DNA from: Leuconostoc holzapfelii | GTDB taxonomy: Bacteria > Bacillota > Bacilli > Lactobacillales > Lactobacillaceae | NCBI RefSeq assembly: GCF_012396485.1 | Contig: NZ_JAAXPO010000002.1 | Location: forward strand, 62,001-126,000 | Reading direction: 5' to 3' | Length of the DNA stretch: 64,000 nucleotides | In this document: positions 1 to 64,000 of the stretch, piece after piece | How positions within the stretch are numbered: position 1 is the stretch's first letter | Layout of the letters: each line of letters opens with the position of its first letter | Notes under the pieces: model-generated | Told to the model about the DNA's origin: nothing | What the model saw: only the letters and a program-made list of their open reading frames with translations | Databases searched by the model: none | Translations under genes and position numbers: made by a program

Positions 1-1
1 C

Positions 2-241
2 GGTAACTTGCGTAACGTTGGCGCTAACATGATGACTTTTTTCTACACAAAGGACACACAAGCGCGTAAAAACGCTGGCTTATTTACACTCATTGTTTTA
101 GCTTTTTTGGTCGGGGCCTTTGTTTCAACCAGTCTCGTGAACCTCTTTGACCGCTATACGCTCATTGGTTCTAGCGTGATTTTACTCAGCATTTTCACAT
201 TACTTTTTGATTTTTCCAAAAAAGGTGTTGACAAATATTAA
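2..241 (+). CDS. DUF1275 (YoaK-type) membrane protein, C-terminal part
   Basis: The 5' end lies outside the window; 79 codons remain and the frame is open from base 2. The fragment starts with Gly-Asn-Leu-Arg-Asn, which resembles the TGNL-type motif of DUF1275 integral membrane proteins. It then has two hydrophobic stretches, about residues 27-45 and 50-68 of the fragment, and ends in a short basic tail. The function of DUF1275 proteins is not established. No terminator is obvious after the stop, but a T-box leader begins within about 50 bases. Family assignment is from general resemblance and is moderately sure. Confidence 0.6.
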   Translation, partial: GNLRNVGANMMTFFYTKDTQARKNAGLFTLIVLAFLVGAFVSTSLVNLFDRYTLIGSSVILLSIFTLLFDFSKKGVDKY

Positions 242-284
242 TCAGGTGCGTATTATAAGATTTAACGATTTTAGAAATAAACAA

Positions 285-571
285 GTTGAACAGGAAAGTA
301 GCAATTAAGCAAAGCCCAGAAAGCTAATGGTTGATGAGAATTAGCGTGCGTGCGATTGTGAAAATGACCTGTGATTGGTGTTGGCGAATTGGTTTACCAT
401 TTAGCTAGCAACGGTTTGGCCCTCGTTACTGGGCACACCATTCGGCTAGGATCATCTCCCGATGCCCGATGGTTAGTGAGCAAGTCAATAGTAATATTGG
501 CTGACAACTCAGAATGGTAACGCGCTTTTTAGCCGCTTCTGTATTTAGGTATACAGAAGCGGCTTTTTTTA
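285..571 (+). ncRNA. T-box leader, probably methionine-specific
   Basis: The conserved T-box element (AGAATGGTAACGCG) lies at 511-524. It is followed by a perfect 14-bp hairpin (531-544 with 551-564) and a T-run, the usual antiterminator/terminator pair. An AGTA-like Stem I start is near 296. An ATG followed by AC at 364-366 sits where a specifier loop is expected, which would read Met. Uncharged tRNA-Met would bind and allow read-through into the methionine transporter operon. Lactobacillales commonly use Met T-boxes in front of met transport genes. The 5' boundary is approximate and the specifier is inferred by eye. Confidence 0.85.
531..571 (+). terminator. T-box attenuator terminator
   Basis: A perfect 14-bp inverted repeat with a 6-base loop (545-550) is followed by seven T residues. 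Its 5' arm starts just after the T-box element, so it competes with the antiterminator. It should stop transcription when tRNA-Met is charged. Confidence 0.88.
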
Positions 572-631
572 TTGCAAATGCAACAACTGCCTTTCTAAAA
601 TCGCGTCAGATAACATTTGGGAGAATAATAC

Positions 632-1480
632 ATGAGTAAAGTAACAAATTGGTTCATTGGCGGCGCACTCATTGTCGCCATTGGTGGGATTGGCTATGCG
701 AGTTTTGGCAACCATGGTCGCAAGACTGACGACAAAATTGTCAAAGTCGGCATCATGTCTGGTTCAAAACAAGATACCCAGATTTGGCAATCTGTGGCTA
801 AAACAGCCAAAAAACAATATGGCATTACCTTAAAATTCAAAGAATTCTCAGATTATAATCAACCTAACAAAGCCTTAGCCGAGGGCGACATCGATATCAA
901 TGCTTTTCAACATTACGCCTTCCTTGATGCCTCAAATCAAGCAACTGGCAATAAAATTGTCGCCATCGGCGATACGGTGATTTCCCCAATCCGTTTGTAT
1001 AGTCAAACGTATAAGAACGTCGCTGATTTTAAAACTGGTGATACCATTGCCGTGCCAAATGATGCCTCTAACGAAAGCCGTTCACTCTATGTTTTGAAGG
1101 CCGCCGGCTTAATTGACCTAAAGCCTGGTCTCAAAACAGCAACCGTCAAGGACATCACGAAGAATCCAAAGAATTTGAAAATCAAGGAGCTCGCCGCTGA
1201 CCAAACAGCTCGTGCCTTATCTGATGTGCAAGGTGCCGTTGTCAACGGGACGTATGCCGATACCGCTGGTTTGGACTACAAAAAGGCGATCTTCGTAGAA
1301 CCCATTAACAAAGATTCACACCAATGGGTCAATATCATTGCCGCTAACGCCAAAGATAAAAATAAAACCGTGTTAAAAGATGTTGTGAAGGCCTACCAGA
1401 CGCAAACAACAAAAGATGTCATTAACAAAGCTTATGACGGCGTGGAACTTGCCGCATGGGGAAAAGATTTCTCAAAATAA
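632..1480 (+). CDS. metQ: Methionine ABC transporter substrate-binding protein, first copy
   Basis: This 282-residue protein belongs to the NlpA/MetQ family, which delivers methionine to MetNP at the outer face of the membrane. A GGGAG ribosome site precedes the ATG. Residues 7-25 form a hydrophobic anchor with no cysteine, so it is not a classical lipoprotein and is probably held by an uncleaved signal anchor. The binding domain includes the typical VGIMSGSK, QPNKALAEGDIDINAFQH and GDT-ISPIRLYS-like segments. It is the first gene after the T-box and is followed after 115 bases by a close paralogue (1596-2441). Methionine is the likely ligand because of the T-box, but a related compound is possible. 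Confidence 0.88.
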   Translation: MSKVTNWFIGGALIVAIGGIGYASFGNHGRKTDDKIVKVGIMSGSKQDTQIWQSVAKTAKKQYGITLKFKEFSDYNQPNKALAEGDIDINAFQHYAFLDASNQATGNKIVAIGDTVISPIRLYSQTYKNVADFKTGDTIAVPNDASNESRSLYVLKAAGLIDLKPGLKTATVKDITKNPKNLKIKELAADQTARALSDVQGAVVNGTYADTAGLDYKKAIFVEPINKDSHQWVNIIAANAKDKNKTVLKDVVKAYQTQTTKDVINKAYDGVELAAWGKDFSK

Positions 1481-1595
1481 CAGCATATCAGTAACGATTA
1501 GTTTACTGATGTGAGCGACCCAAGCCTTGGCTAGTTCGTTCACATCAGCGCGTTAGTCGCTAACCCACATAGGAAAACAGAAGGAGATTTGTCAC

Positions 1596-2441
1596 ATGAG
1601 TCAAAAGAAAAATTGGATTATTGGCGGTGTAGCCGTCGCAGTCGTTGCCGTTGGTGCTTATTTCAGCTTTGGTGGTCAAAGTAAAGAAGCAACCAATAAA
1701 ACAGTAACCATCGGTGTGATGGCTGGTGATAAAAACGAAGATGAAATTTGGCAATCTGTTAGTGAAACAGCCAAAAAGAAGTACGGTATCACATTAAAGA
1801 CTAAGAAGTTCACTGATTACCTCCAACCCAACAAAGCGCTTGCCGCTGGTGAAGTTGATTTGAATGCATTCCAAAATTACCCATTCTTGGCGAACTGGAA
1901 TAAGCAATATAAGACTGATATTGTCTCTATTGGTGACACTTGGACAACCCCACTTCGAATTTATTCTGGCAAGTATAAGCAAACTTCAGAAATCAAGGAT
2001 GGCGATCAAATCACGATTGCTAACGACCCAACCAACGAAAACCGTGGCCTACACCTTTTGGCCGATGCTGGTTTGATTAAGATTAAGAACACGACTGCAG
2101 CCACACCAAAAGACATTACCTCTAACCCTAAAAACTTGAAAATTACACCGGTTGACGGGTCACAAACTGCGGCTTCATTAAACGATCCAACGGTTGGCGC
2201 AGCGGTTGTCAACACCAATTACGCCAAGTCAGCACATTTGGATATCAACTCAGCCATTTTTGTGGAAAGCCTCAACAAAAATTCTGAACAATACTTCAAC
2301 TTTATTGCCGCCAACAAAAAGGATAAAAACAAGGCAATTTATCAAGACGTTGTGAAGTCATTACAAACGGCTCAGACCAAGGCTTTGGTTAAGAAGTTCT
2401 ACGGTAACGCTGAAATTACTGTCTGGGACTACAAGAAATAA
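1596..2441 (+). CDS. metQ: Methionine ABC transporter substrate-binding protein, second copy
   Basis: This is a 281-residue NlpA/MetQ family protein, clearly paralogous to the preceding gene across its whole length. Shared blocks include the EIWQSV/QIWQSV segment, the QPNKALA block and the SNPKNLKI/KNPKNLKI block. An AAGGAG site lies 8 bases before the ATG. Residues 7-22 are a hydrophobic anchor, again without a lipobox cysteine. It lies in the same transcription unit as the peptidase and MetNP. Two binding proteins for one transporter could widen ligand range, for example L- and D-methionine, sulfoxide or peptides; that is inference. Confidence 0.88.
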   Translation: MSQKKNWIIGGVAVAVVAVGAYFSFGGQSKEATNKTVTIGVMAGDKNEDEIWQSVSETAKKKYGITLKTKKFTDYLQPNKALAAGEVDLNAFQNYPFLANWNKQYKTDIVSIGDTWTTPLRIYSGKYKQTSEIKDGDQITIANDPTNENRGLHLLADAGLIKIKNTTAATPKDITSNPKNLKITPVDGSQTAASLNDPTVGAAVVNTNYAKSAHLDINSAIFVESLNKNSEQYFNFIAANKKDKNKAIYQDVVKSLQTAQTKALVKKFYGNAEITVWDYKK

Positions 2442-2503
2442 CCAACCAGCACCAATAGCTGCAAGTACGCTTGCAGGTACATATGTGAAACGGGAGAAGA
2501 CAC

Positions 2504-3844
2504 ATGACTATCCGCCAAGACTACCTCAACTTACTTGAAAAACTTGTGTCCATTCCAAGTGTGTCCGCTCAGGCAGCGTCACTGCCTGAAGCAGCTCAAA
2601 TGATTGCCCATGCTTTTGACCAACTTGGTGCAAAAGTGACTTATGATGACACGTTTTTTGCCCCCTTTGTGCTGGCTGAATTTCCCAGTTCACGACCTGA
2701 TGCAAAAACGCTCGTCATCTATAATCATTATGATGTGCAACCTGCCGAACCACTTGACCTTTGGACCACTGCCCCATGGACTTTATCAGCACGTGATGGC
2801 AAGCTTTATGGCCGTGGTGTTGACGATGATAAAGGCAACTTGACTGCACGACTAGCGGCTGTTGCTGAATATTTAGCAGAAAATGATAACACATTACCAG
2901 TCAATATCGTCTTCATTGTCGAAGGTGCTGAAGAAACTGCCTCACAATTCTTACCACAATACTTAGCAAAACATACCCAAAATCGCCCGGCAGACTTAAT
3001 CCTTTGGGAATCTGGTGGTAAAAATGCGGCTGACATTGTAGAAATTTATGGTGGAAATAAGGGCATTGTGACCTTTGAATTAACAGCTCATACCGCGGAT
3101 AGTGACCTACACTCATCATTGTCGGCTGTTGTGGACTCGGCTCCGCTTCGCTTATCACAAGCCATTGCGACATTATTTGATCAACAAGGCAATATTGCCG
3201 TGCCGCATTTTTATGATGAGGTCGCTGCACCCAATGCACGCGAAAAAGCTTTAATTGGCCAGTTACCGCTAACACGGGAAGATCTAGTAGCCCAACACGG
3301 CCTAAAAGTGCCACTTTACACGGATCGCAACGGTCAAGATTTAAAAGAAACGTTGTATTTCCAACCCACCCTTAATGTGCAAGGCCTGATCTCGGGGTAT
3401 AATGGTAGAGGTGTAAAAACTGTCTTGCCAGCCACCGCCACCGCCAAATTAGAGGCGCGCTTGGTACCAAATATGTCACCGGACGTCACGTTACAACGCA
3501 TAACTGACCATTTGATTGCGCAAGGTTTTTCAGATATTACCGTCACCAAAACGCTGGGCTTGGCTGGTTATCGCAGTGACATGTCTGACCCAGAAATTCA
3601 ACGGGTCATCTCGGTGGCCAAAGCCTACTATCAAGTCGCACCGGTTGTCATGCCTACTTCGCCTGGCACTGGCCCCATGGCAACTGTTTATGCAGCTTTA
3701 CAGGCCCCAATTGCCAGTCTTGGCGTAGGTTATGCTAACAACCTCGATCATGCACCAAATGAGCATATTCGTCTGGTTGATTATAACCAACATATTGATG
3801 CTGTGAAGGCGTTAATCAAAAGTTATCATACCCCAAGTATTTGA
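2504..3844 (+). CDS. M20 family metallopeptidase (dipeptidase/deacylase type)
   Basis: This 446-residue M20 peptidase shows the family's metal ligands. His-Tyr-Asp (NHYDVQP) is near residue 73, the bridging Asp lies in GRGVDDDKGN near 105, the catalytic/metal Glu pair is in EGAEETAS near 145, and ESGGKN follows. A dimerisation (lid) domain lies at about 180-310 and a C-terminal SPGTGPMA block near 385. The preferred start has GGGAGAAG upstream. It sits between metQ and metN, so it probably releases methionine from peptides or N-acyl derivatives brought in by the system. The exact substrate cannot be told from sequence; CPG2, DapE and ArgE are relatives. Confidence 0.8.
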   Translation: MTIRQDYLNLLEKLVSIPSVSAQAASLPEAAQMIAHAFDQLGAKVTYDDTFFAPFVLAEFPSSRPDAKTLVIYNHYDVQPAEPLDLWTTAPWTLSARDGKLYGRGVDDDKGNLTARLAAVAEYLAENDNTLPVNIVFIVEGAEETASQFLPQYLAKHTQNRPADLILWESGGKNAADIVEIYGGNKGIVTFELTAHTADSDLHSSLSAVVDSAPLRLSQAIATLFDQQGNIAVPHFYDEVAAPNAREKALIGQLPLTREDLVAQHGLKVPLYTDRNGQDLKETLYFQPTLNVQGLISGYNGRGVKTVLPATATAKLEARLVPNMSPDVTLQRITDHLIAQGFSDITVTKTLGLAGYRSDMSDPEIQRVISVAKAYYQVAPVVMPTSPGTGPMATVYAALQAPIASLGVGYANNLDHAPNEHIRLVDYNQHIDAVKALIKSYHTPSI

Positions 3845-3861
3845 ACTAAAGGAGTAAATGA

Positions 3862-4941
3862 ATGAGTCATCCCATTATTGCATTAGACAATATTACTGTC
3901 ACTTTTCATCAAAAAAAGCGGACCATCACTGCTGTCAACAATGTTTCTGTTCACATCGAACGTGGCGACGTTTACGGGATTGTTGGGTATTCTGGCGCTG
4001 GTAAATCAACCTTAGTACGCGTCATTAACCTTCTCCAAGAACCAACCAGCGGCTCAGTTGTCGTCAATGACGAAGTCTTCTTTCAAAGTGACGCCAAAAC
4101 CGATAAAGCCACGCGTATCACAAGCAAAAACCTACGTGACCGCCGGCGAAAAATTGGTATGATTTTCCAACATTTCAACTTGCTAAATGAACGAACTGTC
4201 ACAGAAAACGTCGCGTTCGCCTTGCAACACAGTCCCTTGTCAGAAAAAGAAAAAGCACAAAAAGTCGCTGAACTCTTGGACTTGGTGGATCTGTCTGATC
4301 GTGCCCAACAATATCCCTCACAACTTTCTGGTGGGCAAAAGCAGCGTGTGGCCATCGCGCGTGCTTTGGCTAACGACCCAGAAATTTTAATCTCTGATGA
4401 AGCGACTTCAGCGCTTGACCCCAAGACCACTAACCAAATTTTGGCCTTGCTCAAAAAGCTCAACCAAGAACTAGGCTTGACGATTGTTCTCATTACGCAT
4501 GAAATGCAGGCCGTCAAAGAAGTCGCCAATAAAGTCGCTGTGATGCAAGATGGCGAAATCATTGAACGTGGCTCACTACTGGACATCTTTGCGCAACCAA
4601 AGGAACAACTGACCAAAGAATTCATTGAAACAGCCACCAACATCGATAAAGCCATTGCAACCATCGCAGGCCAGCCATTAGTCACGAACTTACAACCCAA
4701 TGAAATCTTTGTCCGTTTGGCCTATGTGGGCGACACCACTGATGAACCACTCATCGCGGGTCTATTCCGTGACTTCAATGTGACCGCCAATATTTTATAC
4801 GGCAACATTGAAGTGTTGCAAGACACGCCTGTTGGGTCGCTGCTCGTGATTCTGTCTGGGACGTCTGAGCAAATTAAAGCATCAATTTCAACCTTGGCCG
4901 ATCATCATGTTGAAGTTGAAATTCTTAAAGGAGGGCAATAA
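3862..4941 (+). CDS. metN: Methionine ABC transporter ATP-binding protein
   Basis: A 359-residue ABC ATPase that powers methionine import on the cytoplasmic face. The Walker A is at residues 42-49 (GYSGAGKS), the Q-loop FQHFNLL follows near 107, the signature LSGGQKQR is near 155, Walker B reads [13 protein letters not shown] near 178, and the switch His is in THEMQAV. Residues about 270-359 form the ACT-like NIL domain that in MetN proteins binds methionine and inhibits transport. An AAAGGAG site precedes the ATG, and the gene is 17 bases after the peptidase. The permease starts two bases after this stop, so translation is probably coupled. Confidence 0.93.
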
Positions 4942-4943
4942 TC

Positions 4944-5639
4944 ATGCAAACATGGTTCGCACATACATTTCCAAACGTGGTTTATCAAGGCTGGACTGGT
5001 GATACCGGTTGGTTAACGGCCATCACTGAAACACTCTTTATGACTTTTTGGTCAGCCCTCTTTGGCGGCCTACTTGGCCTTATTTTTGGTATTGGCCTGG
5101 TCATTACCGCACCAAATGGCATCACGCCAAATCGTCCCCTCTTTTGGTTGTTTGACAAAGTGGTCTCAATTTTCCGTGCCGTGCCGTTCATTATTTTACT
5201 GGCTGCGATTGCACCTTTTACCAAGCTCCTGGTCGGGACACAAATCGGAACAACCGCAGCGCTAGTGCCTTTGTCTCTTGGCGTCTTCCCCTTTTACGCG
5301 CGTCAAGTACAAGTGGCTTTAGCCGAAGTGGATAGCGGTATTGTTGAAGCCGCGCAAGCAGTCGGTGCATCATTTTGGGATATTGTCTTTGGCGTGTATC
5401 TGCGCGAAGGGCGTTCAGAGATTATTCGTGTCTCAACCGTCACACTCATTAGTTTAATTGGTTTGACAGCCATGGCCGGTGCCATCGGTGCTGGTGGCTT
5501 AGGTAACATGGCCATTTCATACGGCTATAACCGTTTTGCCACGGATACGACATGGGTTGCCACCTTACTCGTCTTAATCTTTGTCTTGATTGTTCAATTA
5601 GTTGGCGATTACCTCGCCAAAAAGTTAAGCCATAAGTAA
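4944..5639 (+). CDS. metP: Methionine ABC transporter permease
   Basis: A 231-residue inner-membrane permease of the MetI/MetP family with about five membrane helices. The EAA loop, which contacts MetN, is visible as EAAQAVGASFWDIVFGVYL near residues 133-152. It ends the T-box-controlled unit metQ-metQ-M20-metN-metP. The start follows GGAGGG within the metN 3' end. The region after the stop contains an imperfect inverted repeat (about 5681-5711), and the clear terminator is at 5762-5789. Confidence 0.92.
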   Translation: MQTWFAHTFPNVVYQGWTGDTGWLTAITETLFMTFWSALFGGLLGLIFGIGLVITAPNGITPNRPLFWLFDKVVSIFRAVPFIILLAAIAPFTKLLVGTQIGTTAALVPLSLGVFPFYARQVQVALAEVDSGIVEAAQAVGASFWDIVFGVYLREGRSEIIRVSTVTLISLIGLTAMAGAIGAGGLGNMAISYGYNRFATDTTWVATLLVLIFVLIVQLVGDYLAKKLSHK

Positions 5640-5761
5640 CCATCCTATTAAATGTCATGCAGGTGTCATTCAAAAAACCTAAACGTCGACTCAAGCACTG
5701 ACGCGACGTTTAAGTGACGCACTGGGAGTGATGGCACTCAGCCTGATTTTTCTCCCCACTA

Positions 5762-5789
5762 AAAAAGACTAGCATCCGCTAGTCTTTTT
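5762..5789. terminator. Bidirectional terminator between metP and nagR
   Basis: A 9-bp stem (5765-5773 with 5778-5786) and 4-base loop are flanked by A-run and T-run. It can end both the rightward metP transcript and the leftward nagA-nagR transcript. Confidence 0.8.
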
Positions 5790-5792
5790 GCT

Positions 5793-6500
5793 TTATCGCG
5801 TTAATGTAAATTCAAAACGTTCGCCCACATAGTATGAGCGGACATACTCAAACGGTAAATCATTTTGGTCAAAAGATACTTGACGTACCGTCAAAATCGC
5901 ATCCCCACGCTTAATCTGTAACAACTCGGCAAGCCGTTCATTCGCCAAACTTGCTGAAATCGTTTGTTCCGCGCGACCTGGCAGAATGCCGGCTTGGTTT
6001 AACGTGACATACAAAGATTCCGTCAAATCGTGCTTTGAAAAGTCCCCCACTAACTTTAACGGCAATGTGGCACGTTCTAGTAAAATCGGTTCATCGTCCC
6101 CCATTCGCAAACGCTCCATCACCAAGACGTCATCCGTTTCCAAAAGTTGTAAATGAGTCATTTCCGAAGCCGACGGTGACGTCACTTTGTAACTGATCGT
6201 CTGTGTGCGGGCCACGCGGCCGGTTGCCGCCATTAATTCGGTAAAACTGGTCATACCAAGGGCACGTTCCGACACTTTTTGCTCGGCCACATACGTCCCA
6301 GAACCAACTTTACGTTCTAACAACCCCTCATCAACAAGGGTCTGTACCGCTTGACGTAGGGTCATTCGCGACACATTAAAAGCTGCGGCTAATTCACGTT
6401 CGGCCGGCAGTCGCTTATGTGACTGCCATTCCCCCGCTTCGATGCGCGCTTTAATCTGATTATGAATTTGGATGTAACGTGGTGTGGCCGGTTTTGTCAT
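5793..6500 (-). CDS. nagR: GntR/HutC family regulator of amino-sugar use (NagR-like)
   Basis: This 235-residue regulator has an N-terminal GntR winged helix (about 5-70, with RLPAERELAAAFNVSRMTLRQAV) and a UTRA effector domain (about 90-230). The start ATG overlaps the nagA stop by one base (TAATG), so the two genes are translationally coupled. NagR/YvoA proteins repress GlcNAc genes and release DNA on binding glucosamine-6-phosphate or GlcNAc-6-phosphate. An operator of the expected type lies in the nagA promoter (7741-7756), which implies autoregulation. Assignment rests on family features plus the nagA neighbour. Confidence 0.85.
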   Translation of the reverse strand: MTKPATPRYIQIHNQIKARIEAGEWQSHKRLPAERELAAAFNVSRMTLRQAVQTLVDEGLLERKVGSGTYVAEQKVSERALGMTSFTELMAATGRVARTQTISYKVTSPSASEMTHLQLLETDDVLVMERLRMGDDEPILLERATLPLKLVGDFSKHDLTESLYVTLNQAGILPGRAEQTISASLANERLAELLQIKRGDAILTVRQVSFDQNDLPFEYVRSYYVGERFEFTLTR

Positions 6501-7645
6501 TAATTCTTCCGTGCAAATCGCCGGCCTAATGAATAGGTCGCTTGAAGTTGCATATTTTCCTTATTAAATAAATTAAAATCAGCATCTTTGCCGATAGCGA
6601 GTTCGCCTTTTTGGGTCAACCCAAATTCACGGGCTTGATTCACTGAACTCATTTGAACTGCTGCTTGGATGTCAGCAGATGTCATTTGTTGAATATTACG
6701 AAATGCATCATCGTACGCTAACACAGAACCCGCGAGATGCCCATTTTCAAGACGCGCCTGTTTATCTTGAACGATAACTTTTTGTCCACCAAGCTCAGAC
6801 TCCCCATCACCCAAGCCTTCAGCTCGCATCGAATCCGTAATTAATTCCAGTCGTTCTGGTCCCTTCAAACGAAAGGCGAGTTCTAGCATATCCGGTACAA
6901 TGTGGAAGCCATCAGCGATCAGTTCCGCAGTCATGGAAGATTCCAACATGGCATGCCCTGTGACACCAGGTTCGCGATGATGCAAAGGGCGTTGCGCATT
7001 ATAAAGATGCGTCACATGCGTCGCCCGTGAATGGGTTAATTGTTCACGCGTGGCATTAGAGTGCCCAACTGATGGGCGAATATGATGTGCTAACATAAAG
7101 GCTTCAAAATCAGGGATACCCCCATTTTCGGGCGCATACGTGACTAAGCGAATCCGTTCACCAGATAAGGCATACCACTTTTTAAGCAGGTCAGTGTCAG
7201 GATTGACAATATATTCTTCTGGTTGTGCCCCCATGAAGACTTTGTTAATGAATGGCCCTTCCAAATGAATCCCTTGAATGACTGGATTCGTCTTTGCTAC
7301 ATAATCAATCGTCACCAAAGCACGTTCAATATTTTCCGGTGACTGCGTCATGGTCGTTGGGAAAAGCGACGTAATCCCTTCCGTCACCATCAAATTAACC
7401 ATCTCATTGAGTTTATCAGGATCACCATCCATTGTATCAAAGCCGTAACCACCGTGCTTATGCACATCAATAAAGCCGGGCACAACCAAGCGACCACTGG
7501 CCTCTTCAATGACTGTATCTGCCGCATCTGGGACAAAATCTGCCATATACCCAACATCTAAAATCGTATCAGAAAAACGGATATACGCAGCTGGCATATG
7601 CTTGTATCCCGTGTAAAGATCAATATTTTTCAATAAATTTGCCAT
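6500..7645 (-). CDS. nagA: N-acetylglucosamine-6-phosphate deacetylase
   Basis: A 381-residue amidohydrolase that removes acetate from GlcNAc-6-phosphate in wall recycling and amino-sugar catabolism. Visible elements are the HxH pair in DVHKHGGYG (His62, His64), Glu in HLEGPF, His in SVGHSNA, THLYNAQRPLHHREPG, and the catalytic Asp in ELITDSMRA. I chose the ATG at 7645 because the protein then begins like other NagA proteins; an in-frame ATG at 7687 would add 14 residues. Neither start has a well-placed ribosome site: a GGAGG at 7712-7716 is about 25 bases before the outer ATG. nagR follows directly. Confidence 0.88.
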   Translation of the reverse strand: MANLLKNIDLYTGYKHMPAAYIRFSDTILDVGYMADFVPDAADTVIEEASGRLVVPGFIDVHKHGGYGFDTMDGDPDKLNEMVNLMVTEGITSLFPTTMTQSPENIERALVTIDYVAKTNPVIQGIHLEGPFINKVFMGAQPEEYIVNPDTDLLKKWYALSGERIRLVTYAPENGGIPDFEAFMLAHHIRPSVGHSNATREQLTHSRATHVTHLYNAQRPLHHREPGVTGHAMLESSMTAELIADGFHIVPDMLELAFRLKGPERLELITDSMRAEGLGDGESELGGQKVIVQDKQARLENGHLAGSVLAYDDAFRNIQQMTSADIQAAVQMSSVNQAREFGLTQKGELAIGKDADFNLFNKENMQLQATYSLGRRFARKN

Positions 7646-7734
7646 GATTATACGTGCCACAGTATCACCATTATTCAATATGCACATGAATAATTTATGG
7701 TAGGGGACACTGCCTCCTTTTTCTTGTTACCTTC

Positions 7735-7763
7735 ATTATAATTGGTATAGACCGATTATGCAA
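7735..7763 (-). promoter_or_regulatory. nagA-nagR promoter with NagR-type operator inside the spacer
   Basis: Reading the minus strand, the -35 is TTGCAT (7763-7758), the spacer is exactly 17 bases and the -10 is TATAAT (7740-7735). The spacer holds ATTGGTATAGACCGAT (plus strand 7741-7756), very close to the palindromic TGGTATAGACCA-type sites bound by NagR/YvoA. A bound repressor would block RNA polymerase directly. Confidence 0.82.
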
Positions 7764-7771
7764 ATCTCACT

Positions 7772-7792
7772 AAAAAAAGACGCTGCCGCGTC
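7772..7792 (-). terminator. Terminator of the pgpA-like gene
   Basis: On the minus strand a GACGC/GCGTC stem with a 4-base loop is followed by seven T residues, starting 8 bases after the stop codon. Confidence 0.72.
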
Positions 7793-7800
7793 ATGTGTCA

Positions 7801-8307
7801 CTATATCTGGTGCGCAATAATATTTTTAGCATAGTTGTGAGCAATTTTTGAGGCGGCAGCAGCAGCCAATGCCCCGACAATATCATCAGCAAAGGTTGTG
7901 ACAGCAGCAGTTGTTTTCCCAATGCGATCTAATTCCCCAACCAAACCAACCTTGGTCTTATCAATGTAACCATAGTTTGTGACACCAATGGTGTCATATG
8001 ACATCGCAATTGCTGTACCAAGTGTTTCATCCACACCAAAAAGTGAATCATCCCCTTCTACCAAATCCTGTAAAGGTGATTCAAGTAAATGGGCTTCGGC
8101 CAAACGATCAAGCTCTAATGCGACCCAAATTTGGTGTTGAACCACACGTTTATGCAAAATACTCACCACCGCTTCTTCAACTTGGGCTAACGTGAGGTCA
8201 GGTTGATACCGGTGTTGGCTATCAAAACCAATTAACGCAATATCATGAATGGAAATGTGATGCTGCTTAAGTTTTTCAACAGTATTCTCGTAAGTTGCGT
8301 ATGCCAT
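7801..8307 (-). CDS. pgpA: Phosphatidylglycerophosphatase A family protein (YutG-like)
   Basis: A 168-residue protein of the PgpA family, whose members dephosphorylate phosphatidylglycerol phosphate. It resembles the shorter Gram-positive YutG form, which lacks the membrane helices of the enterobacterial enzyme. Conserved patches are VEEAVVSILHKR, GTAIAMSYDTIG, NYGYIDKTKVGLVGELD and FADDIVGALAAA with acidic residues for metal binding. The ATG has AAAGGGAG upstream and a clean promoter. It is monocistronic, ending at the hairpin after the stop. Family is clear; exact substrate in this clade is less sure. Confidence 0.8.
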   Translation of the reverse strand: MAYATYENTVEKLKQHHISIHDIALIGFDSQHRYQPDLTLAQVEEAVVSILHKRVVQHQIWVALELDRLAEAHLLESPLQDLVEGDDSLFGVDETLGTAIAMSYDTIGVTNYGYIDKTKVGLVGELDRIGKTTAAVTTFADDIVGALAAAAASKIAHNYAKNIIAHQI

Positions 8308-8333
8308 GGTGTTTCTCCCTTTAATATGTCCTT

Positions 8334-8362
8334 AGTATAAACAATAAATCAGAATTTGACAA
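8334..8362 (-). promoter_or_regulatory. Promoter of the pgpA-like gene
   Basis: Minus strand TTGTCA (8362-8357), 17-base spacer, TATACT (8339-8334). It lies 27 bases upstream of the ATG. Confidence 0.65.
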
Positions 8363-8376
8363 AGCCTATTTTAGGC

Positions 8377-8405
8377 TTGCAAAACCGAGTTGAACTCTGT
8401 AAAAT
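8377..8405 (+). promoter_or_regulatory. Promoter of tRNA-Gln
   Basis: TTGCAA (8377-8382), 17-base spacer and TAAAAT (8400-8405) place the transcription start just before the tRNA at 8418. It is back to back with the pgpA promoter. Confidence 0.6.
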
Positions 8406-8417
8406 AGATAGAGTAAT

Positions 8418-8489
8418 TGCCCCTTGGCCAAGCGGTAAGGCGGTGGCTTCTGGTGCCACTATGCGTTGGTTCGAATCCAACAGGGGCAA
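8418..8489 (+). tRNA. tRNA-Gln (CTG anticodon)
   Basis: A full 72-base cloverleaf: acceptor TGCCCCT pairs with AGGGGCA, D arm GCC/GGC, anticodon stem GTGGC/GCCAC with loop TTCTGGT (anticodon CTG, reading CAG), and T arm GTTGG-TTCGAAT-CCAAC. The discriminator is A and CCA is not encoded. Confidence 0.95.
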
Positions 8490-8494
8490 TGCCT

Positions 8495-8518
8495 AGCAGT
8501 CTTCGGACTGCTTTTTTT
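8495..8518 (+). terminator. Terminator after tRNA-Gln
   Basis: A 7-bp stem AGCAGTC/GACTGCT with a TTCG tetraloop and seven T residues, five bases after the tRNA. Confidence 0.85.
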
Positions 8519-8563
8519 ATGACCTGAAAAACATAAAAAAGCCATCGTCTGAGACGATGGCTT

Positions 8564-9901
8564 TTAATAAAATGTTGCAAATTCTGATCCTAATGATGGA
8601 TAAGCATATAAGTTAGCTTGCGTTTCTGCTAACGTCCGTCGCTCATTAATGGCTGTGACAAAATAATTAATGACTTCTTCTGCCTCAGCGGCAATAACGC
8701 TTGCGCCAACGATATATCCGTCATCATCAAGAACTGTCCGTACCCGTGCCGTATCATTATAGCGATAAAAAGGCATGACTTGACTCATATCCACATCCGT
8801 TACCCGATACCCCTTTGTCTGTCCTGCCTCAACAGATAACCCGACTTGCGCAATATGTTGGGTGCCAAACACCACCCCTGGAATAGCCGGATAAGTGATG
8901 GCGGCAGTGGTCAATCCAGTAATGACTTGTGCCACGTAACGCCCTTCATGGTTCCCAGTTGGCACTAATTTGGCCACCGGTGAACCACCGACATCCCCAA
9001 TCGCATAAATATGTGGGTTTGACGTGCGCAAATGGTCATCAACCGGAATTTCCGTTGTCTCCCAGACCACCCCCGCATTTTCCAGCTGTAGTTGATCCGC
9101 ATTGGCCACGCGACCAGCCGTCGCAAACACCCGTTCCGTTTCAAATTGCGTCCCATCAGTCAAGGTCACCGTTAATCGTCCTGATGGCGTCTGCATGATT
9201 TGTTGGACAGTGGCATTAAAATACCAGTCAATACCTGTTTCTTGCATGTCGGTGATGAGCTGACGGACTAAGGTTTGATCAAATGACCGTAGCGCTGTCG
9301 GCCCTGCAGTGACTATACGTGTGTGGGCGCCGGCAGCTTGGGTAATATTGGCAAATTCCATTCCGATATACCCAGCACCGATAAACGTCACGTCTTCTGG
9401 CATGACGGGCAAATTCAAAAATGCTTCAGAATCTTCGGCCAATTCGGCACCTGGAAACGTCAACGTTTTGGGCCGTTGCCCTGTGGCAATCACCCAATCT
9501 CGCGCCTTAATCTGATCCCCTGTTTCACCCACCGAAACGGTATCGGCGTTCACAAATGCCGCCCGACCACAGAAACGGGTAATCCCGGCCTCATCCAACC
9601 CGCGAATTTTCCGGGGTTCAACCGCATCGACATAACGTTGCTTGTGCGCCATCAATGCAGACCAATCAATGGTTAACAGACCACGTAGCCCAAGATTTTG
9701 GAGGGCGGATTGTCGATGAATACCTTCAACAGCTGCCAATAAAATCTTTTTCGGGTCACAGCCATAATTAGGGCACGTCCCACCCCAGAGATAATCTTCA
9801 AAAATCGCGACTTGCTTGCCTAATGCTTGCGCGGCATAAGCCGCAGCCAAGCCAGCAGGGCCTGCACCAATTACACCAAGATCAAATTCATATTTTGTCA
9901 T
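8564..9901 (-). CDS. NAD(P)/FAD-dependent disulfide-reductase-like oxidoreductase
   Basis: A 445-residue two-dinucleotide-binding flavoprotein. The FAD motif GAGPAGLAA is at residues 12-20, the redox pair is Cys43 and Cys48 (GGTCPNYGC), the second Rossmann motif is FIGAGYIGMEF near 175, and the FAD-closing IYAIGDVGG is near 310. It resembles glutathione/mercuric reductases, but the C-terminal His-Pro-Thr that supplies the catalytic base is replaced by Tyr-Pro-Ser (AYPSLGSE). It may reduce another low-molecular disulfide or act by a modified mechanism. It stands alone, with 51 bases between it and the tRNA-Gln terminator. Confidence 0.78.
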   Translation of the reverse strand: MTKYEFDLGVIGAGPAGLAAAYAAQALGKQVAIFEDYLWGGTCPNYGCDPKKILLAAVEGIHRQSALQNLGLRGLLTIDWSALMAHKQRYVDAVEPRKIRGLDEAGITRFCGRAAFVNADTVSVGETGDQIKARDWVIATGQRPKTLTFPGAELAEDSEAFLNLPVMPEDVTFIGAGYIGMEFANITQAAGAHTRIVTAGPTALRSFDQTLVRQLITDMQETGIDWYFNATVQQIMQTPSGRLTVTLTDGTQFETERVFATAGRVANADQLQLENAGVVWETTEIPVDDHLRTSNPHIYAIGDVGGSPVAKLVPTGNHEGRYVAQVITGLTTAAITYPAIPGVVFGTQHIAQVGLSVEAGQTKGYRVTDVDMSQVMPFYRYNDTARVRTVLDDDGYIVGASVIAAEAEEVINYFVTAINERRTLAETQANLYAYPSLGSEFATFY

Positions 9902-10022
9902 GATTCACCTCACTAAAACATATTATACCAGCATTTTTTCATCTCTATCGGGCCTGCTTTCATGAAAATATTTGCATAAACCCGTGACATATGTTAAATT
10001 TAACGTGTAGTTTAATATTTAA

Positions 10023-10096
10023 CAATCTGGGGTGCCTTTTGGCTGAGAAACACCCATTGAACCTGATCTGGTTAGTACCAGCGAAGGGAGCATTGC
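10023..10096 (+). ncRNA. TPP riboswitch (thi element)
   Basis: The thi-box core is plain: GGGGTGCC at 10029, GGCTGAGAAACACCC at 10041-10055, GAACCTGATCTGG at 10059-10071 and CCAGCGAAGGGAG at 10078-10090, closed by CAAT/ATTG. It binds thiamine pyrophosphate. A terminator-like hairpin follows at 10116-10150, so high TPP should stop transcription of ykoEDC-tenA. Confidence 0.96.
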
Positions 10097-10115
10097 GCTT
10101 TAGTGTGTCTTGAGC

Positions 10116-10150
10116 AAACGCATGGTTCATAAAAAGCCAGGCGTTTTTTT
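10116..10150 (+). terminator. Attenuator hairpin of the TPP riboswitch
   Basis: An AAACGC/GCGTTT stem, extended by GG/CC after a mismatch, is followed by a run of seven T residues. It lies between the riboswitch and the ykoE start. Confidence 0.7.
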
Positions 10151-10244
10151 ATTTGTCCAAAATATCAACGCCAAGACACCAGTTAACTGCACGCTGCCAG
10201 ACATAAGATACAAACTACAAAAAATTTTATGGAGGCATATTCCT

Positions 10245-10826
10245 ATGCAAACTGTTTCAGATTCAAAGCGTCGCCATTGGGCGCTCCGCGATGTCCTATT
10301 ACTCGCCTTTGTGGCTGTGTTTATTGGGTTTATCTTCTGGGTGCTTGGCCCTGTTTATAACGTGTTGGCCGCTGCTTTGACACCCATGGGCTTGGCACCA
10401 TTTGCCAATGACTTGTTGCTTGGTGGCTGGATGATGGCTGCTCCTTTGGCCAGTATTTTAATTCGTCAAGCCGGCGCCGGCTTGCTCGGCGAACTCTTTG
10501 CCGCAGCTGTTGAAATGTTGTTGGGTGGCCAATGGGGCGTGGCAACCTTGCTTTCTGGCCTTGTCCAAGGTATTGCCAGCGAAGCTGGTTTCGCCGTTTT
10601 GGCCTATAAAGATTGGCACTGGCGTGGTATTTTCTCATCAGCTGTGACTGGTGCTGTGATTACCTTCATCTGGTCACTATTCCGTGATGGTTATGCCTCA
10701 TACCACATCGGCCTTTTGGTCGCCTTGTTCTTGACACGCTTCGTGTCACTACTCTTCTTTGGTGGTGTCCTAGTGGTTGCCATCCAAAAGTTGATCGAAA
10801 AAGCTGGTGTATTGCGTCGTGACTGA
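10245..10826 (+). CDS. ykoE: ECF-type thiamine/hydroxymethylpyrimidine transporter S component
   Basis: A 193-residue membrane protein of the YkoE family, the substrate-capture subunit of the YkoEDC thiamine-precursor transporter. It has about five or six hydrophobic helices, with the conserved FANDLLLGGWMMAAPLAS and GQWGVATLLSGLVQGIASE regions in the middle. I start it at the ATG at 10245, which has GGAGG 9 bases upstream; the open frame extends further into the leader but lacks a ribosome site there. The TPP riboswitch and downstream tenA strongly support a thiamine-moiety ligand. Confidence 0.9.
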   Translation: MQTVSDSKRRHWALRDVLLLAFVAVFIGFIFWVLGPVYNVLAAALTPMGLAPFANDLLLGGWMMAAPLASILIRQAGAGLLGELFAAAVEMLLGGQWGVATLLSGLVQGIASEAGFAVLAYKDWHWRGIFSSAVTGAVITFIWSLFRDGYASYHIGLLVALFLTRFVSLLFFGGVLVVAIQKLIEKAGVLRRD

Positions 10827-12228
10827 ACTCGTTGTCCAACAAGTTAATTTTGCCTACAACGATGCCACAGTCCTCCGTGATGTCTCTTTGACAATGCAAC
10901 CAGGCAGCTTGAACTTACTTGTCGGCCCAAGTGGAAGTGGTAAATCCACCCTGCTAAAACTTTTGGCTGGTCTTTATCCAACCTTTAGCGGGGGTAAACT
11001 CACCGGCCAATTGACATTAGATGGCTACGAGATTCATGATATTGTGCCGTTTCAACGGGTGGCCCACATTGGTTATTTGTTCCAAAATCCCACCCGGCAA
11101 TTCGTGATGAAAACACCTTTTGAAGAACTGCGTTTCAGCTTGGAAAATCTCCAAGTCGCCCCTGAAGACATGACGTCACGTATCGAAGATGCCCTCACAC
11201 GCGTGGGTATGCGTGACTTCATGTGGCATGATTTGATGACCCTTTCTGGTGGCGAGAAGCAAAAAGTCGCTTTAGCCGCAGTCCTCGCAGCAGACAGCCA
11301 TTACTTACTCCTTGATGAGCCGTTTGCTAACGTGGATCCCACGTCACGATTACAATTAATTCAGTTAATTAAAGCCTATCAACAATCTGGTAAGACGATT
11401 TTAATTGCTGATCATGACTGGAGTGGCTACACCGACGTGATTGATGATGTCTTTGTGATGGCTGATGGGGGATTGCACACCGCATCAACTGCCGAAAAGA
11501 CAACGATTCTATCGCAATTACCCACCCAACCCGCAGTTCACACCACACAACCTGACGCAGTGATTGGCGACGTTGTTTTGGACCAGGTGACGCTCACCAA
11601 TGGTGACCGCCCCCTACTGTCTAAAACATCACTAACTATCCCGAATGCAAAACGGACACTAATTACTGGGCCAAATGGTGTGGGCAAATCAACTCTTTTT
11701 TCTGCCTTAGTGAAGCTGTATCCATACGGTGGTCAAATTCTGTATCAGAATCAATCATTAACCAAACGGCGTATCGCACAACATGTCCGCGACGTTGCCT
11801 TGGTCTTCCAAAACGCGGAACAACAATTTGTCGCCATGACCATGGCTGAAGAATTAGCCCAAGCGCAACAAATGAGCCGCTTTCCAGAACTTTGGACGTC
11901 AGCGGTACTCGATGACGTGTTGACCCGATTAAATCTCGCCCATGTGCGCGACCATATCGTTTACCAACTTTCTGGTGGCCAACAAAAAAAGCTCCAAGTT
12001 TTGCTGATGCTGATGACTGGCACGCCAGTCTTGTTGTTTGATGAACCCTTGGCTGGCTTGGATAGTGTGTCACAAGCACATCTCTTAGCCATCATTGCGG
12101 AAATTACGACCCAGCAGGCTCAAACCGTGGTGATGATTAGTCATCAATTGCACGCGGTGACTGATTGGTTTGATTACCATCTTCAGTTTGAAGATCAAGC
12201 ATTAACTTTTCGAGGTGACGCATCATGA
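10819..12228 (+). CDS. ykoD: Double ATPase subunit of the Yko thiamine-precursor transporter
   Basis: A 469-residue protein with two fused ABC ATPase domains. The first has GPSGSGKST near residue 37, LSGGEKQK near 142 and LLLDEPFANVDP near 162. The second has GPNGVGKST near 284, LSGGQQKK near 391 and LLFDEPLAGLD near 410. The likely start is the GTG at 10819, overlapping the ykoE stop by 8 bases; a GTG four codons earlier is possible. The stop overlaps ykoC by ATGA, so the three subunits are co-translated. Confidence 0.9.
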   Translation: MTELVVQQVNFAYNDATVLRDVSLTMQPGSLNLLVGPSGSGKSTLLKLLAGLYPTFSGGKLTGQLTLDGYEIHDIVPFQRVAHIGYLFQNPTRQFVMKTPFEELRFSLENLQVAPEDMTSRIEDALTRVGMRDFMWHDLMTLSGGEKQKVALAAVLAADSHYLLLDEPFANVDPTSRLQLIQLIKAYQQSGKTILIADHDWSGYTDVIDDVFVMADGGLHTASTAEKTTILSQLPTQPAVHTTQPDAVIGDVVLDQVTLTNGDRPLLSKTSLTIPNAKRTLITGPNGVGKSTLFSALVKLYPYGGQILYQNQSLTKRRIAQHVRDVALVFQNAEQQFVAMTMAEELAQAQQMSRFPELWTSAVLDDVLTRLNLAHVRDHIVYQLSGGQQKKLQVLLMLMTGTPVLLFDEPLAGLDSVSQAHLLAIIAEITTQQAQTVVMISHQLHAVTDWFDYHLQFEDQALTFRGDAS

Positions 12229-12887
12229 ACCCACTGATGAAATTTGGCGTGATTATGATTATTGCCTTAGAATTAACCTTCATTAAAAGTGTCACCATTA
12301 ATCTGATTGTCATTGCCGTGAGCGCCGTCTTATATCTCATCTTACATTTGCGGTGGCGACAATGGCTCTGGCTATGCTTGTTACCAGTCTTGCCAGGATT
12401 GGGATCATGGTTTTCGTTGATGTACTTTGGGACGGGTGATCATGTTCATATGGCGTGGGTCATGCTGTCGCGTGTGTATGCCTACCTCTGGCTTGGTGGC
12501 TTATTTACCCTAAAGCTCAATGACGAACGCGATATTTTCCTAGCGACACTTGAGCAACGGGCGCATTTAAGCCCCACCTTTGTTTATGCCTTGGTTGGCG
12601 TTTTGAACTTTATGCCAGCGGTAAATCAACAAATTAAAACCATTCGTGTGGCTGCCCAGATGCGTGGCATGACACTACACATTTGGGAACCACAGTTGTA
12701 TTTTAAAGCCATCTTGTCTGCCATTCGTTGGTCACAGAGCTTGGCTGAGGGGATGGTCAGTCACGGCTTCACCGAGGGTGCCCAACGCACCCATCTTGAA
12801 GCTGTGACAATTAAGCGACTCGACTGGGTCATTGCCATTATTGCCCTAATTGCTTTCCAATTGTTATTGCTACCCCATTGGTACTAA
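12225..12887 (+). CDS. ykoC: Transmembrane (T) subunit of the Yko thiamine-precursor transporter
   Basis: A 220-residue EcfT/YkoC-type membrane coupling protein with helices at about 5-40, 48-70, 80-95, 115-135 and a C-terminal one at 200-218. The coupling region has the characteristic QMRGMTLHIWEPQLY segment near 145, the AQxRG-type motif that touches the ATPases. It overlaps ykoD by four bases and is followed after 10 bases by tenA. Confidence 0.88.
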   Translation: MNPLMKFGVIMIIALELTFIKSVTINLIVIAVSAVLYLILHLRWRQWLWLCLLPVLPGLGSWFSLMYFGTGDHVHMAWVMLSRVYAYLWLGGLFTLKLNDERDIFLATLEQRAHLSPTFVYALVGVLNFMPAVNQQIKTIRVAAQMRGMTLHIWEPQLYFKAILSAIRWSQSLAEGMVSHGFTEGAQRTHLEAVTIKRLDWVIAIIALIAFQLLLLPHWY

Positions 12888-12897
12888 GGAGACCGTT

Positions 12898-13569
12898 ATG
12901 ACTTTTTCACAAGCACTCTTAGAGCGCGCACAACCCATGATGGATGCCATTATGGCAAACCCGTTCGTTAAAGCTATCGCGGCTGGTCAAGTACCCGACG
13001 AAGTTTTGAACTATTATGTGGAACAAGATGAACATTATTTGAAAGATTATTTGCAAGTAACCGCCTTGACGATTACCAAGACCGATAATGTCGATGATAT
13101 TAATAATCTCTTGGCTACGGCACAATTTGTTCAAAATGAATCGCGTGCCCATCAAGTCATGCTTGAAATCACGGGACACCCCATTGAAAATTGGCGGCGT
13201 GAACCAGAAACCAAGCGTTATACTGATCATATGTATGCATCAGCTTATCACGGCACATACGCTGACGCCATTGCAGCGCTCCTACCTTGTGCTTGGAGCT
13301 ATGCCGTGCTTGGTGAACAACTAGTTGACCAAGGGGCTAACAATGCCGATAATCCACTGAAAGAATGGATTGAGTTGTATGCACCCCAGACAAATCCAGA
13401 TACGCCAGATTACAATGTCTGGCGATTTGAAGCCTTGGATCGCGCGGTGGCCTCACTTAACCCAACACAGCTTGAACACGTTGCCCAAACATTCCTCTTC
13501 AGCCTTGAAATGGAATGGCGCTTCTGGGAAGCGGCTTGGCAACAAGAACATTGGCAATTCGAATTCTAA
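12898..13569 (+). CDS. tenA: TenA family aminopyrimidine hydrolase (thiaminase II)
   Basis: A 223-residue all-helical TenA protein. It hydrolyses 4-amino-5-aminomethyl-2-methylpyrimidine from degraded thiamine to HMP. The active-site Cys131 lies in the expected ALLPCAWSYAVLGE context; YYVEQDEHYLKDY near 39-51 and the C-terminal EMEWRFWEAAW with catalytic Glu are also typical. The ATG at 12898 has AAGGAGA 8 bases upstream. As the last gene of the TPP-controlled unit it would process pyrimidines taken up by YkoEDC. Confidence 0.93.
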   Translation: MTFSQALLERAQPMMDAIMANPFVKAIAAGQVPDEVLNYYVEQDEHYLKDYLQVTALTITKTDNVDDINNLLATAQFVQNESRAHQVMLEITGHPIENWRREPETKRYTDHMYASAYHGTYADAIAALLPCAWSYAVLGEQLVDQGANNADNPLKEWIELYAPQTNPDTPDYNVWRFEALDRAVASLNPTQLEHVAQTFLFSLEMEWRFWEAAWQQEHWQFEF

Positions 13570-13571
13570 TC

Positions 13572-13599
13572 AAAAAGCAGATCAATTGATCTGCTTTTT
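13572..13599. terminator. Bidirectional terminator between tenA and the MFS gene
   Basis: A 12-bp perfect stem (13572-13583 with 13588-13599) with an AATT loop and A/T tails on both sides. It overlaps the last codon of the minus-strand MFS gene. Confidence 0.88.
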
Positions 13600-14953
13600 A
13601 TTTTTGTTTCGTTTGTTGTAATTGGGTCGCTAATAACAAACCCAGGATCGGTACAATGATAAACCACGCTGAAGTGCGAACGAGCGCCTGTCCAAAAGAC
13701 AAGGTGAGATTGTAATGACTCAAACAAAGTGTCGCAACGACAACACTACCGGCACCGATCACTTGTCGCATCGTCGTAATTAATGCCGTGCCGTGACTCA
13801 CTAATGGCTTGGGGAGCACATTATTGGCAGCCGTAATGGCTGGCATCATGACAAAAGCATTCCCACCTTCCAAAAACATGGCCGAAACCAGGCCAACCAG
13901 CCAACTTCGCAAACCAAAAAGCGCTAAGAGTACGTAGCCCACAATCATCATTGTCATGCCGATATAGACGAGTTTTCTCAAACCAATTTGATTTAAGAGT
14001 TCGCCGGCTTTGGGGTTTAGTTGGCTTAAAAACACAGCCGCTGGCACCAATAATAAGCCAGACCACATCGGCGATAAATGAAACACTTTTTGATAAAAGA
14101 GCGGCATGATCACTGTGGCAATAATCAAGCCTGAATAAGCAATGCCGGTTAACAATAACCCCGGCAAATACCCTCGGTAACGCAAGACGGATAAGTCTAA
14201 AAATGGCTCTGGCAGGCGCTGTTGCCGAATGACAAACCCTACCAGCAAGAGCAGGCTCACACCAGTTATCAGCCACCAAGTGGTGTCAAAATGGCTTTGC
14301 GCAAGACTTGATAAGGCATACAATAACCCGCCAAAACCTAGCAAGCTCACCGCAGATAGCCAGTCAAACCGCGTAGGTTGCAGGTGATGTGTGTTTTGAA
14401 TCCAGCGCTGGCCCAAGAGCAAGAGACCCGCTAAAATAACAAAAAACAAACCAAACAGCGCACGCCACGACACCCACTGCAAGACCACGCCTGAAATAAT
14501 TGGGCCAACCGCCAGAGCTGAACCCATCACTAAGCCCACAACCCCCATTGTTGCACCGCGGTTTTCTACCGGTGTGTTTTCTAAGATAACACTTTGGAAG
14601 GTTGGAAACAGTGCCCCAACAGCTAGCCCTTCCAGTAAACGCCCCAATATCACCCCAGTAAAATGCGTGGCAAACATCGCCACGGCTGTTCCAATCAAAA
14701 ATACGACGACAATGCCATTTAATAAACGGCGCAAACTGATATTATTCAATAACCATGGACTAACTGGCATGACGAGGGTCATTGCAACCATGAAACCAGT
14801 CGTCAACCACTGCACAGTATCAGCCGCTACCTGAAAATGTGCCATCAAAATAGGATACGCCGTCGTCATAGTCGATTGACTAATTGACATCGTGAAGGCC
14901 ATGGCCAGTAACAATAGCGAAAAAGGGGTTAATTGTCGGATATTTTTGAGCAT
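13598..14953 (-). CDS. MFS drug:proton antiporter, DHA2 type
   Basis: A 451-residue multi-helix exporter of the EmrB/QacA (DHA2) type. Typical parts are the early SQSTMTTAYPILMAHF segment in helix 1, the helix 4-5 region GRLLEGLAVGALFPTFQSV, and motif C in helix 5 (GLVMGSALAVGPIISGVV). A GAAAGG site precedes the ATG. It is a single-gene unit. Substrates cannot be predicted; such proteins export dyes, antibiotics or bile acids. Confidence 0.82.
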   Translation of the reverse strand: MLKNIRQLTPFSLLLLAMAFTMSISQSTMTTAYPILMAHFQVAADTVQWLTTGFMVAMTLVMPVSPWLLNNISLRRLLNGIVVVFLIGTAVAMFATHFTGVILGRLLEGLAVGALFPTFQSVILENTPVENRGATMGVVGLVMGSALAVGPIISGVVLQWVSWRALFGLFFVILAGLLLLGQRWIQNTHHLQPTRFDWLSAVSLLGFGGLLYALSSLAQSHFDTTWWLITGVSLLLLVGFVIRQQRLPEPFLDLSVLRYRGYLPGLLLTGIAYSGLIIATVIMPLFYQKVFHLSPMWSGLLLVPAAVFLSQLNPKAGELLNQIGLRKLVYIGMTMMIVGYVLLALFGLRSWLVGLVSAMFLEGGNAFVMMPAITAANNVLPKPLVSHGTALITTMRQVIGAGSVVVATLCLSHYNLTLSFGQALVRTSAWFIIVPILGLLLATQLQQTKQK

Positions 14954-15046
14954 GTCGTGCCGCCTTTCATTTACTCATAGTTTACCGAACATTGGTGCGT
15001 AATTCAAATTTAATTAGAATCATTCTTGTTTAATTAACACGATATA

Positions 15047-15077
15047 AAAAGCGTGGGCGAATGCTCACGCTTTTTTC
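15047..15077. terminator. Hairpin terminator at the topB 3' end
   Basis: AAAAAGCGTG/CACGCTTTTT inverted repeat with T-runs in both directions. The topB stop codon (15065-15067) lies in its loop/arm. Confidence 0.78.
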
Positions 15078-17149
15078 GGCTTTGGCTTTAATTTAAAGCC
15101 ATAAAATGTGCTACCTTTATAAGTTTGCTTGGCTAATTTACCGGTTGCCGTATACGGTTTGCCGCGCTTAGACTTGGCTTCAAAACTAATTTCCGCCCCG
15201 TTCAATAATTTGGTCAGTTCGTCATCTGTAAAGACATGGCCACTCCATTCTTTGGCAAACGTAATCTCTTCACCTTTAAACGTGGCGGTCATCTTTTCAC
15301 TCACTTTGCGCTTGGACGTCGGCTTTGGTTGACCGAGCTGCGCGGTTAATTGTTCCGCGTTGGCTAACATGATGGGCATATCATGGGCAACCACTTGGGT
15401 CACAGATTCGAGTAACTTTGGCATCGTCATCTCAAATTGGCCCACTTGATCCATCATTTCAAATAACCGTTTGGTGATTTTGGGTGAGGCAATCCAGGTA
15501 TCTTTGACCATGACCGCAGACACATTGCCGGTTTCAGTTAAGGTCAGTTTCCCCCGCGTTTCTTTAATCATCGCTTTGGTACCTTTGCTCATGTCCGACA
15601 ATGTCGAGACGCGGGTCGCACCGGTGCCAACATTGTGCTTCTCCAAAAAGGCCATAATCCATTTTGTCGTTGGCGCTTGCGGCTTCTTGTTCGCCCCTTC
15701 GTGCAAATAAGGTTGCGCCATTGGCCCTAACTGGCCATTGGCCACGTCATCTTCAGTCTCATCATCCACTTTTGTGGCGCGTTGGGCATCATAAACCGCT
15801 TTAAAATTTAACGCAATCGGCACATTATACGCTGTTTTAAATGCGGGATAATCCGCTAGATTAGCAGTCACATGATCATAGATATAATCTTCGGCCAACA
15901 TGGCCAAATAGTTTTTGGCAATCACTTCATAAATGGCTGAGGCACTGGGCCCAAATTTGGTCAAACTGGCTAAAGTGGTTGGTACATTTTCCCCTGGCCG
16001 GTTCGCCCCGTGGGCACCTTTGGCTTTCACATGGGTTGGCCGTGGTTGCCAATGTGTGAGCAAGCTTGGATCAACTTGGACCACTTGGGCAATTTGATCA
16101 ATTTTTGGCAGCAATTCATTAAATTGCTCTGGTGTGACCGTCTTGTCTTCCGTTCGTGGATAAGATACCACTTGGGCTTCATACATCTTTTGATACGTGC
16201 CCAGCACTTCTTGGGCAGAAAAGCCACGCGGTGCCAAAATGGCGGCTAAGCCAGCCAAATCTAGCAATTTCCCTGGCGCTTGCGTTCGTGTTTGGTGCTT
16301 TTCATTTACCACCGCACTCTCATGATACTGGGCCAAATCTTGTTGCGCAGCCGCTTTTGTCACAAAGCGCCAAGGGATCACATCCCCTTCTGGGGTGACC
16401 CGACCAAACACGTGGCCGGTGGGATCTTTGAACTTCACCTCAAAATACGGCTTTTTAACATAATTTTTAATCGCTTCCAGTTGGGCATAGATTTGCCAGA
16501 CAATGACTGACTTTAGTCGCCCTTGCCGTGCCACCACCTTAAAGCCTTGTTTTTTAGCCGCAGTGGTCGCAATGCGGGTCAGTTGCATCGAGGCAAAATC
16601 CCACCGGTTACGACTTTCACCTTTGATATAGTCGCCGTCTTGCTGCTTATCGGACACATCGCGAAGCTGGGTCATCGCGGCTTGAATGCCTTTGACCGAC
16701 TCGTCCATGAAGTTCGCCCGGAGGACTTTGCCACGCCACTTGATCGCGTCTAACGCCTCCCACGCCAACAGTTCGCCTTCCCCAGACGGGTCTGTGTCGG
16801 TGGCGATGACAATGGCATCATAACCGTTTTTGGCTTCTTTTTTTAAGTCATCAACTAGCTGTTTTGTCGATTCGATTTTCCCAGTGCGGAAATTGCGTTG
16901 CCGAATGTAGGTACGTTCCCATGAAAAGTCAGCCAGATCCCAAGGCAAATGCTTGATGAGCCACGATTTGTAGCGTGGTTTGAGTTCATCAGCGACCATC
17001 GCCTCGGGCTCTTTTAGGGTCATCACATGACCACGTAAATTGGTAATTTTATAATTAAATTGGTTAAATGTGCCAGTTTGGCCACCCAATGCTTTGACAA
17101 AGTTGGCGGCAGCGGATGGCTTTTCCGTAAGTATCAGGTAATTGGGCAT
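15065..17149 (-). CDS. topB: DNA topoisomerase III (type IA)
   Basis: A 694-residue type IA topoisomerase that relaxes or decatenates DNA through a 5' phosphotyrosine. The Toprim domain carries Glu9 (LTEKPSAA) and Asp118/Asp120 (ATDTDPSGEGE). The catalytic tyrosine is Tyr330 in VVSYPRTED. A GATRVSTLSDM region near 530 is the end of the conserved core. The C-terminus is a short topoisomerase-type repeat (about 625-690) without zinc-finger cysteines. An AAAGG site precedes the ATG. It is flanked by unrelated genes and seems monocistronic. Confidence 0.93.
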   Translation of the reverse strand: MPNYLILTEKPSAAANFVKALGGQTGTFNQFNYKITNLRGHVMTLKEPEAMVADELKPRYKSWLIKHLPWDLADFSWERTYIRQRNFRTGKIESTKQLVDDLKKEAKNGYDAIVIATDTDPSGEGELLAWEALDAIKWRGKVLRANFMDESVKGIQAAMTQLRDVSDKQQDGDYIKGESRNRWDFASMQLTRIATTAAKKQGFKVVARQGRLKSVIVWQIYAQLEAIKNYVKKPYFEVKFKDPTGHVFGRVTPEGDVIPWRFVTKAAAQQDLAQYHESAVVNEKHQTRTQAPGKLLDLAGLAAILAPRGFSAQEVLGTYQKMYEAQVVSYPRTEDKTVTPEQFNELLPKIDQIAQVVQVDPSLLTHWQPRPTHVKAKGAHGANRPGENVPTTLASLTKFGPSASAIYEVIAKNYLAMLAEDYIYDHVTANLADYPAFKTAYNVPIALNFKAVYDAQRATKVDDETEDDVANGQLGPMAQPYLHEGANKKPQAPTTKWIMAFLEKHNVGTGATRVSTLSDMSKGTKAMIKETRGKLTLTETGNVSAVMVKDTWIASPKITKRLFEMMDQVGQFEMTMPKLLESVTQVVAHDMPIMLANAEQLTAQLGQPKPTSKRKVSEKMTATFKGEEITFAKEWSGHVFTDDELTKLLNGAEISFEAKSKRGKPYTATGKLAKQTYKGSTFYGFKLKPKPKKA

Positions 17150-17203
17150 CTCTTTATGTCGCCTTTCGATTCATTACCTTACCATTTTACCAGATTTCGC
17201 CAC

Positions 17204-17602
17204 CTAGTCGTCAGCTCGGCGACGAGTCGCAAGCTTTTCATTGATACGACGAGCACGATTTTGGCCTTGCTGGCGGAAGTAAAAGAACACGAGTACATAA
17301 ATTACGACAAACGTGGGGATACTGTGCCAGGTGATTACCCAGTCATGAAAAGTTAGCCAAATAAAAATAGTGTACGTCAGCAATTCCAAGATGAAATGAC
17401 CACTCAATTGGCTGATAAACGACAAACGCTCAACATCAAAAATTGTCGTTACCAGCCCCATCACCACACTCATCCCCATCAATAACCAAAATTGTGTCAT
17501 CGACAGCGTCGCATGATGCACTGTCACTGATAACAGTGAGATAAACGCTCCCACACCTACGCCTACTTGGGCATGTAACAACAAATATTTAAACTGCGTC
17601 AT
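17204..17602 (-). CDS. DUF3021 membrane protein
   Basis: A 132-residue protein with four hydrophobic segments (about 12-28, 36-55, 68-88 and 95-110) and a basic C-terminal tail. DUF3021 proteins are typically encoded just after a small LytTR regulator and are thought to restrain it at the membrane. Here the start overlaps the LytTR gene by 14 bases, which fits that pairing. It is the last gene of a four-gene unit. Direct biochemical function is unknown. Confidence 0.78.
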   Translation of the reverse strand: MTQFKYLLLHAQVGVGVGAFISLLSVTVHHATLSMTQFWLLMGMSVVMGLVTTIFDVERLSFISQLSGHFILELLTYTIFIWLTFHDWVITWHSIPTFVVIYVLVFFYFRQQGQNRARRINEKLATRRRADD

Positions 17603-18053
17603 TGTCTGTTCCCCCTTCCAATCGATTCAAAATATTTTTAATATAACGCCTCGAAACCGTCACGCGTTGACCGTTTGTTAAATACCCATAATAATTCCCA
17701 GAAAAAGCCACTGCCATCCGATCCAACGCGTCTATATTAATGGCCATTGACTTAGATATTTGGACAAATAAATGTGCTGTATCATCCGCTAAAAATTGCT
17801 TGAGCGTTTTTCGGGTAATGAGCTGTTGCTGGTGTAAACTGATGGTGAGTTCATTACCTAAACTTTCAACCCATAAAACATCTGCAAGTGCGACAACTTG
17901 GAGTTGATCAGCTGTTTTAATCACCATTTTTCTAGCCTCAACTGGATTGGTGTCTAATTTTGCCGCGACAGCTGTCAACTGCGTTAGATCTGGCCCGGAT
18001 ATCACCGCCAGAATATCTGATAATGTGTTGTCGACAGTGAGTTTAATTTCCAT
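17589..18053 (-). CDS. LytTR-domain DNA-binding regulator
   Basis: A 154-residue protein whose C-terminal 95 residues form a LytTR DNA-binding domain, with VVALADVLWVESLGNELTI and the VSRRYIKNILNRL end. There is no response-regulator receiver domain; the N-terminal part is a short helical region. The ATG at 18053 is preceded by GAGGAAAAAGG; an upstream in-frame ATG is less likely. It is paired with a DUF3021 protein and lies downstream of an ABC transporter, so it probably controls that transporter or senses its state. Confidence 0.85.
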   Translation of the reverse strand: MEIKLTVDNTLSDILAVISGPDLTQLTAVAAKLDTNPVEARKMVIKTADQLQVVALADVLWVESLGNELTISLHQQQLITRKTLKQFLADDTAHLFVQISKSMAINIDALDRMAVAFSGNYYGYLTNGQRVTVSRRYIKNILNRLEGGTDNDAV

Positions 18054-18109
18054 GCCTTTTTCCTCGTTCACGTCATGAATTGAATACACCCCATTTTACC
18101 AAATCATCC

Positions 18110-18856
18110 TCATACAGGTCGCTTTTTGAGCCGACGATAACGCTTAGCCAAACAATACAAGGCAAAAGTAATCAGGATAAAGACACCCATTTGCAAGAGT
18201 TCGTCTTGAAAACCAGCGAGTTGCTGCCCTTGCCACTGTGCCCGCAACGTCTCACGAAAGATTTTAAAGGGAATCCAGCGGCTCAATTGTGTGACACCTG
18301 CTGGCACTTGTGAAACGCCCATGCTGCCAGTGGTAAACGCAATACCAAAATAGCATAACATGGCAATCCCTTGAATCATGTTAAACCCTTCAAACACCTG
18401 CGCAATGGCGAAAGCGAGCAAATAAAGGCCGCCAGCCAAACAAATCATACTCAGATAAATCATTACCAAAGCCAACAAACTTAGTTTTGGCAGCGGCAGC
18501 ATCTGACTTAACACCACCCAATATAACGTCGTCATACTTAACACCAACAGCAGCACCGCGATAAACTTCGCTAGTAGTTGTCGGGTCAGCGTGTAGCCAA
18601 AAAGTACCAATCGATTTGTAATACCGCTTGTCATATCACGGGCAAAACTAATGGTAAAAGGCAAAATTACCAACCCTAGTGGTACCATTGGTAGCAACGT
18701 GACAAATACCCCTTTAGCGGTTGCTTGGTCAAGCGCGGCATGACCAGTAGCATGGTAGTTACTCAAAACGAGCACCAAGGGTAAGATCCCCCCAACAATC
18801 ATCGCAATGGGATAACCCAACGTATTTTTTAATTCAAATCTGATATAAGCCCACAT
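18110..18856 (-). CDS. ABC-2 type transporter permease
   Basis: A 248-residue membrane protein with about six helices of the ABC-2 export type: an N-terminal amphipathic start (MWAYIRFELKNTLGYP), hydrophobic spans, and an AMLCYFGIAFTTGSMGVSQVP region before the last helix. It follows the ATPase gene with only two bases between, so they form one exporter. The cargo is unknown; ABC plus LytTR-DUF3021 cassettes in lactic acid bacteria are often linked to peptide or antibiotic response. Confidence 0.8.
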   Translation of the reverse strand: MWAYIRFELKNTLGYPIAMIVGGILPLVLVLSNYHATGHAALDQATAKGVFVTLLPMVPLGLVILPFTISFARDMTSGITNRLVLFGYTLTRQLLAKFIAVLLLVLSMTTLYWVVLSQMLPLPKLSLLALVMIYLSMICLAGGLYLLAFAIAQVFEGFNMIQGIAMLCYFGIAFTTGSMGVSQVPAGVTQLSRWIPFKIFRETLRAQWQGQQLAGFQDELLQMGVFILITFALYCLAKRYRRLKKRPV

Positions 18857-18858
18857 GA

Positions 18859-19722
18859 TTAGCCCGCCTTTACTGTTTGGTGTAACGCCAGCACGTTGAG
18901 ATAGATTAAGGTCAGGTTCAAGCGTGTCGCTGTAAACGCCACGCCAGCCTGATTCAATAATGCAATGACTGCTTGTTGCGTGGTTGGACTATCACACCCA
19001 ATAGCGGTTGTTCCAGACTCACCGGCAATTTGGCGTGCACCAACAGGCAATACTAAATCAAGCTCTGGGGCTGCAACAATGACTGCAGCGGCGCCCACAT
19101 ATTCTTGAAAAAGTGCTGTGGTTGGGCCATAGGCCAACATTTTCCCCTGTTCAATAATGAGTAATTGATTGGCCAATGCCTCAAGCTCATCAAAATAGTG
19201 GGTAATCATTAAAATTGTCGCAGGTTTCTCCGCATACCAGGCTTTGATTTTGCTCATCAGTTGTTGCCGTGTCTCAAAATCCAAACCCGTACTTAATTCA
19301 TCAAAACATGTTAGCGCAGCGTCTTGATACAAGACCATCATGATGGTTAAGCGCTGCTGTTGTCCGCCCGAAAGTTGCTGAAATTTACGTTTGAGTAAAG
19401 GCGCAAATTCAAAAAAAGCCACCAGCGCCTGTAATTTTTGGTCACGCCGATAGGTTGTCTGTAACAAGCCCTCCAAAATCGTTTGGCAAGTCACGGTATC
19501 TGGATAATGGTTTTCTTGTAGGTGAACGGCAATGTCGGTCGGCTTATCAATCTGACCTGTGTAGGCCACTTGGTCGGTTAAAGCCTTAATCAATGTTGAT
19601 TTACCCGCACCATTGCGTCCGATAATCCCGACAATATCCCCATCAGCGATTTGAATTTTTGATTGTAAATCTAAGGCAACTTGGTCACCATAGCGCACAG
19701 TTACTTGGTCTAGCATTAGCAT
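18859..19722 (-). CDS. ABC transporter ATP-binding protein
   Basis: A 287-residue ATPase for the neighbouring permease. Walker A is GRNGAGKST near residue 34, the Q-loop is HLQENHYPDT, the signature LSGGQQQRLT is near 116, and Walker B is ALTCFDELSTGLD, with Cys-Phe in place of the usual aliphatic pair. The switch His is in MITHYFDEL. About 90 C-terminal residues after 200 form an accessory domain. The ATG at 19722 has AAAGGAG 8 bases upstream. It is the first gene of the ABC-LytTR-DUF3021 unit. Confidence 0.87.
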   Translation of the reverse strand: MLMLDQVTVRYGDQVALDLQSKIQIADGDIVGIIGRNGAGKSTLIKALTDQVAYTGQIDKPTDIAVHLQENHYPDTVTCQTILEGLLQTTYRRDQKLQALVAFFEFAPLLKRKFQQLSGGQQQRLTIMMVLYQDAALTCFDELSTGLDFETRQQLMSKIKAWYAEKPATILMITHYFDELEALANQLLIIEQGKMLAYGPTTALFQEYVGAAAVIVAAPELDLVLPVGARQIAGESGTTAIGCDSPTTQQAVIALLNQAGVAFTATRLNLTLIYLNVLALHQTVKAG

Positions 19723-19779
19723 TTTTGTCACTCCTTTAAGCCGTTGATGTGATTAGCATACCAACTTTGCCCACAAAAA

Positions 19780-19802
19780 AACCGCTTTTGTGATAAGCGG
19801 TT
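19780..19802. terminator. Terminator after the flavin redox cassette
   Basis: AACCGCTT/AAGCGGTT stem with a 7-base loop and, on the minus strand, seven T residues. It ends the leftward transcript from the FMN-binding protein gene. Confidence 0.8.
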
Positions 19803-19826
19803 CATTTTTTGAGATAAGTGACACCA

Positions 19827-21128
19827 TCAGAAACTAAACTTTTCAAAGTAGACCTGGTCGCCCGACACGCCAATTCGGCGCAATAAGTTTTTGGTCTGAC
19901 TCATCATATTGTTGGGCCCACTCAGCAAGTAAAAGTAATCATTGGTCACCCCTTTGGCCAAAAAACTTTGTAATTCATCGACGGTGAAACGCCCTTGATG
20001 GACGCGATACTGAAAAGTATCTGGATATTGCGCCTTTAAGTCGGCCAAGACTTGGTCATAGACTAGTTCATGAACTGTCTTGGCTGTCCAAATCAAGTTA
20101 ATTTGTCGGCCTTGTTTGAGATAATCATGACTTAGACTTAACATCGGGGGAATCCCCGAACCACCAGCTAAAAGCACCAGCGGTTGACGGCTTGGGGTCT
20201 GGGCCACCATATTTTTGAGCGTCCCATAGGCACCAGCAATGCGAACTCGTGTGTTGACTGGCACATCACGTAACTGTCGTGTCCAATCCCCATCACGTCG
20301 AATCATCAGCGAGATGAATTCAGAATCGTTTTCCGCATTTAACAGGCTAAAGGGATGTGGTTCACGCATACCCGCAATGCCCGGAAAGCTAATCAAGACA
20401 TAATCGCCCGATTGGTAGTGCAAGCGATCGCGTTGTCGTAAACGAATTGTGATTTGCTGCACTGAACGGCTCAATACGTCATTGGCCACGAGCACACCCG
20501 AGGCATGCCCACGGAAACTTTGGACTTTATCCCAACCATATAAACCAAAAGCCAAGCCACTGTAGGTATAAAACCACACCATAAAGCTCATATCTTGGCG
20601 GATATACGGGATTAAAATCACATGGACGAAAATCAATAATGTGGCCACCACGTTCAACCGGTGCAACCAGACCGAGATTTCATGCTTGAAGACATGCTCA
20701 AGCCACTGTTTAACTTGCCGTAACCACCACACCCGATCCGTCAACCAGCCGCTAAGAAAGAATACCGAGTAAACCAGCACCCCAATGAGGATGACCAACG
20801 CCGCATCCCCGGTGAGCTTAATCAGCCCATTAGATTGACTCCAGATTTTATGCAAATACGCCACAATGATAATGCCAATCCCAATCATGCCATGAACAAA
20901 GTACATTTCCGGTAAGCCAATCAAACGTTCTAACCATTTTGGTCGGGTGGCAATAAATAGTTCAAACAGCATCCAAACATAGGCAATTACCCCAAGGTTA
21001 ATGGCAAAAAGCGACTGGGCGTAAATTGGACTGAGTCCCATGGCAATGGCTTGAATTAAGGGGAGTGGCAACACAAAAATCGTAATCAACCAAAATAGTC
21101 CCAGATAATAGCGGTGTTGTTTTAGCAT
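19827..21128 (-). CDS. Ferric-reductase-like membrane flavoprotein with NAD(P)H-binding domain
   Basis: A 433-residue protein with about six N-terminal helices (residues 5-215) of the ferric-reductase-like transmembrane type, including histidines in helices (MYFVHGMIGIG, WLHRLNVVATLLIFVHVIL) that could bind heme. Then comes a ferredoxin-reductase FAD domain (about 222-320, with EPHPFSLLNA) and a nucleotide-binding domain (about 325-433, with LLAGGSGIPPML). The ATG at 21128 has AGGAGG directly upstream and overlaps the apbE 3' end by 7 bases. It probably takes electrons from cytosolic NAD(P)H across the membrane to the flavinylated partner encoded upstream. Confidence 0.85.
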   Translation of the reverse strand: MLKQHRYYLGLFWLITIFVLPLPLIQAIAMGLSPIYAQSLFAINLGVIAYVWMLFELFIATRPKWLERLIGLPEMYFVHGMIGIGIIIVAYLHKIWSQSNGLIKLTGDAALVILIGVLVYSVFFLSGWLTDRVWWLRQVKQWLEHVFKHEISVWLHRLNVVATLLIFVHVILIPYIRQDMSFMVWFYTYSGLAFGLYGWDKVQSFRGHASGVLVANDVLSRSVQQITIRLRQRDRLHYQSGDYVLISFPGIAGMREPHPFSLLNAENDSEFISLMIRRDGDWTRQLRDVPVNTRVRIAGAYGTLKNMVAQTPSRQPLVLLAGGSGIPPMLSLSHDYLKQGRQINLIWTAKTVHELVYDQVLADLKAQYPDTFQYRVHQGRFTVDELQSFLAKGVTNDYFYLLSGPNNMMSQTKNLLRRIGVSGDQVYFEKFSF

Positions 21129-21952
21129 GATGCCACCTCCTGTCCGGCAAACCAACGCCGTGTGTCGCCATTGGCTGCTACCAGCAGCCCAGTGCCCGGT
21201 ACCCGTTGGTCAAAGCCAAATGTCTCAAAATCCGCCGCAATCAGACTGGTTGCCCAAATATCCGCAGTCGTCAAATCATCTGTCACCACCGTGGCAGACA
21301 GCGCATGACGACCAGTGGTCTGATAAGCGATGTGTTCGCCACGCGCCACCGTCCCAGAGGTCGCTACTGCGCCTGAGTGTAAGGCGAGGTGCGCCAGGAC
21401 CTGCTCGGGTTGGTTAGGATCTTGAATGCCAATTTCCCACGTCCAATCCGTCACCGACTCACGCGTCAACAATTGCATGTCACCACCACCATTTAGCCCA
21501 ACCGCCACCAAGCCGGATTCAGTCGCCAATAGCGGGGCTAAAAATCGCGTCACGCATTGGGCTATTCCCCAGCCTTTGACCAGTCCAATCGGATCATAGA
21601 CGCCCGCATGCCACGCATTAAAGAGCCCTTGTGTGTCTTTTAGTGCCGTTTCGGCCAGCTGCCAAACGGTCCAAAACCCATCCGACGTTGCCGCCAGTGT
21701 GAGCTCCCCACGATTAAATCGGGATAATTCAGAGTCTGGTAAAAATGGCGAAAAGGTCTGGTCAAGCCAATCCAAGTAAGTTTGGATTTTTGGCAATACT
21801 TCGGCCGTAAGAGCCGCAATTTTAGTCGATATGGTCTGTTCGGGTTGGAACACCAGTTCTAAGGTAAATGGGACGGTAAACTTTTCAAAATGTGTTTTGG
21901 CAATCTGATAAGCACCTTGTTGTTGCGTTGTTGTGCGAATTACTGCTGTCAT
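21122..21952 (-). CDS. apbE: FAD:protein FMN transferase
   Basis: A 276-residue ApbE enzyme that attaches FMN covalently to a Thr or Ser of an extracytosolic protein. Key parts are the DPIGLVKGWG motif near residue 122, the GLNGGGDM motif near 156 and VTDDLTTADIWATSL near 240, where family members bind Mg and flavin. I start it at the ATG at 21952, four bases after the upstream stop; a longer frame is open but would overlap the FMN-binding protein gene. No signal peptide or lipobox is visible, so it may act in the cytosol before export of its target or be secreted otherwise. Its obvious target is the neighbouring FMN-binding protein. Confidence 0.88.
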   Translation of the reverse strand: MTAVIRTTTQQQGAYQIAKTHFEKFTVPFTLELVFQPEQTISTKIAALTAEVLPKIQTYLDWLDQTFSPFLPDSELSRFNRGELTLAATSDGFWTVWQLAETALKDTQGLFNAWHAGVYDPIGLVKGWGIAQCVTRFLAPLLATESGLVAVGLNGGGDMQLLTRESVTDWTWEIGIQDPNQPEQVLAHLALHSGAVATSGTVARGEHIAYQTTGRHALSATVVTDDLTTADIWATSLIAADFETFGFDQRVPGTGLLVAANGDTRRWFAGQEVASC

Positions 21953-21956
21953 GTGA

Positions 21957-22388
21957 TTACCCCGCTTGTGATAGCGCATTTTTGAGCGAAGCTTGGAAAC
22001 CATGCCAAGTTTCCGTTGCCCCACTGATATTCGAAAAATGTGCCGATTGCGCACTGACAGCCGCCTTTTCATAGACGGGCAACGCTTGGGCATTAATGGC
22101 TGCGGTATGATGGCTATCCGTTGGATATTTGACCGTCTTGACTTGAGTGATTTTTCCGTTGGCAACGGTGATTTGAACTTGAATTGCCCCGTACTGATAA
22201 CTGGCGTCTGTCCCCAAATACGTCCCGTCTTTATAGGCTGTTGTCTTTGCTACGGTATGTGCTGGTGTCGCTGTTGACGCGGTTGCAGCGGTCGTTTTTT
22301 GCGGTGTATAGAAGAACAAGAAGAAAACATCTAACACCATGGCGAGTAATGTGATTGTTGCAATCATTACCGTGATTATTTTTTTCAT
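21957..22388 (-). CDS. Membrane-anchored FMN-binding (flavinylated) protein
   Basis: A 143-residue protein with an N-terminal membrane anchor (about 3-27), a low-complexity Ala/Thr linker (31-50) and one FMN_bind domain (about 52-140). The flavinylation motif reads SNISGATETW, with the Thr of SGAT as the expected acceptor. It is first in the unit with apbE and the membrane reductase. It is inferred to be an extracytosolic electron carrier on the outer face of the membrane. Confidence 0.88.
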   Translation of the reverse strand: MKKIITVMIATITLLAMVLDVFFLFFYTPQKTTAATASTATPAHTVAKTTAYKDGTYLGTDASYQYGAIQVQITVANGKITQVKTVKYPTDSHHTAAINAQALPVYEKAAVSAQSAHFSNISGATETWHGFQASLKNALSQAG

Positions 22389-22477
22389 CAGTCAACCCCA
22401 TCATGCTTTTTTGCTTACAAAGATCATAGCAGAAAAAGGCTAAATGAAAATGAAGAAACGTCATATTATCCATGTAT

Positions 22478-22507
22478 TTGACAAATGATTTATTGACGTG
22501 ATAGACT
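22478..22507 (+). promoter_or_regulatory. Promoter of the SAM-riboswitch transcript
   Basis: TTGACA (22478-22483), 18-base spacer, TAGACT (22502-22507). It places the RNA start shortly before the riboswitch P1 helix. Confidence 0.55.
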
Positions 22508-22526
22508 AACGATAACAATTAAATCA

Positions 22527-22656
22527 CGTGTTATATCGAGAGCTAGTGAGTGATTACACACTTTGACCTAGCAGCAACCTACCTTTTGGCAAGGTGCTCC
22601 ACTGTAATTGGATATACGTCACTTTTAACGTGTTCGTATATCGGGCACGTTTTTTA
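22527..22656 (+). ncRNA. SAM-I family-like riboswitch with expression platform
   Basis: The core fits the S-box: GAGAG after the 5' arm of P1 (TATATC, 22532-22537), a kink-turn-like TGA at 22564-22566, CAGCAACC at 22572-22579 and GGCAAGGTGCT at 22588-22598, with P1 closed by GATATA (22611-22616). GATATACG (22611-22618) can alternatively pair perfectly with CGTATATC (22635-22642). That second pairing excludes the terminator AACGTG/CACGTT (22627-22632 with 22646-22651) plus T-run. This predicts transcription OFF when SAM is bound. The P4 helix is not canonical, so a variant SAM-I or SAM-I/IV class is possible. Confidence 0.8.
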
Positions 22657-22697
22657 TTTGTTTAATCAGTCCTTTGGACGTTAAACAGGAGAACCAC

Positions 22698-23021
22698 ATG
22701 ACCACACTAACCTTAGACGCAGCGCTTCGCCAGCAAGCCTTGACCCAACTCGGGGTTGCACAAGTCTTGACACTGCCTGATGTCACCCCAACTGATCTCG
22801 TGCTGATGGCACAAACCACGCAAGACCCTGCGTTACACGAGCAAATCCAACAAGTAGCTCAGGTACAAGCAGCTGACGCCCTCACCCGTTATCAAACCTT
22901 GCAACACGCTAATGGTCTCATCGCTTATCGTGGCCGTCAGCACTTTAAAGCCCAACTTAGCGAACTCCTGCCCCTCCTCCCCGAAACCCAACAGCTCGTT
23001 ATTCAAAAAATTTGCTATTAA
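22698..23021 (+). CDS. Unrecognised 107-residue helical protein under the SAM-I-like riboswitch
   Basis: The ATG at 22698 has AGGAGA 6 bases upstream. The protein is predicted by eye to be mostly helical and is rich in Gln (about 17), Ala and Leu. It has no signal peptide, membrane segment or cofactor motif, and a single Cys just before the C-terminus. I do not recognise the family. It is the only gene between the riboswitch and tRNA-Glu. A role in methionine or SAM metabolism is inferred only from the leader. Confidence 0.7.
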   Translation: MTTLTLDAALRQQALTQLGVAQVLTLPDVTPTDLVLMAQTTQDPALHEQIQQVAQVQAADALTRYQTLQHANGLIAYRGRQHFKAQLSELLPLLPETQQLVIQKICY

Positions 23022-23044
23022 TGCAAAAAAATCGTAAAAAAAGC

Positions 23045-23073
23045 TTGACGACCGCCGTGAAAATTGTTATGAT
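23045..23073 (+). promoter_or_regulatory. Promoter of tRNA-Glu
   Basis: TTGACG (23045-23050), 17-base spacer, TATGAT (23068-23073), about 40 bases before the tRNA. Confidence 0.65.
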
Positions 23074-23113
23074 ATTATAGTTGTCTGATAGCAATTCAGA
23101 CATCACTGACCAT

Positions 23114-23185
23114 GGCTCGTTGGTCAAGTGGCTAAGACGCTGCCCTTTCACGGCGGAATCGAGAGTTCGATTCTCTCACGAGCTA
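23114..23185 (+). tRNA. tRNA-Glu (TTC anticodon)
   Basis: Acceptor GGCTCGT/ACGAGCT (G-U at the end pair), D arm GTC/GAC, anticodon stem CTGCC/GGCGG with loop CTTTCAC (anticodon TTC), T arm GAGAG-TTCGATT-CTCTC and discriminator A. CCA is not encoded. Confidence 0.94.
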
Positions 23186-23190
23186 TATCA

Positions 23191-23217
23191 AGTCGCAACT
23201 TCGGTTGCGGCTTTTTA
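23191..23217 (+). terminator. Terminator after tRNA-Glu
   Basis: A 9-bp stem (23191-23199 with 23204-23212, with G-U pairs), TTCG loop and T-run. Confidence 0.82.
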
Positions 23218-23224
23218 TATTGTT

Positions 23225-23443
23225 TTAAACATGATAAAAAACGCCAAACCTAATTTTTAAGGTTTGGCGTTTTTTCATTTTTCTCTCTTTGTTTAGCATC
23301 AACAAACCTAAAACGATAAACAAAATTGGGCATATCAAAAATGGCAGTGCAAAAGGATGACTCGTCGTCAACCACGTATAACTGAATAACATGATTCCAG
23401 TACCAACAATCAGCCACCCGCGATAAGGATAAATCGCCCGCAT
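23225..23443 (-). CDS. Possible 72-residue two-helix membrane protein
   Basis: Two clear hydrophobic segments (about 10-27 and 31-50) followed by a basic tail look like a small membrane protein. There is no convincing ribosome site before the ATG, and a strong terminator hairpin lies inside the last codons, with the stop codon beyond its T-run. It could be a remnant of a longer gene or non-coding. An overlapping 80-residue frame (23250-23492) reads less like a protein. Confidence 0.35.
   Translation of the reverse strand: MRAIYPYRGWLIVGTGIMLFSYTWLTTSHPFALPFLICPILFIVLGLLMLNKERKMKKRQTLKIRFGVFYHV
23236..23275. terminator. Strong bidirectional terminator downstream of the DUF2075 gene
   Basis: A 14-15-bp stem (23236-23250 with 23261-23275), 10-base loop and A/T tails on both sides. 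It probably ends the leftward DUF2075 transcript, with the small frame described above lying between. Confidence 0.82.
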
Positions 23444-23500
23444 CGATTTCGTATTCTTTAAGTAAATTGCCTAAAATTGTCGCAGCGGCCATACTTTATC

Positions 23501-25450
23501 TTAGTCGATCGTTGTCTGATTTAGCGTCATCAATTTTCTTCTCAAATCATCATTAACAGCATAAATATAAAGACCATGTACGCCGCGTGTCAGCAAAACA
23601 TTGACAACATTTTTTAGAAATGCCTTATTTTCAGTAGTATTATACGTCCCATTTTGTTTTCTAATTTTCGAATGGTCAAACGAATAATCAGCATCAATAT
23701 CTAACGCATTGGTTGCTTCGTTCCAAATGACTGACGGGCCTAAAATCACACCAACATAATTCAAATCAATCCCTTGAACTGTAAAATCACTACCAACTTC
23801 GCTAATACTTTCGGCAATTTCTTGCCACGGTATTTGTTTATTTTGCGCTACTTTAACCTGTGGTAATTCAAGATTCCAAGGGACAACCTCACCACCGAAC
23901 GTCACAGCCCAATATTGCCCATCTTCTGGTCTTGATCCTTGCGAATATTGCCAGTCGTATGTTGCTACGAGTCTGCTTAATCCAACTGCTGCGTTTTGTT
24001 TTTCAATCGCAGTTTTAAAATTTTTCGCACTATCAAAAAATTTAATTTGATATGTCTCATCAGTTGGTGGCATAATCAGCGAATTATTTTCAAAGTGGGC
24101 TAAATTTTCAATCCATTGTTGCGATTCTTGGCTGGCTTGTATTCGCCACTGATTTTCCAAGTAAAGTGTTGTGGTATCTGGCCCATTAACTAACCGCCAA
24201 AGTGTGTCGTTATCACTAATATTGTTTCTCACCGATGTTGCCTGTTTTGGATCATAAACCAATACCATTGTACGCGCTAATGCATGTAATGCCTGTAAAT
24301 CCGGTTGCCATTTGGCTTTGTTCACACGTCCGTAATTACCACTCCATAAAAGATGCGCCTCATCTACCAGAAGGACATCAACCTGCTTACCGCGATTAAT
24401 AAATGTTGGCACATCCATCACAACTGCTTTGCCCATATTTAATTTACGGGCAATTTGTTCGTAAGTGCGCCGTTGTTGTTCATGACGCACTAATAGCACA
24501 ACTGTGGCGTCATGTTTTGATTTTTTATCTGCATTTAATACCGGATACGGATTTTGCCAAATTTCATAAAATAGTTGCGACATCAGGACAGCCTTCCCAG
24601 AACCCGCAAGCCCTTGGATTTTAATAATTTTGTTATCCAAACCATTGACTAAAGTCTCTTCAATCGTCAAACCAATGCGATTTTTTGCCATTTCTTGTTC
24701 TGGACTTAATGATTTAAATGGACTATTCGCAAAAAGGGCTGAATTTTTGACAGATTCTAAACTCGATACAACATTTTCTTGCCGTAAACGTTCCCATATT
24801 TCAGGAAAAATACCTGACCGATAGGCTTCTCGTTGATAAAAATCATTGGATAAACCATTGTTACGACCATTATAAATTTTGTCAAACTTGTCATCGCCTA
24901 ACAGGTAGTCCATGAACATTTGCTCAATTTCCAATGTCGCTGATTTATTGAATTTTGAATGCCCTATAATATATAATGACTCGTTTTGCTCGTCGGAAAC
25001 AGCTTTAATCTCATTTAGCTTATCTACCTGTGCGCCCAGATGTTCAACCGTTCGACGTACAATTGCACTCGCCTCACCGACATAAACTAGCTGCTTAGTC
25101 TGCTTGGTATACTCATTTGTTTGTTTCCCTATTCCCAAATAAACTGTTGGATAATTGGTTAATATCGTATTTTGGGCGGTTTTTGCAAAATTTTTAATAG
25201 CGTCTTTTGAATAATCAATCGTCTTCATCATTAAATTACCGCTATCAATAAAGCCAAACACAGATAAGATTTCATCTGACTCAAACCCTAGCAGACCAAA
25301 ATAGTCCGCCAGTAATTCATTTGGAATCGCACGCTTATCTTTCTCCCAATTTTGAACAGCTTGTCGTGTGACATTCAAAAAACGTGCGACATCATCTTGT
25401 GTGTAGCCTTTATCTTCTCTTTTTTGCTTAATTAACTCATACAATTTCAT
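23501..25450 (-). CDS. HTH / GIY-YIG / DUF2075 helicase fusion protein
   Basis: A 649-residue three-part protein. Residues 1-60 are an Xre-type helix-turn-helix (YTQDDVARFLNVTRQAVQNWE). Residues about 100-200 form a GIY-YIG-like nuclease domain (VYLGIG, then LVYVGEA, RRTVEH and Glu174 region LEIEQMF). Residues 265-640 are a DUF2075 superfamily-1 ATPase: Walker A GLAGSGKA (280-287), LLVDEAHLL (360-368), VYDPKQAT, LENQWRI, TVQGIDLNYVGVILGP and LLTRGVHGLYIY. The Walker A has Ala287 where Ser/Thr is usual, which may weaken Mg-ATP binding. There is no strong ribosome site. It looks like an accessory, possibly anti-phage or DNA-processing gene. Confidence 0.82.
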   Translation of the reverse strand: MKLYELIKQKREDKGYTQDDVARFLNVTRQAVQNWEKDKRAIPNELLADYFGLLGFESDEILSVFGFIDSGNLMMKTIDYSKDAIKNFAKTAQNTILTNYPTVYLGIGKQTNEYTKQTKQLVYVGEASAIVRRTVEHLGAQVDKLNEIKAVSDEQNESLYIIGHSKFNKSATLEIEQMFMDYLLGDDKFDKIYNGRNNGLSNDFYQREAYRSGIFPEIWERLRQENVVSSLESVKNSALFANSPFKSLSPEQEMAKNRIGLTIEETLVNGLDNKIIKIQGLAGSGKAVLMSQLFYEIWQNPYPVLNADKKSKHDATVVLLVRHEQQRRTYEQIARKLNMGKAVVMDVPTFINRGKQVDVLLVDEAHLLWSGNYGRVNKAKWQPDLQALHALARTMVLVYDPKQATSVRNNISDNDTLWRLVNGPDTTTLYLENQWRIQASQESQQWIENLAHFENNSLIMPPTDETYQIKFFDSAKNFKTAIEKQNAAVGLSRLVATYDWQYSQGSRPEDGQYWAVTFGGEVVPWNLELPQVKVAQNKQIPWQEIAESISEVGSDFTVQGIDLNYVGVILGPSVIWNEATNALDIDADYSFDHSKIRKQNGTYNTTENKAFLKNVVNVLLTRGVHGLYIYAVNDDLRRKLMTLNQTTID

Positions 25451-25477
25451 AGCCTAATTATCTCAAACCGGTCCAAA

Positions 25478-25508
25478 ACAAAAAGCAACAAATTGTTGCT
25501 TTTTGTTT
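25478..25508. terminator. 25-bp palindrome: terminator of the DUF2130 gene and possible operator of the DUF2075 gene
   Basis: Arms of 12 bases (25480-25491 and 25493-25504) around one central base, flanked by further ACA/TGT. On the minus strand it forms a hairpin with a T-rich tail, 40 bases after the DUF2130 stop. It ends only about 28 bases before the start codon of the HTH-containing gene, so it must overlap that gene's promoter. Autoregulation through it is inference. Confidence 0.65.
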
Positions 25509-25545
25509 TGCTATTTTATCAAATTGACTGATGGTTAAATTCATC

Positions 25546-27057
25546 CTACTCCTCTAAAGTCGCATCAAACTTCGCTTTCATGGTCGGATTGTTCTTCGTG
25601 AGCTTTTTGACACTGACATCTTCCAGCTTATTATTAGCCAAGCGGAGTTGGTTTTCTGAGGTGGTCAGGGCTTTTTTGACGGCTTCCATTCGAGCAATTG
25701 ACTTATCAATTTCATCAATCGCCTTTTTAAAGTTAGTTGCGGCACTTTGGTAGTTTTTACCGAAAGCAGTCTTAAAGTTGGTCAGATCACTTTCAAAATG
25801 CGTGATGTCAATATTTTGTTCGCGGACTTGCGCAAGTTCTTGCTTGTAGGCGACGGTGTTTAGTGCGGCATTGCGCAACACCCCGATGAATTGAATAAAG
25901 AATTGCGGGCGAATGACATACATTTTCTCATAGTTTGGCACTTGGACAATGCCAGTATTGTACAAGTCACTATCAGCTTCTAACATCGATACCAAGACGG
26001 CGTACTCGGTGTTTTTTTCGCGACGATCTTTATCCAATTCCTTGAAAAAGTCAGCATTCTTATGCTTGGTGGCCGTCGTATCGGCTTCATTTTTCATATC
26101 GAACATGATACTGATAAATTCCAGATCATCTTGATAGTCACGGAAAATAAAGTCACCCTTTGAGTTAGTTTCCGATAACGTATTATCCTTTTCAAAATAA
26201 GCATTGGGGAAAGCATACGAGCGAATCTTGTTAAATTCGGTCATCGCGTATTGTTCCAAACTTTCACCAATTTCTTTGGTGGATTGCCGCGCTTTAAAGT
26301 CTTTATAAAACTCAACTTGCTCTTGCGCTGTTTTTAATTGCGCTTCAAATTGATTTTGGACACTGGCGAGTTCTAATTGTTGTTTTTGCTCTTTTAGTGC
26401 TAACTGTGACGTCAATTCGGTGAGCTTTTGGTCCCGCGTGGCCAATTCAGATTGCACATCCGCATCCTTTTTAACTAACGCCGTTTCCAATTCGGCTTGC
26501 CCTTGCTGCTTAACTGCATCAATTTTAGCTTGTAATTGCGCGATTTCAGCCTCTTTCTTAGCAATCGTGTCCTGAATATCTAAATCCTTTTTGACGAGCT
26601 GAGATTGCAATTCTGCGGCATTCTGCTCCTTGACCGCATCAATTTTGGCTTCTAATTGCGCGATTTCAGCTTCTTTCTTAGCAATCGTGTCCTGTATATC
26701 TAAATCCTTTTTGACGAGCTGAGATTGCAATTCTGCGGTATTCTGCTCCTTGACATGCGCTAACGTGGTCTCTAACGCAACAATCTTTTGCGCTTTTTCA
26801 TTCACTTGCGCTTGCATCGTCTGTTTTTGCGCTTGCAATTGATTTTCTAGTTCAGCGGCTGCTTGTTTTGCCTGCTGCGCTAGCCATTCTTCGCGCGCTT
26901 GTGCGACCTTTTCTTCTAAAATATCGGCAATTTTACCGTTCACGATACTAGTATCAATATTTTGTTCATCCGTCAGGTCGATGACATCCCCAACTTGCGC
27001 CTCTTGGTCGAGGACAAGTTCTGTTTGCGATGCAATGTGAAATTTAACTTTTGCCAT
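25546..27057 (-). CDS. DUF2130 protein with long coiled coil
   Basis: A 503-residue DUF2130 protein. The N-terminal ~45 residues form a small folded region. Residues about 45-245 are a continuous coiled coil made largely of heptads with internal 40-residue repeats. The C-terminal part holds the conserved KGDFIFRDYQDD, ISIMFDMKNE, ATKHKNADFFKELDKDRREK and TEYAVLVSMLE segments. These resemble RmuC-like/PD-(D/E)XK nuclease-fold proteins, so a DNA-related role is plausible but unproven. A GGGGATC site precedes the ATG. It is upstream of the DUF2075 helicase on the same strand but separated by a terminator. Confidence 0.8.
   Translation of the reverse strand: MAKVKFHIASQTELVLDQEAQVGDVIDLTDEQNIDTSIVNGKIADILEEKVAQAREEWLAQQAKQAAAELENQLQAQKQTMQAQVNEKAQKIVALETTLAHVKEQNTAELQSQLVKKDLDIQDTIAKKEAEIAQLEAKIDAVKEQNAAELQSQLVKKDLDIQDTIAKKEAEIAQLQAKIDAVKQQGQAELETALVKKDADVQSELATRDQKLTELTSQLALKEQKQQLELASVQNQFEAQLKTAQEQVEFYKDFKARQSTKEIGESLEQYAMTEFNKIRSYAFPNAYFEKDNTLSETNSKGDFIFRDYQDDLEFISIMFDMKNEADTTATKHKNADFFKELDKDRREKNTEYAVLVSMLEADSDLYNTGIVQVPNYEKMYVIRPQFFIQFIGVLRNAALNTVAYKQELAQVREQNIDITHFESDLTNFKTAFGKNYQSAATNFKKAIDEIDKSIARMEAVKKALTTSENQLRLANNKLEDVSVKKLTKNNPTMKAKFDATLEE
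26521..26754 (-). repeat. 120-bp tandem repeat inside the DUF2130 coiled coil
   Basis: Two head-to-tail copies (26521-26640 and 26641-26754, the second cut short) differ at only a few positions. They encode the 40-residue block with QLVKKDLDIQDTIAKKEAEI. A more diverged third copy lies just downstream in the protein. The near identity at DNA level points to recent duplication and possible length variation. Confidence 0.92.
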
Positions 27058-27153
27058 GATGATCCCCTGAATAATTTTCTAGACTAGGTCCTTACTTGCT
27101 TTATTATAGCAAAACTTCTAAGGCCATCTGCGGTCAATTCGTGTTACCACCAT

Positions 27154-27184
27154 TAAAAAAACACCTGCCGAAGCAAGTGTTTTC
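27154..27184. terminator. Terminator of the APC permease gene
   Basis: Stem AAAACACTTGC with GCAGGTGTTTT (G-U pair) around a TTCG loop on the minus strand, followed by T residues. It sits two bases after the stop. Confidence 0.8.
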
Positions 27185-27186
27185 AC

Positions 27187-28509
27187 TTATTTTTGACGCT
27201 TTTGCATATAGAAATAAAGTGGCAAACCAGCCAGTGTTGCAATGACACCAATCATGGCCAACTGGAATTGGGTCATCAACGTCATCACAATAATGAACAC
27301 GCCACCGACAATGGCAATACTTGGTACAATCGGATAAAGTGGTACGCGATATGGTCGGACCAATTCTGGTTCTTTGCGGCGTAAGATAAAGACTGCCACA
27401 AAGACTAACGTGTAGAACAGCCAAATGACAAAAATCAGCATATCCGTCAACATGTCAAAGCCACCGACAAACATCAAGGCAATTGCCACGACTAATTCAA
27501 AGATGCCCGCAACATAAGGAATCTTAAAACGGTTTAGCTTCACTAAGTGCTTTGAGAATGGCAAGCTGTTTTCCAAGGCCATCGCATAAGGCAGGCGCAT
27601 CCCTGTCATCGTGTAACCGTTCAACGTGCCGTAAATCGAAATCAAAATACCAATCGTAATTAACTTACCACCAAAGCCACCAAAAATTGCTTGGGCAGCA
27701 TCCATAGCTGTGTTTTCATTCCCTTGGATAGCATGGAATGGCAATGCATGTAAGAATGCATAGTTAACTAACAAATAGATAAACATGATACCAAGCAAAC
27801 CACCCGCAATGGCGCGCGGTAGGTCACGTGTTGGGTTCTTCATTTCCCCAGCGATGTTTCCCACGTGAATCCAGCCATCATAAGCATACATCGTGGCCAA
27901 CAAGCCACCACCCATCGCAGCAGCCCAGCCGCTCACTTGATGTCCTGGTGCTACTGGGAACAATGAAACATCGACTCCGCCTGGTTGTAACAAACCAAAA
28001 ATAATAATCAATGCAAGTGGAATTAATTTAAAGAATAATGTAATGGATTGGAATTGACCAGCAATTTTTGAACCTAACATGTTGATCAAGGCCACTGATA
28101 CCAAGGCCGCAATCCCTGATGGAATAATCGCAGCCGTACCCCAATGCAAGAGATTAGCCACTTGTGTCCCAAAAATAACACCTTTGGCAGCAATACTTGC
28201 TGGGAAGTAAATAATAATTTGCGCCCAACCCAAGAGATAACTCGCTAATTTACCATAAGCGCGTTCGATATAAACCAGCATCCCACCAGTATGTGGCAAG
28301 GCTGCCGCAAGTTCAGCCCCAGTTAAGCCAGCAGCTAGACTAATCAAGCCACCCACTAACCAGACAAATAATGACATGCTTGTTGATCCTGTGGCATCAG
28401 CCACACTTGAAGCTTTATAAAATACCCCAGCGCCAATCACTGTGCCCATCACAGTTGATATTGCCGGTACTAACGTCATGGTACGATTAAGTTTTTGATC
28501 GGTTGCCAT
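27187..28509 (-). CDS. APC-family amino acid permease
   Basis: A 440-residue transporter with 12 predicted helices. Helix 1 carries the broken-helix motif GTVIGAGVFYK typical of the LeuT-fold APC group, and the helix 6 region reads MYAYDGWIHVGNIAGEMKNPTRDLPRAI. It resembles LAT-type exchangers such as the serine/threonine exchanger SteT. The ATG is preceded by a GGGAATA stretch only, a weak ribosome site. Substrate is not deducible. It is a single-gene unit ending at its own terminator. Confidence 0.85.
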   Translation of the reverse strand: MATDQKLNRTMTLVPAISTVMGTVIGAGVFYKASSVADATGSTSMSLFVWLVGGLISLAAGLTGAELAAALPHTGGMLVYIERAYGKLASYLLGWAQIIIYFPASIAAKGVIFGTQVANLLHWGTAAIIPSGIAALVSVALINMLGSKIAGQFQSITLFFKLIPLALIIIFGLLQPGGVDVSLFPVAPGHQVSGWAAAMGGGLLATMYAYDGWIHVGNIAGEMKNPTRDLPRAIAGGLLGIMFIYLLVNYAFLHALPFHAIQGNENTAMDAAQAIFGGFGGKLITIGILISIYGTLNGYTMTGMRLPYAMALENSLPFSKHLVKLNRFKIPYVAGIFELVVAIALMFVGGFDMLTDMLIFVIWLFYTLVFVAVFILRRKEPELVRPYRVPLYPIVPSIAIVGGVFIIVMTLMTQFQLAMIGVIATLAGLPLYFYMQKRQK

Positions 28510-28633
28510 GTTTATTCCCCTGTCTCACCTAAGATAGAATTACATTCTCTATCATACCAGTTAAAGAATGACAAACCTATGACTTTTCCAAATTTTTAGA
28601 CGTTTTTAAACATCCAGTGCCCAGACACCCCAT

Positions 28634-28697
28634 TTGACAACCGATACGGAACTTGTTATGGTAAAGACAATCATATCGTGACATGTCATGACATGTC
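28634..28697 (+). promoter_or_regulatory. Promoter and 18-bp palindrome upstream of the broken MFS gene
   Basis: TTGACA (28634-28639), 17-base spacer, TATGGT (28657-28662). A perfect 18-bp palindrome, GACATGTCATGACATGTC, follows at 28680-28697, just past the likely start site. It looks like a repressor operator; the regulator is not in the adjacent sequence. Confidence 0.6.
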
Positions 28698-28782
28698 TGC
28701 GTTACACGGCAAAACAGGTATAGATTGGGCGTTGTCAATGCGACGTCCTCTTTTTTGTACAAAAAAATAGAAACGGTGGGTT

Positions 28783-29966
28783 ATGACAACAATTCAAAAG
28801 CGGGCGTTATTTTTGCTCGTGGGTTCGCAATTATTAATTATGTTAGGGATCGGCTTGGTCATTCCAGTCGAACCCTACATCAAAGCAGAAAAGCAGATAT
28901 GTGCTTAACAGCCATGGATATGGGCATCATGGCGGCGCTTTTTGCCGCAGTCCAATTCGTCGCGTCACCAATTATTGGTCGTTTATCGGATAAGTTCGCG
29001 CGCACGCCCTTGATTGCTGCCGGATTACTCTTATTTGCCATCTCAGAAGCTGTCTTTGCACTTGGTATCAATCATGCTTTCTGGCTGCTTAATTTGGCAC
29101 GTATTTTAGGTGGTTTGGCCGCTGCGTTATCCATGCCATCTATTACTGCGTTAGCTTCAGACATGACATCTAATGCCAATCGTGCCCGCGTGATTGGGTG
29201 GCTATCTGCCTCATTTAGCGGCGGCATCATCTTGGGCCCAGGTGTTGGTGGCGTATTGGCTAATATCCACCACGCACTGCCTTTCGTTGGTTCGGCCATT
29301 TTGGGCTTAATTGCCTTTATTGTCTTCATTACGCTGATGCCAGCAGAAGACAAACTACGCGTGGCGCATGCCACCCAACAGGAAAGCGTCACTCAGTCAA
29401 CGACACCATTTTGGTCACTACCATTAGTGATGTTACTGGTACTCATTCTTGTGGCCTCATTTGGCCTGGCAGCACTCGACAATATGTTTAGCCTCTACCT
29501 CCATGATGTCCGTGGTTTTGATCTCGCAGAAATCGCTTGGTTTCTAGTTGTCAACGGCATCCTATCCTTGATTTTTCAAGTGGTCTTCTTTGACAGTCTG
29601 GTAACCTATCTTGGTGAACTGCGATTAATTCGTCTGAGTTTTATTGCCAGTGTGCTCGCGATCATTTGGATTCTACTGGCGCAAAGCAAATGGGAAGTTT
29701 TCATCGCGACTTTGATTGTATTTGTCGGATTTGACATTATTCGACCTGCCATTACAACATTACTCTCGCATGTCAACGAAGGGCAACAAGGCCTTATTAA
29801 TGGCCTAAATATGTCGCTGACCAGCATTGGTAACATCGTTGGTCCCGTTCTTGGCGGCGCGTTACTCGACATTAATGGTAATTTGCCATACGCTTTTGTC
29901 GCAGTGATTATGGCGATTTCAAGCATCTTAACCTTCACCGTGAGGTTTAAACCCCAAACGTATTAA
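28783..29966 (+). pseudogene. MFS efflux transporter interrupted by an 8-bp tandem duplication
   Basis: The ATG at 28783 starts a normal MFS N-terminus (helix 1, then GLVIPVEPYIKAE) but stops at 28906-28908 after 41 codons. The rest of the transporter continues in another frame to 29966, from MDMGIMAALFAAVQF and the motif A GRLSDKFARTPL onward. The cause is AAAGCAGA repeated twice (28882-28897); removing one copy restores a single frame of about 391 residues through IKADMCLTAMDMG. It is a TetA/NorA-like 12-helix exporter. The lesion may be a fixed pseudogene, a sequencing artefact or a reversible switch. Confidence 0.85.
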
Positions 29967-29993
29967 ACAGTTGCTCATGCAGCTGTTTTTTTG
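29966..29993 (+). terminator. Terminator after the MFS gene
   Basis: Stem AACAGTTGC/GCAGCTGTT with TCAT loop and seven T residues, overlapping the stop codon. Confidence 0.8.
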
Positions 29994-29997
29994 CACA

Positions 29998-30036
29998 AAA
30001 AAATCAGTGATCTGTAGTCACAGACGCACTGATTAA
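29998..30036 (-). terminator. Terminator after tRNA-Thr
   Basis: On the minus strand AATCAGTG/CACTGATT with an inner TCTGT/ACAGA helix, followed by seven T residues. Confidence 0.82.
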
Positions 30037-30041
30037 GAAGA

Positions 30042-30114
30042 TGCCGACGAGAGGATTCGAACCTCCGACCCCAGGTTTACGATACCCGTGCTCTACCAAC
30101 TGAGCTACATCGGC
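30042..30114 (-). tRNA. tRNA-Thr (CGT anticodon)
   Basis: Minus strand acceptor GCCGATG/CGTCGGC, D arm GCTC/GAGC, anticodon stem CGGGT/ACCTG with loop ATCGTAA (anticodon CGT), T arm GGAGG-TTCGAAT-CCTCT, discriminator A. No encoded CCA. Confidence 0.94.
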
Positions 30115-30142
30115 AAATTGATAACCAACAGGTTATCTCAGA

Positions 30143-30215
30143 CTCCGACTGCCGGGCTCGAACCGGCGACAACCTGATTAACAGTCAGGTGCTCTACCAA
30201 CTGAGCTAAGTCGGA
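30143..30215 (-). tRNA. tRNA-Asn (GTT anticodon), copy 1
   Basis: Minus strand acceptor TCCGACT/AGTCGGA, D arm GCTC/GAGC, anticodon stem CCTGA/TCAGG with loop CTGTTAA (anticodon GTT), T arm GCCGG-TTCGAGC-CCGGC, discriminator G. It probably shares a transcript with tRNA-Thr. Confidence 0.95.
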
Positions 30216-30302
30216 ATAATTGCTTAACACAACTATTTAATTATGCCAGCTTTGACTAATTTTGTCAACACTTTTCATCAGAAAGTTCGCTTAGAAAACG
30301 GC

Positions 30303-30334
30303 ACAAAAAAAGCAAGCCACAAGCGGCCTGCTTC
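30303..30334 (-). terminator. Terminator after tRNA-Asn copy 2
   Basis: Minus strand stem AAGCAGGCC/GGCTTGCTT-type pairing (one G-U) with a short loop and seven T residues. Confidence 0.8.
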
Positions 30335-30342
30335 TCATAAAA

Positions 30343-30415
30343 CTCCGACTGCCGGGCTCGAACCGGCGACAACCTGATTAACAGTCAGGTGCTCTACCAA
30401 CTGAGCTAAGTCGGA
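30343..30415 (-). tRNA. tRNA-Asn (GTT anticodon), copy 2
   Basis: The tRNA is identical in sequence to copy 1, exactly 200 bases away. The identity extends about 17 bases beyond the 5' end of the tRNA, so a segment of roughly 90 bases is duplicated. Confidence 0.95.
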
Positions 30416-30498
30416 ATAATTGCTTAACACAACTTAATTATTATATCTAATAATCCATCGTTATGTCAAGCCTTTTTATCGTTTATATTGAAAAATGC

Positions 30499-32016
<1,518 letters not shown>

Positions 32017-32096
32017 TTATATTCTGGCTTTTTACACCAGTTTTAAAAGTTCTCACTAACAATAACTATACCAAAAAAAGGAGGCAACCTCAAAGG

Positions 32097-32993
32097 TTAG
32101 TCGTGATTCTTGTCGTTGATTTCAATCACGATCTCACGTAATTCATCTGCTGTGAAAAAGTAACGTTTTCCCGAGAACTTACCCACAATCTCAGCCCCGC
32201 CATCTTCGTCAATCATTGCCTGAACTTCTTCAGCCGGTAACGTTGTTAACATGTCACGGTACGCGGCCTTCGTTGGTTCCGCAGCTAGACCAACACCGGC
32301 TACTTGAAGTATTTCCACTTCGCCTTGACCAAAAATTTCTTCTAGGATTTCAAGCGGTGTATAACCAGCAACTAACATATCGGCTAACGGCTTCATATTT
32401 TTTAAAGCCGCTTCCAAATCATCAATGGCTTCGTCTGTCGCATCTGGTAAGGCTTGTACCAAAAAACCGCCGGCAACTTCGACCGTATCGTCTTGATTCA
32501 TGTAGACTGAGACGCCAACAACGGATGGAATCTGTTCAGATTGGGCCAAATAATATGTGAAATCATCGCCAATTTCACCGGAAACCAGCTGACTTTGTCC
32601 GATATATGGGTTGGCATACGGGGCAAACTTTGTGATTTGCAAAAAGCCGTTGGTGCCAACTGCTTGCGCGACGTCTAACTTCCCCTCAGCATCAAATATT
32701 GGCTCAAGTTGTGGGTTGGTCACATAACCACGGACACTGCCTTTGGCATCTGCTTCTGCAACCACATTCCCGATTGGTCCCCGACCGTTAATTTGAATGG
32801 CTAGTCGTTCTTCACCCTTTAACACCGATTGTGCGGTGAGTGTGGTGGCCAACAGGCCACGGCCCAAAACAACCGCGGCCAAACGGCTCGTCTCATGGGT
32901 AGCCGCTGCCTCACGAACAAATTGCGTTCCGTTTAAGGCATAGGCTCGGAAATACTTATTTTTGGTAACAGTTTTAATAAATTGATCTGACAT
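32097..32993 (-). CDS. hslO: Hsp33-family chaperone lacking the redox cysteines
   Basis: A 298-residue Hsp33. The N-terminal fold is clear (MSDQFIKTVTKNKYFRAYA, ETSRLAAVVLGRGLLATTL, INGRGPIGNVVAEADAKG). The C-terminal redox domain is recognisable by EVQAMIDEDGGAEIVGKFSGKRYFF-like sequence, but the CxC and CxxC positions read GVG and GKFS; the protein has no cysteine at all. Hsp33 is normally switched on by oxidation of a Zn-bound four-cysteine centre, so this one cannot be regulated that way. The ATG at 32993 follows an AGAAAG site. A terminator separates it from ftsH. Confidence 0.9.
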   Translation of the reverse strand: MSDQFIKTVTKNKYFRAYALNGTQFVREAAATHETSRLAAVVLGRGLLATTLTAQSVLKGEERLAIQINGRGPIGNVVAEADAKGSVRGYVTNPQLEPIFDAEGKLDVAQAVGTNGFLQITKFAPYANPYIGQSQLVSGEIGDDFTYYLAQSEQIPSVVGVSVYMNQDDTVEVAGGFLVQALPDATDEAIDDLEAALKNMKPLADMLVAGYTPLEILEEIFGQGEVEILQVAGVGLAAEPTKAAYRDMLTTLPAEEVQAMIDEDGGAEIVGKFSGKRYFFTADELREIVIEINDKNHD

Positions 32994-33055
32994 AATAGAC
33001 TTTCTATATTCGTAGGTGCCTATGGCACTCAAGGTTGACACAGTTGATTTCAAAT

Positions 33056-33083
33056 AAAAAAGTTGACGCTAACGTCAACTTCT
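33056..33083. terminator. Terminator after ftsH
   Basis: Stem AAGTTGACG/CGTCAACTT (33060-33068 with 33073-33081), CTAA-type loop, T-run on the minus strand just after the ftsH stop. Confidence 0.8.
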
Positions 33084-33086
33084 ATT

Positions 33087-35180
33087 TTACTTACTTTCGT
33101 CTTGCTTGTCATCAGTTGGTGCATCATCCGCAGCTTCCGCTTCTGAATGATCATCCGTATCTGCTGGCTTTTGATCATCATGATGTTCAAAACGAGCTTC
33201 TGCTTCAGAATCTTTCGCATCCGCAGCAGCTTTTGCTTCTTCAAATGACTTGGCTGTTGCCAATTCATCGTCATCTTGGACATCCTTACGCGTGAATTCA
33301 CCCGTTTCGTAAATGTCTTTGATTTGACGTTCATCCAATGTTTCCACTTCAAGCAAAGCTTCCGCAATGGCGACCAGCTTATCTTTATGCTCTGCAATAA
33401 TTGCTGTGGCATCATTATAAGCTTCTTGCGCTAGACGACGAACTTCTTCATCAATCAGGCGGGCTGTCTCTTCTGAATAAGCATGGTTCCCAGCCTGTTC
33501 AGTATAACCAACACTGGCATTACCTTCCAACTGCACCATACCAAGCTTATCTGACATACCAAATGCTGTGACCATTTGGCGTGACAAGTTCGTTGCTTGC
33601 TGGAAATCGTTTGACGCACCAGAACTGGCCTCGTCAAACATAAACATTTCCGCTGCACGACCACCCATCAAACCAGCTAACTGTTCTTTGGCTTCAGAAT
33701 AACGTAAGTTGAAACGATCATTCTTCGGTGTCATAAGGGCATAACCCCCAATACGACCACGCGGCACAATCGTTACCTTACGCACAACTGAGGCTTCTGA
33801 ACGAATCAAGCCAACCAAGGCATGCCCAGCTTCGTGATACGCCGTTGTGCGGCGCTCTTGTTCTGACATCCCACGATTGGTTTTGGCTGGGCCTTGGAAA
33901 ATACGATCTTCAGCTTCATCAATATCAGCGGCATCAACCTTTTTCTTATTCCGACGTGCAGCTAACAATGCCGCTTCGTTCAATAAGTTTTCCAAATCAG
34001 CACCAACGTAACCTGGTGTTTGTTGCGCAATGGCCTTCAAATCAACATTATCAGCCAACGGCTTGTTTTTGGCATGCACATTCAAGATGGCTTCACGCCC
34101 CTTCACATCAGGTGCGCCAACCAAAATCTTACGGTCAAAACGACCAGAACGGAGCAAAGCCGGATCCAAAACATCCGAACGGTTGGTTGAGGCCAAGATG
34201 ATCACACCTTCTGAACCTTCAAAACCATCCATTTCAATCAAAATTTGGTTCAACGTTTGTTCACGTTCATCGTTGCCGCCCCCCATGCCTGTGCCACGAC
34301 GACGACCAACCGCATCAATTTCATCAATAAAGATAATGGCTGGGGCTGATTTTTTCGCGTTTTCAAACAAATCACGCACACGTGAAGCGCCGACACCGAC
34401 AAACATTTCAACGAAGTCAGAACCTGACATTGAGAAGAATGGGACGTTGGCTTCACCAGCAACTGCTTTGGCCAATAATGTCTTACCTGTTCCCGGAGGG
34501 CCCTCAAGTAACACACCCTTTGGAATGCGTGCCCCTAAGCTCACAAACTTCTTAGGTGACTTCAAGAATTCAACCACTTCGACTAATTCTTGCTTTTCTT
34601 CTTCGGCACCAGCCACATCAGAGAAGCGCACTTTATTGTCTTTTGGATCGGATGGCTTAGCTTTTGACTTGCCAAAGCTCATCATCCCACCTTGGCCACC
34701 CTTGCCACCGGCTTGGCTCATCATGACGTAGAAGACGCCAACAATGAGCAAAACAGGCAAGAACGACACCAAAAGGTTCAACCAGAAGCCAGAAGATTCT
34801 TGCTGCTTGGCCACCAAATCTGTCTTGGTATTTGCAGCCGCTTGTGTGACTGACTTTAATGACGCGTCATTGGGTAGCAGAGTTGACGTAAACTTAGTTA
34901 CCTTTTGTGACTGCTGCAACAAGTTTAAGCCGGAATCAGATGACGCATCCTGTGGCTTACGGTATTCACCAGTAATGTTATAAATCCCATTACCTTGTTG
35001 CACTGTGATTGATTTCAGGTCCTTATCGTTCAGTGCCTTCATAAATTCACTTGACGTCAGTGTCTTAGATGTTGACTTGTCATTGCCAAACAAGCCATAA
35101 ATCATCCCTACAACAGCAAGGAAAATGAAGATGTAGAAAATTGAACTTTTTAAGAAACCATCTTTTGGATTATTTTTCAT
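33087..35180 (-). CDS. ftsH: ATP-dependent zinc metalloprotease FtsH
   Basis: A 697-residue membrane AAA protease for quality control of membrane proteins. Helices at about 12-31 and 133-154 flank the external domain. Walker A GPPGTGKT is at 227-234, Walker B IIFIDEID near 282, the second region of homology [10 protein letters not shown] at 341-350, and the protease motif HEAGH at 449-453. The last ~60 residues form a very acidic Asp/Glu/Ala tail. A GGGG-type ribosome site precedes the ATG. Confidence 0.97.
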
Positions 35181-35203
35181 TAAGTTTCCCCAATTCCTAG
35201 AAG

Positions 35204-35743
35204 TTAATCAGAATAGACTTCTTTTTTCAAGATACCAACATATGGCAAGTTACGATACATTTCTTTGTAATCTAAGCCATAGCCCACGACGAATTCATTG
35301 CGGACATCAAAACCAATGTAATCGGCATCAATTTCGACTTTACGCCCGGCCTTTTTATCTAGCAGGGTTGCGACCTTAATTGAGCGCGCGCCACGCTTGG
35401 CTAATAATTCTTTCATGAACAACAGTGATTGCCCAGTATCAACAATGTCTTCTAAAATAATGACATCGCGGTTAGCAACATCTGAACGGATATCTGTCAC
35501 TAACGTAATTTCATCGGTACTAGTGACCCCACCATGATAACTTGAAACGTTGATAAATTCTAAATCAACGTACAAATCAACTGCACGTAATAAATCAGCT
35601 GTCCAAAGATAAGCACCCTTCAACACTGATAATACCACTGGTTTTTCGCCAGCATAATCTTGTGTAATTTGCTTGCCCAAGCGCACTGCCGCATCGTGGA
35701 TGCTGGCTTGGTCAAACAATACTTCTTGTATATCGTTATCCAC
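35204..35743 (-). CDS. hpt: Hypoxanthine phosphoribosyltransferase
   Basis: A 179-residue purine salvage enzyme making IMP/GMP from hypoxanthine/guanine and PRPP. The PRPP motif [14 protein letters not shown] is near residues 94-107. A GTG start at 35743 overlaps the tilS stop (TAGTG), with GAGG 8 bases upstream. The tilS-hpt-ftsH order is conserved in Firmicutes. Confidence 0.95.
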
Positions 35744-37050
35744 TACTTTTCCTCAATTCGCCATGCTAGCCAATTTGGCATCGCATCTTGTTTGATGGCA
35801 AAATCTTCGCTAACGCGCCAACGTTGACGTATTCTCACTGCAATCACCTCGTTTTCCGGGGTGGCCAAGACGAGACAAGCTCGGCGTTCAGCAGGGGTTA
35901 ATTTTTCGTCAATCGCCAGTCGTCGCAACTTTTTGTGCCCATGTATGAGTGCAAGTTTATCACTAGTTTTCATGGGACGCAAGTCCAAATGCGTTGCGGG
36001 TTGTTTTAGGTTAAAAGCAACCGTGAATGCGGTTTCATTTGGGGACTGATTTGTCCATTGAAAGGCGTCATCATTGAATTTTTGCCACTGGTTTAATTTT
36101 AACATAGTTGGGGGCAAAACTTGCACTGTATTTGCCGGATCTATTATGTTTTCTAGTCGTAATTGTTGATAAGATTTGACAATTTGCTTATCTGCCGACA
36201 AACGCACTGTACCCGTGGGTTTTTGTGCGTTGTGTAATAAGTTCACCACTTGCGTGATCTGGGCCTGTTTCACTTGAAAAATGCCATGCTGCTGACAAAA
36301 AAATTGTAAGGTGGGACCCAACCAAGCCGTTGGCACGCTTGGCCAATTCATCATGAGTTGATCCACGTAAGCCGCAGCTGTTGCCTGGATTAAATCTGAT
36401 TGCACTTGAATCTGTGCTGCCATCCCATTAATATGCGCTACGGCTTGCGGATTAATCTGCTGTAATGCTGGTATGATGTCGTGGCGAATCCGATTACGCG
36501 CGGTGTAGTTAGGATCCGCATTCGTTTGATCTTCGCGCCACATCAAGCCATGCAGCTGCGCATACGCCACCAACTCCTGTTTAGTTAGGGACAAAAATGG
36601 CCGCTTAATTTGCTGGTTTGTCGCAGCCATGCCACTCAGTTGGCTGGCTTGTCCACCGCGTGTGAGCTTCAATAAGACTGTTTCTGCTTGATCATTGGCA
36701 TGATGTGCCACCACAATCGTCTGTGTCTGATACTTATCAGCTAACTGTTTGAAAAAACGATACCGTAGGTGGCGCGCTTGTGCTTCGACGCCTGTACTCG
36801 GTACTGCATCCCAACTGCATTGCTCAAAAACGGCCTGGTATTTTTGGGCTAAGTTAGCCACAAAGGCAGCATCCCCGTCACTTGCGGTGCGCAAATGATA
36901 ATTCACATGTGCGACTACAAGCTGTGCTTGTGGTAAATGCTGACGCAAAGCGTGTAATAAGACGACAGAATCGACCCCACCAGAAACAGCGACGATAATG
37001 GTCTTTTCCCATACGTGGGCTTGTAATTGTTGTTGGATTTTTTCAATCAT
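35743..37050 (-). CDS. tilS: tRNA(Ile)-lysidine synthase
   Basis: A 435-residue TilS that converts C34 of tRNA-Ile(CAU) to lysidine. The PP-loop SGGVDSVVLL is near residues 22-31, the N-type ATPase core follows to about 215, and TilS substrate-binding and C-terminal domains complete the length. I start it at the ATG at 37050, which gives the usual N-terminus before the PP-loop. That ATG has no normal ribosome site: a GGGTG is 11 bases away inside a hairpin (37059-37077) with a T-run. Confidence 0.9.
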   Translation of the reverse strand: MIEKIQQQLQAHVWEKTIIVAVSGGVDSVVLLHALRQHLPQAQLVVAHVNYHLRTASDGDAAFVANLAQKYQAVFEQCSWDAVPSTGVEAQARHLRYRFFKQLADKYQTQTIVVAHHANDQAETVLLKLTRGGQASQLSGMAATNQQIKRPFLSLTKQELVAYAQLHGLMWREDQTNADPNYTARNRIRHDIIPALQQINPQAVAHINGMAAQIQVQSDLIQATAAAYVDQLMMNWPSVPTAWLGPTLQFFCQQHGIFQVKQAQITQVVNLLHNAQKPTGTVRLSADKQIVKSYQQLRLENIIDPANTVQVLPPTMLKLNQWQKFNDDAFQWTNQSPNETAFTVAFNLKQPATHLDLRPMKTSDKLALIHGHKKLRRLAIDEKLTPAERRACLVLATPENEVIAVRIRQRWRVSEDFAIKQDAMPNWLAWRIEEK

Positions 37051-37053
37051 GAT

Positions 37054-37077
37054 AGAAAAAGCACCCTGAAGGTGCTT
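37054..37077 (-). terminator. Hairpin with T-run between divIC and tilS
   Basis: Minus strand stem AAGCACC/GGTGCTT with a short loop, followed by TTTTT. It ends five bases before the tilS ATG, an unusual place for a terminator, so it may instead be a partial attenuator or translational element. Confidence 0.6.
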
Positions 37078-37078
37078 G

Positions 37079-37474
37079 TTAATTATTATTTGATGGGAGA
37101 TTGTAAACCAGCTCACCTGATTTTGTGTACCCGTATTTGTCGCGTAAAATTTGTTGCAGATAGGCCGGGTCATTTAACCGCTTTTGATCTGCTTTTAAAT
37201 CACTATTTGTTTTTTGGACAGTTGTTAGTCGCGCTTGTGTCGCTGTCAGTGTTGCATTTGCAGCGTGCAACTTCACTTGACTCACTAATAATTGCACCGC
37301 AAAAATAGAAGCAAAAACAGCACCAAAAAACAAGATCTTTTTTTCACGGTTCGCATGCGCCCTTTGGTAGTGACGCTTGGCTTGCATATTGGCCGGTTCA
37401 GAATTACGAATAATTTGCTGTATTTCTGGGTTGACGTGCTGCTTATTCAATTGTCTTCTGTTGTAAGTCGACAT
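37079..37474 (-). CDS. divIC: Septum formation initiator DivIC/FtsB family
   Basis: A 131-residue bitopic division protein. About 45 cytoplasmic residues, rich in Arg/Lys/Gln, precede one membrane helix (about 47-65), then a coiled coil (66-105) and a C-terminal segment with LRDKYGYTKSGELVYNLP. It joins FtsL and DivIB in the divisome. The ATG at 37474 has AGGTG 7 bases upstream; the GTG three codons earlier is less suitable. Confidence 0.88.
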   Translation of the reverse strand: MSTYNRRQLNKQHVNPEIQQIIRNSEPANMQAKRHYQRAHANREKKILFFGAVFASIFAVQLLVSQVKLHAANATLTATQARLTTVQKTNSDLKADQKRLNDPAYLQQILRDKYGYTKSGELVYNLPSNNN

Positions 37475-37545
37475 GAATTTCACCTAATTCTAGTGTGTCA
37501 TGTTCTTAGGATTTTTTCAACATTCTTTAGATTTACTTAAAGTTT

Positions 37546-37836
37546 TTATTCAGCAGATTCATCCTCAACCGTCCGGAAATCTTGGGCAAACGTTTCACTC
37601 ACAATTTCATACATGTCGGCTGATGCTTCCTTTTTAGTCGTTTCGACAATCTTAACCACCTTGACTGTCAGTGTTTTGTTCCCAAAACGGACTTCTAATT
37701 CGTCGTTTGTCGACACATCTGAAGAAGACTTTGCCACCTTACCATTAATCGAAATTCGGCCTTGATCGGCTATTTCTTTGGCAACTGTCCGGCGCTTAAT
37801 CAAGCGGGAAACTTTTAAATATTTGTCTAATCGCAT
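37546..37836 (-). CDS. rqcP: S4-domain ribosome quality-control protein RqcP
   Basis: A 96-residue S4-domain RNA-binding protein, starting [19 protein letters not shown] and including [11 protein letters not shown]. RqcP (YabO/Hsp15 homologue) works with RqcH on stalled 50S subunits to add alanine tails. The start at 37836 follows AAAGAGAATGAG; the open frame continues upstream into mfd but homology begins here. It sits 26 bases after mfd and before divIC, the standard order. Confidence 0.92.
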
Positions 37837-37862
37837 CTCATTCTCTTTCTTGTATCTATCGT

Positions 37863-40800
37863 TTATATCGTCTGTTCTTTTGTTATCGTCACGAGCAAGT
37901 AGTTCCGTAAAATATTCAACCAAATACTACTTTCAGCAACATCATTCACCGTGAAAATGACTTGTAATTGACCTGATTCGGAGCGAACCGCCACCTTCAG
38001 AGGTACTTCAGCTAACGTCTCAAACACCGTTTCTCCAGCTAAACGTTGGGTCGCCTCCGCGCTAAATGTGATGGTGAGCTGTTGACGCTGACGGCGAATA
38101 TGGGTGACTTGGGCTTGGTCAGCCAATTGTTTTACCTGACCAACCAATAATAAGCGTGCCACTTCATCAGGCATGTCACCAAAGCGATCTAACATATCAC
38201 CTTCAATCTCTTCAAACGCTTCATCCGTGCGCGCCTGTCGAATGCGTGTATAAAGTTCAATTTTTTGCGCATTATCTGCAACGTATTGCTCTGGTAAATA
38301 GGCTAATACGCCTAAAATTAACTCGGCATCGGTCTCTGATCGTCTTGGTGCTGCTGGTGTATGTCCCTGTTTTTTTGCCACCGCTTCTTTCAACAGTTGC
38401 GTATACATGTCATAACCCACTGAATCAATAAAACCGTGTTGCTGTTTACCGAGCAAATCACCGGCACCACGAATACTCAAATCACGCATCGCAATGCGAA
38501 ATCCCGAGCCCAATTCGGTAAAATCACGAATCGCAGCGAGCCGTTTTTCCGCTTCTTCACTTGGTGTGCGCGTAAAGGGATAGGTAAAATAGGCATATGC
38601 TAGTCGCGTTGACCGCCCCACACGTCCCCGCAGTTGGTACAGCTGTGATAAGCCCATATGATCAGCATTTTCAACAATCAATGTATTGGCGTTAGGAATA
38701 TCGACACCCGTTTCAATAATTGTTGTTGTCACCAGCACGTCATAATTGCCATTTAGGAAATCAAAGAGAATACTCTCCAATTGTACTTCAGACATCTGAC
38801 CGTGGATGGCAGCAACACGCGCAGACGGAACTAAGGTTTCAATTTGACTCGCGACGCGATCCAAATCAGCCACGCGATTATGCAAGTAGAACACTTGCCC
38901 ATCACGGGCCAGCTCTTTTTCAATGGCATTGCGCACAATCGTCCAATCGGCTTCAATGACGTAGGTCTGAATGGGAAAACGGTTTGCTGGTGGCGTCTCA
39001 ATCACGGATAAGTCGCGTGCACCAACCATCGCCATGTTGAGTGTTCTTGGAATCGGCGTGGCTGTCAACGTTAACACATCCACACTATGACGCAACTGTT
39101 TCAGGCGTTCTTTGTGTTTCACACCAAACCGTTGTTCTTCATCAATCACCAAGAGGCCAAGATCAGCAAATGCCACATCCTGGCTTAATAGCCGGTGCGT
39201 ACCCACAACGATATCAATCTCATGGGCATTGAGTTGTGCGATAACTGACTTATTCTGTGCTGGTGTTTGAAAACGACTGAGCACGCCAATTTTCAATTCA
39301 GGAAACGCACTAAATCGTGTCATCATCGTGTCATAATGCTGCTGAACTAAAATCGTTGTCGGGGCCAAAAAGGCCACCTGCTTCCCAGCATACGCTGCCT
39401 TAAAGACTGCCCGAAGGGCTACTTCAGTTTTACCAAAACCCACATCACCCACTAATAAACGATCCATTGGTCGTTCTTTTTGCATATCCACTTTAATTTC
39501 TTCAATCGAACGTATCTGATCTGGGGTCTCAGGATAACCAAATGCCGTGTCAAACTTCAGTTGCGCCGTATCATCGGGTGGAAAAGCATAACCTGCTTGC
39601 GCCTCACGTTGGGCGTATAATTCAAGCAAATCATCTGCAATATCTTCAATTTTAGCCGCCACTTGACGCTTCGTTTTGACCCATTCTGTCCCACCTAGCT
39701 TATTTAGCTTGGGTGCACGAGCAGCATCGGATGCACCGATGTATTTTTGAATCAAATTGAGTTGCGTAACAGGAATAAAGATTTTGGCATTTTTCTGATA
39801 GGCAATCGTGAGATAATCTTGCATCCCACCATCAACCGCCATGGTTTGCAGCCCTTCATACCGACCAATCCCATGATTAATGTGCACAACATAGTCGCCA
39901 ACGTTCAATTCGTTATAGGATTTCAGACGCTCTGCATTCGCAATCTGCCGTGGGCGCGGTGTACTACGCCGTGACTGGGCAAATAATTCATGTCCAGTCA
40001 AAACCGTAAGATGCAACTGTGGCCATTCAAAACCAGCAGATAATCCACCAGCCATCATCTGTACTTGATGCGGTTGTACAGTGCGCGTTTCCAACACCCC
40101 TGGTGCCAAATCACCAAGTGACTGCGCAAGATTTTGCCGTTGCTTGGAAGATTCAAGTAATAAAATTACCGTTGTGCCGGCACCCTGTGCCTGTTGTAAG
40201 TCAGCTGTCAACGCCGGCATTTGGCCATAGTATTGACTGGCTGGCCGCGTGGTCACAGTCACCAAATTGGTAAATTTAATCTGGTTCAATCCTCGCTTAA
40301 AGTTCGCCAAATGTAATGTCGCCGCGTTTGCTTGGTGTAACTGTGTTGAAAATTCTGCCCGTAACACTTGATGTGGTAACATTTGATACGTAGCGATTTG
40401 ATTTTCAAGCCAGTCTTGGTCACGGCTTAATTGCGTCAAGCGCGTTTCTTTTAAGCGCGTGTATTCATCCACGACAAGCAAGACGTCTGACTGAAAATAA
40501 TCAGCCAAAGTTGTCTGCCCACCAAAGAAATAGGTTGCATACGGTAGTAACTGATTTTCACGCGCCCGTGCATGGAGTAACTGTTGCGTTGCAGCAAAAC
40601 CGGTCGTGGCGTGCTTTTTTTCAATCCCAACTAAATCACTGCGATATTGGTTAAATGCGGCTTCAATCTGATCTGTCGCAGCCGTGTAGTCCGCCTCGGA
40701 TACGATAAAATCCGTCACTGGATCAATGCTAATCGTTGACAATGTACCCGTACTTTTTTGTGTGCTCACATCAAAGGTTTTAATTTGGTCCAATTCATCA

Positions 40801-41378
40801 TCAAAAAAGTCCAAACGAATCGGCTCATCACCAGTCAGTGGGTAAATATCAAAAATAGCGCCCCGCTGGGCAAATTCGCCAGGCGTTTGCACTAATTTTG
40901 TTGCAGTAAAACCCATCATCATCAATGTCGCCTTAATATCAGCAAATTGATAGGTTTGACCCACTGAAAACGTCAGTTGCGCTTGATCAAGCGCTGCTGG
41001 CTGTGGCAACAGGCGCTCAGCGCCAGCCAAACTCGTCACCACAATGACCGGTTCTTGTCGCCGGAGCGCCAAAAGTGCAGCCACACGTTGAAGGCGCAAT
41101 TCTGGCGAACTAATCGCCATTTCCGTGGCTAATGCCTCTTCTGCGGGGAAATTAATGGCTGCCGTGGTCAACTGAGCCAGATCAGCAAATAGTTGATCTG
41201 CATGAACTTGCGTGTCAGTCACCACCAACAGTTGTCGTGGATTTGCATGATAAATCGCAGCAATGCTGGCAGCGCGCGCACTGCCATGGACGCCAAGCAA
41301 TAATTGATTGGATTGTGGCGTCGCTTGATGTGTGATGGCTTGTATCGTATCTGTCTTTGCTAAAAATCCTGTTAGCAT
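37863..41378 (-). CDS. mfd: Transcription-repair coupling factor
   Basis: A 1171-residue DNA translocase that removes stalled RNA polymerase and recruits UvrA. UvrB-like domains lie in the first ~350 residues; the RNA-polymerase interaction domain follows (near 490-560, [20 protein letters not shown]). The RecG-like helicase has Walker [15 protein letters not shown] near 645, DEEQRFG near 742, and the TRG motif [16 protein letters not shown] near 918. Length is typical. Confidence 0.97.
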
Positions 41379-41420
41379 CTTGTCAGTTATCCCCTCTCAA
41401 ACATCCCACGAGTCAATCTA

Positions 41421-41990
41421 CTACCCATTATATTGATTGCTTAATTGCGTTACCGCTGCACCGCTAATCCAATCCGTCATCGCCGCCACACTGCGATCTA
41501 ACATCTGGTTAATCTCAGGTTGTTCAGCGGATGTGAACTTTCCTAACACGTAGTTAATCACAACTTGTTTATCGTGTTCAGGATGCCCTAAGCCAAATTT
41601 CAAACGCAAAAACGCTTGTGACCCAGTGTGTGCCATAATCGACTTCAATCCATTATGACCACCAGCTGACCCTTTGGCACGGAAGCGTAACTTACCAAAT
41701 GGCAAGTCCATATCATCGACTAAAATCATCACATCGTCATCAATTGCCCCACCGTAGTAATCCAAAATGGCACGCACTGCTTTGCCTGAATCGTTCATAT
41801 ACGTCGTCGGCTTGACAAGCATCACAGCTTCGCCAGCAATCGTCACCTTGGCCGTCAGGGCAAATTGTTTACTTGGTGAAAACGTGGCGTGGTTTGCCGC
41901 AGCAAAGGCGTCTACCGCCATAAATCCAATGTTGTGCCGCGTTTGTTCGTAGTCTGCGCCAATGTTGCCTAGTCCGATAATATATTTCAT
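41421..41990 (-). CDS. pth: Peptidyl-tRNA hydrolase
   Basis: A 189-residue Pth that recycles peptidyl-tRNA. It starts at GLGNIGADYEQTRHNIGFMAVD with the catalytic His20, then VKPTTYMNDSGKAV, LVDDMDLPFGKLR and the GSAGGHNGLKSI loop. Asp94-type residue is in the VDDMD segment. It is first in the pth-mfd-rqcP-divIC-tilS-hpt-ftsH block. Confidence 0.96.
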   Translation of the reverse strand: MKYIIGLGNIGADYEQTRHNIGFMAVDAFAAANHATFSPSKQFALTAKVTIAGEAVMLVKPTTYMNDSGKAVRAILDYYGGAIDDDVMILVDDMDLPFGKLRFRAKGSAGGHNGLKSIMAHTGSQAFLRLKFGLGHPEHDKQVVINYVLGKFTSAEQPEINQMLDRSVAAMTDWISGAAVTQLSNQYNG

Positions 41991-42109
41991 GTCAGCTTTT
42001 TATCTGTCCTTACTAAAATTCTCAATCTTATCTACCAGTATAACAGAATTCTGTGTTATCATGATATATGGCTATTTCATGATAAAAAATTTAATTTTAG
42101 GACACGCAT

Positions 42110-42757
42110 ATGCTCCACGAATCCCTCATTACCCCAAAATCTGCTCTGACAACCGTGACAGAAAATACAACGATTGCACAAGTCAATGATTTGTTCAACT
42201 CCCCTGCCGAAGCGCATACACGCACCATGCCCATCTTGGACGAATCTGGCAAGCTATTTCGTGGCAACGTTTATAAACAACACGTTTACGAACACATTGC
42301 CAAAAACGGCGACATGAATCTACCAGTAACGGCAATCATGCGCAATTCAACCAAGTTTATTTATACCACCAGCCAGTTCTACGAAGTTTTCTTCGCCATT
42401 CGCGACTTACCGTTTATTGCGGTTTTGGATGAAGATCACCACTTTGCTGGTATTTTTACCCACGATGCTTTAATGGACTTATTATCACAAAGTTGGTCGG
42501 TACGCACTGGTGGCGTTGCGATTTCGGTAACCTCGCACAATACACAAGGCGATTTAAAAAAGATCGCCAGCATTATCGCGCGCTATTCCAATATCGAATC
42601 CGTATTAAGCATCCAACCCAGTCCAACAACAGCTACCACGTTGATGATCACCTTGCCTTTAACTGCTAATAGCGACCAATTGCAAAAATTAGTAGCCCAT
42701 TTAGAGAAGAAACACTTTACGGTCACAAGTATAGAAGACCTACAACGTTTTAATTAA
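42110..42757 (+). CDS. CBS-pair protein with C-terminal ACT-like domain
   Basis: A 215-residue soluble protein. Two CBS motifs span about 5-130 (SALTTVTENTTIAQVNDLF; RDLPFIAVLDEDHHFAGIFTHDALMDLL), followed by an ACT-like domain (about 138-213). The layout resembles CbpA/CbpB-type c-di-AMP binding proteins of Firmicutes, which report on nucleotide status. Ligand is inferred, not visible. It is divergent from pth and ends at its own terminator. Confidence 0.75.
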   Translation: MLHESLITPKSALTTVTENTTIAQVNDLFNSPAEAHTRTMPILDESGKLFRGNVYKQHVYEHIAKNGDMNLPVTAIMRNSTKFIYTTSQFYEVFFAIRDLPFIAVLDEDHHFAGIFTHDALMDLLSQSWSVRTGGVAISVTSHNTQGDLKKIASIIARYSNIESVLSIQPSPTTATTLMITLPLTANSDQLQKLVAHLEKKHFTVTSIEDLQRFN

Positions 42758-42787
42758 AAAGACTGACGCTCAGGCGTCAGTCTTTTT
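42756..42787. terminator. Bidirectional terminator between the CBS gene and menA
   Basis: A 14-bp stem (42756-42769 with 42774-42787), loop TCAG, A/T tails on both strands. Confidence 0.88.
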
Positions 42788-43679
42788 ATATCAATAAACC
42801 AGCTAAAATTGTCACTGTCATGCCAAGCATGACAATCACTAAGTTTTTGATGGCTAAAATAAAGGTTTCTCGCTTCACGGGGTTTGCAATAAAACCACGC
42901 GCGTGACGCATCACAAGCGGCAACAACATGACGAGTGCATAACTTGTCACTGGTAACCAACCAACCAATGTCGTGACCACCACTTCTGCAAAAGCCAGTA
43001 GTGCTGCGAACAAGTAAAGCCGCTTGGCTGCTGGCACACCGATATAGTGCACGAGCGTATGTCGTGCATTGGCCTCGTCTTCATCGTGATCCGCAATATT
43101 GTTTGCAAGCATGATTTCAGCAATGAAGACCGTCAAAGGGAAACTCACCACAAACCATTGCAACAGCACGCTGGGCATGGGTGTCATCTGTGTATTCACA
43201 TACACTTGCGCAACAAAGATAAAATACCCCATCGTCAACCCAGATACAATTTCACCAAATGGCGTATTCGTAATTGGCTTTGGCCCAGCAGAATACAAAT
43301 ACCCGATCAAAAAACTCACAATCCCAATCACCCAAGTCACGTAATCCGTACGCAAAGCCACGGCAACGCCAGCGATTGCTGCAATGATGCCTAAAGCAAG
43401 GGCAACTTGCCGAACTTGCCGATGAGAAATAACCTCGCCGGCTGCTGCCTCACGTAAATAGGCATTTTCTTTTTGGCGCTTGGCATCTTCGTAACGGTTA
43501 AACGTATTAACGGCAAGATGCACACTAATGGTCGCTACAATCAGTAGGCCCGCATTCAGCCAATTTAATCGGGCATATTGCCATTGACTGTAGACTAAGC
43601 CAACGAGTAACGGTGCCACACTGGGAATCACCACCCGAATCTCGACTAAATCTAAAAATTGTTTTGGTGTCATTTTCAT
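42786..43679 (-). CDS. menA: UbiA-family prenyltransferase, probably DHNA polyprenyltransferase
   Basis: A 297-residue membrane enzyme with about eight helices. The two Asp-rich prenyl-diphosphate sites read NTFNRYEDAKRQ near residue 59 and NNIADHDEDEANARHTL near 192. MenA attaches a polyprenyl chain to 1,4-dihydroxy-2-naphthoate to make demethylmenaquinone. The start has a weak site (GAGGTTAAT). It is a lone gene here; the presence of menA is compatible with a quinone pool or DHNA-based electron shuttling. Confidence 0.85.
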   Translation of the reverse strand: MKMTPKQFLDLVEIRVVIPSVAPLLVGLVYSQWQYARLNWLNAGLLIVATISVHLAVNTFNRYEDAKRQKENAYLREAAAGEVISHRQVRQVALALGIIAAIAGVAVALRTDYVTWVIGIVSFLIGYLYSAGPKPITNTPFGEIVSGLTMGYFIFVAQVYVNTQMTPMPSVLLQWFVVSFPLTVFIAEIMLANNIADHDEDEANARHTLVHYIGVPAAKRLYLFAALLAFAEVVVTTLVGWLPVTSYALVMLLPLVMRHARGFIANPVKRETFILAIKNLVIVMLGMTVTILAGLLI

Positions 43680-43841
43680 ATTAACCTCTAGTAATCTATT
43701 CTACCAGAAAAATACATCCTATCTTATTCAAGTATGCTCCCTTGTATGGCTACAGATTTTTTAACAGAGTATTGATCGTGTATAATAAAAGTAAACCAGC
43801 TACAGACAGTAACTACCAACTAGCACCGATAAAGGCTGACT

Positions 43842-44564
43842 ATGCACCCACTATATCTTAAAATTTATCAACAAATTAAATCCGATATCCAACAACAAAT
43901 TTATCCAGCTAACGCTTTTTTGCCGAGTGAAAACGATTTGGTCGCCCAATTCCACACTTCCCGAGATACCATCAGAAAAGCACTGGCAAAGTTAGACAAA
44001 GAGGGTCTTATTCAAAAGCGCCGTGGTAAAGGCTCACAAGTGATTGCTCATCAATTACGACATTTTCCAATTAGCGGACTGACGAGTTTTCATGAGCTGG
44101 AAGTGCTACAACATTTTCAAGTAACCACTGAATTACCCGTTTTTGAAACATTCACGGTGACAGCAGACAATCAAGAAGTGACGCAATTTCCCATTGGCAC
44201 ACCCTTATACCATATTGTTCGCGTGCGCATTATCGATGACGTCCATAGCGTGATTGATGAGGACTATATTCGTGCCGACTTGATTCCAGGACTCACACCG
44301 GCTATTGCAAAACAATCTATATACGCTTACATTGAAAATGATCTGCATTTAGCTGTAGCATTCGCCGAAAAGACCATCACCGCTGAACTAATTACAACTC
44401 GCGACCGTGACTTATTGGTTGGTCTCCCAGCAAATGAAAATCGACTAATTCAAGTGGAAAGTCAAGGTCACCTATCAGATACAACCTACTTCCAGCACAC
44501 CATTGCGCGTCACCGCCCAGATCAATTCCAGTTCAATGAATTTGCTAGAAGACAAACGACTTAA
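43842..44564 (+). CDS. treR: GntR family repressor of trehalose genes
   Basis: A 240-residue TreR-like regulator. Its N-terminal winged helix (about 3-70) has LPSENDLVAQFHTSRDTIRKALAKLDKEGLIQKRRGKGS, followed by a UTRA domain (about 85-235). TreR proteins release DNA on binding trehalose-6-phosphate. It converges with treC across a shared terminator. The ATG has AAAGG upstream. Confidence 0.88.
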   Translation: MHPLYLKIYQQIKSDIQQQIYPANAFLPSENDLVAQFHTSRDTIRKALAKLDKEGLIQKRRGKGSQVIAHQLRHFPISGLTSFHELEVLQHFQVTTELPVFETFTVTADNQEVTQFPIGTPLYHIVRVRIIDDVHSVIDEDYIRADLIPGLTPAIAKQSIYAYIENDLHLAVAFAEKTITAELITTRDRDLLVGLPANENRLIQVESQGHLSDTTYFQHTIARHRPDQFQFNEFARRQTT

Positions 44565-44592
44565 AAAGGTGATCCCGCGGGATCACCTTTTT
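44563..44592. terminator. Bidirectional terminator between treR and treC
   Basis: A perfect inverted repeat with 14-base arms (44563-44576 and 44579-44592) around GC, with A/T tails. Confidence 0.9.
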
Positions 44593-46240
44593 AATATTGG
44601 ATCGCAAAGCTCTCGTAAGGCCTCAAAGCCAACTCGTTTGTCAGGGTTTGTATAGGATAGTTACCAATCAGGTATTCGCCCGCATGCACTATCTCGTCAG
44701 GCAAGTGTAGTGTCACTGGGGTCTCACCAAAATGGGCCACGACCAACAACGTGACATCATCCAGTCGGCGTTCAAAAGCAATCACTTCAGCGACGTCGTC
44801 AAATCTTGGCATATAGTCACCATCGGCGATCACTGGGTTTGCTTGCCGTAACTGAATTAATTGATGATAAAACTGATACAGGCTATCTGCCGATTCTTGA
44901 TCTTTTGCGACATTAATGTCATTAAAATCACCGTTTTTTAACCAAGGTTGATGTGTTGAAAAACCAGCATAAAGACCGTTATCCCACTGCATCGGTACCC
45001 GTGAATTATCACGTGCCTTAGATCGCACTACAGCAAAAGCCTGTGACTGGGTCAGGCCTTTCTCAAGTAACATGCGATAGGCATTTTGGCTTTCCACATC
45101 AACATAGTCTGTCATCCCTTGATAATCCGGATCCAACATGCCAATCTCTTCGCCCATATAAATGTAAGGTGTGCCGCGATTCAAATGCACCATCATCGCT
45201 AACATTTTGGCGCCAGTTCGGTAGTATTTGGGCGTTTTGATAAAACGATTAACCGCACGTGGCTGATCGTGATTATTCCAAAACCATGCTGGCCAACCGT
45301 TTGCTGTCATGATGCCTTGACTCCATCCGTGCCACAATTGACGTAACGCTTCAAAATCGTACGGCACTTTGGTCCACTTCTCACCTTGAGCGTAATCTAC
45401 TTTCAAATGATGGAAATTAAAGCCCATGCTCAGCGCTTTATTTTGTGGATTAGTGTAGGCTGCCGTTTGCGCAATAGTGGTCGAGCTTAATTCACCGACT
45501 GTGATTACGTCCGAGTAATGTCCAAACGTCGCAGCATGCATCTCTTGAATATAAGTTTGTACAATTGGCGTATCTGTGTAGAGATACTTTCCGCCATTAT
45601 CTGTATCATCGTCGACTAAGTCTGCTGCTTTGCCAATAACATTGATTACATCAAAGCGGAACCCTCGAACACCTTTAGCCAACCAAAAATTTAAAATTGC
45701 GTAGAGTTCTTGTCGAACTGCTGGGTTATGCCAATTCAAATCTGCTTGAGACTGATCATACAAATGCAAATACGCGCGATTGGTCTCACCAAAACGTGAC
45801 CAAGCAGAGCCACCAAATTTAGAGACCCAATTTGTCGGCTCCAAACCATTCTCACGGTACGGCCTCAAGTAATAGTAATCTTGATACTTCACATCCCCCG
45901 CTAACGCTTTTTGAAACCACGGGTGTGCGATTGATGTATGGTTAAAAACCATATCCAACATGATACCCATCTGATAACTTTCCGCTTCGAGAACCAACTG
46001 TGCAAAATCTGCCATGGTGCCAAATAGCGGATCAATTGCCGTATAATCGCTGATATCATACCCGTTATCATTTTGTGGTGAGGGGAAAATTGGATTTAAC
46101 CAGATCATCGTAACACCCAAATCTGCCAAATAAGGCAATCTTTGAATCAATCCTGGTAAATCACCAACCCCATCATGATTACTATCTTGAAATGATTTAG
46201 GATAAACTTGATAAACCACATGTTTGCCTAATTCTGTCAT
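44591..46240 (-). CDS. treC: Trehalose-6-phosphate hydrolase
   Basis: A 549-residue GH13 enzyme splitting trehalose-6-phosphate to glucose and glucose-6-phosphate in the cytosol. Family blocks are visible: DGVGDLPGLIQRLPYL, DMVFNHTS, GFRFDVINVIGK with the nucleophile Asp, the acid/base Glu in VGELSSTT, and FWNNHDQPR with the third Asp. The start has GGATGAAAAACG upstream. It follows treB by 13 bases in the same unit. Confidence 0.93.
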   Translation of the reverse strand: MTELGKHVVYQVYPKSFQDSNHDGVGDLPGLIQRLPYLADLGVTMIWLNPIFPSPQNDNGYDISDYTAIDPLFGTMADFAQLVLEAESYQMGIMLDMVFNHTSIAHPWFQKALAGDVKYQDYYYLRPYRENGLEPTNWVSKFGGSAWSRFGETNRAYLHLYDQSQADLNWHNPAVRQELYAILNFWLAKGVRGFRFDVINVIGKAADLVDDDTDNGGKYLYTDTPIVQTYIQEMHAATFGHYSDVITVGELSSTTIAQTAAYTNPQNKALSMGFNFHHLKVDYAQGEKWTKVPYDFEALRQLWHGWSQGIMTANGWPAWFWNNHDQPRAVNRFIKTPKYYRTGAKMLAMMVHLNRGTPYIYMGEEIGMLDPDYQGMTDYVDVESQNAYRMLLEKGLTQSQAFAVVRSKARDNSRVPMQWDNGLYAGFSTHQPWLKNGDFNDINVAKDQESADSLYQFYHQLIQLRQANPVIADGDYMPRFDDVAEVIAFERRLDDVTLLVVAHFGETPVTLHLPDEIVHAGEYLIGNYPIQTLTNELALRPYESFAIQY

Positions 46241-46253
46241 CGTTTTTCATCCT

Positions 46254-47768
46254 TTACTTAGCATCATTATCTTCAAATATGTTCTTTTTTTCGACTTGTT
46301 TAGCCGATTGTTCAACATCACGGTCTTTAAATCCCCATAGATACACCATTACAAATGACACCACAATAGTTGCTGCTGAAGCTAAAAAGAAAATCAACAA
46401 ATTGTTAGGATTATCTTTTGTCGCAGCAAAAGATGGGAAACCAATTAATGAACCAGTGAAGCCATACATGTGAAGATTAAATAGACCAGCAATCAAGCCA
46501 CCCACAGCACCACCTATGTTGGCCATCCAGAACACACGCCCATACTTCAAATTAATACCATACATCGCCGGTTCTGTAATACCAGCAAAAGCTGACAAAG
46601 CCCCCGCACCGGCTAAGCCTTTCAAGTTGGCGATTTTTGTCTTGGCAAAAACAGCTAAGGCGCCTGCACCTTGCGCGATCATCGTAAAGTTAACTAATGC
46701 ATTCAATTGTGATTGACCTGTTTGCGCAATTTCATTGGCAATTAATGGCACGACCATCCAATGCAAACCAAAGATAACCAACACTTGGTACAAACCACCA
46801 ATAATCAAACCTGATAATGCATAATTGAAATTCAACAATTCATGAATCACAATTGAAATGCCTGATGAGATCATCGTTATTGCTGGTCCCATAACGACTA
46901 ACAAAACAGATCCCACGATAAATATTGTAATTAACGGTTGGAAAATTGATCGAATTGCAGCTGGTAAATGATTTTTCAACCAATTACCAATAGGGCGCAC
47001 CAACCAGGCCGCAAAAATAATGGGAAAAATTGAATAGGCATAGTTAGGTACCGTGATTGGTAACCCAAAAAAATGTGCATTAATCGGCATGCCTAACCAA
47101 ACACCAGATGCTTTAGTGGCTGATAGACCAACCATTTCCGGCTTAACCAGTAAGGCGCCTATGGCCGCCACAACTAGCGGATCAGATTTTAGACGTTGAG
47201 CGGCGGTAAAACCAACTAATATTGGCAAAAAGTAGAATGGCGCCATAGCCATCGATTGAATAATTGTAAAGGTATCCGACTTAGGACTAATCAAGCCAAG
47301 TAGGTTCGGATCTGACAATAGCGTTAAAAAACCATTCAACATCCCACCAGCCGCCAATAGACCAATCACTGGAATCATCGATCCGGTGATAGTTCCAATT
47401 AATGTTTGAAAGGCACCCTTTATAATATCAAGCCCATTTTTAGGCTTTGGTGTTGTCGGTTGTGTAGCTGCAACAGCAGCTTCTGTTGCAGCTGAGTCAA
47501 TGACTCCATCACCAAGCTGCGCCACCACTTCATCATAAACGTCAGCCACTGCGGGACCAATTACAACTTGATATTGACCTAACGCACCATTATAAATCGC
47601 ACCAGCAACCTCTGGTATCTGTGTGATAGCTGATGTATCGGCCAGCGTCTCATCTTTTAAATAAAATCTTAGTCGGGTAATACAATGAATGACCTTATCC
47701 ACATTATCCCGGCCACCAACATTTCTAATGATGGCTTGTGCTGTCTCATCATAATTCTTTTTTGCCAT
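46254..47768 (-). CDS. treB: Trehalose PTS EIIBC component
   Basis: A 504-residue PTS permease. The EIIB domain (about 1-85) has the phosphocysteine in DKVIHCITRLRFYLKDE. A linker (85-110, with a poly-Ala/Thr stretch) leads to an EIIC domain with about ten helices, including GAGALSAFAGITEPAMYGINLKYGR with the conserved Glu region. There is no EIIA domain; a separate EIIA gene lies two bases upstream. The treC neighbour and treR point to trehalose. Confidence 0.92.
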   Translation of the reverse strand: MAKKNYDETAQAIIRNVGGRDNVDKVIHCITRLRFYLKDETLADTSAITQIPEVAGAIYNGALGQYQVVIGPAVADVYDEVVAQLGDGVIDSAATEAAVAATQPTTPKPKNGLDIIKGAFQTLIGTITGSMIPVIGLLAAGGMLNGFLTLLSDPNLLGLISPKSDTFTIIQSMAMAPFYFLPILVGFTAAQRLKSDPLVVAAIGALLVKPEMVGLSATKASGVWLGMPINAHFFGLPITVPNYAYSIFPIIFAAWLVRPIGNWLKNHLPAAIRSIFQPLITIFIVGSVLLVVMGPAITMISSGISIVIHELLNFNYALSGLIIGGLYQVLVIFGLHWMVVPLIANEIAQTGQSQLNALVNFTMIAQGAGALAVFAKTKIANLKGLAGAGALSAFAGITEPAMYGINLKYGRVFWMANIGGAVGGLIAGLFNLHMYGFTGSLIGFPSFAATKDNPNNLLIFFLASAATIVVSFVMVYLWGFKDRDVEQSAKQVEKKNIFEDNDAK

Positions 47769-47770
47769 GA

Positions 47771-48256
47771 TTAACTTCTCCTTGCGATTGCTTGTCCGAG
47801 TTGCTGCCCTGCGATTATCTGACCGTATTGCACAGCGATTGATGCGAGCTTATCCGTTGTGTTGGTTATCAATACCATGGTCATTTTGGATAGCTGTGCC
47901 GCGTCGATCTGCGCCCAATCGACCGCAACCAACACATCACCTGCAGCAACAACCTGCCCTACCTTAGCCTTTGTCGTAAACGGTTTGCCATTTAAGGACA
48001 CTGTATCAATACCGATATGTAACAAAACTTCTAAACCATCAAACCGTTGTAAGCCGACCGCATGACCCTGTATTAAAGTAATTTTCCCAGCTATCGGCGC
48101 AACAATTTCTGAATCTGTGGGTATTACGGCATAGCCATCCCCCATCATCTTTTGGGCAAAAACTGGATCCGAAACTTTTTCTAATGGTATGACTTCCCCA
48201 GTGACCGGCGCATAGATATTAATATCCTCGCGAGGTTTCTTTTCAAATCCAAACAT
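47771..48256 (-). CDS. PTS glucose-type EIIA component
   Basis: A 161-residue EIIA(Glc) domain. The phosphorylated His is in LLHIGIDTVSLNGKPF, and the other active His lies in the IQGHAVGLQ segment near residue 66-76. It passes phosphate from HPr to EIIB of TreB, the next gene. The ATG is preceded by AAAGGAGAAAG. It leads the unit EIIA-treB-treC. Confidence 0.93.
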   Translation of the reverse strand: MFGFEKKPREDINIYAPVTGEVIPLEKVSDPVFAQKMMGDGYAVIPTDSEIVAPIAGKITLIQGHAVGLQRFDGLEVLLHIGIDTVSLNGKPFTTKAKVGQVVAAGDVLVAVDWAQIDAAQLSKMTMVLITNTTDKLASIAVQYGQIIAGQQLGQAIARRS

Positions 48257-48280
48257 AACTTTCTCCTTTGCGTTATAGAC

Positions 48281-48292
48281 TTGTACGTACTA
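48281..48292. promoter_or_regulatory. Possible TreR operator
   Basis: TTGTACGTACTA has a perfect GTACGTAC core and resembles the TTGTATATACAA site of Bacillus TreR. It lies just downstream of the predicted start of the EIIA-treB-treC transcript. Confidence 0.45.
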
Positions 48293-48304
48293 GTTAACAG
48301 TTAG

Positions 48305-48341
48305 ATAATAACACACAAAAGTAGGTATGTAAACGGTTACA
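48305..48341 (-). promoter_or_regulatory. EIIA-treB-treC promoter with cre box over the -35
   Basis: Minus strand TTTACA (48333-48328), 17-base spacer, TATTAT (48310-48305). The -35 is inside TGTAAACGGTTACA (48328-48341), a palindromic match to the CcpA cre consensus. CcpA binding would block initiation when glucose is present. Confidence 0.82.
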
Positions 48342-48735
48342 TTTCATATTCTTATCGACTAATCCCTTTTGAAAGTCATATATCAATATTCGCAACGACG
48401 CAGAGATAAATCATTTTATATTTTACAAAAAATTAAATATTAAATAATCAACCCATTCACCTCAGGTTTATACTTAAGAAGTACTTTAGCGTACACATGC
48501 AAAAACATAGCCATTCATTATTCAAATAAAATATCATTATGGCAGAAATTATAGTCCTCCTTATGTTATGTTTTTGTGTACATATACCAACAATTCCTTC
48601 AGTTTTCTCAATCTTCAAAATCCTAAATAAACTAATTGTTTGCCAAACGGTATACTATCTTTGTACCCAAAAAGTACGCAGGCAAAAACATTTTGATGGT
48701 GATGTTTTTGCATACATAGTGCTTTTTTGCACACA
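48342..48735. other. Gene-free AT-rich region between the trehalose operon and groEL
   Basis: No convincing gene is present: the one frame of 76 codons (48539-48769) has no ribosome site and runs into the groEL terminator. The region holds four copies of a short motif (see repeat entry), and no tRNA or leader RNA was recognised. Confidence 0.7.
48491..48717. repeat. Four copies of a GCAAAAACAT-centred motif in both orientations
   Basis: Direct copies are GTACACATGCAAAAACAT (48491-48508) and GTACGCAGGCAAAAACAT (48674-48691), 16 of 18 identical. Inverted copies are ATGTTTTTGTGTACAT (48568-48583) and ATGTTTTTGCATACAT (48702-48717). The third and fourth can pair as a 10-bp stem with a 10-base loop; the first and fourth share a perfect 12-bp inverted repeat. 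Confidence 0.8.
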
Positions 48736-48764
48736 AAAAAGCACGACAAGTTGTCGTGCTTTTT
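48736..48764. terminator. Terminator after groEL
   Basis: Stem AAAAAGCACGAC/GTCGTGCTTTTT with a short loop; on the minus strand it ends in a T-run ten bases after the groEL stop. Confidence 0.88.
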
Positions 48765-48773
48765 CATAAATTT

Positions 48774-50408
<1,635 letters not shown>

Positions 50409-50473
50409 CTAACAATCAATTTAAATATATTATCGTGAAGATATGCCTACAATGTGGCATATGCTCAATGAGA

Positions 50474-50758
50474 TTATGCCACAATGGCAACAATATCTTT
50501 TTCATGTAGCGCAAGATAATCCGTGCCTTCAAATGACACTTCTTGCCCCGCGAACTTATCGAATAGTACTTCATCGCCTGTTTGAACTGTTAATTCACGA
50601 ATTGTCCCATCGTTTAGGACGTACCCTGAACCCACGGCAACGACCTTACCAGTGACTGGCTTTTCCTTAGCATTTGTTGCTAGGACAATGCCACCAACAG
50701 TTTGTTCTGCAGCTTCCGTTACTTCAATAATCACGCGATCACCCAATGGCTTCAACAT
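50474..50758 (-). CDS. groES: Co-chaperonin GroES
   Basis: A 94-residue GroES with [13 protein letters not shown], the mobile loop (about 17-33) and the C-terminal [19 protein letters not shown] site precedes the ATG. It is first in groES-groEL and lies directly behind CIRCE and a strong promoter. Confidence 0.98.
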
Positions 50759-50782
50759 GAGATCATACCTCCAATTTTTAGT

Positions 50783-50809
50783 TTAGCACTCTTTTCGTTC
50801 GAGTGCTAA
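50783..50809. promoter_or_regulatory. CIRCE element (HrcA operator) of groESL
   Basis: Perfect TTAGCACTC-N9-GAGTGCTAA inverted repeat, 25 bases before groES. HrcA binds it and represses until heat shock. Confidence 0.97.
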
Positions 50810-50820
50810 TTACAACTATT

Positions 50821-50848
50821 AGTATAGCACTTTGCCCGCAATTGTCAA
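50821..50848 (-). promoter_or_regulatory. groESL promoter
   Basis: Minus strand TTGACA (50848-50843), 16-base spacer, TATACT (50826-50821), immediately before CIRCE. Confidence 0.8.
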
Positions 50849-50906
50849 TAAAAAAAGCCTACTTCCGTAGACTAATTTGCTCCTGATTGACCGGCTATGA
50901 CATGGG

Positions 50907-51740
50907 TTAAATGAAGGTACCACCGTGTGCTTCGCTGATATCGTAAGCCACCATAAAGACCGCTGGGTCAATTTGGTGAATCCCACGCACTAGATGGTTA
51001 TAATCTTGATTATCAAGAATGACCATAAGCATGTCCCGATCGCCACCCGTATAGCCACCACGAACCGCCATCAATGTGTAACTCGTGTCATGCTTCGTCA
51101 AATACTGCTTAATCGCTTCGATTCGTTCATTACTTGTGATATAAACCATCTTTCGGCGGTCCAGACCAGTTTCAATATAGTTCATCACCACCGCGGTAAT
51201 GATCAAGGAAAACATCGCCAAAATAAACGCGGCGACCCCATCCGTCAACAAATTCCCTAATGATACAACGGTATCAATGACCAACAGGGATATAGCTGGC
51301 GTAATCCGGAAATACTTTTTTAAAATCATTGGCGGCACCGCCGTACCACCACTTGATGCCTCGACACGGTAAAGCATCGCGACCCCAACGGCAAAAATGG
51401 CCCCGCCAACCAACACAGCAAATGGCCGGTCAGTCAAAATTTGTTCACTGGGCGTGATTTTAAGTAATACGGGTAATAACAGACTACCAAATGTAATGCG
51501 CACTGTCGTCCCACGATCTAGGAAAATTGCCGCCAAAATAATCATCAAAAGATTAACGACCAATACTGTCGCAGCACGATCAAACCCCACTAACTCATTG
51601 AGTAAGATGGCTAATCCTGTCGCGCCCCCAGCCGCAACTTTGGCCGGTGCGTAGAAGTAATTGATACTAATGGCCACCAACTCCAAAGCCAAGATGATCG
51701 TGAGATAACGTAAAATTTGATATGTCTTGATTACTTTCAT
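50907..51740 (-). CDS. YitT family membrane protein with DUF2179 domain
   Basis: A 277-residue protein with about five or six helices (residues 12-190) and a C-terminal cytosolic DUF2179 domain (about 215-270, RRKMVYITSNERIEAIKQYL and VRGGYTGGDRDMLMVI). Function is unknown; the domain may bind a small ligand. The ATG overlaps the DUF956 stop by one base, so it belongs to the mannose PTS neighbourhood. Confidence 0.85.
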   Translation of the reverse strand: MKVIKTYQILRYLTIILALELVAISINYFYAPAKVAAGGATGLAILLNELVGFDRAATVLVVNLLMIILAAIFLDRGTTVRITFGSLLLPVLLKITPSEQILTDRPFAVLVGGAIFAVGVAMLYRVEASSGGTAVPPMILKKYFRITPAISLLVIDTVVSLGNLLTDGVAAFILAMFSLIITAVVMNYIETGLDRRKMVYITSNERIEAIKQYLTKHDTSYTLMAVRGGYTGGDRDMLMVILDNQDYNHLVRGIHQIDPAVFMVAYDISEAHGGTFI

Positions 51741-52117
51741 TAAACGCCTTTCTTTTTATCCTTCTTTTTGAAAATTGTTTTCATGCGTGCCACTAACGTA
51801 GGTTGACGCAACACCTTTTCTCGACCAATATGGTCTCCAATCACTTTTAACACTTTACCTGATTCTGGGGATGAAAAGTCAAAATTACCCTTATCTGTTT
51901 CAATCCGAAAACGGCGACTCACGTGTTGCCGTGAAACACTCGTATAAACCGCCGTCACGTTTGGCCAAGGAATTTGGATATAATCGGCGACATTATTATC
52001 ATTAAAAAATTCAAACGCCCGATCACCCAGCAAAAATTGCCCATATTGCGCGCCAATACCTAAATATGAAATACCTTTCGCTGTGAGCGCTACTTTTGAA
52101 TTCAGTGATTGCACCAT
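51740..52117 (-). CDS. manO: DUF956 family protein (ManO-like)
   Basis: A 125-residue soluble protein of DUF956, typically encoded directly after the mannose PTS genes and sometimes called ManO. Segments KGISYLGIGAQYGQFLLGDRAFEFFN and IQIPWPNVTAVY are typical, and the C-terminus is very basic. The start at 52117 has GAAGGAGA upstream; a GTG six codons earlier lacks one. It is 137 bases after the EIID gene and overlaps the YitT gene by one base. A modulatory role for the PTS is suspected. Confidence 0.82.
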   Translation of the reverse strand: MVQSLNSKVALTAKGISYLGIGAQYGQFLLGDRAFEFFNDNNVADYIQIPWPNVTAVYTSVSRQHVSRRFRIETDKGNFDFSSPESGKVLKVIGDHIGREKVLRQPTLVARMKTIFKKKDKKKGV

Positions 52118-52254
52118 GTTTCTTGTCTCCTTCACTATGACCCTTTAATCGTAACATTAAATCGTTACCCGACTCAATGAATTTGCTGCCATTATGTACA
52201 AAGGCGCTCGTCGTAATCGACGGGCGCACTTTATCGTCATCATTCAATTTTTGA

Positions 52255-53169
52255 TTACATGATGTGTAGGGCGTGCATCGCAATACCGAAGATAAAGATC
52301 CCAATAATCATCACAATTGGTGAAACCTTCTTCTTCAATAGCCACATCGCAAAGAATGTCAACAACAAGCCCATCAAACCTGGAATCAAACTATCCAAGT
52401 TTGCTTGCAAGGTATTTGGCGCCATCTTCGTCAATGACATACCTGAAGCTTGCTCACCTAAGATTTGTTGCAACTTACCCCCAGTGACTGCACCATTTGG
52501 GAAGTTGATATACGCACCCTCAGCCAACTTCTTAGCTGGCAATTGCACAACAAACTTGATTGAAACCCAGCGTTCAACCAGAACGGCTAGAATGAACATA
52601 CCAAGAATTGAAGCGCCCTTCGTAATATCCTTCAAGAGGCCACCCGACAAATCTTGGGTGATAGCAGAACCGGCCTTATAGCCAAATTCTTGCGTGTACC
52701 AGATAAATGACATACGAATCAAGTTCCACAAAACAAAGAACAAGATGGGACCTAAGATGTTACCAGAAAGGGCCAATGAAGCACCCAAGGCACCCAAGAT
52801 TGGACGTAATGTGAACCAGAAGACTGGATCACCAATACCAGCCAAAGGTCCCATCATACCGATTTTCACACCTTGGATGGCAGCGTCATCAATCGCAGCG
52901 CCATTGGCACGTTCTTCTTCCAGTGCCAATGTGACACCAATAATTGGTGAGGCAACATAAGGGTGGGTATTGAAGAATTCCAAGTGACGCTTCAAAGCAG
53001 CCGAGCGGTCTTCTTTTGTGGTATATAACTTTTTAATTGCTGGGATCAAGGCATAAGCCCAACCCACGTTTTGCATCCGTTCGTAGTTCCATGAACCTTG
53101 TAAGAACTGTGATCGCCATGCAACTGACATACGATCATGACGTGATAATTCGATTTTTTCAGCCATCAT
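52255..53169 (-). CDS. manZ: Mannose-family PTS EIID component
   Basis: A 304-residue EIID membrane component of the mannose/glucose PTS. Characteristic parts are SWNYERMQNVGWAYALIPAI near 27, LEFFNTHPYVASPIIGVTLALEEE near 62, and KIGMMGPLAGIGDPVFWFTLRP near 100. The C-terminal helix ends the protein. AAGGAG lies before the ATG, 11 bases after the EIIC stop. Confidence 0.94.
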   Translation of the reverse strand: MMAEKIELSRHDRMSVAWRSQFLQGSWNYERMQNVGWAYALIPAIKKLYTTKEDRSAALKRHLEFFNTHPYVASPIIGVTLALEEERANGAAIDDAAIQGVKIGMMGPLAGIGDPVFWFTLRPILGALGASLALSGNILGPILFFVLWNLIRMSFIWYTQEFGYKAGSAITQDLSGGLLKDITKGASILGMFILAVLVERWVSIKFVVQLPAKKLAEGAYINFPNGAVTGGKLQQILGEQASGMSLTKMAPNTLQANLDSLIPGLMGLLLTFFAMWLLKKKVSPIVMIIGIFIFGIAMHALHIM

Positions 53170-53180
53170 GTTGCTCCTTC

Positions 53181-53990
53181 CTAGTATTGGTCCAAAATGT
53201 CGCCGACTGGGTCACCCGCGCCGCCGCCATTTGAACCACCGCCACCGTTACCACCCATCTTTGAGAGGTTCAAGTAGATGAAGGCCAACGCAACACCGAT
53301 CGCACCAAGAGCGATCAATGTCAATTGGCTTACGGCAGCCAAAGCAAAGCCAATGGCAAAGAATGGCCAAACTTCACGTGTTGCCATCATGTTGATAACC
53401 AAAGCATAACCAACGGCGACAACCATGCCACCACCGATAGCCATACCACCAGTTAACCATTCAGGCATAGCGCCCAAAGCTTCTTGCACAGCTGAAGCAG
53501 GAATGGCAATTAACAAAGCCGCCGGAATCGCAATACGCAACCCTTGAAGTAAAATACCAACCAAATGCAAGCGCTCAATGGTTTGATACTTTCCTTCCTT
53601 GGCCGCAGCATCGGCACCGTGCGTCAAACCAACAGACACGGTACGAACAATCATTGTCAGGAACAAGCCGGCAACCGCCAAAGGAATCGCAGAAGCCACG
53701 GCAACAGAGATACCAGTTGGGGTAAAGTTGTTACCCTTTACCATGATAATGGCTGAAGCAACAGATGCCAACGCGACATCCGGCGCGACAGCGGCACCAA
53801 TGTTCGCCCAACCCAAAGCGATCATTTGCAATGAACCACCGAGCATAATGCCCGCAGTCAAATGGCCCGTAGCCATTCCGATTAATGTAGCCGAAACCAA
53901 TGGTTGGTGAATTTCAAATTCATCCAAAATACCTTCCATACCTGCAAAGAAGGCAATGATTACGACTAAAACCATTGAGATAATAGACAT
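53181..53990 (-). CDS. manY: Mannose-family PTS EIIC component
   Basis: A 269-residue EIIC with about seven or eight helices. It begins at MSIISMVLVVIIAFFAGMEGILDEFEIHQPLV, the usual EIIC start, and has ATGHLTAGIMLGGSLQMIALGW near 40. The last 20 residues are a Gly-rich tail (GGNGGGGSNGGGAG). An AAAGGTG site precedes the ATG. Confidence 0.94.
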   Translation of the reverse strand: MSIISMVLVVIIAFFAGMEGILDEFEIHQPLVSATLIGMATGHLTAGIMLGGSLQMIALGWANIGAAVAPDVALASVASAIIMVKGNNFTPTGISVAVASAIPLAVAGLFLTMIVRTVSVGLTHGADAAAKEGKYQTIERLHLVGILLQGLRIAIPAALLIAIPASAVQEALGAMPEWLTGGMAIGGGMVVAVGYALVINMMATREVWPFFAIGFALAAVSQLTLIALGAIGVALAFIYLNLSKMGGNGGGGSNGGGAGDPVGDILDQY

Positions 53991-54027
53991 AGTTTAAACA
54001 CCTTTCCTAATTAACATCCAATATTAG

Positions 54028-54975
54028 TTATTGAACGTTAGCTTTTTTAATTAAATCAAACAAGTTCGCCTTGCTGTCACTTGGCACCTTACGAACATCA
54101 AAGTCGACGCCCAAATCACGCAACTTTTCAAACGCAGCCACATCGGCCTTATCCATTGACAACACTTTGTTGACCATTGTCTTGCCTTCAGAATGCGCCA
54201 TTGACCCAACATTCAAAGTCTTAATTGGTACGCCACCTTCAACGGCACGCAACACATCTTGCACTGTTTCAAACAGCAAGAAGGCTTCCACGCCACCAAA
54301 GCGATCGTCCTTCACGACTTCTTCCATCTTGCTGATTGGCACGATGTTTGCTTTGACCCCGTTTGGTGCCGCTTGCTTAATCAAATTCTTACGTAATTCA
54401 TCACCAGCAACCGCATCCGATACAACAATAATGCGGTTAGCCTTTGAATCAGGTGTCCAAGCCGTGGCCACTTGACCATGCAACAAACGCGTGTCCAAAC
54501 GCACCAACTTGATATTCATGTGACCTGGCTTTAGGCCAGCTGCTGGTGCTGCCTCGGCCTTTTTGTCTTCTGCCACTTCTGCTTCAGGCACTGACTTCAC
54601 ACCATCTTTGGCCACTGGAACCAAATACTTTGCCAAGTCAGCAGCTGAACTCATCCCAAGACGGCCACCATAAGATTCAATCAGCATTGGTAAATTCAAA
54701 CCAGCCACAATTGCGACATGATCTGGATTTTGCTGTTGGATGAGACTCGCACGGTTGAAGGGTGAGCCCCCCCACAAGTCCACTAAGAACAACGTGTCAT
54801 CATCATTATCAAATTTTGCCAAAGCTTCTTGATAATGCTTATCTAAATCGTCTGGTCCTTCAGTAGGCTGGAATGTCACAACTTCAACATTTTCTTGTTC
54901 ACCGAAAATCATTGAACCGGACATGATAATGCCTTTTGCAAAGTCACCATGACTTGCAACAATAAGATTAACCAT
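54028..54975 (-). CDS. manX: Mannose-family PTS EIIAB component
   Basis: A 315-residue fusion of EIIA (about 1-140, with the phospho-His in IVASHGDFAKGI) and EIIB (about 160-315, with the phospho-His in VRLDTRLLHGQVATAW). The Ala/Glu-rich linker lies between. It takes phosphate from HPr and gives it to mannose, glucose or related sugars. The ATG at 54975 has AAGGAG 8 bases upstream. It leads manXYZ-DUF956-yitT. Confidence 0.94.
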   Translation of the reverse strand: MVNLIVASHGDFAKGIIMSGSMIFGEQENVEVVTFQPTEGPDDLDKHYQEALAKFDNDDDTLFLVDLWGGSPFNRASLIQQQNPDHVAIVAGLNLPMLIESYGGRLGMSSAADLAKYLVPVAKDGVKSVPEAEVAEDKKAEAAPAAGLKPGHMNIKLVRLDTRLLHGQVATAWTPDSKANRIIVVSDAVAGDELRKNLIKQAAPNGVKANIVPISKMEEVVKDDRFGGVEAFLLFETVQDVLRAVEGGVPIKTLNVGSMAHSEGKTMVNKVLSMDKADVAAFEKLRDLGVDFDVRKVPSDSKANLFDLIKKANVQ

Positions 54976-55011
54976 CGATAATCTCCTTCTCAATAAAATG
55001 TTTACTATACG

Positions 55012-55048
55012 ATTATAGTCGAATTTAATCGTGATGTAAACGCTTTCA
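55012..55048 (-). promoter_or_regulatory. manX promoter P1 with cre box over the -35
   Basis: Minus strand TTTACA (55040-55035), 17-base spacer, TATAAT (55017-55012). The -35 is part of TGTAAACGCTTTCA (55035-55048), a full cre match. Confidence 0.82.
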
Positions 55049-55081
55049 CAACAAAATATTGTTTTCTTGTTTACAACGATA

Positions 55082-55118
55082 AGTATAACTCGTTTTCAGG
55101 ACAAAGTAAACGCTTTCA
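55082..55118 (-). promoter_or_regulatory. manX promoter P2 with cre box over the -35
   Basis: Minus strand TTTACT (55110-55105), 17-base spacer, TATACT (55087-55082). The -35 is part of AGTAAACGCTTTCA (55105-55118), a cre match except for the first base. It repeats the P1 design 70 bases upstream. Confidence 0.7.
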
Positions 55119-55139
55119 TAACGTTTTACAAAACGTTAT
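55118..55139. promoter_or_regulatory. 22-bp palindrome upstream of manX P2
   Basis: Perfect arms ATAACGTTTT and AAAACGTTAT around AC, touching the edge of the second cre. There is no T-run, so it is more likely a protein-binding site than a terminator. The binder is unknown. Confidence 0.55.
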
Positions 55140-55181
55140 CGCAATATTTACATGATTTTTCCTGAAAACACAACAAATCCA

Positions 55182-56162
55182 CTAGTTATCTAGGTATGAC
55201 AGCTCTTGCTCGCGATAACTTGTCGGTGTCACAAAGCTGACAATGACCTCACCGCGGCCGGACAACGTATAATTGCCAGTATCTTTTAACATGATGAAGT
55301 TATCACCCTTTTTGAGTGGGTAGGTTGCCTGACCGGCCGTCAACGTCAGTTCACCAGCAATCACGTTATATAATTCATAAGGATGATGTTGGTTGAAGTG
55401 ACTGTCGCCACGAACAGATAATTTGTCAATCGTGAATTTAGGTGACGTCAGTAACCGCGTGACAATCGTCTGGTCTTGCAAGCGAGACCGTTGATTTAAA
55501 ATCGGATCAACATGCGGTGTTTTCGTCACTGCAAGTGCAGCTTCGATTTGTAATGGGCGTGGTTGGTGCGTTGTAGGATCCAGACGATCAAAATCGTAAA
55601 AACGATACGTTGTATCAGAACTTTGTTGAATTTCTAACGCTAAAACGCCAGCGCCGAGTGCATGGAAGGTGCCCGCCGGCACATAGAAAAAATCACCAGC
55701 TTGTATTGGAATGGTCCGCAGCAAAGCGTCCCAATCCTGGTTATCTACCAGCGTTCTTAATGCGGCTTTGGTTGACGCATGGTGCCCATAATATAGTTTT
55801 GCACCTGGCGTGGCCTCTAGGATATACCAACTTTCGGTTTTGCCAAAATTTTCCGAAGATTGCTTATCGTTTGGATGCACTTGGATCGATAAATTCTGTT
55901 GTGCATCAAGAATTTTGACCAATAATGGAAAGGCTTGTTTCGGGTCATGGCCCCCAAATAATGCGGGCTGTTCGGACCAAAGTTGTGCTAAGCTTTGCCC
56001 TGCAAACTCACCTTGGGTCACCGTTGACACCCCATTGGCATGGGCTGAGACCACCCACGCTTCGCCAACATGGTCGGAGGCCAAGTTGTACCCAAACGTC
56101 TTAAGTTTCGTCCCGCCCCAAATTTTTTCATGTAAGGCTGGTTGTAACATCAATACTGTCAT
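55182..56162 (-). CDS. manA: Mannose-6-phosphate isomerase, class I
   Basis: A 326-residue cupin-type isomerase converting mannose-6-phosphate to fructose-6-phosphate. It starts LQPALHEKIWGGTKLKTFGY; the zinc-site motif QVHPNDKQS is near residue 96, GDFFYVPAGTFHALGAG near 156 and EIQQSSDTTYRFYDFDR near 177. It lies directly upstream of the mannose PTS promoters on the same strand, linking uptake to metabolism. Confidence 0.93.
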   Translation of the reverse strand: MTVLMLQPALHEKIWGGTKLKTFGYNLASDHVGEAWVVSAHANGVSTVTQGEFAGQSLAQLWSEQPALFGGHDPKQAFPLLVKILDAQQNLSIQVHPNDKQSSENFGKTESWYILEATPGAKLYYGHHASTKAALRTLVDNQDWDALLRTIPIQAGDFFYVPAGTFHALGAGVLALEIQQSSDTTYRFYDFDRLDPTTHQPRPLQIEAALAVTKTPHVDPILNQRSRLQDQTIVTRLLTSPKFTIDKLSVRGDSHFNQHHPYELYNVIAGELTLTAGQATYPLKKGDNFIMLKDTGNYTLSGRGEVIVSFVTPTSYREQELSYLDN

Positions 56163-56270
56163 CGCGCGATTCCCATCATTTAAATTTGTGCTGGCATATC
56201 AAAATATGTATGCGCTTTCATTTTATCACAAGCCAGCCAAACATGGTCGGAAAATGCGTCTTTTTCCTGT

Positions 56271-56310
56271 AAAAAAGACACCCAAATGCCATTGCATGTG
56301 GATGCCTTTT
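56271..56310. terminator. Terminator of the nitroreductase gene
   Basis: Minus strand stem AAAAGGCATCC paired with GGGTGTCTTTT (G-U pairs allowed), with a further CATGC/GCAT inner helix and T-run. It starts 13 bases after the stop. Confidence 0.72.
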
Positions 56311-56322
56311 GCTTTTAAAGCC

Positions 56323-57060
56323 TTAAATCTTAAACCCTTTTTGCTTTGGGTATTGCCCAAGAGCTGTATAATCACGTGGGCGGGTCAACAATTTAGTATT
56401 GTTTTTTACCCAGGAGCTGTCGACACCACGGACGGCATAATAAGCCGCCATGGTGTCGTCATAGTCCGCAACGGCCGCTTCGAGTTGCGCTTGATCGTAG
56501 TGATCCTTCATCCACATACCAGTCAGCGGTAGCTTAGGCTTGATCCCTGGTTCTTGGGCTGGAAAGCCGATGGAAAAGCCCATCACAGCTTTAACTAATT
56601 GTGGTAATTTAAGCTGTTTCTCATACAACTCAAAGGCCCCCAAAGCACCAGCCATCGTCACACTCCCTAACCCGATTGCTTCAGCGGCAACTTGCGCACG
56701 ACCCAAAGCCACACCAGCAGACACAATCCCACCTTCAAGCATGGGATAAGTGGCTAAGCGTGCTTCAGCCAGCGCGCGGACCTCAGGTGTTAAGCCAATC
56801 AAATCTTTATTAAAATCGACAGCCACCACAAAATAGCGTGCAGCACTTTCAATGTAATCCATGCCCACTTGAGCCGTCACTTCAGCTTTTAATGCCTGGT
56901 CGGTGATTTCAATAAAAGTCACGGGTTGGTAATTATTCATATTTGGTCCGGCATTGGCCGCTGATAGAATCGTTGCTACCATGTCATCGGTTACGGGTTC
57001 ATCGGTATAAGCGCGGATTGACCGGTGATTGTTGAGTAATTCTAATACTGGATTTGACAT
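56323..57060 (-). CDS. NADPH-dependent nitroreductase/flavin reductase (NfsA-type)
   Basis: A 245-residue FMN enzyme. The family start NHRSIRAYTDEPVTDDMV is at about 10-27, SAANAGPNMNNYQPVTFIEI follows near 35, and GSVTMAGALGAFELYEKQL lies near 128. Such enzymes reduce nitro compounds, quinones or free flavin. The ATG at 57060 gives the usual N-terminus but has no ribosome site; a 9-bp hairpin (about 57076-57096) lies just upstream. Confidence 0.85.
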   Translation of the reverse strand: MSNPVLELLNNHRSIRAYTDEPVTDDMVATILSAANAGPNMNNYQPVTFIEITDQALKAEVTAQVGMDYIESAARYFVVAVDFNKDLIGLTPEVRALAEARLATYPMLEGGIVSAGVALGRAQVAAEAIGLGSVTMAGALGAFELYEKQLKLPQLVKAVMGFSIGFPAQEPGIKPKLPLTGMWMKDHYDQAQLEAAVADYDDTMAAYYAVRGVDSSWVKNNTKLLTRPRDYTALGQYPKQKGFKI

Positions 57061-57178
57061 GTGCTGTTGTCGCGTCACTGGTTAAAATAACCAGTGTGAC
57101 ACGATCCTTTCGTTTTATGATAAATAGATTTTACCATTTTTTTATGATAAAATGATAAGAATGTTAATGGAGGCAGTT

Positions 57179-57667
57179 ATGCAATTCGGACGATTCCGTA
57201 TCGGTTTACGGACATTAAAAACAGCCATGGCTGTAATGCTCATCATTACCGTCTTTTATTTTTTTAAGCGCCCCCCATTTGTGGCTTCGTTGGCGTCAGT
57301 GTTTGCCTTGCGGGAAAGTTGGGATAAAACATTAAGTTTTGCTAAGATTCGTTTGGTCTCCAATATGGTAGGTGGCCTCTTAGCCTTGGTTTACTTTCTT
57401 GTTTATACCCATACCCATCATGCAGTTTGGGTGCCCATGATTTTTTTGCCATTTCTCGTCATTGTCGCGATCGTATTCTTGGATGGCTTTGATTACAACA
57501 GTGGCGTGATTGGTGCACTCGCTGCCCTACTGATGATTTCATTAAATATTCCACCTGGTGCAACGGTGGTTTACGTGATTGATCGTATCGCAGACACCTT
57601 TATGGGCGTGCTTGTCGCAATCGGTGTGAACCGCTTTGCCTCACCTGAACCAAAAAAGAAGGGCTAA
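57179..57667 (+). CDS. FUSC / aromatic acid exporter family membrane protein
   Basis: A 162-residue membrane protein with the ArAE_1-type N-terminus GRFRIGLRTLKTAMAVMLIITVFYFF and about four helices. The segment PPFVASLASVFALRESWDKTLSFAKIRL is conserved. It lacks the long cytosolic C-terminal domain, so it is a short form. Transport function is inferred from family. GGAGG lies 7 bases before the ATG. Confidence 0.78.
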   Translation: MQFGRFRIGLRTLKTAMAVMLIITVFYFFKRPPFVASLASVFALRESWDKTLSFAKIRLVSNMVGGLLALVYFLVYTHTHHAVWVPMIFLPFLVIVAIVFLDGFDYNSGVIGALAALLMISLNIPPGATVVYVIDRIADTFMGVLVAIGVNRFASPEPKKKG

Positions 57668-57681
57668 CGCCCTTCTTTTTT
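57652..57681. terminator. Bidirectional terminator after the FUSC gene
   Basis: Stem AAGAAGGGC/GCCCTTCTT with loop TAAC, which contains the stop codon, and A/T tails. Confidence 0.88.
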
Positions 57682-57688
57682 ATTGTGC

Positions 57689-58507
57689 TCAAAAACCAAA
57701 ATAATCCTCAATTGTTTGCAACACCCCATCATTCACATTCGTATTCACGGCTCGCTTAGAAATTGCCTCTAACATGAATTGATCGGCGTTGGGCATCACA
57801 TAAGCATGTTCATACTTTTGTAACATCTCTAAATCATTGACGTTGTCACCAAAAGTCATCACTTCATGATCAGAAATAGCGTAGTAATCTTGCAATACTT
57901 GTAGTCCTGTCGCTTTATCCACACCTTTACCCAAAATATCCACTGACCCAAAACCTGAGCCTGTGGCGTGCAATTCATTGCCGAAAATTTTTCTCAACTC
58001 GTCGACATGCTGTTGCACTTCATTATTTGGCCAAACAAAAGTCATTTCAAGAATGTGATCTTCAACAGCTAGTAACTTTTCCACACGCGTGACATTTGGA
58101 TAAAACTGGAACACCATTTGCGCAACGGGACCGACTGCATGATTAGAGACATAAGTCGCTTTTTCCCCAGCCATAATAATAATGTTTTCTGCCGATTCCG
58201 GATTATGCGCATTCCACTCAATCACCTGTTGTAACTGCGTTGGCGACAAATAGACTGAATAGAGTTGTTCATTTGGTGTTGCCACCAAGGCGCCGTTGGA
58301 CCCCACAAAATTAATTTCATACCCTTTTGTAATCGTTGGTTCAAAGAGTTCTTGTAAATTCTTCACCTGTCGGCCTGATGCGGCGACAAATTTGACTTGA
58401 CGTGCCTCAAGTTGATTTAACACACGTTCAAATCGCCGCCGATTATAATCATCATATGCGGTTAAAAACGTGCCGTCCATATCAGAGGCAATCATCTTAA
58501 TTGTCAT
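57689..58507 (-). CDS. Cof-type HAD hydrolase
   Basis: A 272-residue sugar-phosphate-type phosphatase of the HAD IIB subfamily. The nucleophile motif ASDMDGTFLT is near residue 7, SGRQVKNL near 44, and the metal motif MTFGDNVNDLEML near 215. Substrate is unknown, and these enzymes are often promiscuous. It overlaps the GtrA gene by 11 bases. Confidence 0.88.
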   Translation of the reverse strand: MTIKMIASDMDGTFLTAYDDYNRRRFERVLNQLEARQVKFVAASGRQVKNLQELFEPTITKGYEINFVGSNGALVATPNEQLYSVYLSPTQLQQVIEWNAHNPESAENIIIMAGEKATYVSNHAVGPVAQMVFQFYPNVTRVEKLLAVEDHILEMTFVWPNNEVQQHVDELRKIFGNELHATGSGFGSVDILGKGVDKATGLQVLQDYYAISDHEVMTFGDNVNDLEMLQKYEHAYVMPNADQFMLEAISKRAVNTNVNDGVLQTIEDYFGF

Positions 58508-58925
58508 GCAGACGCCCTTTCTTGAAAATGATTAATTTGCTGAGAATATAGTTCGCAATAATGACAAAGACATTTTGTATAATATTCCAGATGTTGGCAT
58601 CTTGACGTAACAACTCGACACCGAATATTAGGATTGCATATCCAATTAAACCTGTCATTATTCGTGCAGTGTAAAATTGCCATATTTCTTTAAAAATAGC
58701 AGTTTTTTTGACCTGTGTCGAATGAAAAACCCACGTCCGATTTGTCACATAAGCAAATAATACTGCCCAAAACCAAGCCATTGCATAGGCAATATTGTGG
58801 CCTGTATGCAACAAATTGTAACATACAGAAAAAATGATAACATTGACCACAGTTGTTAAACCACCAAAAATGATATACAACAAAACGTCTTGATATTTAT
58901 TAAAAAGATGCCTGACTGTCTTCAT
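58497..58925 (-). CDS. GtrA family membrane protein
   Basis: A 142-residue protein with four helices (about 10-32, 38-57, 80-100 and 110-128) and the typical FGGLTTVVNVIIF and AYVTNRTWVFHS motifs. GtrA-like proteins are thought to flip undecaprenyl-phosphate-linked sugars for wall decoration. It overlaps the HAD gene by 11 bases. Confidence 0.88.
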   Translation of the reverse strand: MKTVRHLFNKYQDVLLYIIFGGLTTVVNVIIFSVCYNLLHTGHNIAYAMAWFWAVLFAYVTNRTWVFHSTQVKKTAIFKEIWQFYTARIMTGLIGYAILIFGVELLRQDANIWNIIQNVFVIIANYILSKLIIFKKGRLHDN

Positions 58926-58970
58926 AAAAACCCCTCTAATTGTTCATTATAACATGTTTTGAAGTCGCTA

Positions 58971-58995
58971 AAAAAGCCGCCAAAGGCGGTTTTTA
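58971..58995. terminator. Terminator after the FemX-like gene
   Basis: Stem AAGCCGCC/GGCGGTTT with a short loop; on the minus strand it ends in six T residues. It overlaps the 3' end of the gene. Confidence 0.82.
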
Positions 58996-60030
58996 TTTAA
59001 ACTGTTCGAGATAAGTATCATAGCCCGCTTGGTCAACGACCCAGTCTAACTCACCAATATATTCCGCATGTGGGTCGTGATAAGCAAAGCCATGCTTAAA
59101 CTTATAGAGGCCATCTTCAGGTACAAAGTCGCCAACACCCCCAAAGTCATATTCGACTTTACCAAGGGCCAATCCCCATTTGAGCATTTCCCATTGCACC
59201 GCATATGGGCCATAATGCTTCGCGTACTGGCGGTCAGAACCTGCATACATATACCAGATTTCATCACCATAGCTAAAGCCGATCCCACTGGCAATCACAC
59301 GACCTTCAAAATGCGCCAAGAAGACTTTAAATAGGCCGGTTCCCGCCCAGAGTTGTTGCATCCGCAAGAAGTACGCAATTGGCCGATGCGTGATACCTTG
59401 TGCTGCGGCCATCATGACATACGTGTCAAAAAAGGCACGAACATCTGCTTCACTATCACCAGCAGTAACGGTCACACCATCTTTGGCCGCGCGTCGAATT
59501 TGGTTGCGATAATCGCGTTTGAAGTGTAACATCAATGTTTCTTCTGTTGTAATTGGTGTCGCCCCTTCGCCTCGGCCATCGTAGTATAAGACAACATTTT
59601 TGCGTGGCTGAATATTCCCATGCATATGTTGAATGCCACGATTACGTGTCACAAAACCTGCGGCACGATACTTGGCATCTAGCGCCTCACTATATGGCAC
59701 TTCAGGGTCTAAACGAATTAAGAAGACATTATCTGGTAACGCTGCTAAGGCTTCCGCAATCATCCCTTGAATCAAAGCCACATCTTGAATGTCTCCAATC
59801 GGTCCACGGCCGGCATAACCCAGTAACTTGCCTGGTACGGCTTCAACAGTTAATACTGTCAACACGGCATCGATTTGCCCATCGGTTTCATGATAGACAT
59901 AAACATGTCCCCAGTTTGCCTTAAGTTCTCCCCAAAGCGGATCTTGTGTCACTTGTCCGCGTGGGTCTTCCCGAACAAATTGTTGGTAAGCCTGCACGCG
60001 CGCTTGATCATTTAAATCTAAAATCGGCAT
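58993..60030 (-). CDS. FemABX family peptidoglycan bridge aminoacyltransferase
   Basis: A 345-residue FemX/MurM-like enzyme that adds an amino acid from aminoacyl-tRNA to the lysine of lipid II. The double GNAT fold is suggested by DPLWGELKANWGHVYVY near 32-48, GRGPIGDIQD near 74, HFKRDYRNQIRRAAKDGVTV near 170, and GEIWYMYAGSDRQYAKHYGPYAVQWEMLKW-like sequence near 266-295, then YDFGGVGDF. It lacks the coiled-coil arm of longer FemA. It follows rex by five bases. Confidence 0.88.
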   Translation of the reverse strand: MPILDLNDQARVQAYQQFVREDPRGQVTQDPLWGELKANWGHVYVYHETDGQIDAVLTVLTVEAVPGKLLGYAGRGPIGDIQDVALIQGMIAEALAALPDNVFLIRLDPEVPYSEALDAKYRAAGFVTRNRGIQHMHGNIQPRKNVVLYYDGRGEGATPITTEETLMLHFKRDYRNQIRRAAKDGVTVTAGDSEADVRAFFDTYVMMAAAQGITHRPIAYFLRMQQLWAGTGLFKVFLAHFEGRVIASGIGFSYGDEIWYMYAGSDRQYAKHYGPYAVQWEMLKWGLALGKVEYDFGGVGDFVPEDGLYKFKHGFAYHDPHAEYIGELDWVVDQAGYDTYLEQFK

Positions 60031-60035
60031 ATTAA

Positions 60036-60683
60036 TTATAATCCCGTTGTAATTGAACCATAGTTGTCAATGAAATAGACCAGTGTCTGTAATTCATTCG
60101 TCAAATCCACGTTTTGTACCCGTACGCCACTCGGAACCGTGACACGCAAAGGTGTAAAGTTCAAAATCCCCTTGATACCTGCTGCTACAAGTTCATTTGT
60201 AATTTCTTGTGCCACTGATTGCGGTACAGTCAAAATTGCGATATTAATGCGTTGCGCCATAATTTGTTCTTTTAATTCTGTCATCGCATAAATCGGTACA
60301 CCGGCCATAATGGTTCCGGCACGTGACTCATCCACGTCAAAAGCGGCTGAAATACGCATATTAGATGACTGGTGGAAGTTAAAGTTTAACAAGGCCTGGC
60401 CAAGGTTTCCCGCACCAATCAAGGCGACGTTAATCAAGCTATCTTGATCCAAAACATTAGCAAAGAAGTCAAGCAACGCTTTCACGTCATAGCCATAGCC
60501 TCGCTTACCCAACGCGCCAAAATATGAAAAATCACGACGAATGGTTGCCGCGTCAAACTTAATCGCATCACTGAGTTCTGCTGAAGAAATACGGTCTGTG
60601 CCTGCATCATGCAAGAATGTCAAATAACGGTAGTAGATTGGAAGTCGCTTAGCGGTCGCCCGCGGAATTTTTGGTTGTGTCAT
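60036..60683 (-). CDS. rex: Redox-sensing transcriptional repressor Rex
   Basis: A 215-residue Rex. The N-terminal winged helix has [13 protein letters not shown] and [35 protein letters not shown]. The Rossmann NAD(H) domain has [16 protein letters not shown] near 84. It senses NADH/NAD and controls fermentation genes. The ATG at 60683 has TTGGAGA upstream; a TTG four codons earlier is less likely. Confidence 0.96.
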
Positions 60684-60820
60684 AGGTTTCTCCAATATGA
60701 TTGTATCATTTTAATTGATTTGGTGATGCGCGGCAAGCACTTTGCATGCATGATCACCAACGTTGCCACTTTGTGAACTTTTGCATAACTATTATACCAT
60801 AAAAATAAACACCGCAACAA

Positions 60821-60845
60821 AAGATCGTGAGGTATTCACAATCTT
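60821..60845. terminator. Terminator of the tsaD unit
   Basis: Stem AAGATTGTGA/TCACGATCTT on the minus strand (one G-U), short loop, then TTTT. It overlaps the tsaD stop codon. Confidence 0.75.
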
Positions 60846-61875
60846 ACAGCGATGTCATCAGGTCAAAATCCAGTCCTGGATCCGTGTTTAAATCCAATCC
60901 CGCAAAATGCCCTTGCTTATAGTTCCAGTAGCCAGCTGCGCCAATCATCGCAGCATTATCGCCTGTATATTGACGCGGTACTGGGATGTAACTTGTCTCA
61001 GGAAATGAGGTTAGTAACGATGCCAAAGTGTCACGTAATTGTGAATTCGCAGCAACACCACCAGCTAAAATAAAACTTTTCACTGGAAAATCTTGCAAGG
61101 CCCGTTTTGTACGACCCACCAACGCATCAACGACGGCATTTTGAAAACTGGTTGCCAAATCATTTTGATCAATGGCTTCGCCCTTTTGTTCGGCATGGTG
61201 GACATAGTTAATCACAGCACTTTTAAGCCCAGAAAAACTAAAGTCATAATTATCTTCATGTGCCATCGCCGTTGGAAATTTAATGGTGGGTTGGCCTAAA
61301 TGGGCCATCTCATCAATCGTTTTACCCGCAGGATAAGGCAATTTGAGTAGGCGACCAACTTTATCAAAACTTTCACCTGCTGCGTCATCACGTGTTTCGC
61401 CAAGAACGGCAAACTCATTTTCCGCTGACATGAAGACGAGCTCTGTATGGCCACCTGAAACCATCAAGGCAAGCGCCGGGTAGACGATTGGTGCGTTAAA
61501 ATTGGCTGCTGCAATATGACCAGCTAAATGATTCACTGGTACAATAGGCAAATTGTGTGCTAAGGCAAAGGTTTTCGCCCCCATTAAGCCGACAAGTAAT
61601 GACCCCACCAAGCCTGGACCATAAGTCACGGCGACGGCATCGAGTGCTTCAGGTTCAATCTGTGCCGTTGCCAATGCATCCTCTAAGACGCGGGTAATCC
61701 ATTCAATATGATGGCGACTGGCGACTTCAGGTACTATCCCGCCAAACCGTTGGTGAGAATTAATTTGTGTTGCCACAGCGTTGCTTAAAATGATGTGACC
61801 ATCTTCGACGATGGCCACACTCGTTTCATCAGCGCTAGATTCAAATGCTATGATTTTTGTCATCGTGCTATCCAT
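60844..61875 (-). CDS. tsaD: tRNA threonylcarbamoyladenosine transferase TsaD
   Basis: A 343-residue Kae1/TsaD subunit that attaches threonylcarbamoyl to A37 of ANN-decoding tRNAs. The metal His pair is in [10 protein letters not shown] near 113, with [10 protein letters not shown] and the C-terminal [12 protein letters not shown]. The first motif reads ESSADETS instead of the usual ESSCDETS. A second ATG at 61863 would also fit; neither has a strong ribosome site. It is last of tsaB-rimI2-rimI-tsaD. Confidence 0.95.
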
Positions 61876-61896
61876 GAGTCCGCTTCTTGGGCTGAC

Positions 61897-62307
61897 TCAC
61901 ATTTTCCTTTCCATCATGATCGCTGCATGGCCATTTTTGTAATACTTTTCGCGCCGATAATACGCGACAAAGCCCATTTTTTCGTAAAGACGCATGGCGT
62001 TTTCATTGGCTTCGTCCACCTCCAATAAAAACCGAACCACGCCTGGCATGTCTAACACATGCGCTAATAACGCTTGCGCAATGCCTTGCTTTTGTCGATT
62101 GGGATGCACGGCAAGACTGCCAATGTCAACCTCATCCAAAATTTGGGTCACGCCAATAAAACCGCCTGGAGTCACAAAATAGCGGCTGCGTGGGCTGGTT
62201 AATTCGTGCTCAAATACCGATTTTGGCCACGGCGATGGCTGAAAAGCAGCTTGGGCAATGTCGTAAATCGTCTGACTATCTTCAATTGTGGCGCGTTGGA
62301 TTGCCAA
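61897..62307 (-). CDS. rimI: Ribosomal protein S18 alanine N-acetyltransferase RimI
   Basis: A 136-residue GNAT enzyme. QAAFQPSPWPKSVFEHEL near 19 is the typical RimI entrance; acetyl-CoA motif HPNRQKQGIAQALL is near 68-81, and NENAMRLYEKMGF near 101. It usually lies between tsaB and tsaD. The start overlaps the upstream GNAT gene by 26 bases. Confidence 0.88.
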   Translation of the reverse strand: MAIQRATIEDSQTIYDIAQAAFQPSPWPKSVFEHELTSPRSRYFVTPGGFIGVTQILDEVDIGSLAVHPNRQKQGIAQALLAHVLDMPGVVRFLLEVDEANENAMRLYEKMGFVAYYRREKYYKNGHAAIMMERKM

Positions 62308-62839
62308 GTTTTTTTACCATTGAAACAGCGTCTTCGTGATCCCCTAAGTAATACCCTTTTTTTACACCGATTTGTTGAAAGCCAAAGCGCTGATACAGCG
62401 CAATCGCACCATGATTTGAGGCACGCGCTTCAAGCGTCAACGTGCTAACACCAACCCCTTGTGCAAATTGCGTCATTTCAGATAACATCGCCGTCCCTAG
62501 TCCATGACTTTGCCAGACTGGAACAACTGCGATGTTAGTAATATGCATGTCCCGCTGTTCGCGTTGATAGGCCGCCCCAGCAAAGCCGATGACTTGTTGA
62601 TGGCGCTCAATCACAAGATAAAGCCGAACATGTGGGCGGGACAACTCACTTAAAAAATCGCGTAACACCCACGGCGCCCTACCAGCATAAACCGCTTCCT
62701 CAATTTTAACCAGTGTATCAATGTCAGCCACTGTTGCCCGACGACAGGTAAAGGAATAGCCAGCGACATCAAGCATTTTTGGGTTAAAGACGGGCAATGT
62801 CGCCGGTAATTTTGGTTGATGATTAAACTTCAAAAACAT
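62282..62839 (-). CDS. Second RimI-like GNAT acetyltransferase
   Basis: A 185-residue protein with about 40 extra N-terminal residues and then a GNAT domain: VKIEEAVYAGRAPWVLRDFLSEL, VVPVWQSHGLGTAML and NHGAIALYQRFGFQQIGVKKGYY. Two RimI-type genes between tsaB and tsaD occur in several lactic acid bacteria. The start overlaps tsaB by 17 bases. Substrate is unknown. Confidence 0.82.
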   Translation of the reverse strand: MFLKFNHQPKLPATLPVFNPKMLDVAGYSFTCRRATVADIDTLVKIEEAVYAGRAPWVLRDFLSELSRPHVRLYLVIERHQQVIGFAGAAYQREQRDMHITNIAVVPVWQSHGLGTAMLSEMTQFAQGVGVSTLTLEARASNHGAIALYQRFGFQQIGVKKGYYLGDHEDAVSMVKKLGNPTRHN

Positions 62840-63533
62840 AGTTTTCAGGGTGATCCTCACCCGGATGTGCCGCAAGCCAATTGAGTTCAGCTTGGGTTTT
62901 CCTTAAATAATTGGGGTTAAAATGTGCCACATCGGGGTTTGGTTGCGATTGGTAACCAAGGGCAACAATCCCATGACCATCAGGCAAGCTAGCTGTCGGC
63001 GTTTCAACCACTGCCCGGTCGCCAAACAATTGTGTCAAAGTGGTTGAAAATTCAGTTGTTTCACCAACAAAAGTTATTGGCTCGGTGCGTGTCTGTAACC
63101 ATGTTGTCAATTGGTCAAGTGACTGGTGGGCATCAGGTAACACGTTTTCGCCTGCCCGATAGACCCCAGCAAAGACGTTATTATTGCGCGCATTAAATAA
63201 CGGCACAACTAATCCAGGACGCGTGACTTGTGCAGCCAATACCGCTAGGCTTGACACGCCAACAAGTTCAGCCTGTAACGTTTGCGCCAACATTTTAGCG
63301 ACCGTTACACCAATTCTCAGTCCGGTAAAGGACCCAGGGCCTTGTGCAACCACAATGCGATCAATTGCACTTAGTGGCCAGTTTTGTTCAGCAAGCGTTG
63401 CTTGAATCGCTGGCAGCAATTGAATGGAATGATTCCTGGCTTCATTGGTTGAAAAAACACGCAGCACATCACTATTTTCCGCCAAACTCACAGTCAGAGG
63501 TTGGTTACTTGTATCAAAGGCTAAAATCTTCAT
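62823..63533 (-). CDS. tsaB: tRNA threonylcarbamoyladenosine biosynthesis protein TsaB
   Basis: A 236-residue TsaB, the inactive paralogue that activates TsaD. It begins MKILAFDTSNQPLTVSL, with GPGSFTGLRIGVTVAK near 68 typical. No ribosome site is visible before the ATG, and an AT-rich TAAAAT lies only 10-12 bases upstream, right after a terminator. A leaderless start is possible. Confidence 0.93.
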   Translation of the reverse strand: MKILAFDTSNQPLTVSLAENSDVLRVFSTNEARNHSIQLLPAIQATLAEQNWPLSAIDRIVVAQGPGSFTGLRIGVTVAKMLAQTLQAELVGVSSLAVLAAQVTRPGLVVPLFNARNNNVFAGVYRAGENVLPDAHQSLDQLTTWLQTRTEPITFVGETTEFSTTLTQLFGDRAVVETPTASLPDGHGIVALGYQSQPNPDVAHFNPNYLRKTQAELNWLAAHPGEDHPENYVFEV

Positions 63534-63550
63534 AAGTTATATTTTAACAC

Positions 63551-63575
63551 AAAAAGACCGCCCAACGGCGGTCTT
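63551..63575. terminator. Terminator between the frameshifted small gene and tsaB
   Basis: Stem AAGACCGCC/GGCGGTCTT with loop CAAC; on the minus strand a T-run follows, 18 bases before the tsaB ATG. Confidence 0.8.
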
Positions 63576-63605
63576 AATCCAGTGTCACTCGTGTTGTCAA
63601 ATTGC

Positions 63606-63810
63606 CTATTTGAGTGGTTCTAAATACGGCATGATTGGGGTGGTTACCCCAACGTTAGTGGCATAAACGGCGGGTAATTGATCCAGTGCCGCCAAATTTT
63701 CCGTTCGGCCGGTCACAATGACACCAGCAAACTGCGCCTGTTGTAAATCTGGTGCCAGCTATTTCATTTGCTAGTGCAATTAACCGGTCTTCATACTGAT
63801 CTATTTTCAT
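63606..63810 (-). pseudogene. Small gene with a frameshift
   Basis: An ATG at 63810 with a strong AGGAGG site starts MKIDQYEDRLIALANE. After about 16-18 codons the protein-like reading switches frame and continues as LAPDLQQAQFAGVIVTG to PYLEPLK, ending at 63606-63608. The span of 205 bases is not a multiple of three; one extra base near ATAGCTGG (about 63760) explains it. An intact version would be about 67 residues. I do not recognise the family. Confidence 0.65.
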
Positions 63811-63866
63811 TCCTCCTACCTTTCTATAAGGTATACCGAATGATACGCAAAATGGTTACAACGCAA

Positions 63867-63900
63867 AAAAGTTCTCACACGCTTGCGTGTGAGAACTTTT
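63867..63900. terminator. Terminator after ptsI
   Basis: Perfect 16-bp stem (63867-63882 with 63885-63900) around TT with A/T tails; strong on the minus strand, 21 bases after the ptsI stop. Confidence 0.9.
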
Positions 63901-63921
63901 AATTTCATACTATCTATTAGA

Positions 63922-64000
63922 TTATTTAACGGCTGCTTCAACCAACGCGATGACTTCGTCATTAGTTTCGGCATCCAAAGCCTTTTCAGCTAATACTTTC
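63922..64000 (-). CDS. ptsI: C-terminal end of PTS enzyme I (probable)
   Basis: Only the last 26 codons are inside the window. The sequence KVLAEKALDAETNDEVIALV closely matches the end of enzyme I (E. coli reads KVLAEQAL then a short acidic helix). Enzyme I phosphorylates HPr and feeds the EII systems found elsewhere in this window. The call rests on a short fragment. Confidence 0.68.
   Translation of the reverse strand, partial: KVLAEKALDAETNDEVIALVEAAVK

What the first reader, a model, noticed from the sequence alone, without database searches (positions are those of the whole stretch)
22478..23021. SAM-I-like riboswitch controls an unrecognised 107-residue protein
A SAM-binding core, a P1 helix, an 8-bp antiterminator (22611-22618 with 22635-22642) and an intrinsic terminator are all visible, yet the only downstream gene is a small Gln/Ala-rich helical protein with no known domain. 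Lactobacillales mostly use Met T-boxes (one is present at 285-571), so an S-box here is unusual. The protein may be a new player in SAM or methionine balance, or the leader may be left over from a lost gene.
Basis: partly seen in the sequence, partly recalled or inferred. Interest (0 to 1): 0.82.

Follow-up and report, generated by a model that had tools for sequence, protein, structure and literature searches.

The report
SAM riboswitch controlling mobile small protein
A Leuconostoc-like lactic acid bacterium carries an RNA switch that very probably senses S-adenosylmethionine and, when it is scarce, turns on a small fast-evolving protein of unknown function; switch and gene travel together between lactic acid bacteria, on chromosomes and plasmids.

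Summary
Window 22530-22618 matches the SAM-I riboswitch (RF00162, 40.2 bits, under the 44.4 cut-off; E 7.7e-8 genome-wide). Helices, pseudoknot and terminator are supported by compensatory changes. Predicted logic: OFF switch; without SAM the 8-bp antiterminator dominates. The 107-residue gene is real (dN/dS 0.26-0.30 to two close relatives).

The leader is not a relic: of 397 Lactobacillaceae genomes 18 carry the leader at 116 bits or more, 18 the protein, 17 both; the two exceptions, and one of the 17, are degraded. Nor is an S-box rare here: 77 of 397 genomes match RF00162, 42 above cut-off, and this genome has a second one before metK.

New is the target: a mobile, fast-diverging, all-helical small-protein family, also on plasmids and often decayed; related leaders precede other small ORFs, sometimes in tandem. 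No known domain or convincing fold match. SAM binding and protein function are untested; an accessory role at low SAM fits slightly better than a metabolic one.

The parts
22478..22507 (+). sigma-70-type promoter (TTGACA, 18 nt, TAGACT), just upstream of the leader
   Evidence: consensus match only; similar promoter-like letters upstream of the leader in several relatives by eye
22530..22618 (+). SAM-I-type aptamer (no room for a P4 helix)
   Evidence: RF00162 40.2 bits, gathering score 44.4
22532..22537 (+). P1, 5' strand (pairs with 22611-22616)
22542..22572 (+). P2/P2b arm: P2 22542-22546 with 22568-22572, P2b 22549-22552 with 22559-22562
   Evidence: 3 of 5 P2 pairs change on both sides
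22554..22558 (+). P2b loop, pseudoknot strand (pairs with 22603-22607)
   Evidence: invariant in the 23 close leaders; across 21 diverse leaders all 21 pair with their own partner, 77 of 420 swapped pairs do
22574..22597 (+). P3 with the GCAACC...GGUGC core
   Evidence: core letters invariant in 23 leaders
22611..22618 (+). P1 3' strand / antiterminator 5' strand (switching strand)
22635..22642 (+). antiterminator 3' strand, inside the terminator loop
22627..22660 (+). intrinsic terminator (10-pair stem and U tract)
   Evidence: 3 of 6 counted stem pairs change on both sides
22687..22691 (+). ribosome binding site AGGAG
   Evidence: sequence; similar in most relatives
22698..23021 (+). 107-aa helical protein gene (family A)

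Best explanation
A SAM-I-class riboswitch acts as a transcriptional OFF switch for one small gene. With SAM bound, P1 holds strand 22611-22616, so the terminator at 22627-22651 forms and transcription stops. Without SAM, 22611-22618 pairs with 22635-22642 inside the terminator loop and the gene is read. The 107-residue all-helical protein is therefore made when SAM runs low. Leader and gene form one inherited and horizontally moving cassette. The protein most likely acts by binding a partner (no catalytic domain is recognisable) as an accessory factor in a low-SAM state. Shown: sequence, conservation of the structure, co-inheritance, selection on the protein, mobility. Inferred: SAM as ligand, direction of switching, action of the protein.
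For: Covariance hit. SAM-I core letters (AGA of J1/2, GCAACC, GGUGC, GAU of P1) invariant in 23 leaders; that these are the SAM-contact residues is recalled from published SAM-I structures. Changes on both sides in P2, P3 and terminator pairs. Pseudoknot: 21 of 21 diverse leaders (chosen by me from those read) versus 77 of 420 swapped pairs; 15 helix strings, two of them shifted readings of others. Antiterminator of 7 or more bp in 15 of 19 leaders versus 107 of 342 swapped. The SAM-free minimum of -41.0 kcal/mol holds the antiterminator (pair probability 0.955); the aptamer-plus-terminator state is -35.8. Leader and protein together in 17 genomes of 18 and 18; the model R1 was built from many of these leaders, but 8 of 9 genomes found only by the protein profile also have the leader. 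dN/dS 0.30 and 0.26 to the two nearest relatives. Same cassette on plasmids of Lactococcus sp., Leuconostoc carnosum and, with a shortened gene, Latilactobacillus curvatus.
Against: The Rfam gathering score is not reached. Within the 23 close leaders the antiterminator is 91% paired but shows no compensatory change. P4 is absent. For some recent pairs dN/dS is near or above 1 (1.97, 1.18, 1.01; few changes each), so constraint is not uniform. The pair carries broken genes in G017, L. pobuzihii and a second L. salitolerans copy, and the plasmid CP065973 has a leader without the gene. No binding or expression data.
Confidence: 0.72

Rival explanations
1. Accessory/conflict gene: the cassette uses a fall in SAM (for example through phage SAM-degrading enzymes or heavy methylation demand) as an alarm, and the small protein is a defence, restriction-alleviating or plasmid-protecting factor.
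For: Cassette on mobilizable plasmids and beside transposase or recombinase genes (by eye); fast divergence, decay and a fusion to a Rep-like N-terminus (by eye). Related leaders lie before a PbeA/PbeC pair with a short remnant between (CP065973), before a Sigma70_r4 protein plus PbeA-like helicase (G409) and before a sigma-like, MzaA-matching protein plus helicase next to JetD2 (G306). Leader plus a family B small gene sits behind an operon with a helicase 77.6% identical to the G409 one on a L. plantarum plasmid. One small gene lies beside CRISPR-like repeats (G219, by eye). Phage SAM-degrading enzymes exist (PMC7877911, search listing with start of abstract).
Against: PADLOC scans of 114 neighbour proteins (of 185 ORFs in 20 stretches) and 114 control proteins (of 182 ORFs in 19 stretches of the same genomes) matched 114 and 75 models at E <= 1e-10, with several models per protein, lists capped at 25 and no per-protein counts: no enrichment can be claimed. 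4 of 4 other L. plantarum plasmid copies of the helicase operon that I read (of 8 listed) had no convincing leader (best E 0.77). The two family A proteins scanned match no PADLOC model. The direct leader-operon cases may be lost small genes.
Confidence: 0.3
2. Metabolic role: the protein helps methionine/SAM homeostasis, for example by modulating SAM synthetase or methionine uptake when SAM is low.
For: Control by a SAM-type switch, of the same kind as that of metK in this genome. One of 114 neighbour proteins of S-box small genes is a Cys/Met-metabolism PLP enzyme, and a MetE-like ORF lies beside S-box leaders in an unnamed genus whose S-boxes precede a roughly 50-aa ORF (by eye).
Against: The protein is absent from most relatives (found in 18 of 397 genomes) while metK is general (recalled). 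In the 16 family A loci listed I recognised no methionine gene by eye. Rapid divergence, plasmid carriage, frequent decay.
Confidence: 0.25
3. The leader is a relic of a lost S-box gene and the small ORF is a bystander.
For: Leaders without an intact gene exist: G017, L. pobuzihii, second L. salitolerans copy, CP065973, probably G409; in CP065973 and L. salitolerans the leader itself looks intact.
Against: Co-occurrence in 17 of 18 genomes both ways; dN/dS 0.26-0.30; intact core and covarying terminator; in G017 and L. pobuzihii leader and gene are both damaged.
Confidence: 0.04
4. A SAM-I fold with changed ligand preference.
For: Sub-threshold score, non-metabolic target, missing P4.
Against: The core letters of the SAM site are kept; metK leaders of the family also look P4-less by eye.
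Confidence: 0.07

Closest known systems
SAM-I riboswitch (S box, RF00162)
   Same: Core, P1-P3, P2b loop to J3/4 pseudoknot, P1-linked antiterminator/terminator
   Different: Below the Rfam cut-off, no P4, target is a small unknown protein instead of a methionine or SAM gene
S-box leaders of metK in Lactobacillaceae (34 of 50 leaders read; genera inferred to include Leuconostoc, Weissella, Fructobacillus, Periweissella)
   Same: Same aptamer architecture, P4-less by eye; one in this genome (48.0 bits)
   Different: 27 of the 34 have C instead of G before the CAAC core, with GUGG instead of GUGC opposite (by eye); they control metK
SMK box (SAM-III, RF01767) of lactic acid bacteria
   Same: SAM sensing before metK in other Lactobacillales (PMC6004538, passages)
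   Different: Different RNA fold; no match in this genome up to E 1 (the control Lactococcus matched only below cut-off)
Met T-boxes (RF00230)
   Same: Attenuators of methionine genes in the order (PMC3771891, passages); 20 T-boxes of unspecified amino acids here
   Different: Sense tRNA, not SAM

Membership tests
SAM-I riboswitch RF00162 | Reaches the curated gathering score (44.4 bits) | tested here: not met
   40.2 bits; significant all the same, E 6e-8 and 7.7e-8
SAM-I riboswitch RF00162 | Conserved SAM-site core (J1/2 AGA, GCAACC, GGUGC, P1 GAU) | tested here: met
   invariant in 23 leaders
SAM-I riboswitch RF00162 | P2b loop to J3/4 pseudoknot | tested here: met
   21 of 21 leaders, swapped 77 of 420
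SAM-I riboswitch RF00162 | Kink-turn between P2 and P2b | not tested
   GA letters on both sides seen by eye only
SAM-I riboswitch RF00162 | Binds SAM | not testable with these tools
   needs in-line probing or ITC
SAM-III (SMK box) RF01767 | Covariance match | tested here: not met
   not among the matches up to E 10 in 22400-22720 (one same-clan match was left out of that list unnamed), none in the genome up to E 1
Ribosomal protein uS13 (for the 107-aa protein) | Profile similarity | tested here: not met
   weak hits E 0.0032 and 0.0029; profile-profile comparison probability 2.4%
Any Pfam or NCBIfam family (for the 107-aa protein) | Match at the curated cut-off | tested here: not met
   window protein: best 12.9 bits of 27 and 14.2 of 130; best E over 9 members 0.0046 and 0.0032 (cut-offs shown for the first member only)
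Known folds in PDB | Clear structural match | tested here: inconclusive
   Foldseek no match with E <= 0.001; VIA-align best Z 9.6, rmsd 4.1, 104 aligned, to a designed helical repeat, within the range expected for helical models

The most novel reading that the evidence does not exclude
SAM riboswitches in lactic acid bacteria have been taken over as alarm sensors of mobile cassettes: when SAM collapses (phage SAM-degrading enzyme, exhausted methylation), each cassette releases a fast-evolving small protein that defends the cell or calms restriction systems, and the same switch has been placed before helicase-type defence operons. This would be a metabolite-sensing RNA as the trigger of an immune response.
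Probability: 0.13. Interest if true: 0.88.

Novelty: new variant of a known kind. Interest (0 to 1): 0.6.

Why it matters
[quoted passage not shown] The scans here show S-boxes before metK in several genera of the family and, beside them, S-boxes that control only small, rapidly evolving, horizontally moving proteins. A riboswitch usually hints at the function of its gene; here it says 'needed when SAM is low', which makes the function of an otherwise featureless protein family directly testable, and it may reveal a non-metabolic use of SAM sensing.

Tried and rejected
uS13 paralogue idea: profile hits to ribosomal S13 in PDB (E 0.0029) and one NCBIfam hit (E 0.0032) were not confirmed by profile-profile comparison with 11 S13 sequences (those of 30 fetched loci that my script could parse; probability 2.4%): rejected.

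A common motif ('WAxSxAR'-like) that I saw by eye in many S-box small proteins was not what an unbiased Gibbs search on 36 proteins returned; it found two separate motifs (family A N-terminus; family B 'WL...LP..IR'; score 19.2, 25 restarts, versus null mean 15.4, maximum 15.9 in 20 shuffled sets with 8 restarts each; related sequences raise the real score). So homology of all these small proteins is not claimed. Family A versus family B: hhalign probability 1.1% and 1.7%; but the family A HMM hits the G219 protein at E 0.00036 (search space set to 20), the family B HMM hits the L. delbrueckii family A member at E 2.3e-6 (search space 21), and the predicted helix order is alike by eye: unresolved.

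Defence-island enrichment: not shown. Leader as regular regulator of the Pbe-like operon: not supported by the 4 other L. plantarum plasmids read.

Pairing of upstream CACGTG with the terminator 3' arm (in the minimum-energy fold) is not kept in all relatives by eye and was not made part of the model. Phage records: no match for a family A leader-gene DNA or for a family B protein. The one viral contig that matches the leader pattern shows no further leader letters around it (L110). The neighbouring tRNA as integration site: that tRNA block occurs in several copies in the Leuconostoc genomes searched, so it is not evidence. Foldseek against PDB for both models and against BFVD for the window model gave nothing below E 0.001.

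Full report
WHAT WAS CHECKED. The SAM-I covariance model matches 22530-22618 with 40.2 bits, under the gathering score of 44.4. In the whole genome this match has E 7.7e-8, and the only other match up to E 1, 48.0 bits, lies at C11:53440-53542, before an ORF that reads as SAM synthetase, metK (L044, named by eye). No SAM-III (SMK) match was found (the control Lactococcus rings only below cut-off, so absence is not strict). Twenty T-boxes match, 2 above cut-off.

ANATOMY. Promoter-like 22478-22507; P1 22532-22537/22611-22616; P2 22542-22546/22568-22572; P2b 22549-22552/22559-22562; P3 22574-22597; pseudoknot 22554-22558/22603-22607; antiterminator 22611-22618/22635-22642; terminator 22627-22651. 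There is no room for a P4 helix between the pseudoknot strand and P1.

CONSERVATION. A DNA search with the leader hit 11 of 60 genomes including the window's own; one of these (G040) is a match of 27 query bases only. Within that set the pseudoknot does not vary; across 21 leaders of many types, metK leaders included, it forms in all 21, against 77 of 420 swapped pairs; 15 helix strings were counted, two of them shifted readings of others. The antiterminator is 91% paired in the close set without compensatory change; across 19 diverse leaders it reaches 7 or more bp in 15, against 107 of 342 swapped.

SWITCHING. Without ligand the minimum-energy fold (-41.0 kcal/mol) has the antiterminator, central pair probability 0.955; the state with P1 and terminator is -35.8. 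Hence ligand binding, which the energy model does not contain, would be needed to favour termination: an OFF switch. That the ligand is SAM follows from the kept core and from recalled SAM-I structures; it was not measured.

THE GENE. The protein has relatives in 18 of 397 Lactobacillaceae genomes (profile search). The leader model R1 matches 83 of 397, many of them at metK positions known; 18 genomes have a match of 116 bits or more (the next is at 88; I set this line after seeing the list). Seventeen genomes have both. R1 was built from many of these leaders and the protein profile from 9 proteins picked behind leaders, so the independent part is the 9 further genomes found by the protein profile, of which 8 have the leader. 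Protein only: G009, where the C-terminal part is fused behind an N-terminus that looks like a plasmid Rep protein by eye. In G017, one of the 17, leader and gene are both damaged. A search with the window protein alone over 60 genomes gave 11 hits, among them two weak partial ones without a leader, G019 and G020. Thirteen pairs were tested for dN/dS: window versus L. lactis 0.30 and versus G012 0.26; one pair gave no estimate; the others range from 0.15 to 1.97. Leader identity to the window is 82-95% over the aligned parts (G040 apart) where protein identity is 25-79%. AlphaFold predicts six helices, mean pLDDT 82. No family or clear fold match.

MOBILITY. The cassette occurs on three mobilizable plasmids right behind a pilus/sortase operon (pUCCL630E, pKLC3, and pL1421-1 with a shortened gene), and beside transposase-like ORFs in G016 (by eye). 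A leader pattern scan found 16 stretches in Leuconostoc, Weissella, Periweissella, Fructobacillus, Ligilactobacillus, Liquorilactobacillus, Lactobacillus, Vagococcus and one contig labelled Faecalicatena absiana. The neighbours of the last resemble those in L. delbrueckii, so I suspect a mislabelled or transferred contig. Vagococcus has the leader before a different small ORF.

THE WIDER SET. Of 50 RF00162 leaders read in Lactobacillaceae (30, 20; the scan found matches in 77 genomes, 42 above cut-off), 34 precede metK and 16 do not: 7 precede an ORF of about 48-52 aa in one unnamed genus, 2 family A, 2 a second small-protein family (B), 5 others. R1 also finds leaders before family B proteins, three in tandem in G393 with three different genes (25 leaders read). 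In the order, 37 of 395 genomes match; of 13 such leaders read, 10 precede a small ORF (42-113 aa), 1 metK, and in 2 I saw no intact ORF. One leader stands directly before a sigma-like/helicase operon (G306), one before a Sigma70_r4 protein and PbeA-like helicase with possibly a lost small gene between (G409), and one plasmid leader before PbeA/PbeC with a short remnant between; but 4 of 4 other L. plantarum plasmid copies of the helicase operon that I read lack a convincing leader.

HOW IT MOST LIKELY WORKS. Low SAM lifts termination and the small protein is made. Its sparse distribution, plasmid carriage, divergence and decay are those of an accessory gene; a metabolic role is the main rival, and one Cys/Met-metabolism enzyme among 114 neighbour proteins speaks mildly for it. 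Neither is shown.

LITERATURE. PMC3766115, PMC3771891, PMC6004538 and PMC2965389 were seen as found passages only; PMC7877911 only in a search listing with the start of its abstract. Searches for this leader-gene pair or for S-boxes in Leuconostoc/Weissella returned no paper that I could recognise as describing it, judged from listings and the passages named; subscription journals are not covered.

VERDICT. Real, well conserved, a SAM-I-class switch below the Rfam cut-off, with an unexpected and mobile target.

Noticed in passing
   Followed up: partly
window 10018-10107: TPP riboswitch above the gathering score (70.1 bits).
   Followed up: no
L044 and other metK leaders: 27 of 34 metK S-boxes read have C before the CAAC core and GUGG opposite, a swap of the G-C pair that closes the SAM site in canonical SAM-I (by eye).
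   Followed up: partly
L023-L028, L032: In one unnamed genus canonical S-boxes (58-76 bits) precede only an ORF of about 48-52 aa (MRLxEENFR...).
   Followed up: partly
L184:6776-7996 and L195:4923-6290: Sigma70-like proteins matching MzaA in part, next to about 1100-aa helicases, near S-box leaders; the L195 one also has a DpnI_C-like domain (E 6.2e-6).
   Followed up: partly
L093:7001-9405 (CP065973.1): S-box leader on a Leuconostoc pseudomesenteroides plasmid, then a short remnant, then PbeA/PbeC-like defence genes.
   Followed up: yes
L072 downstream of the small gene (G219:C7): CRISPR-like repeats right behind the S-box small gene (seen in translation).
   Followed up: no
L235, L246: In another family of the order an S-box aptamer ends in the Shine-Dalgarno region of a small ORF, suggesting control of translation instead of termination (by eye).
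   Followed up: no
L065 (G009:C2:98539): C-terminal part of the small protein fused to a plasmid-Rep-like N-terminus (by eye).
   Followed up: no
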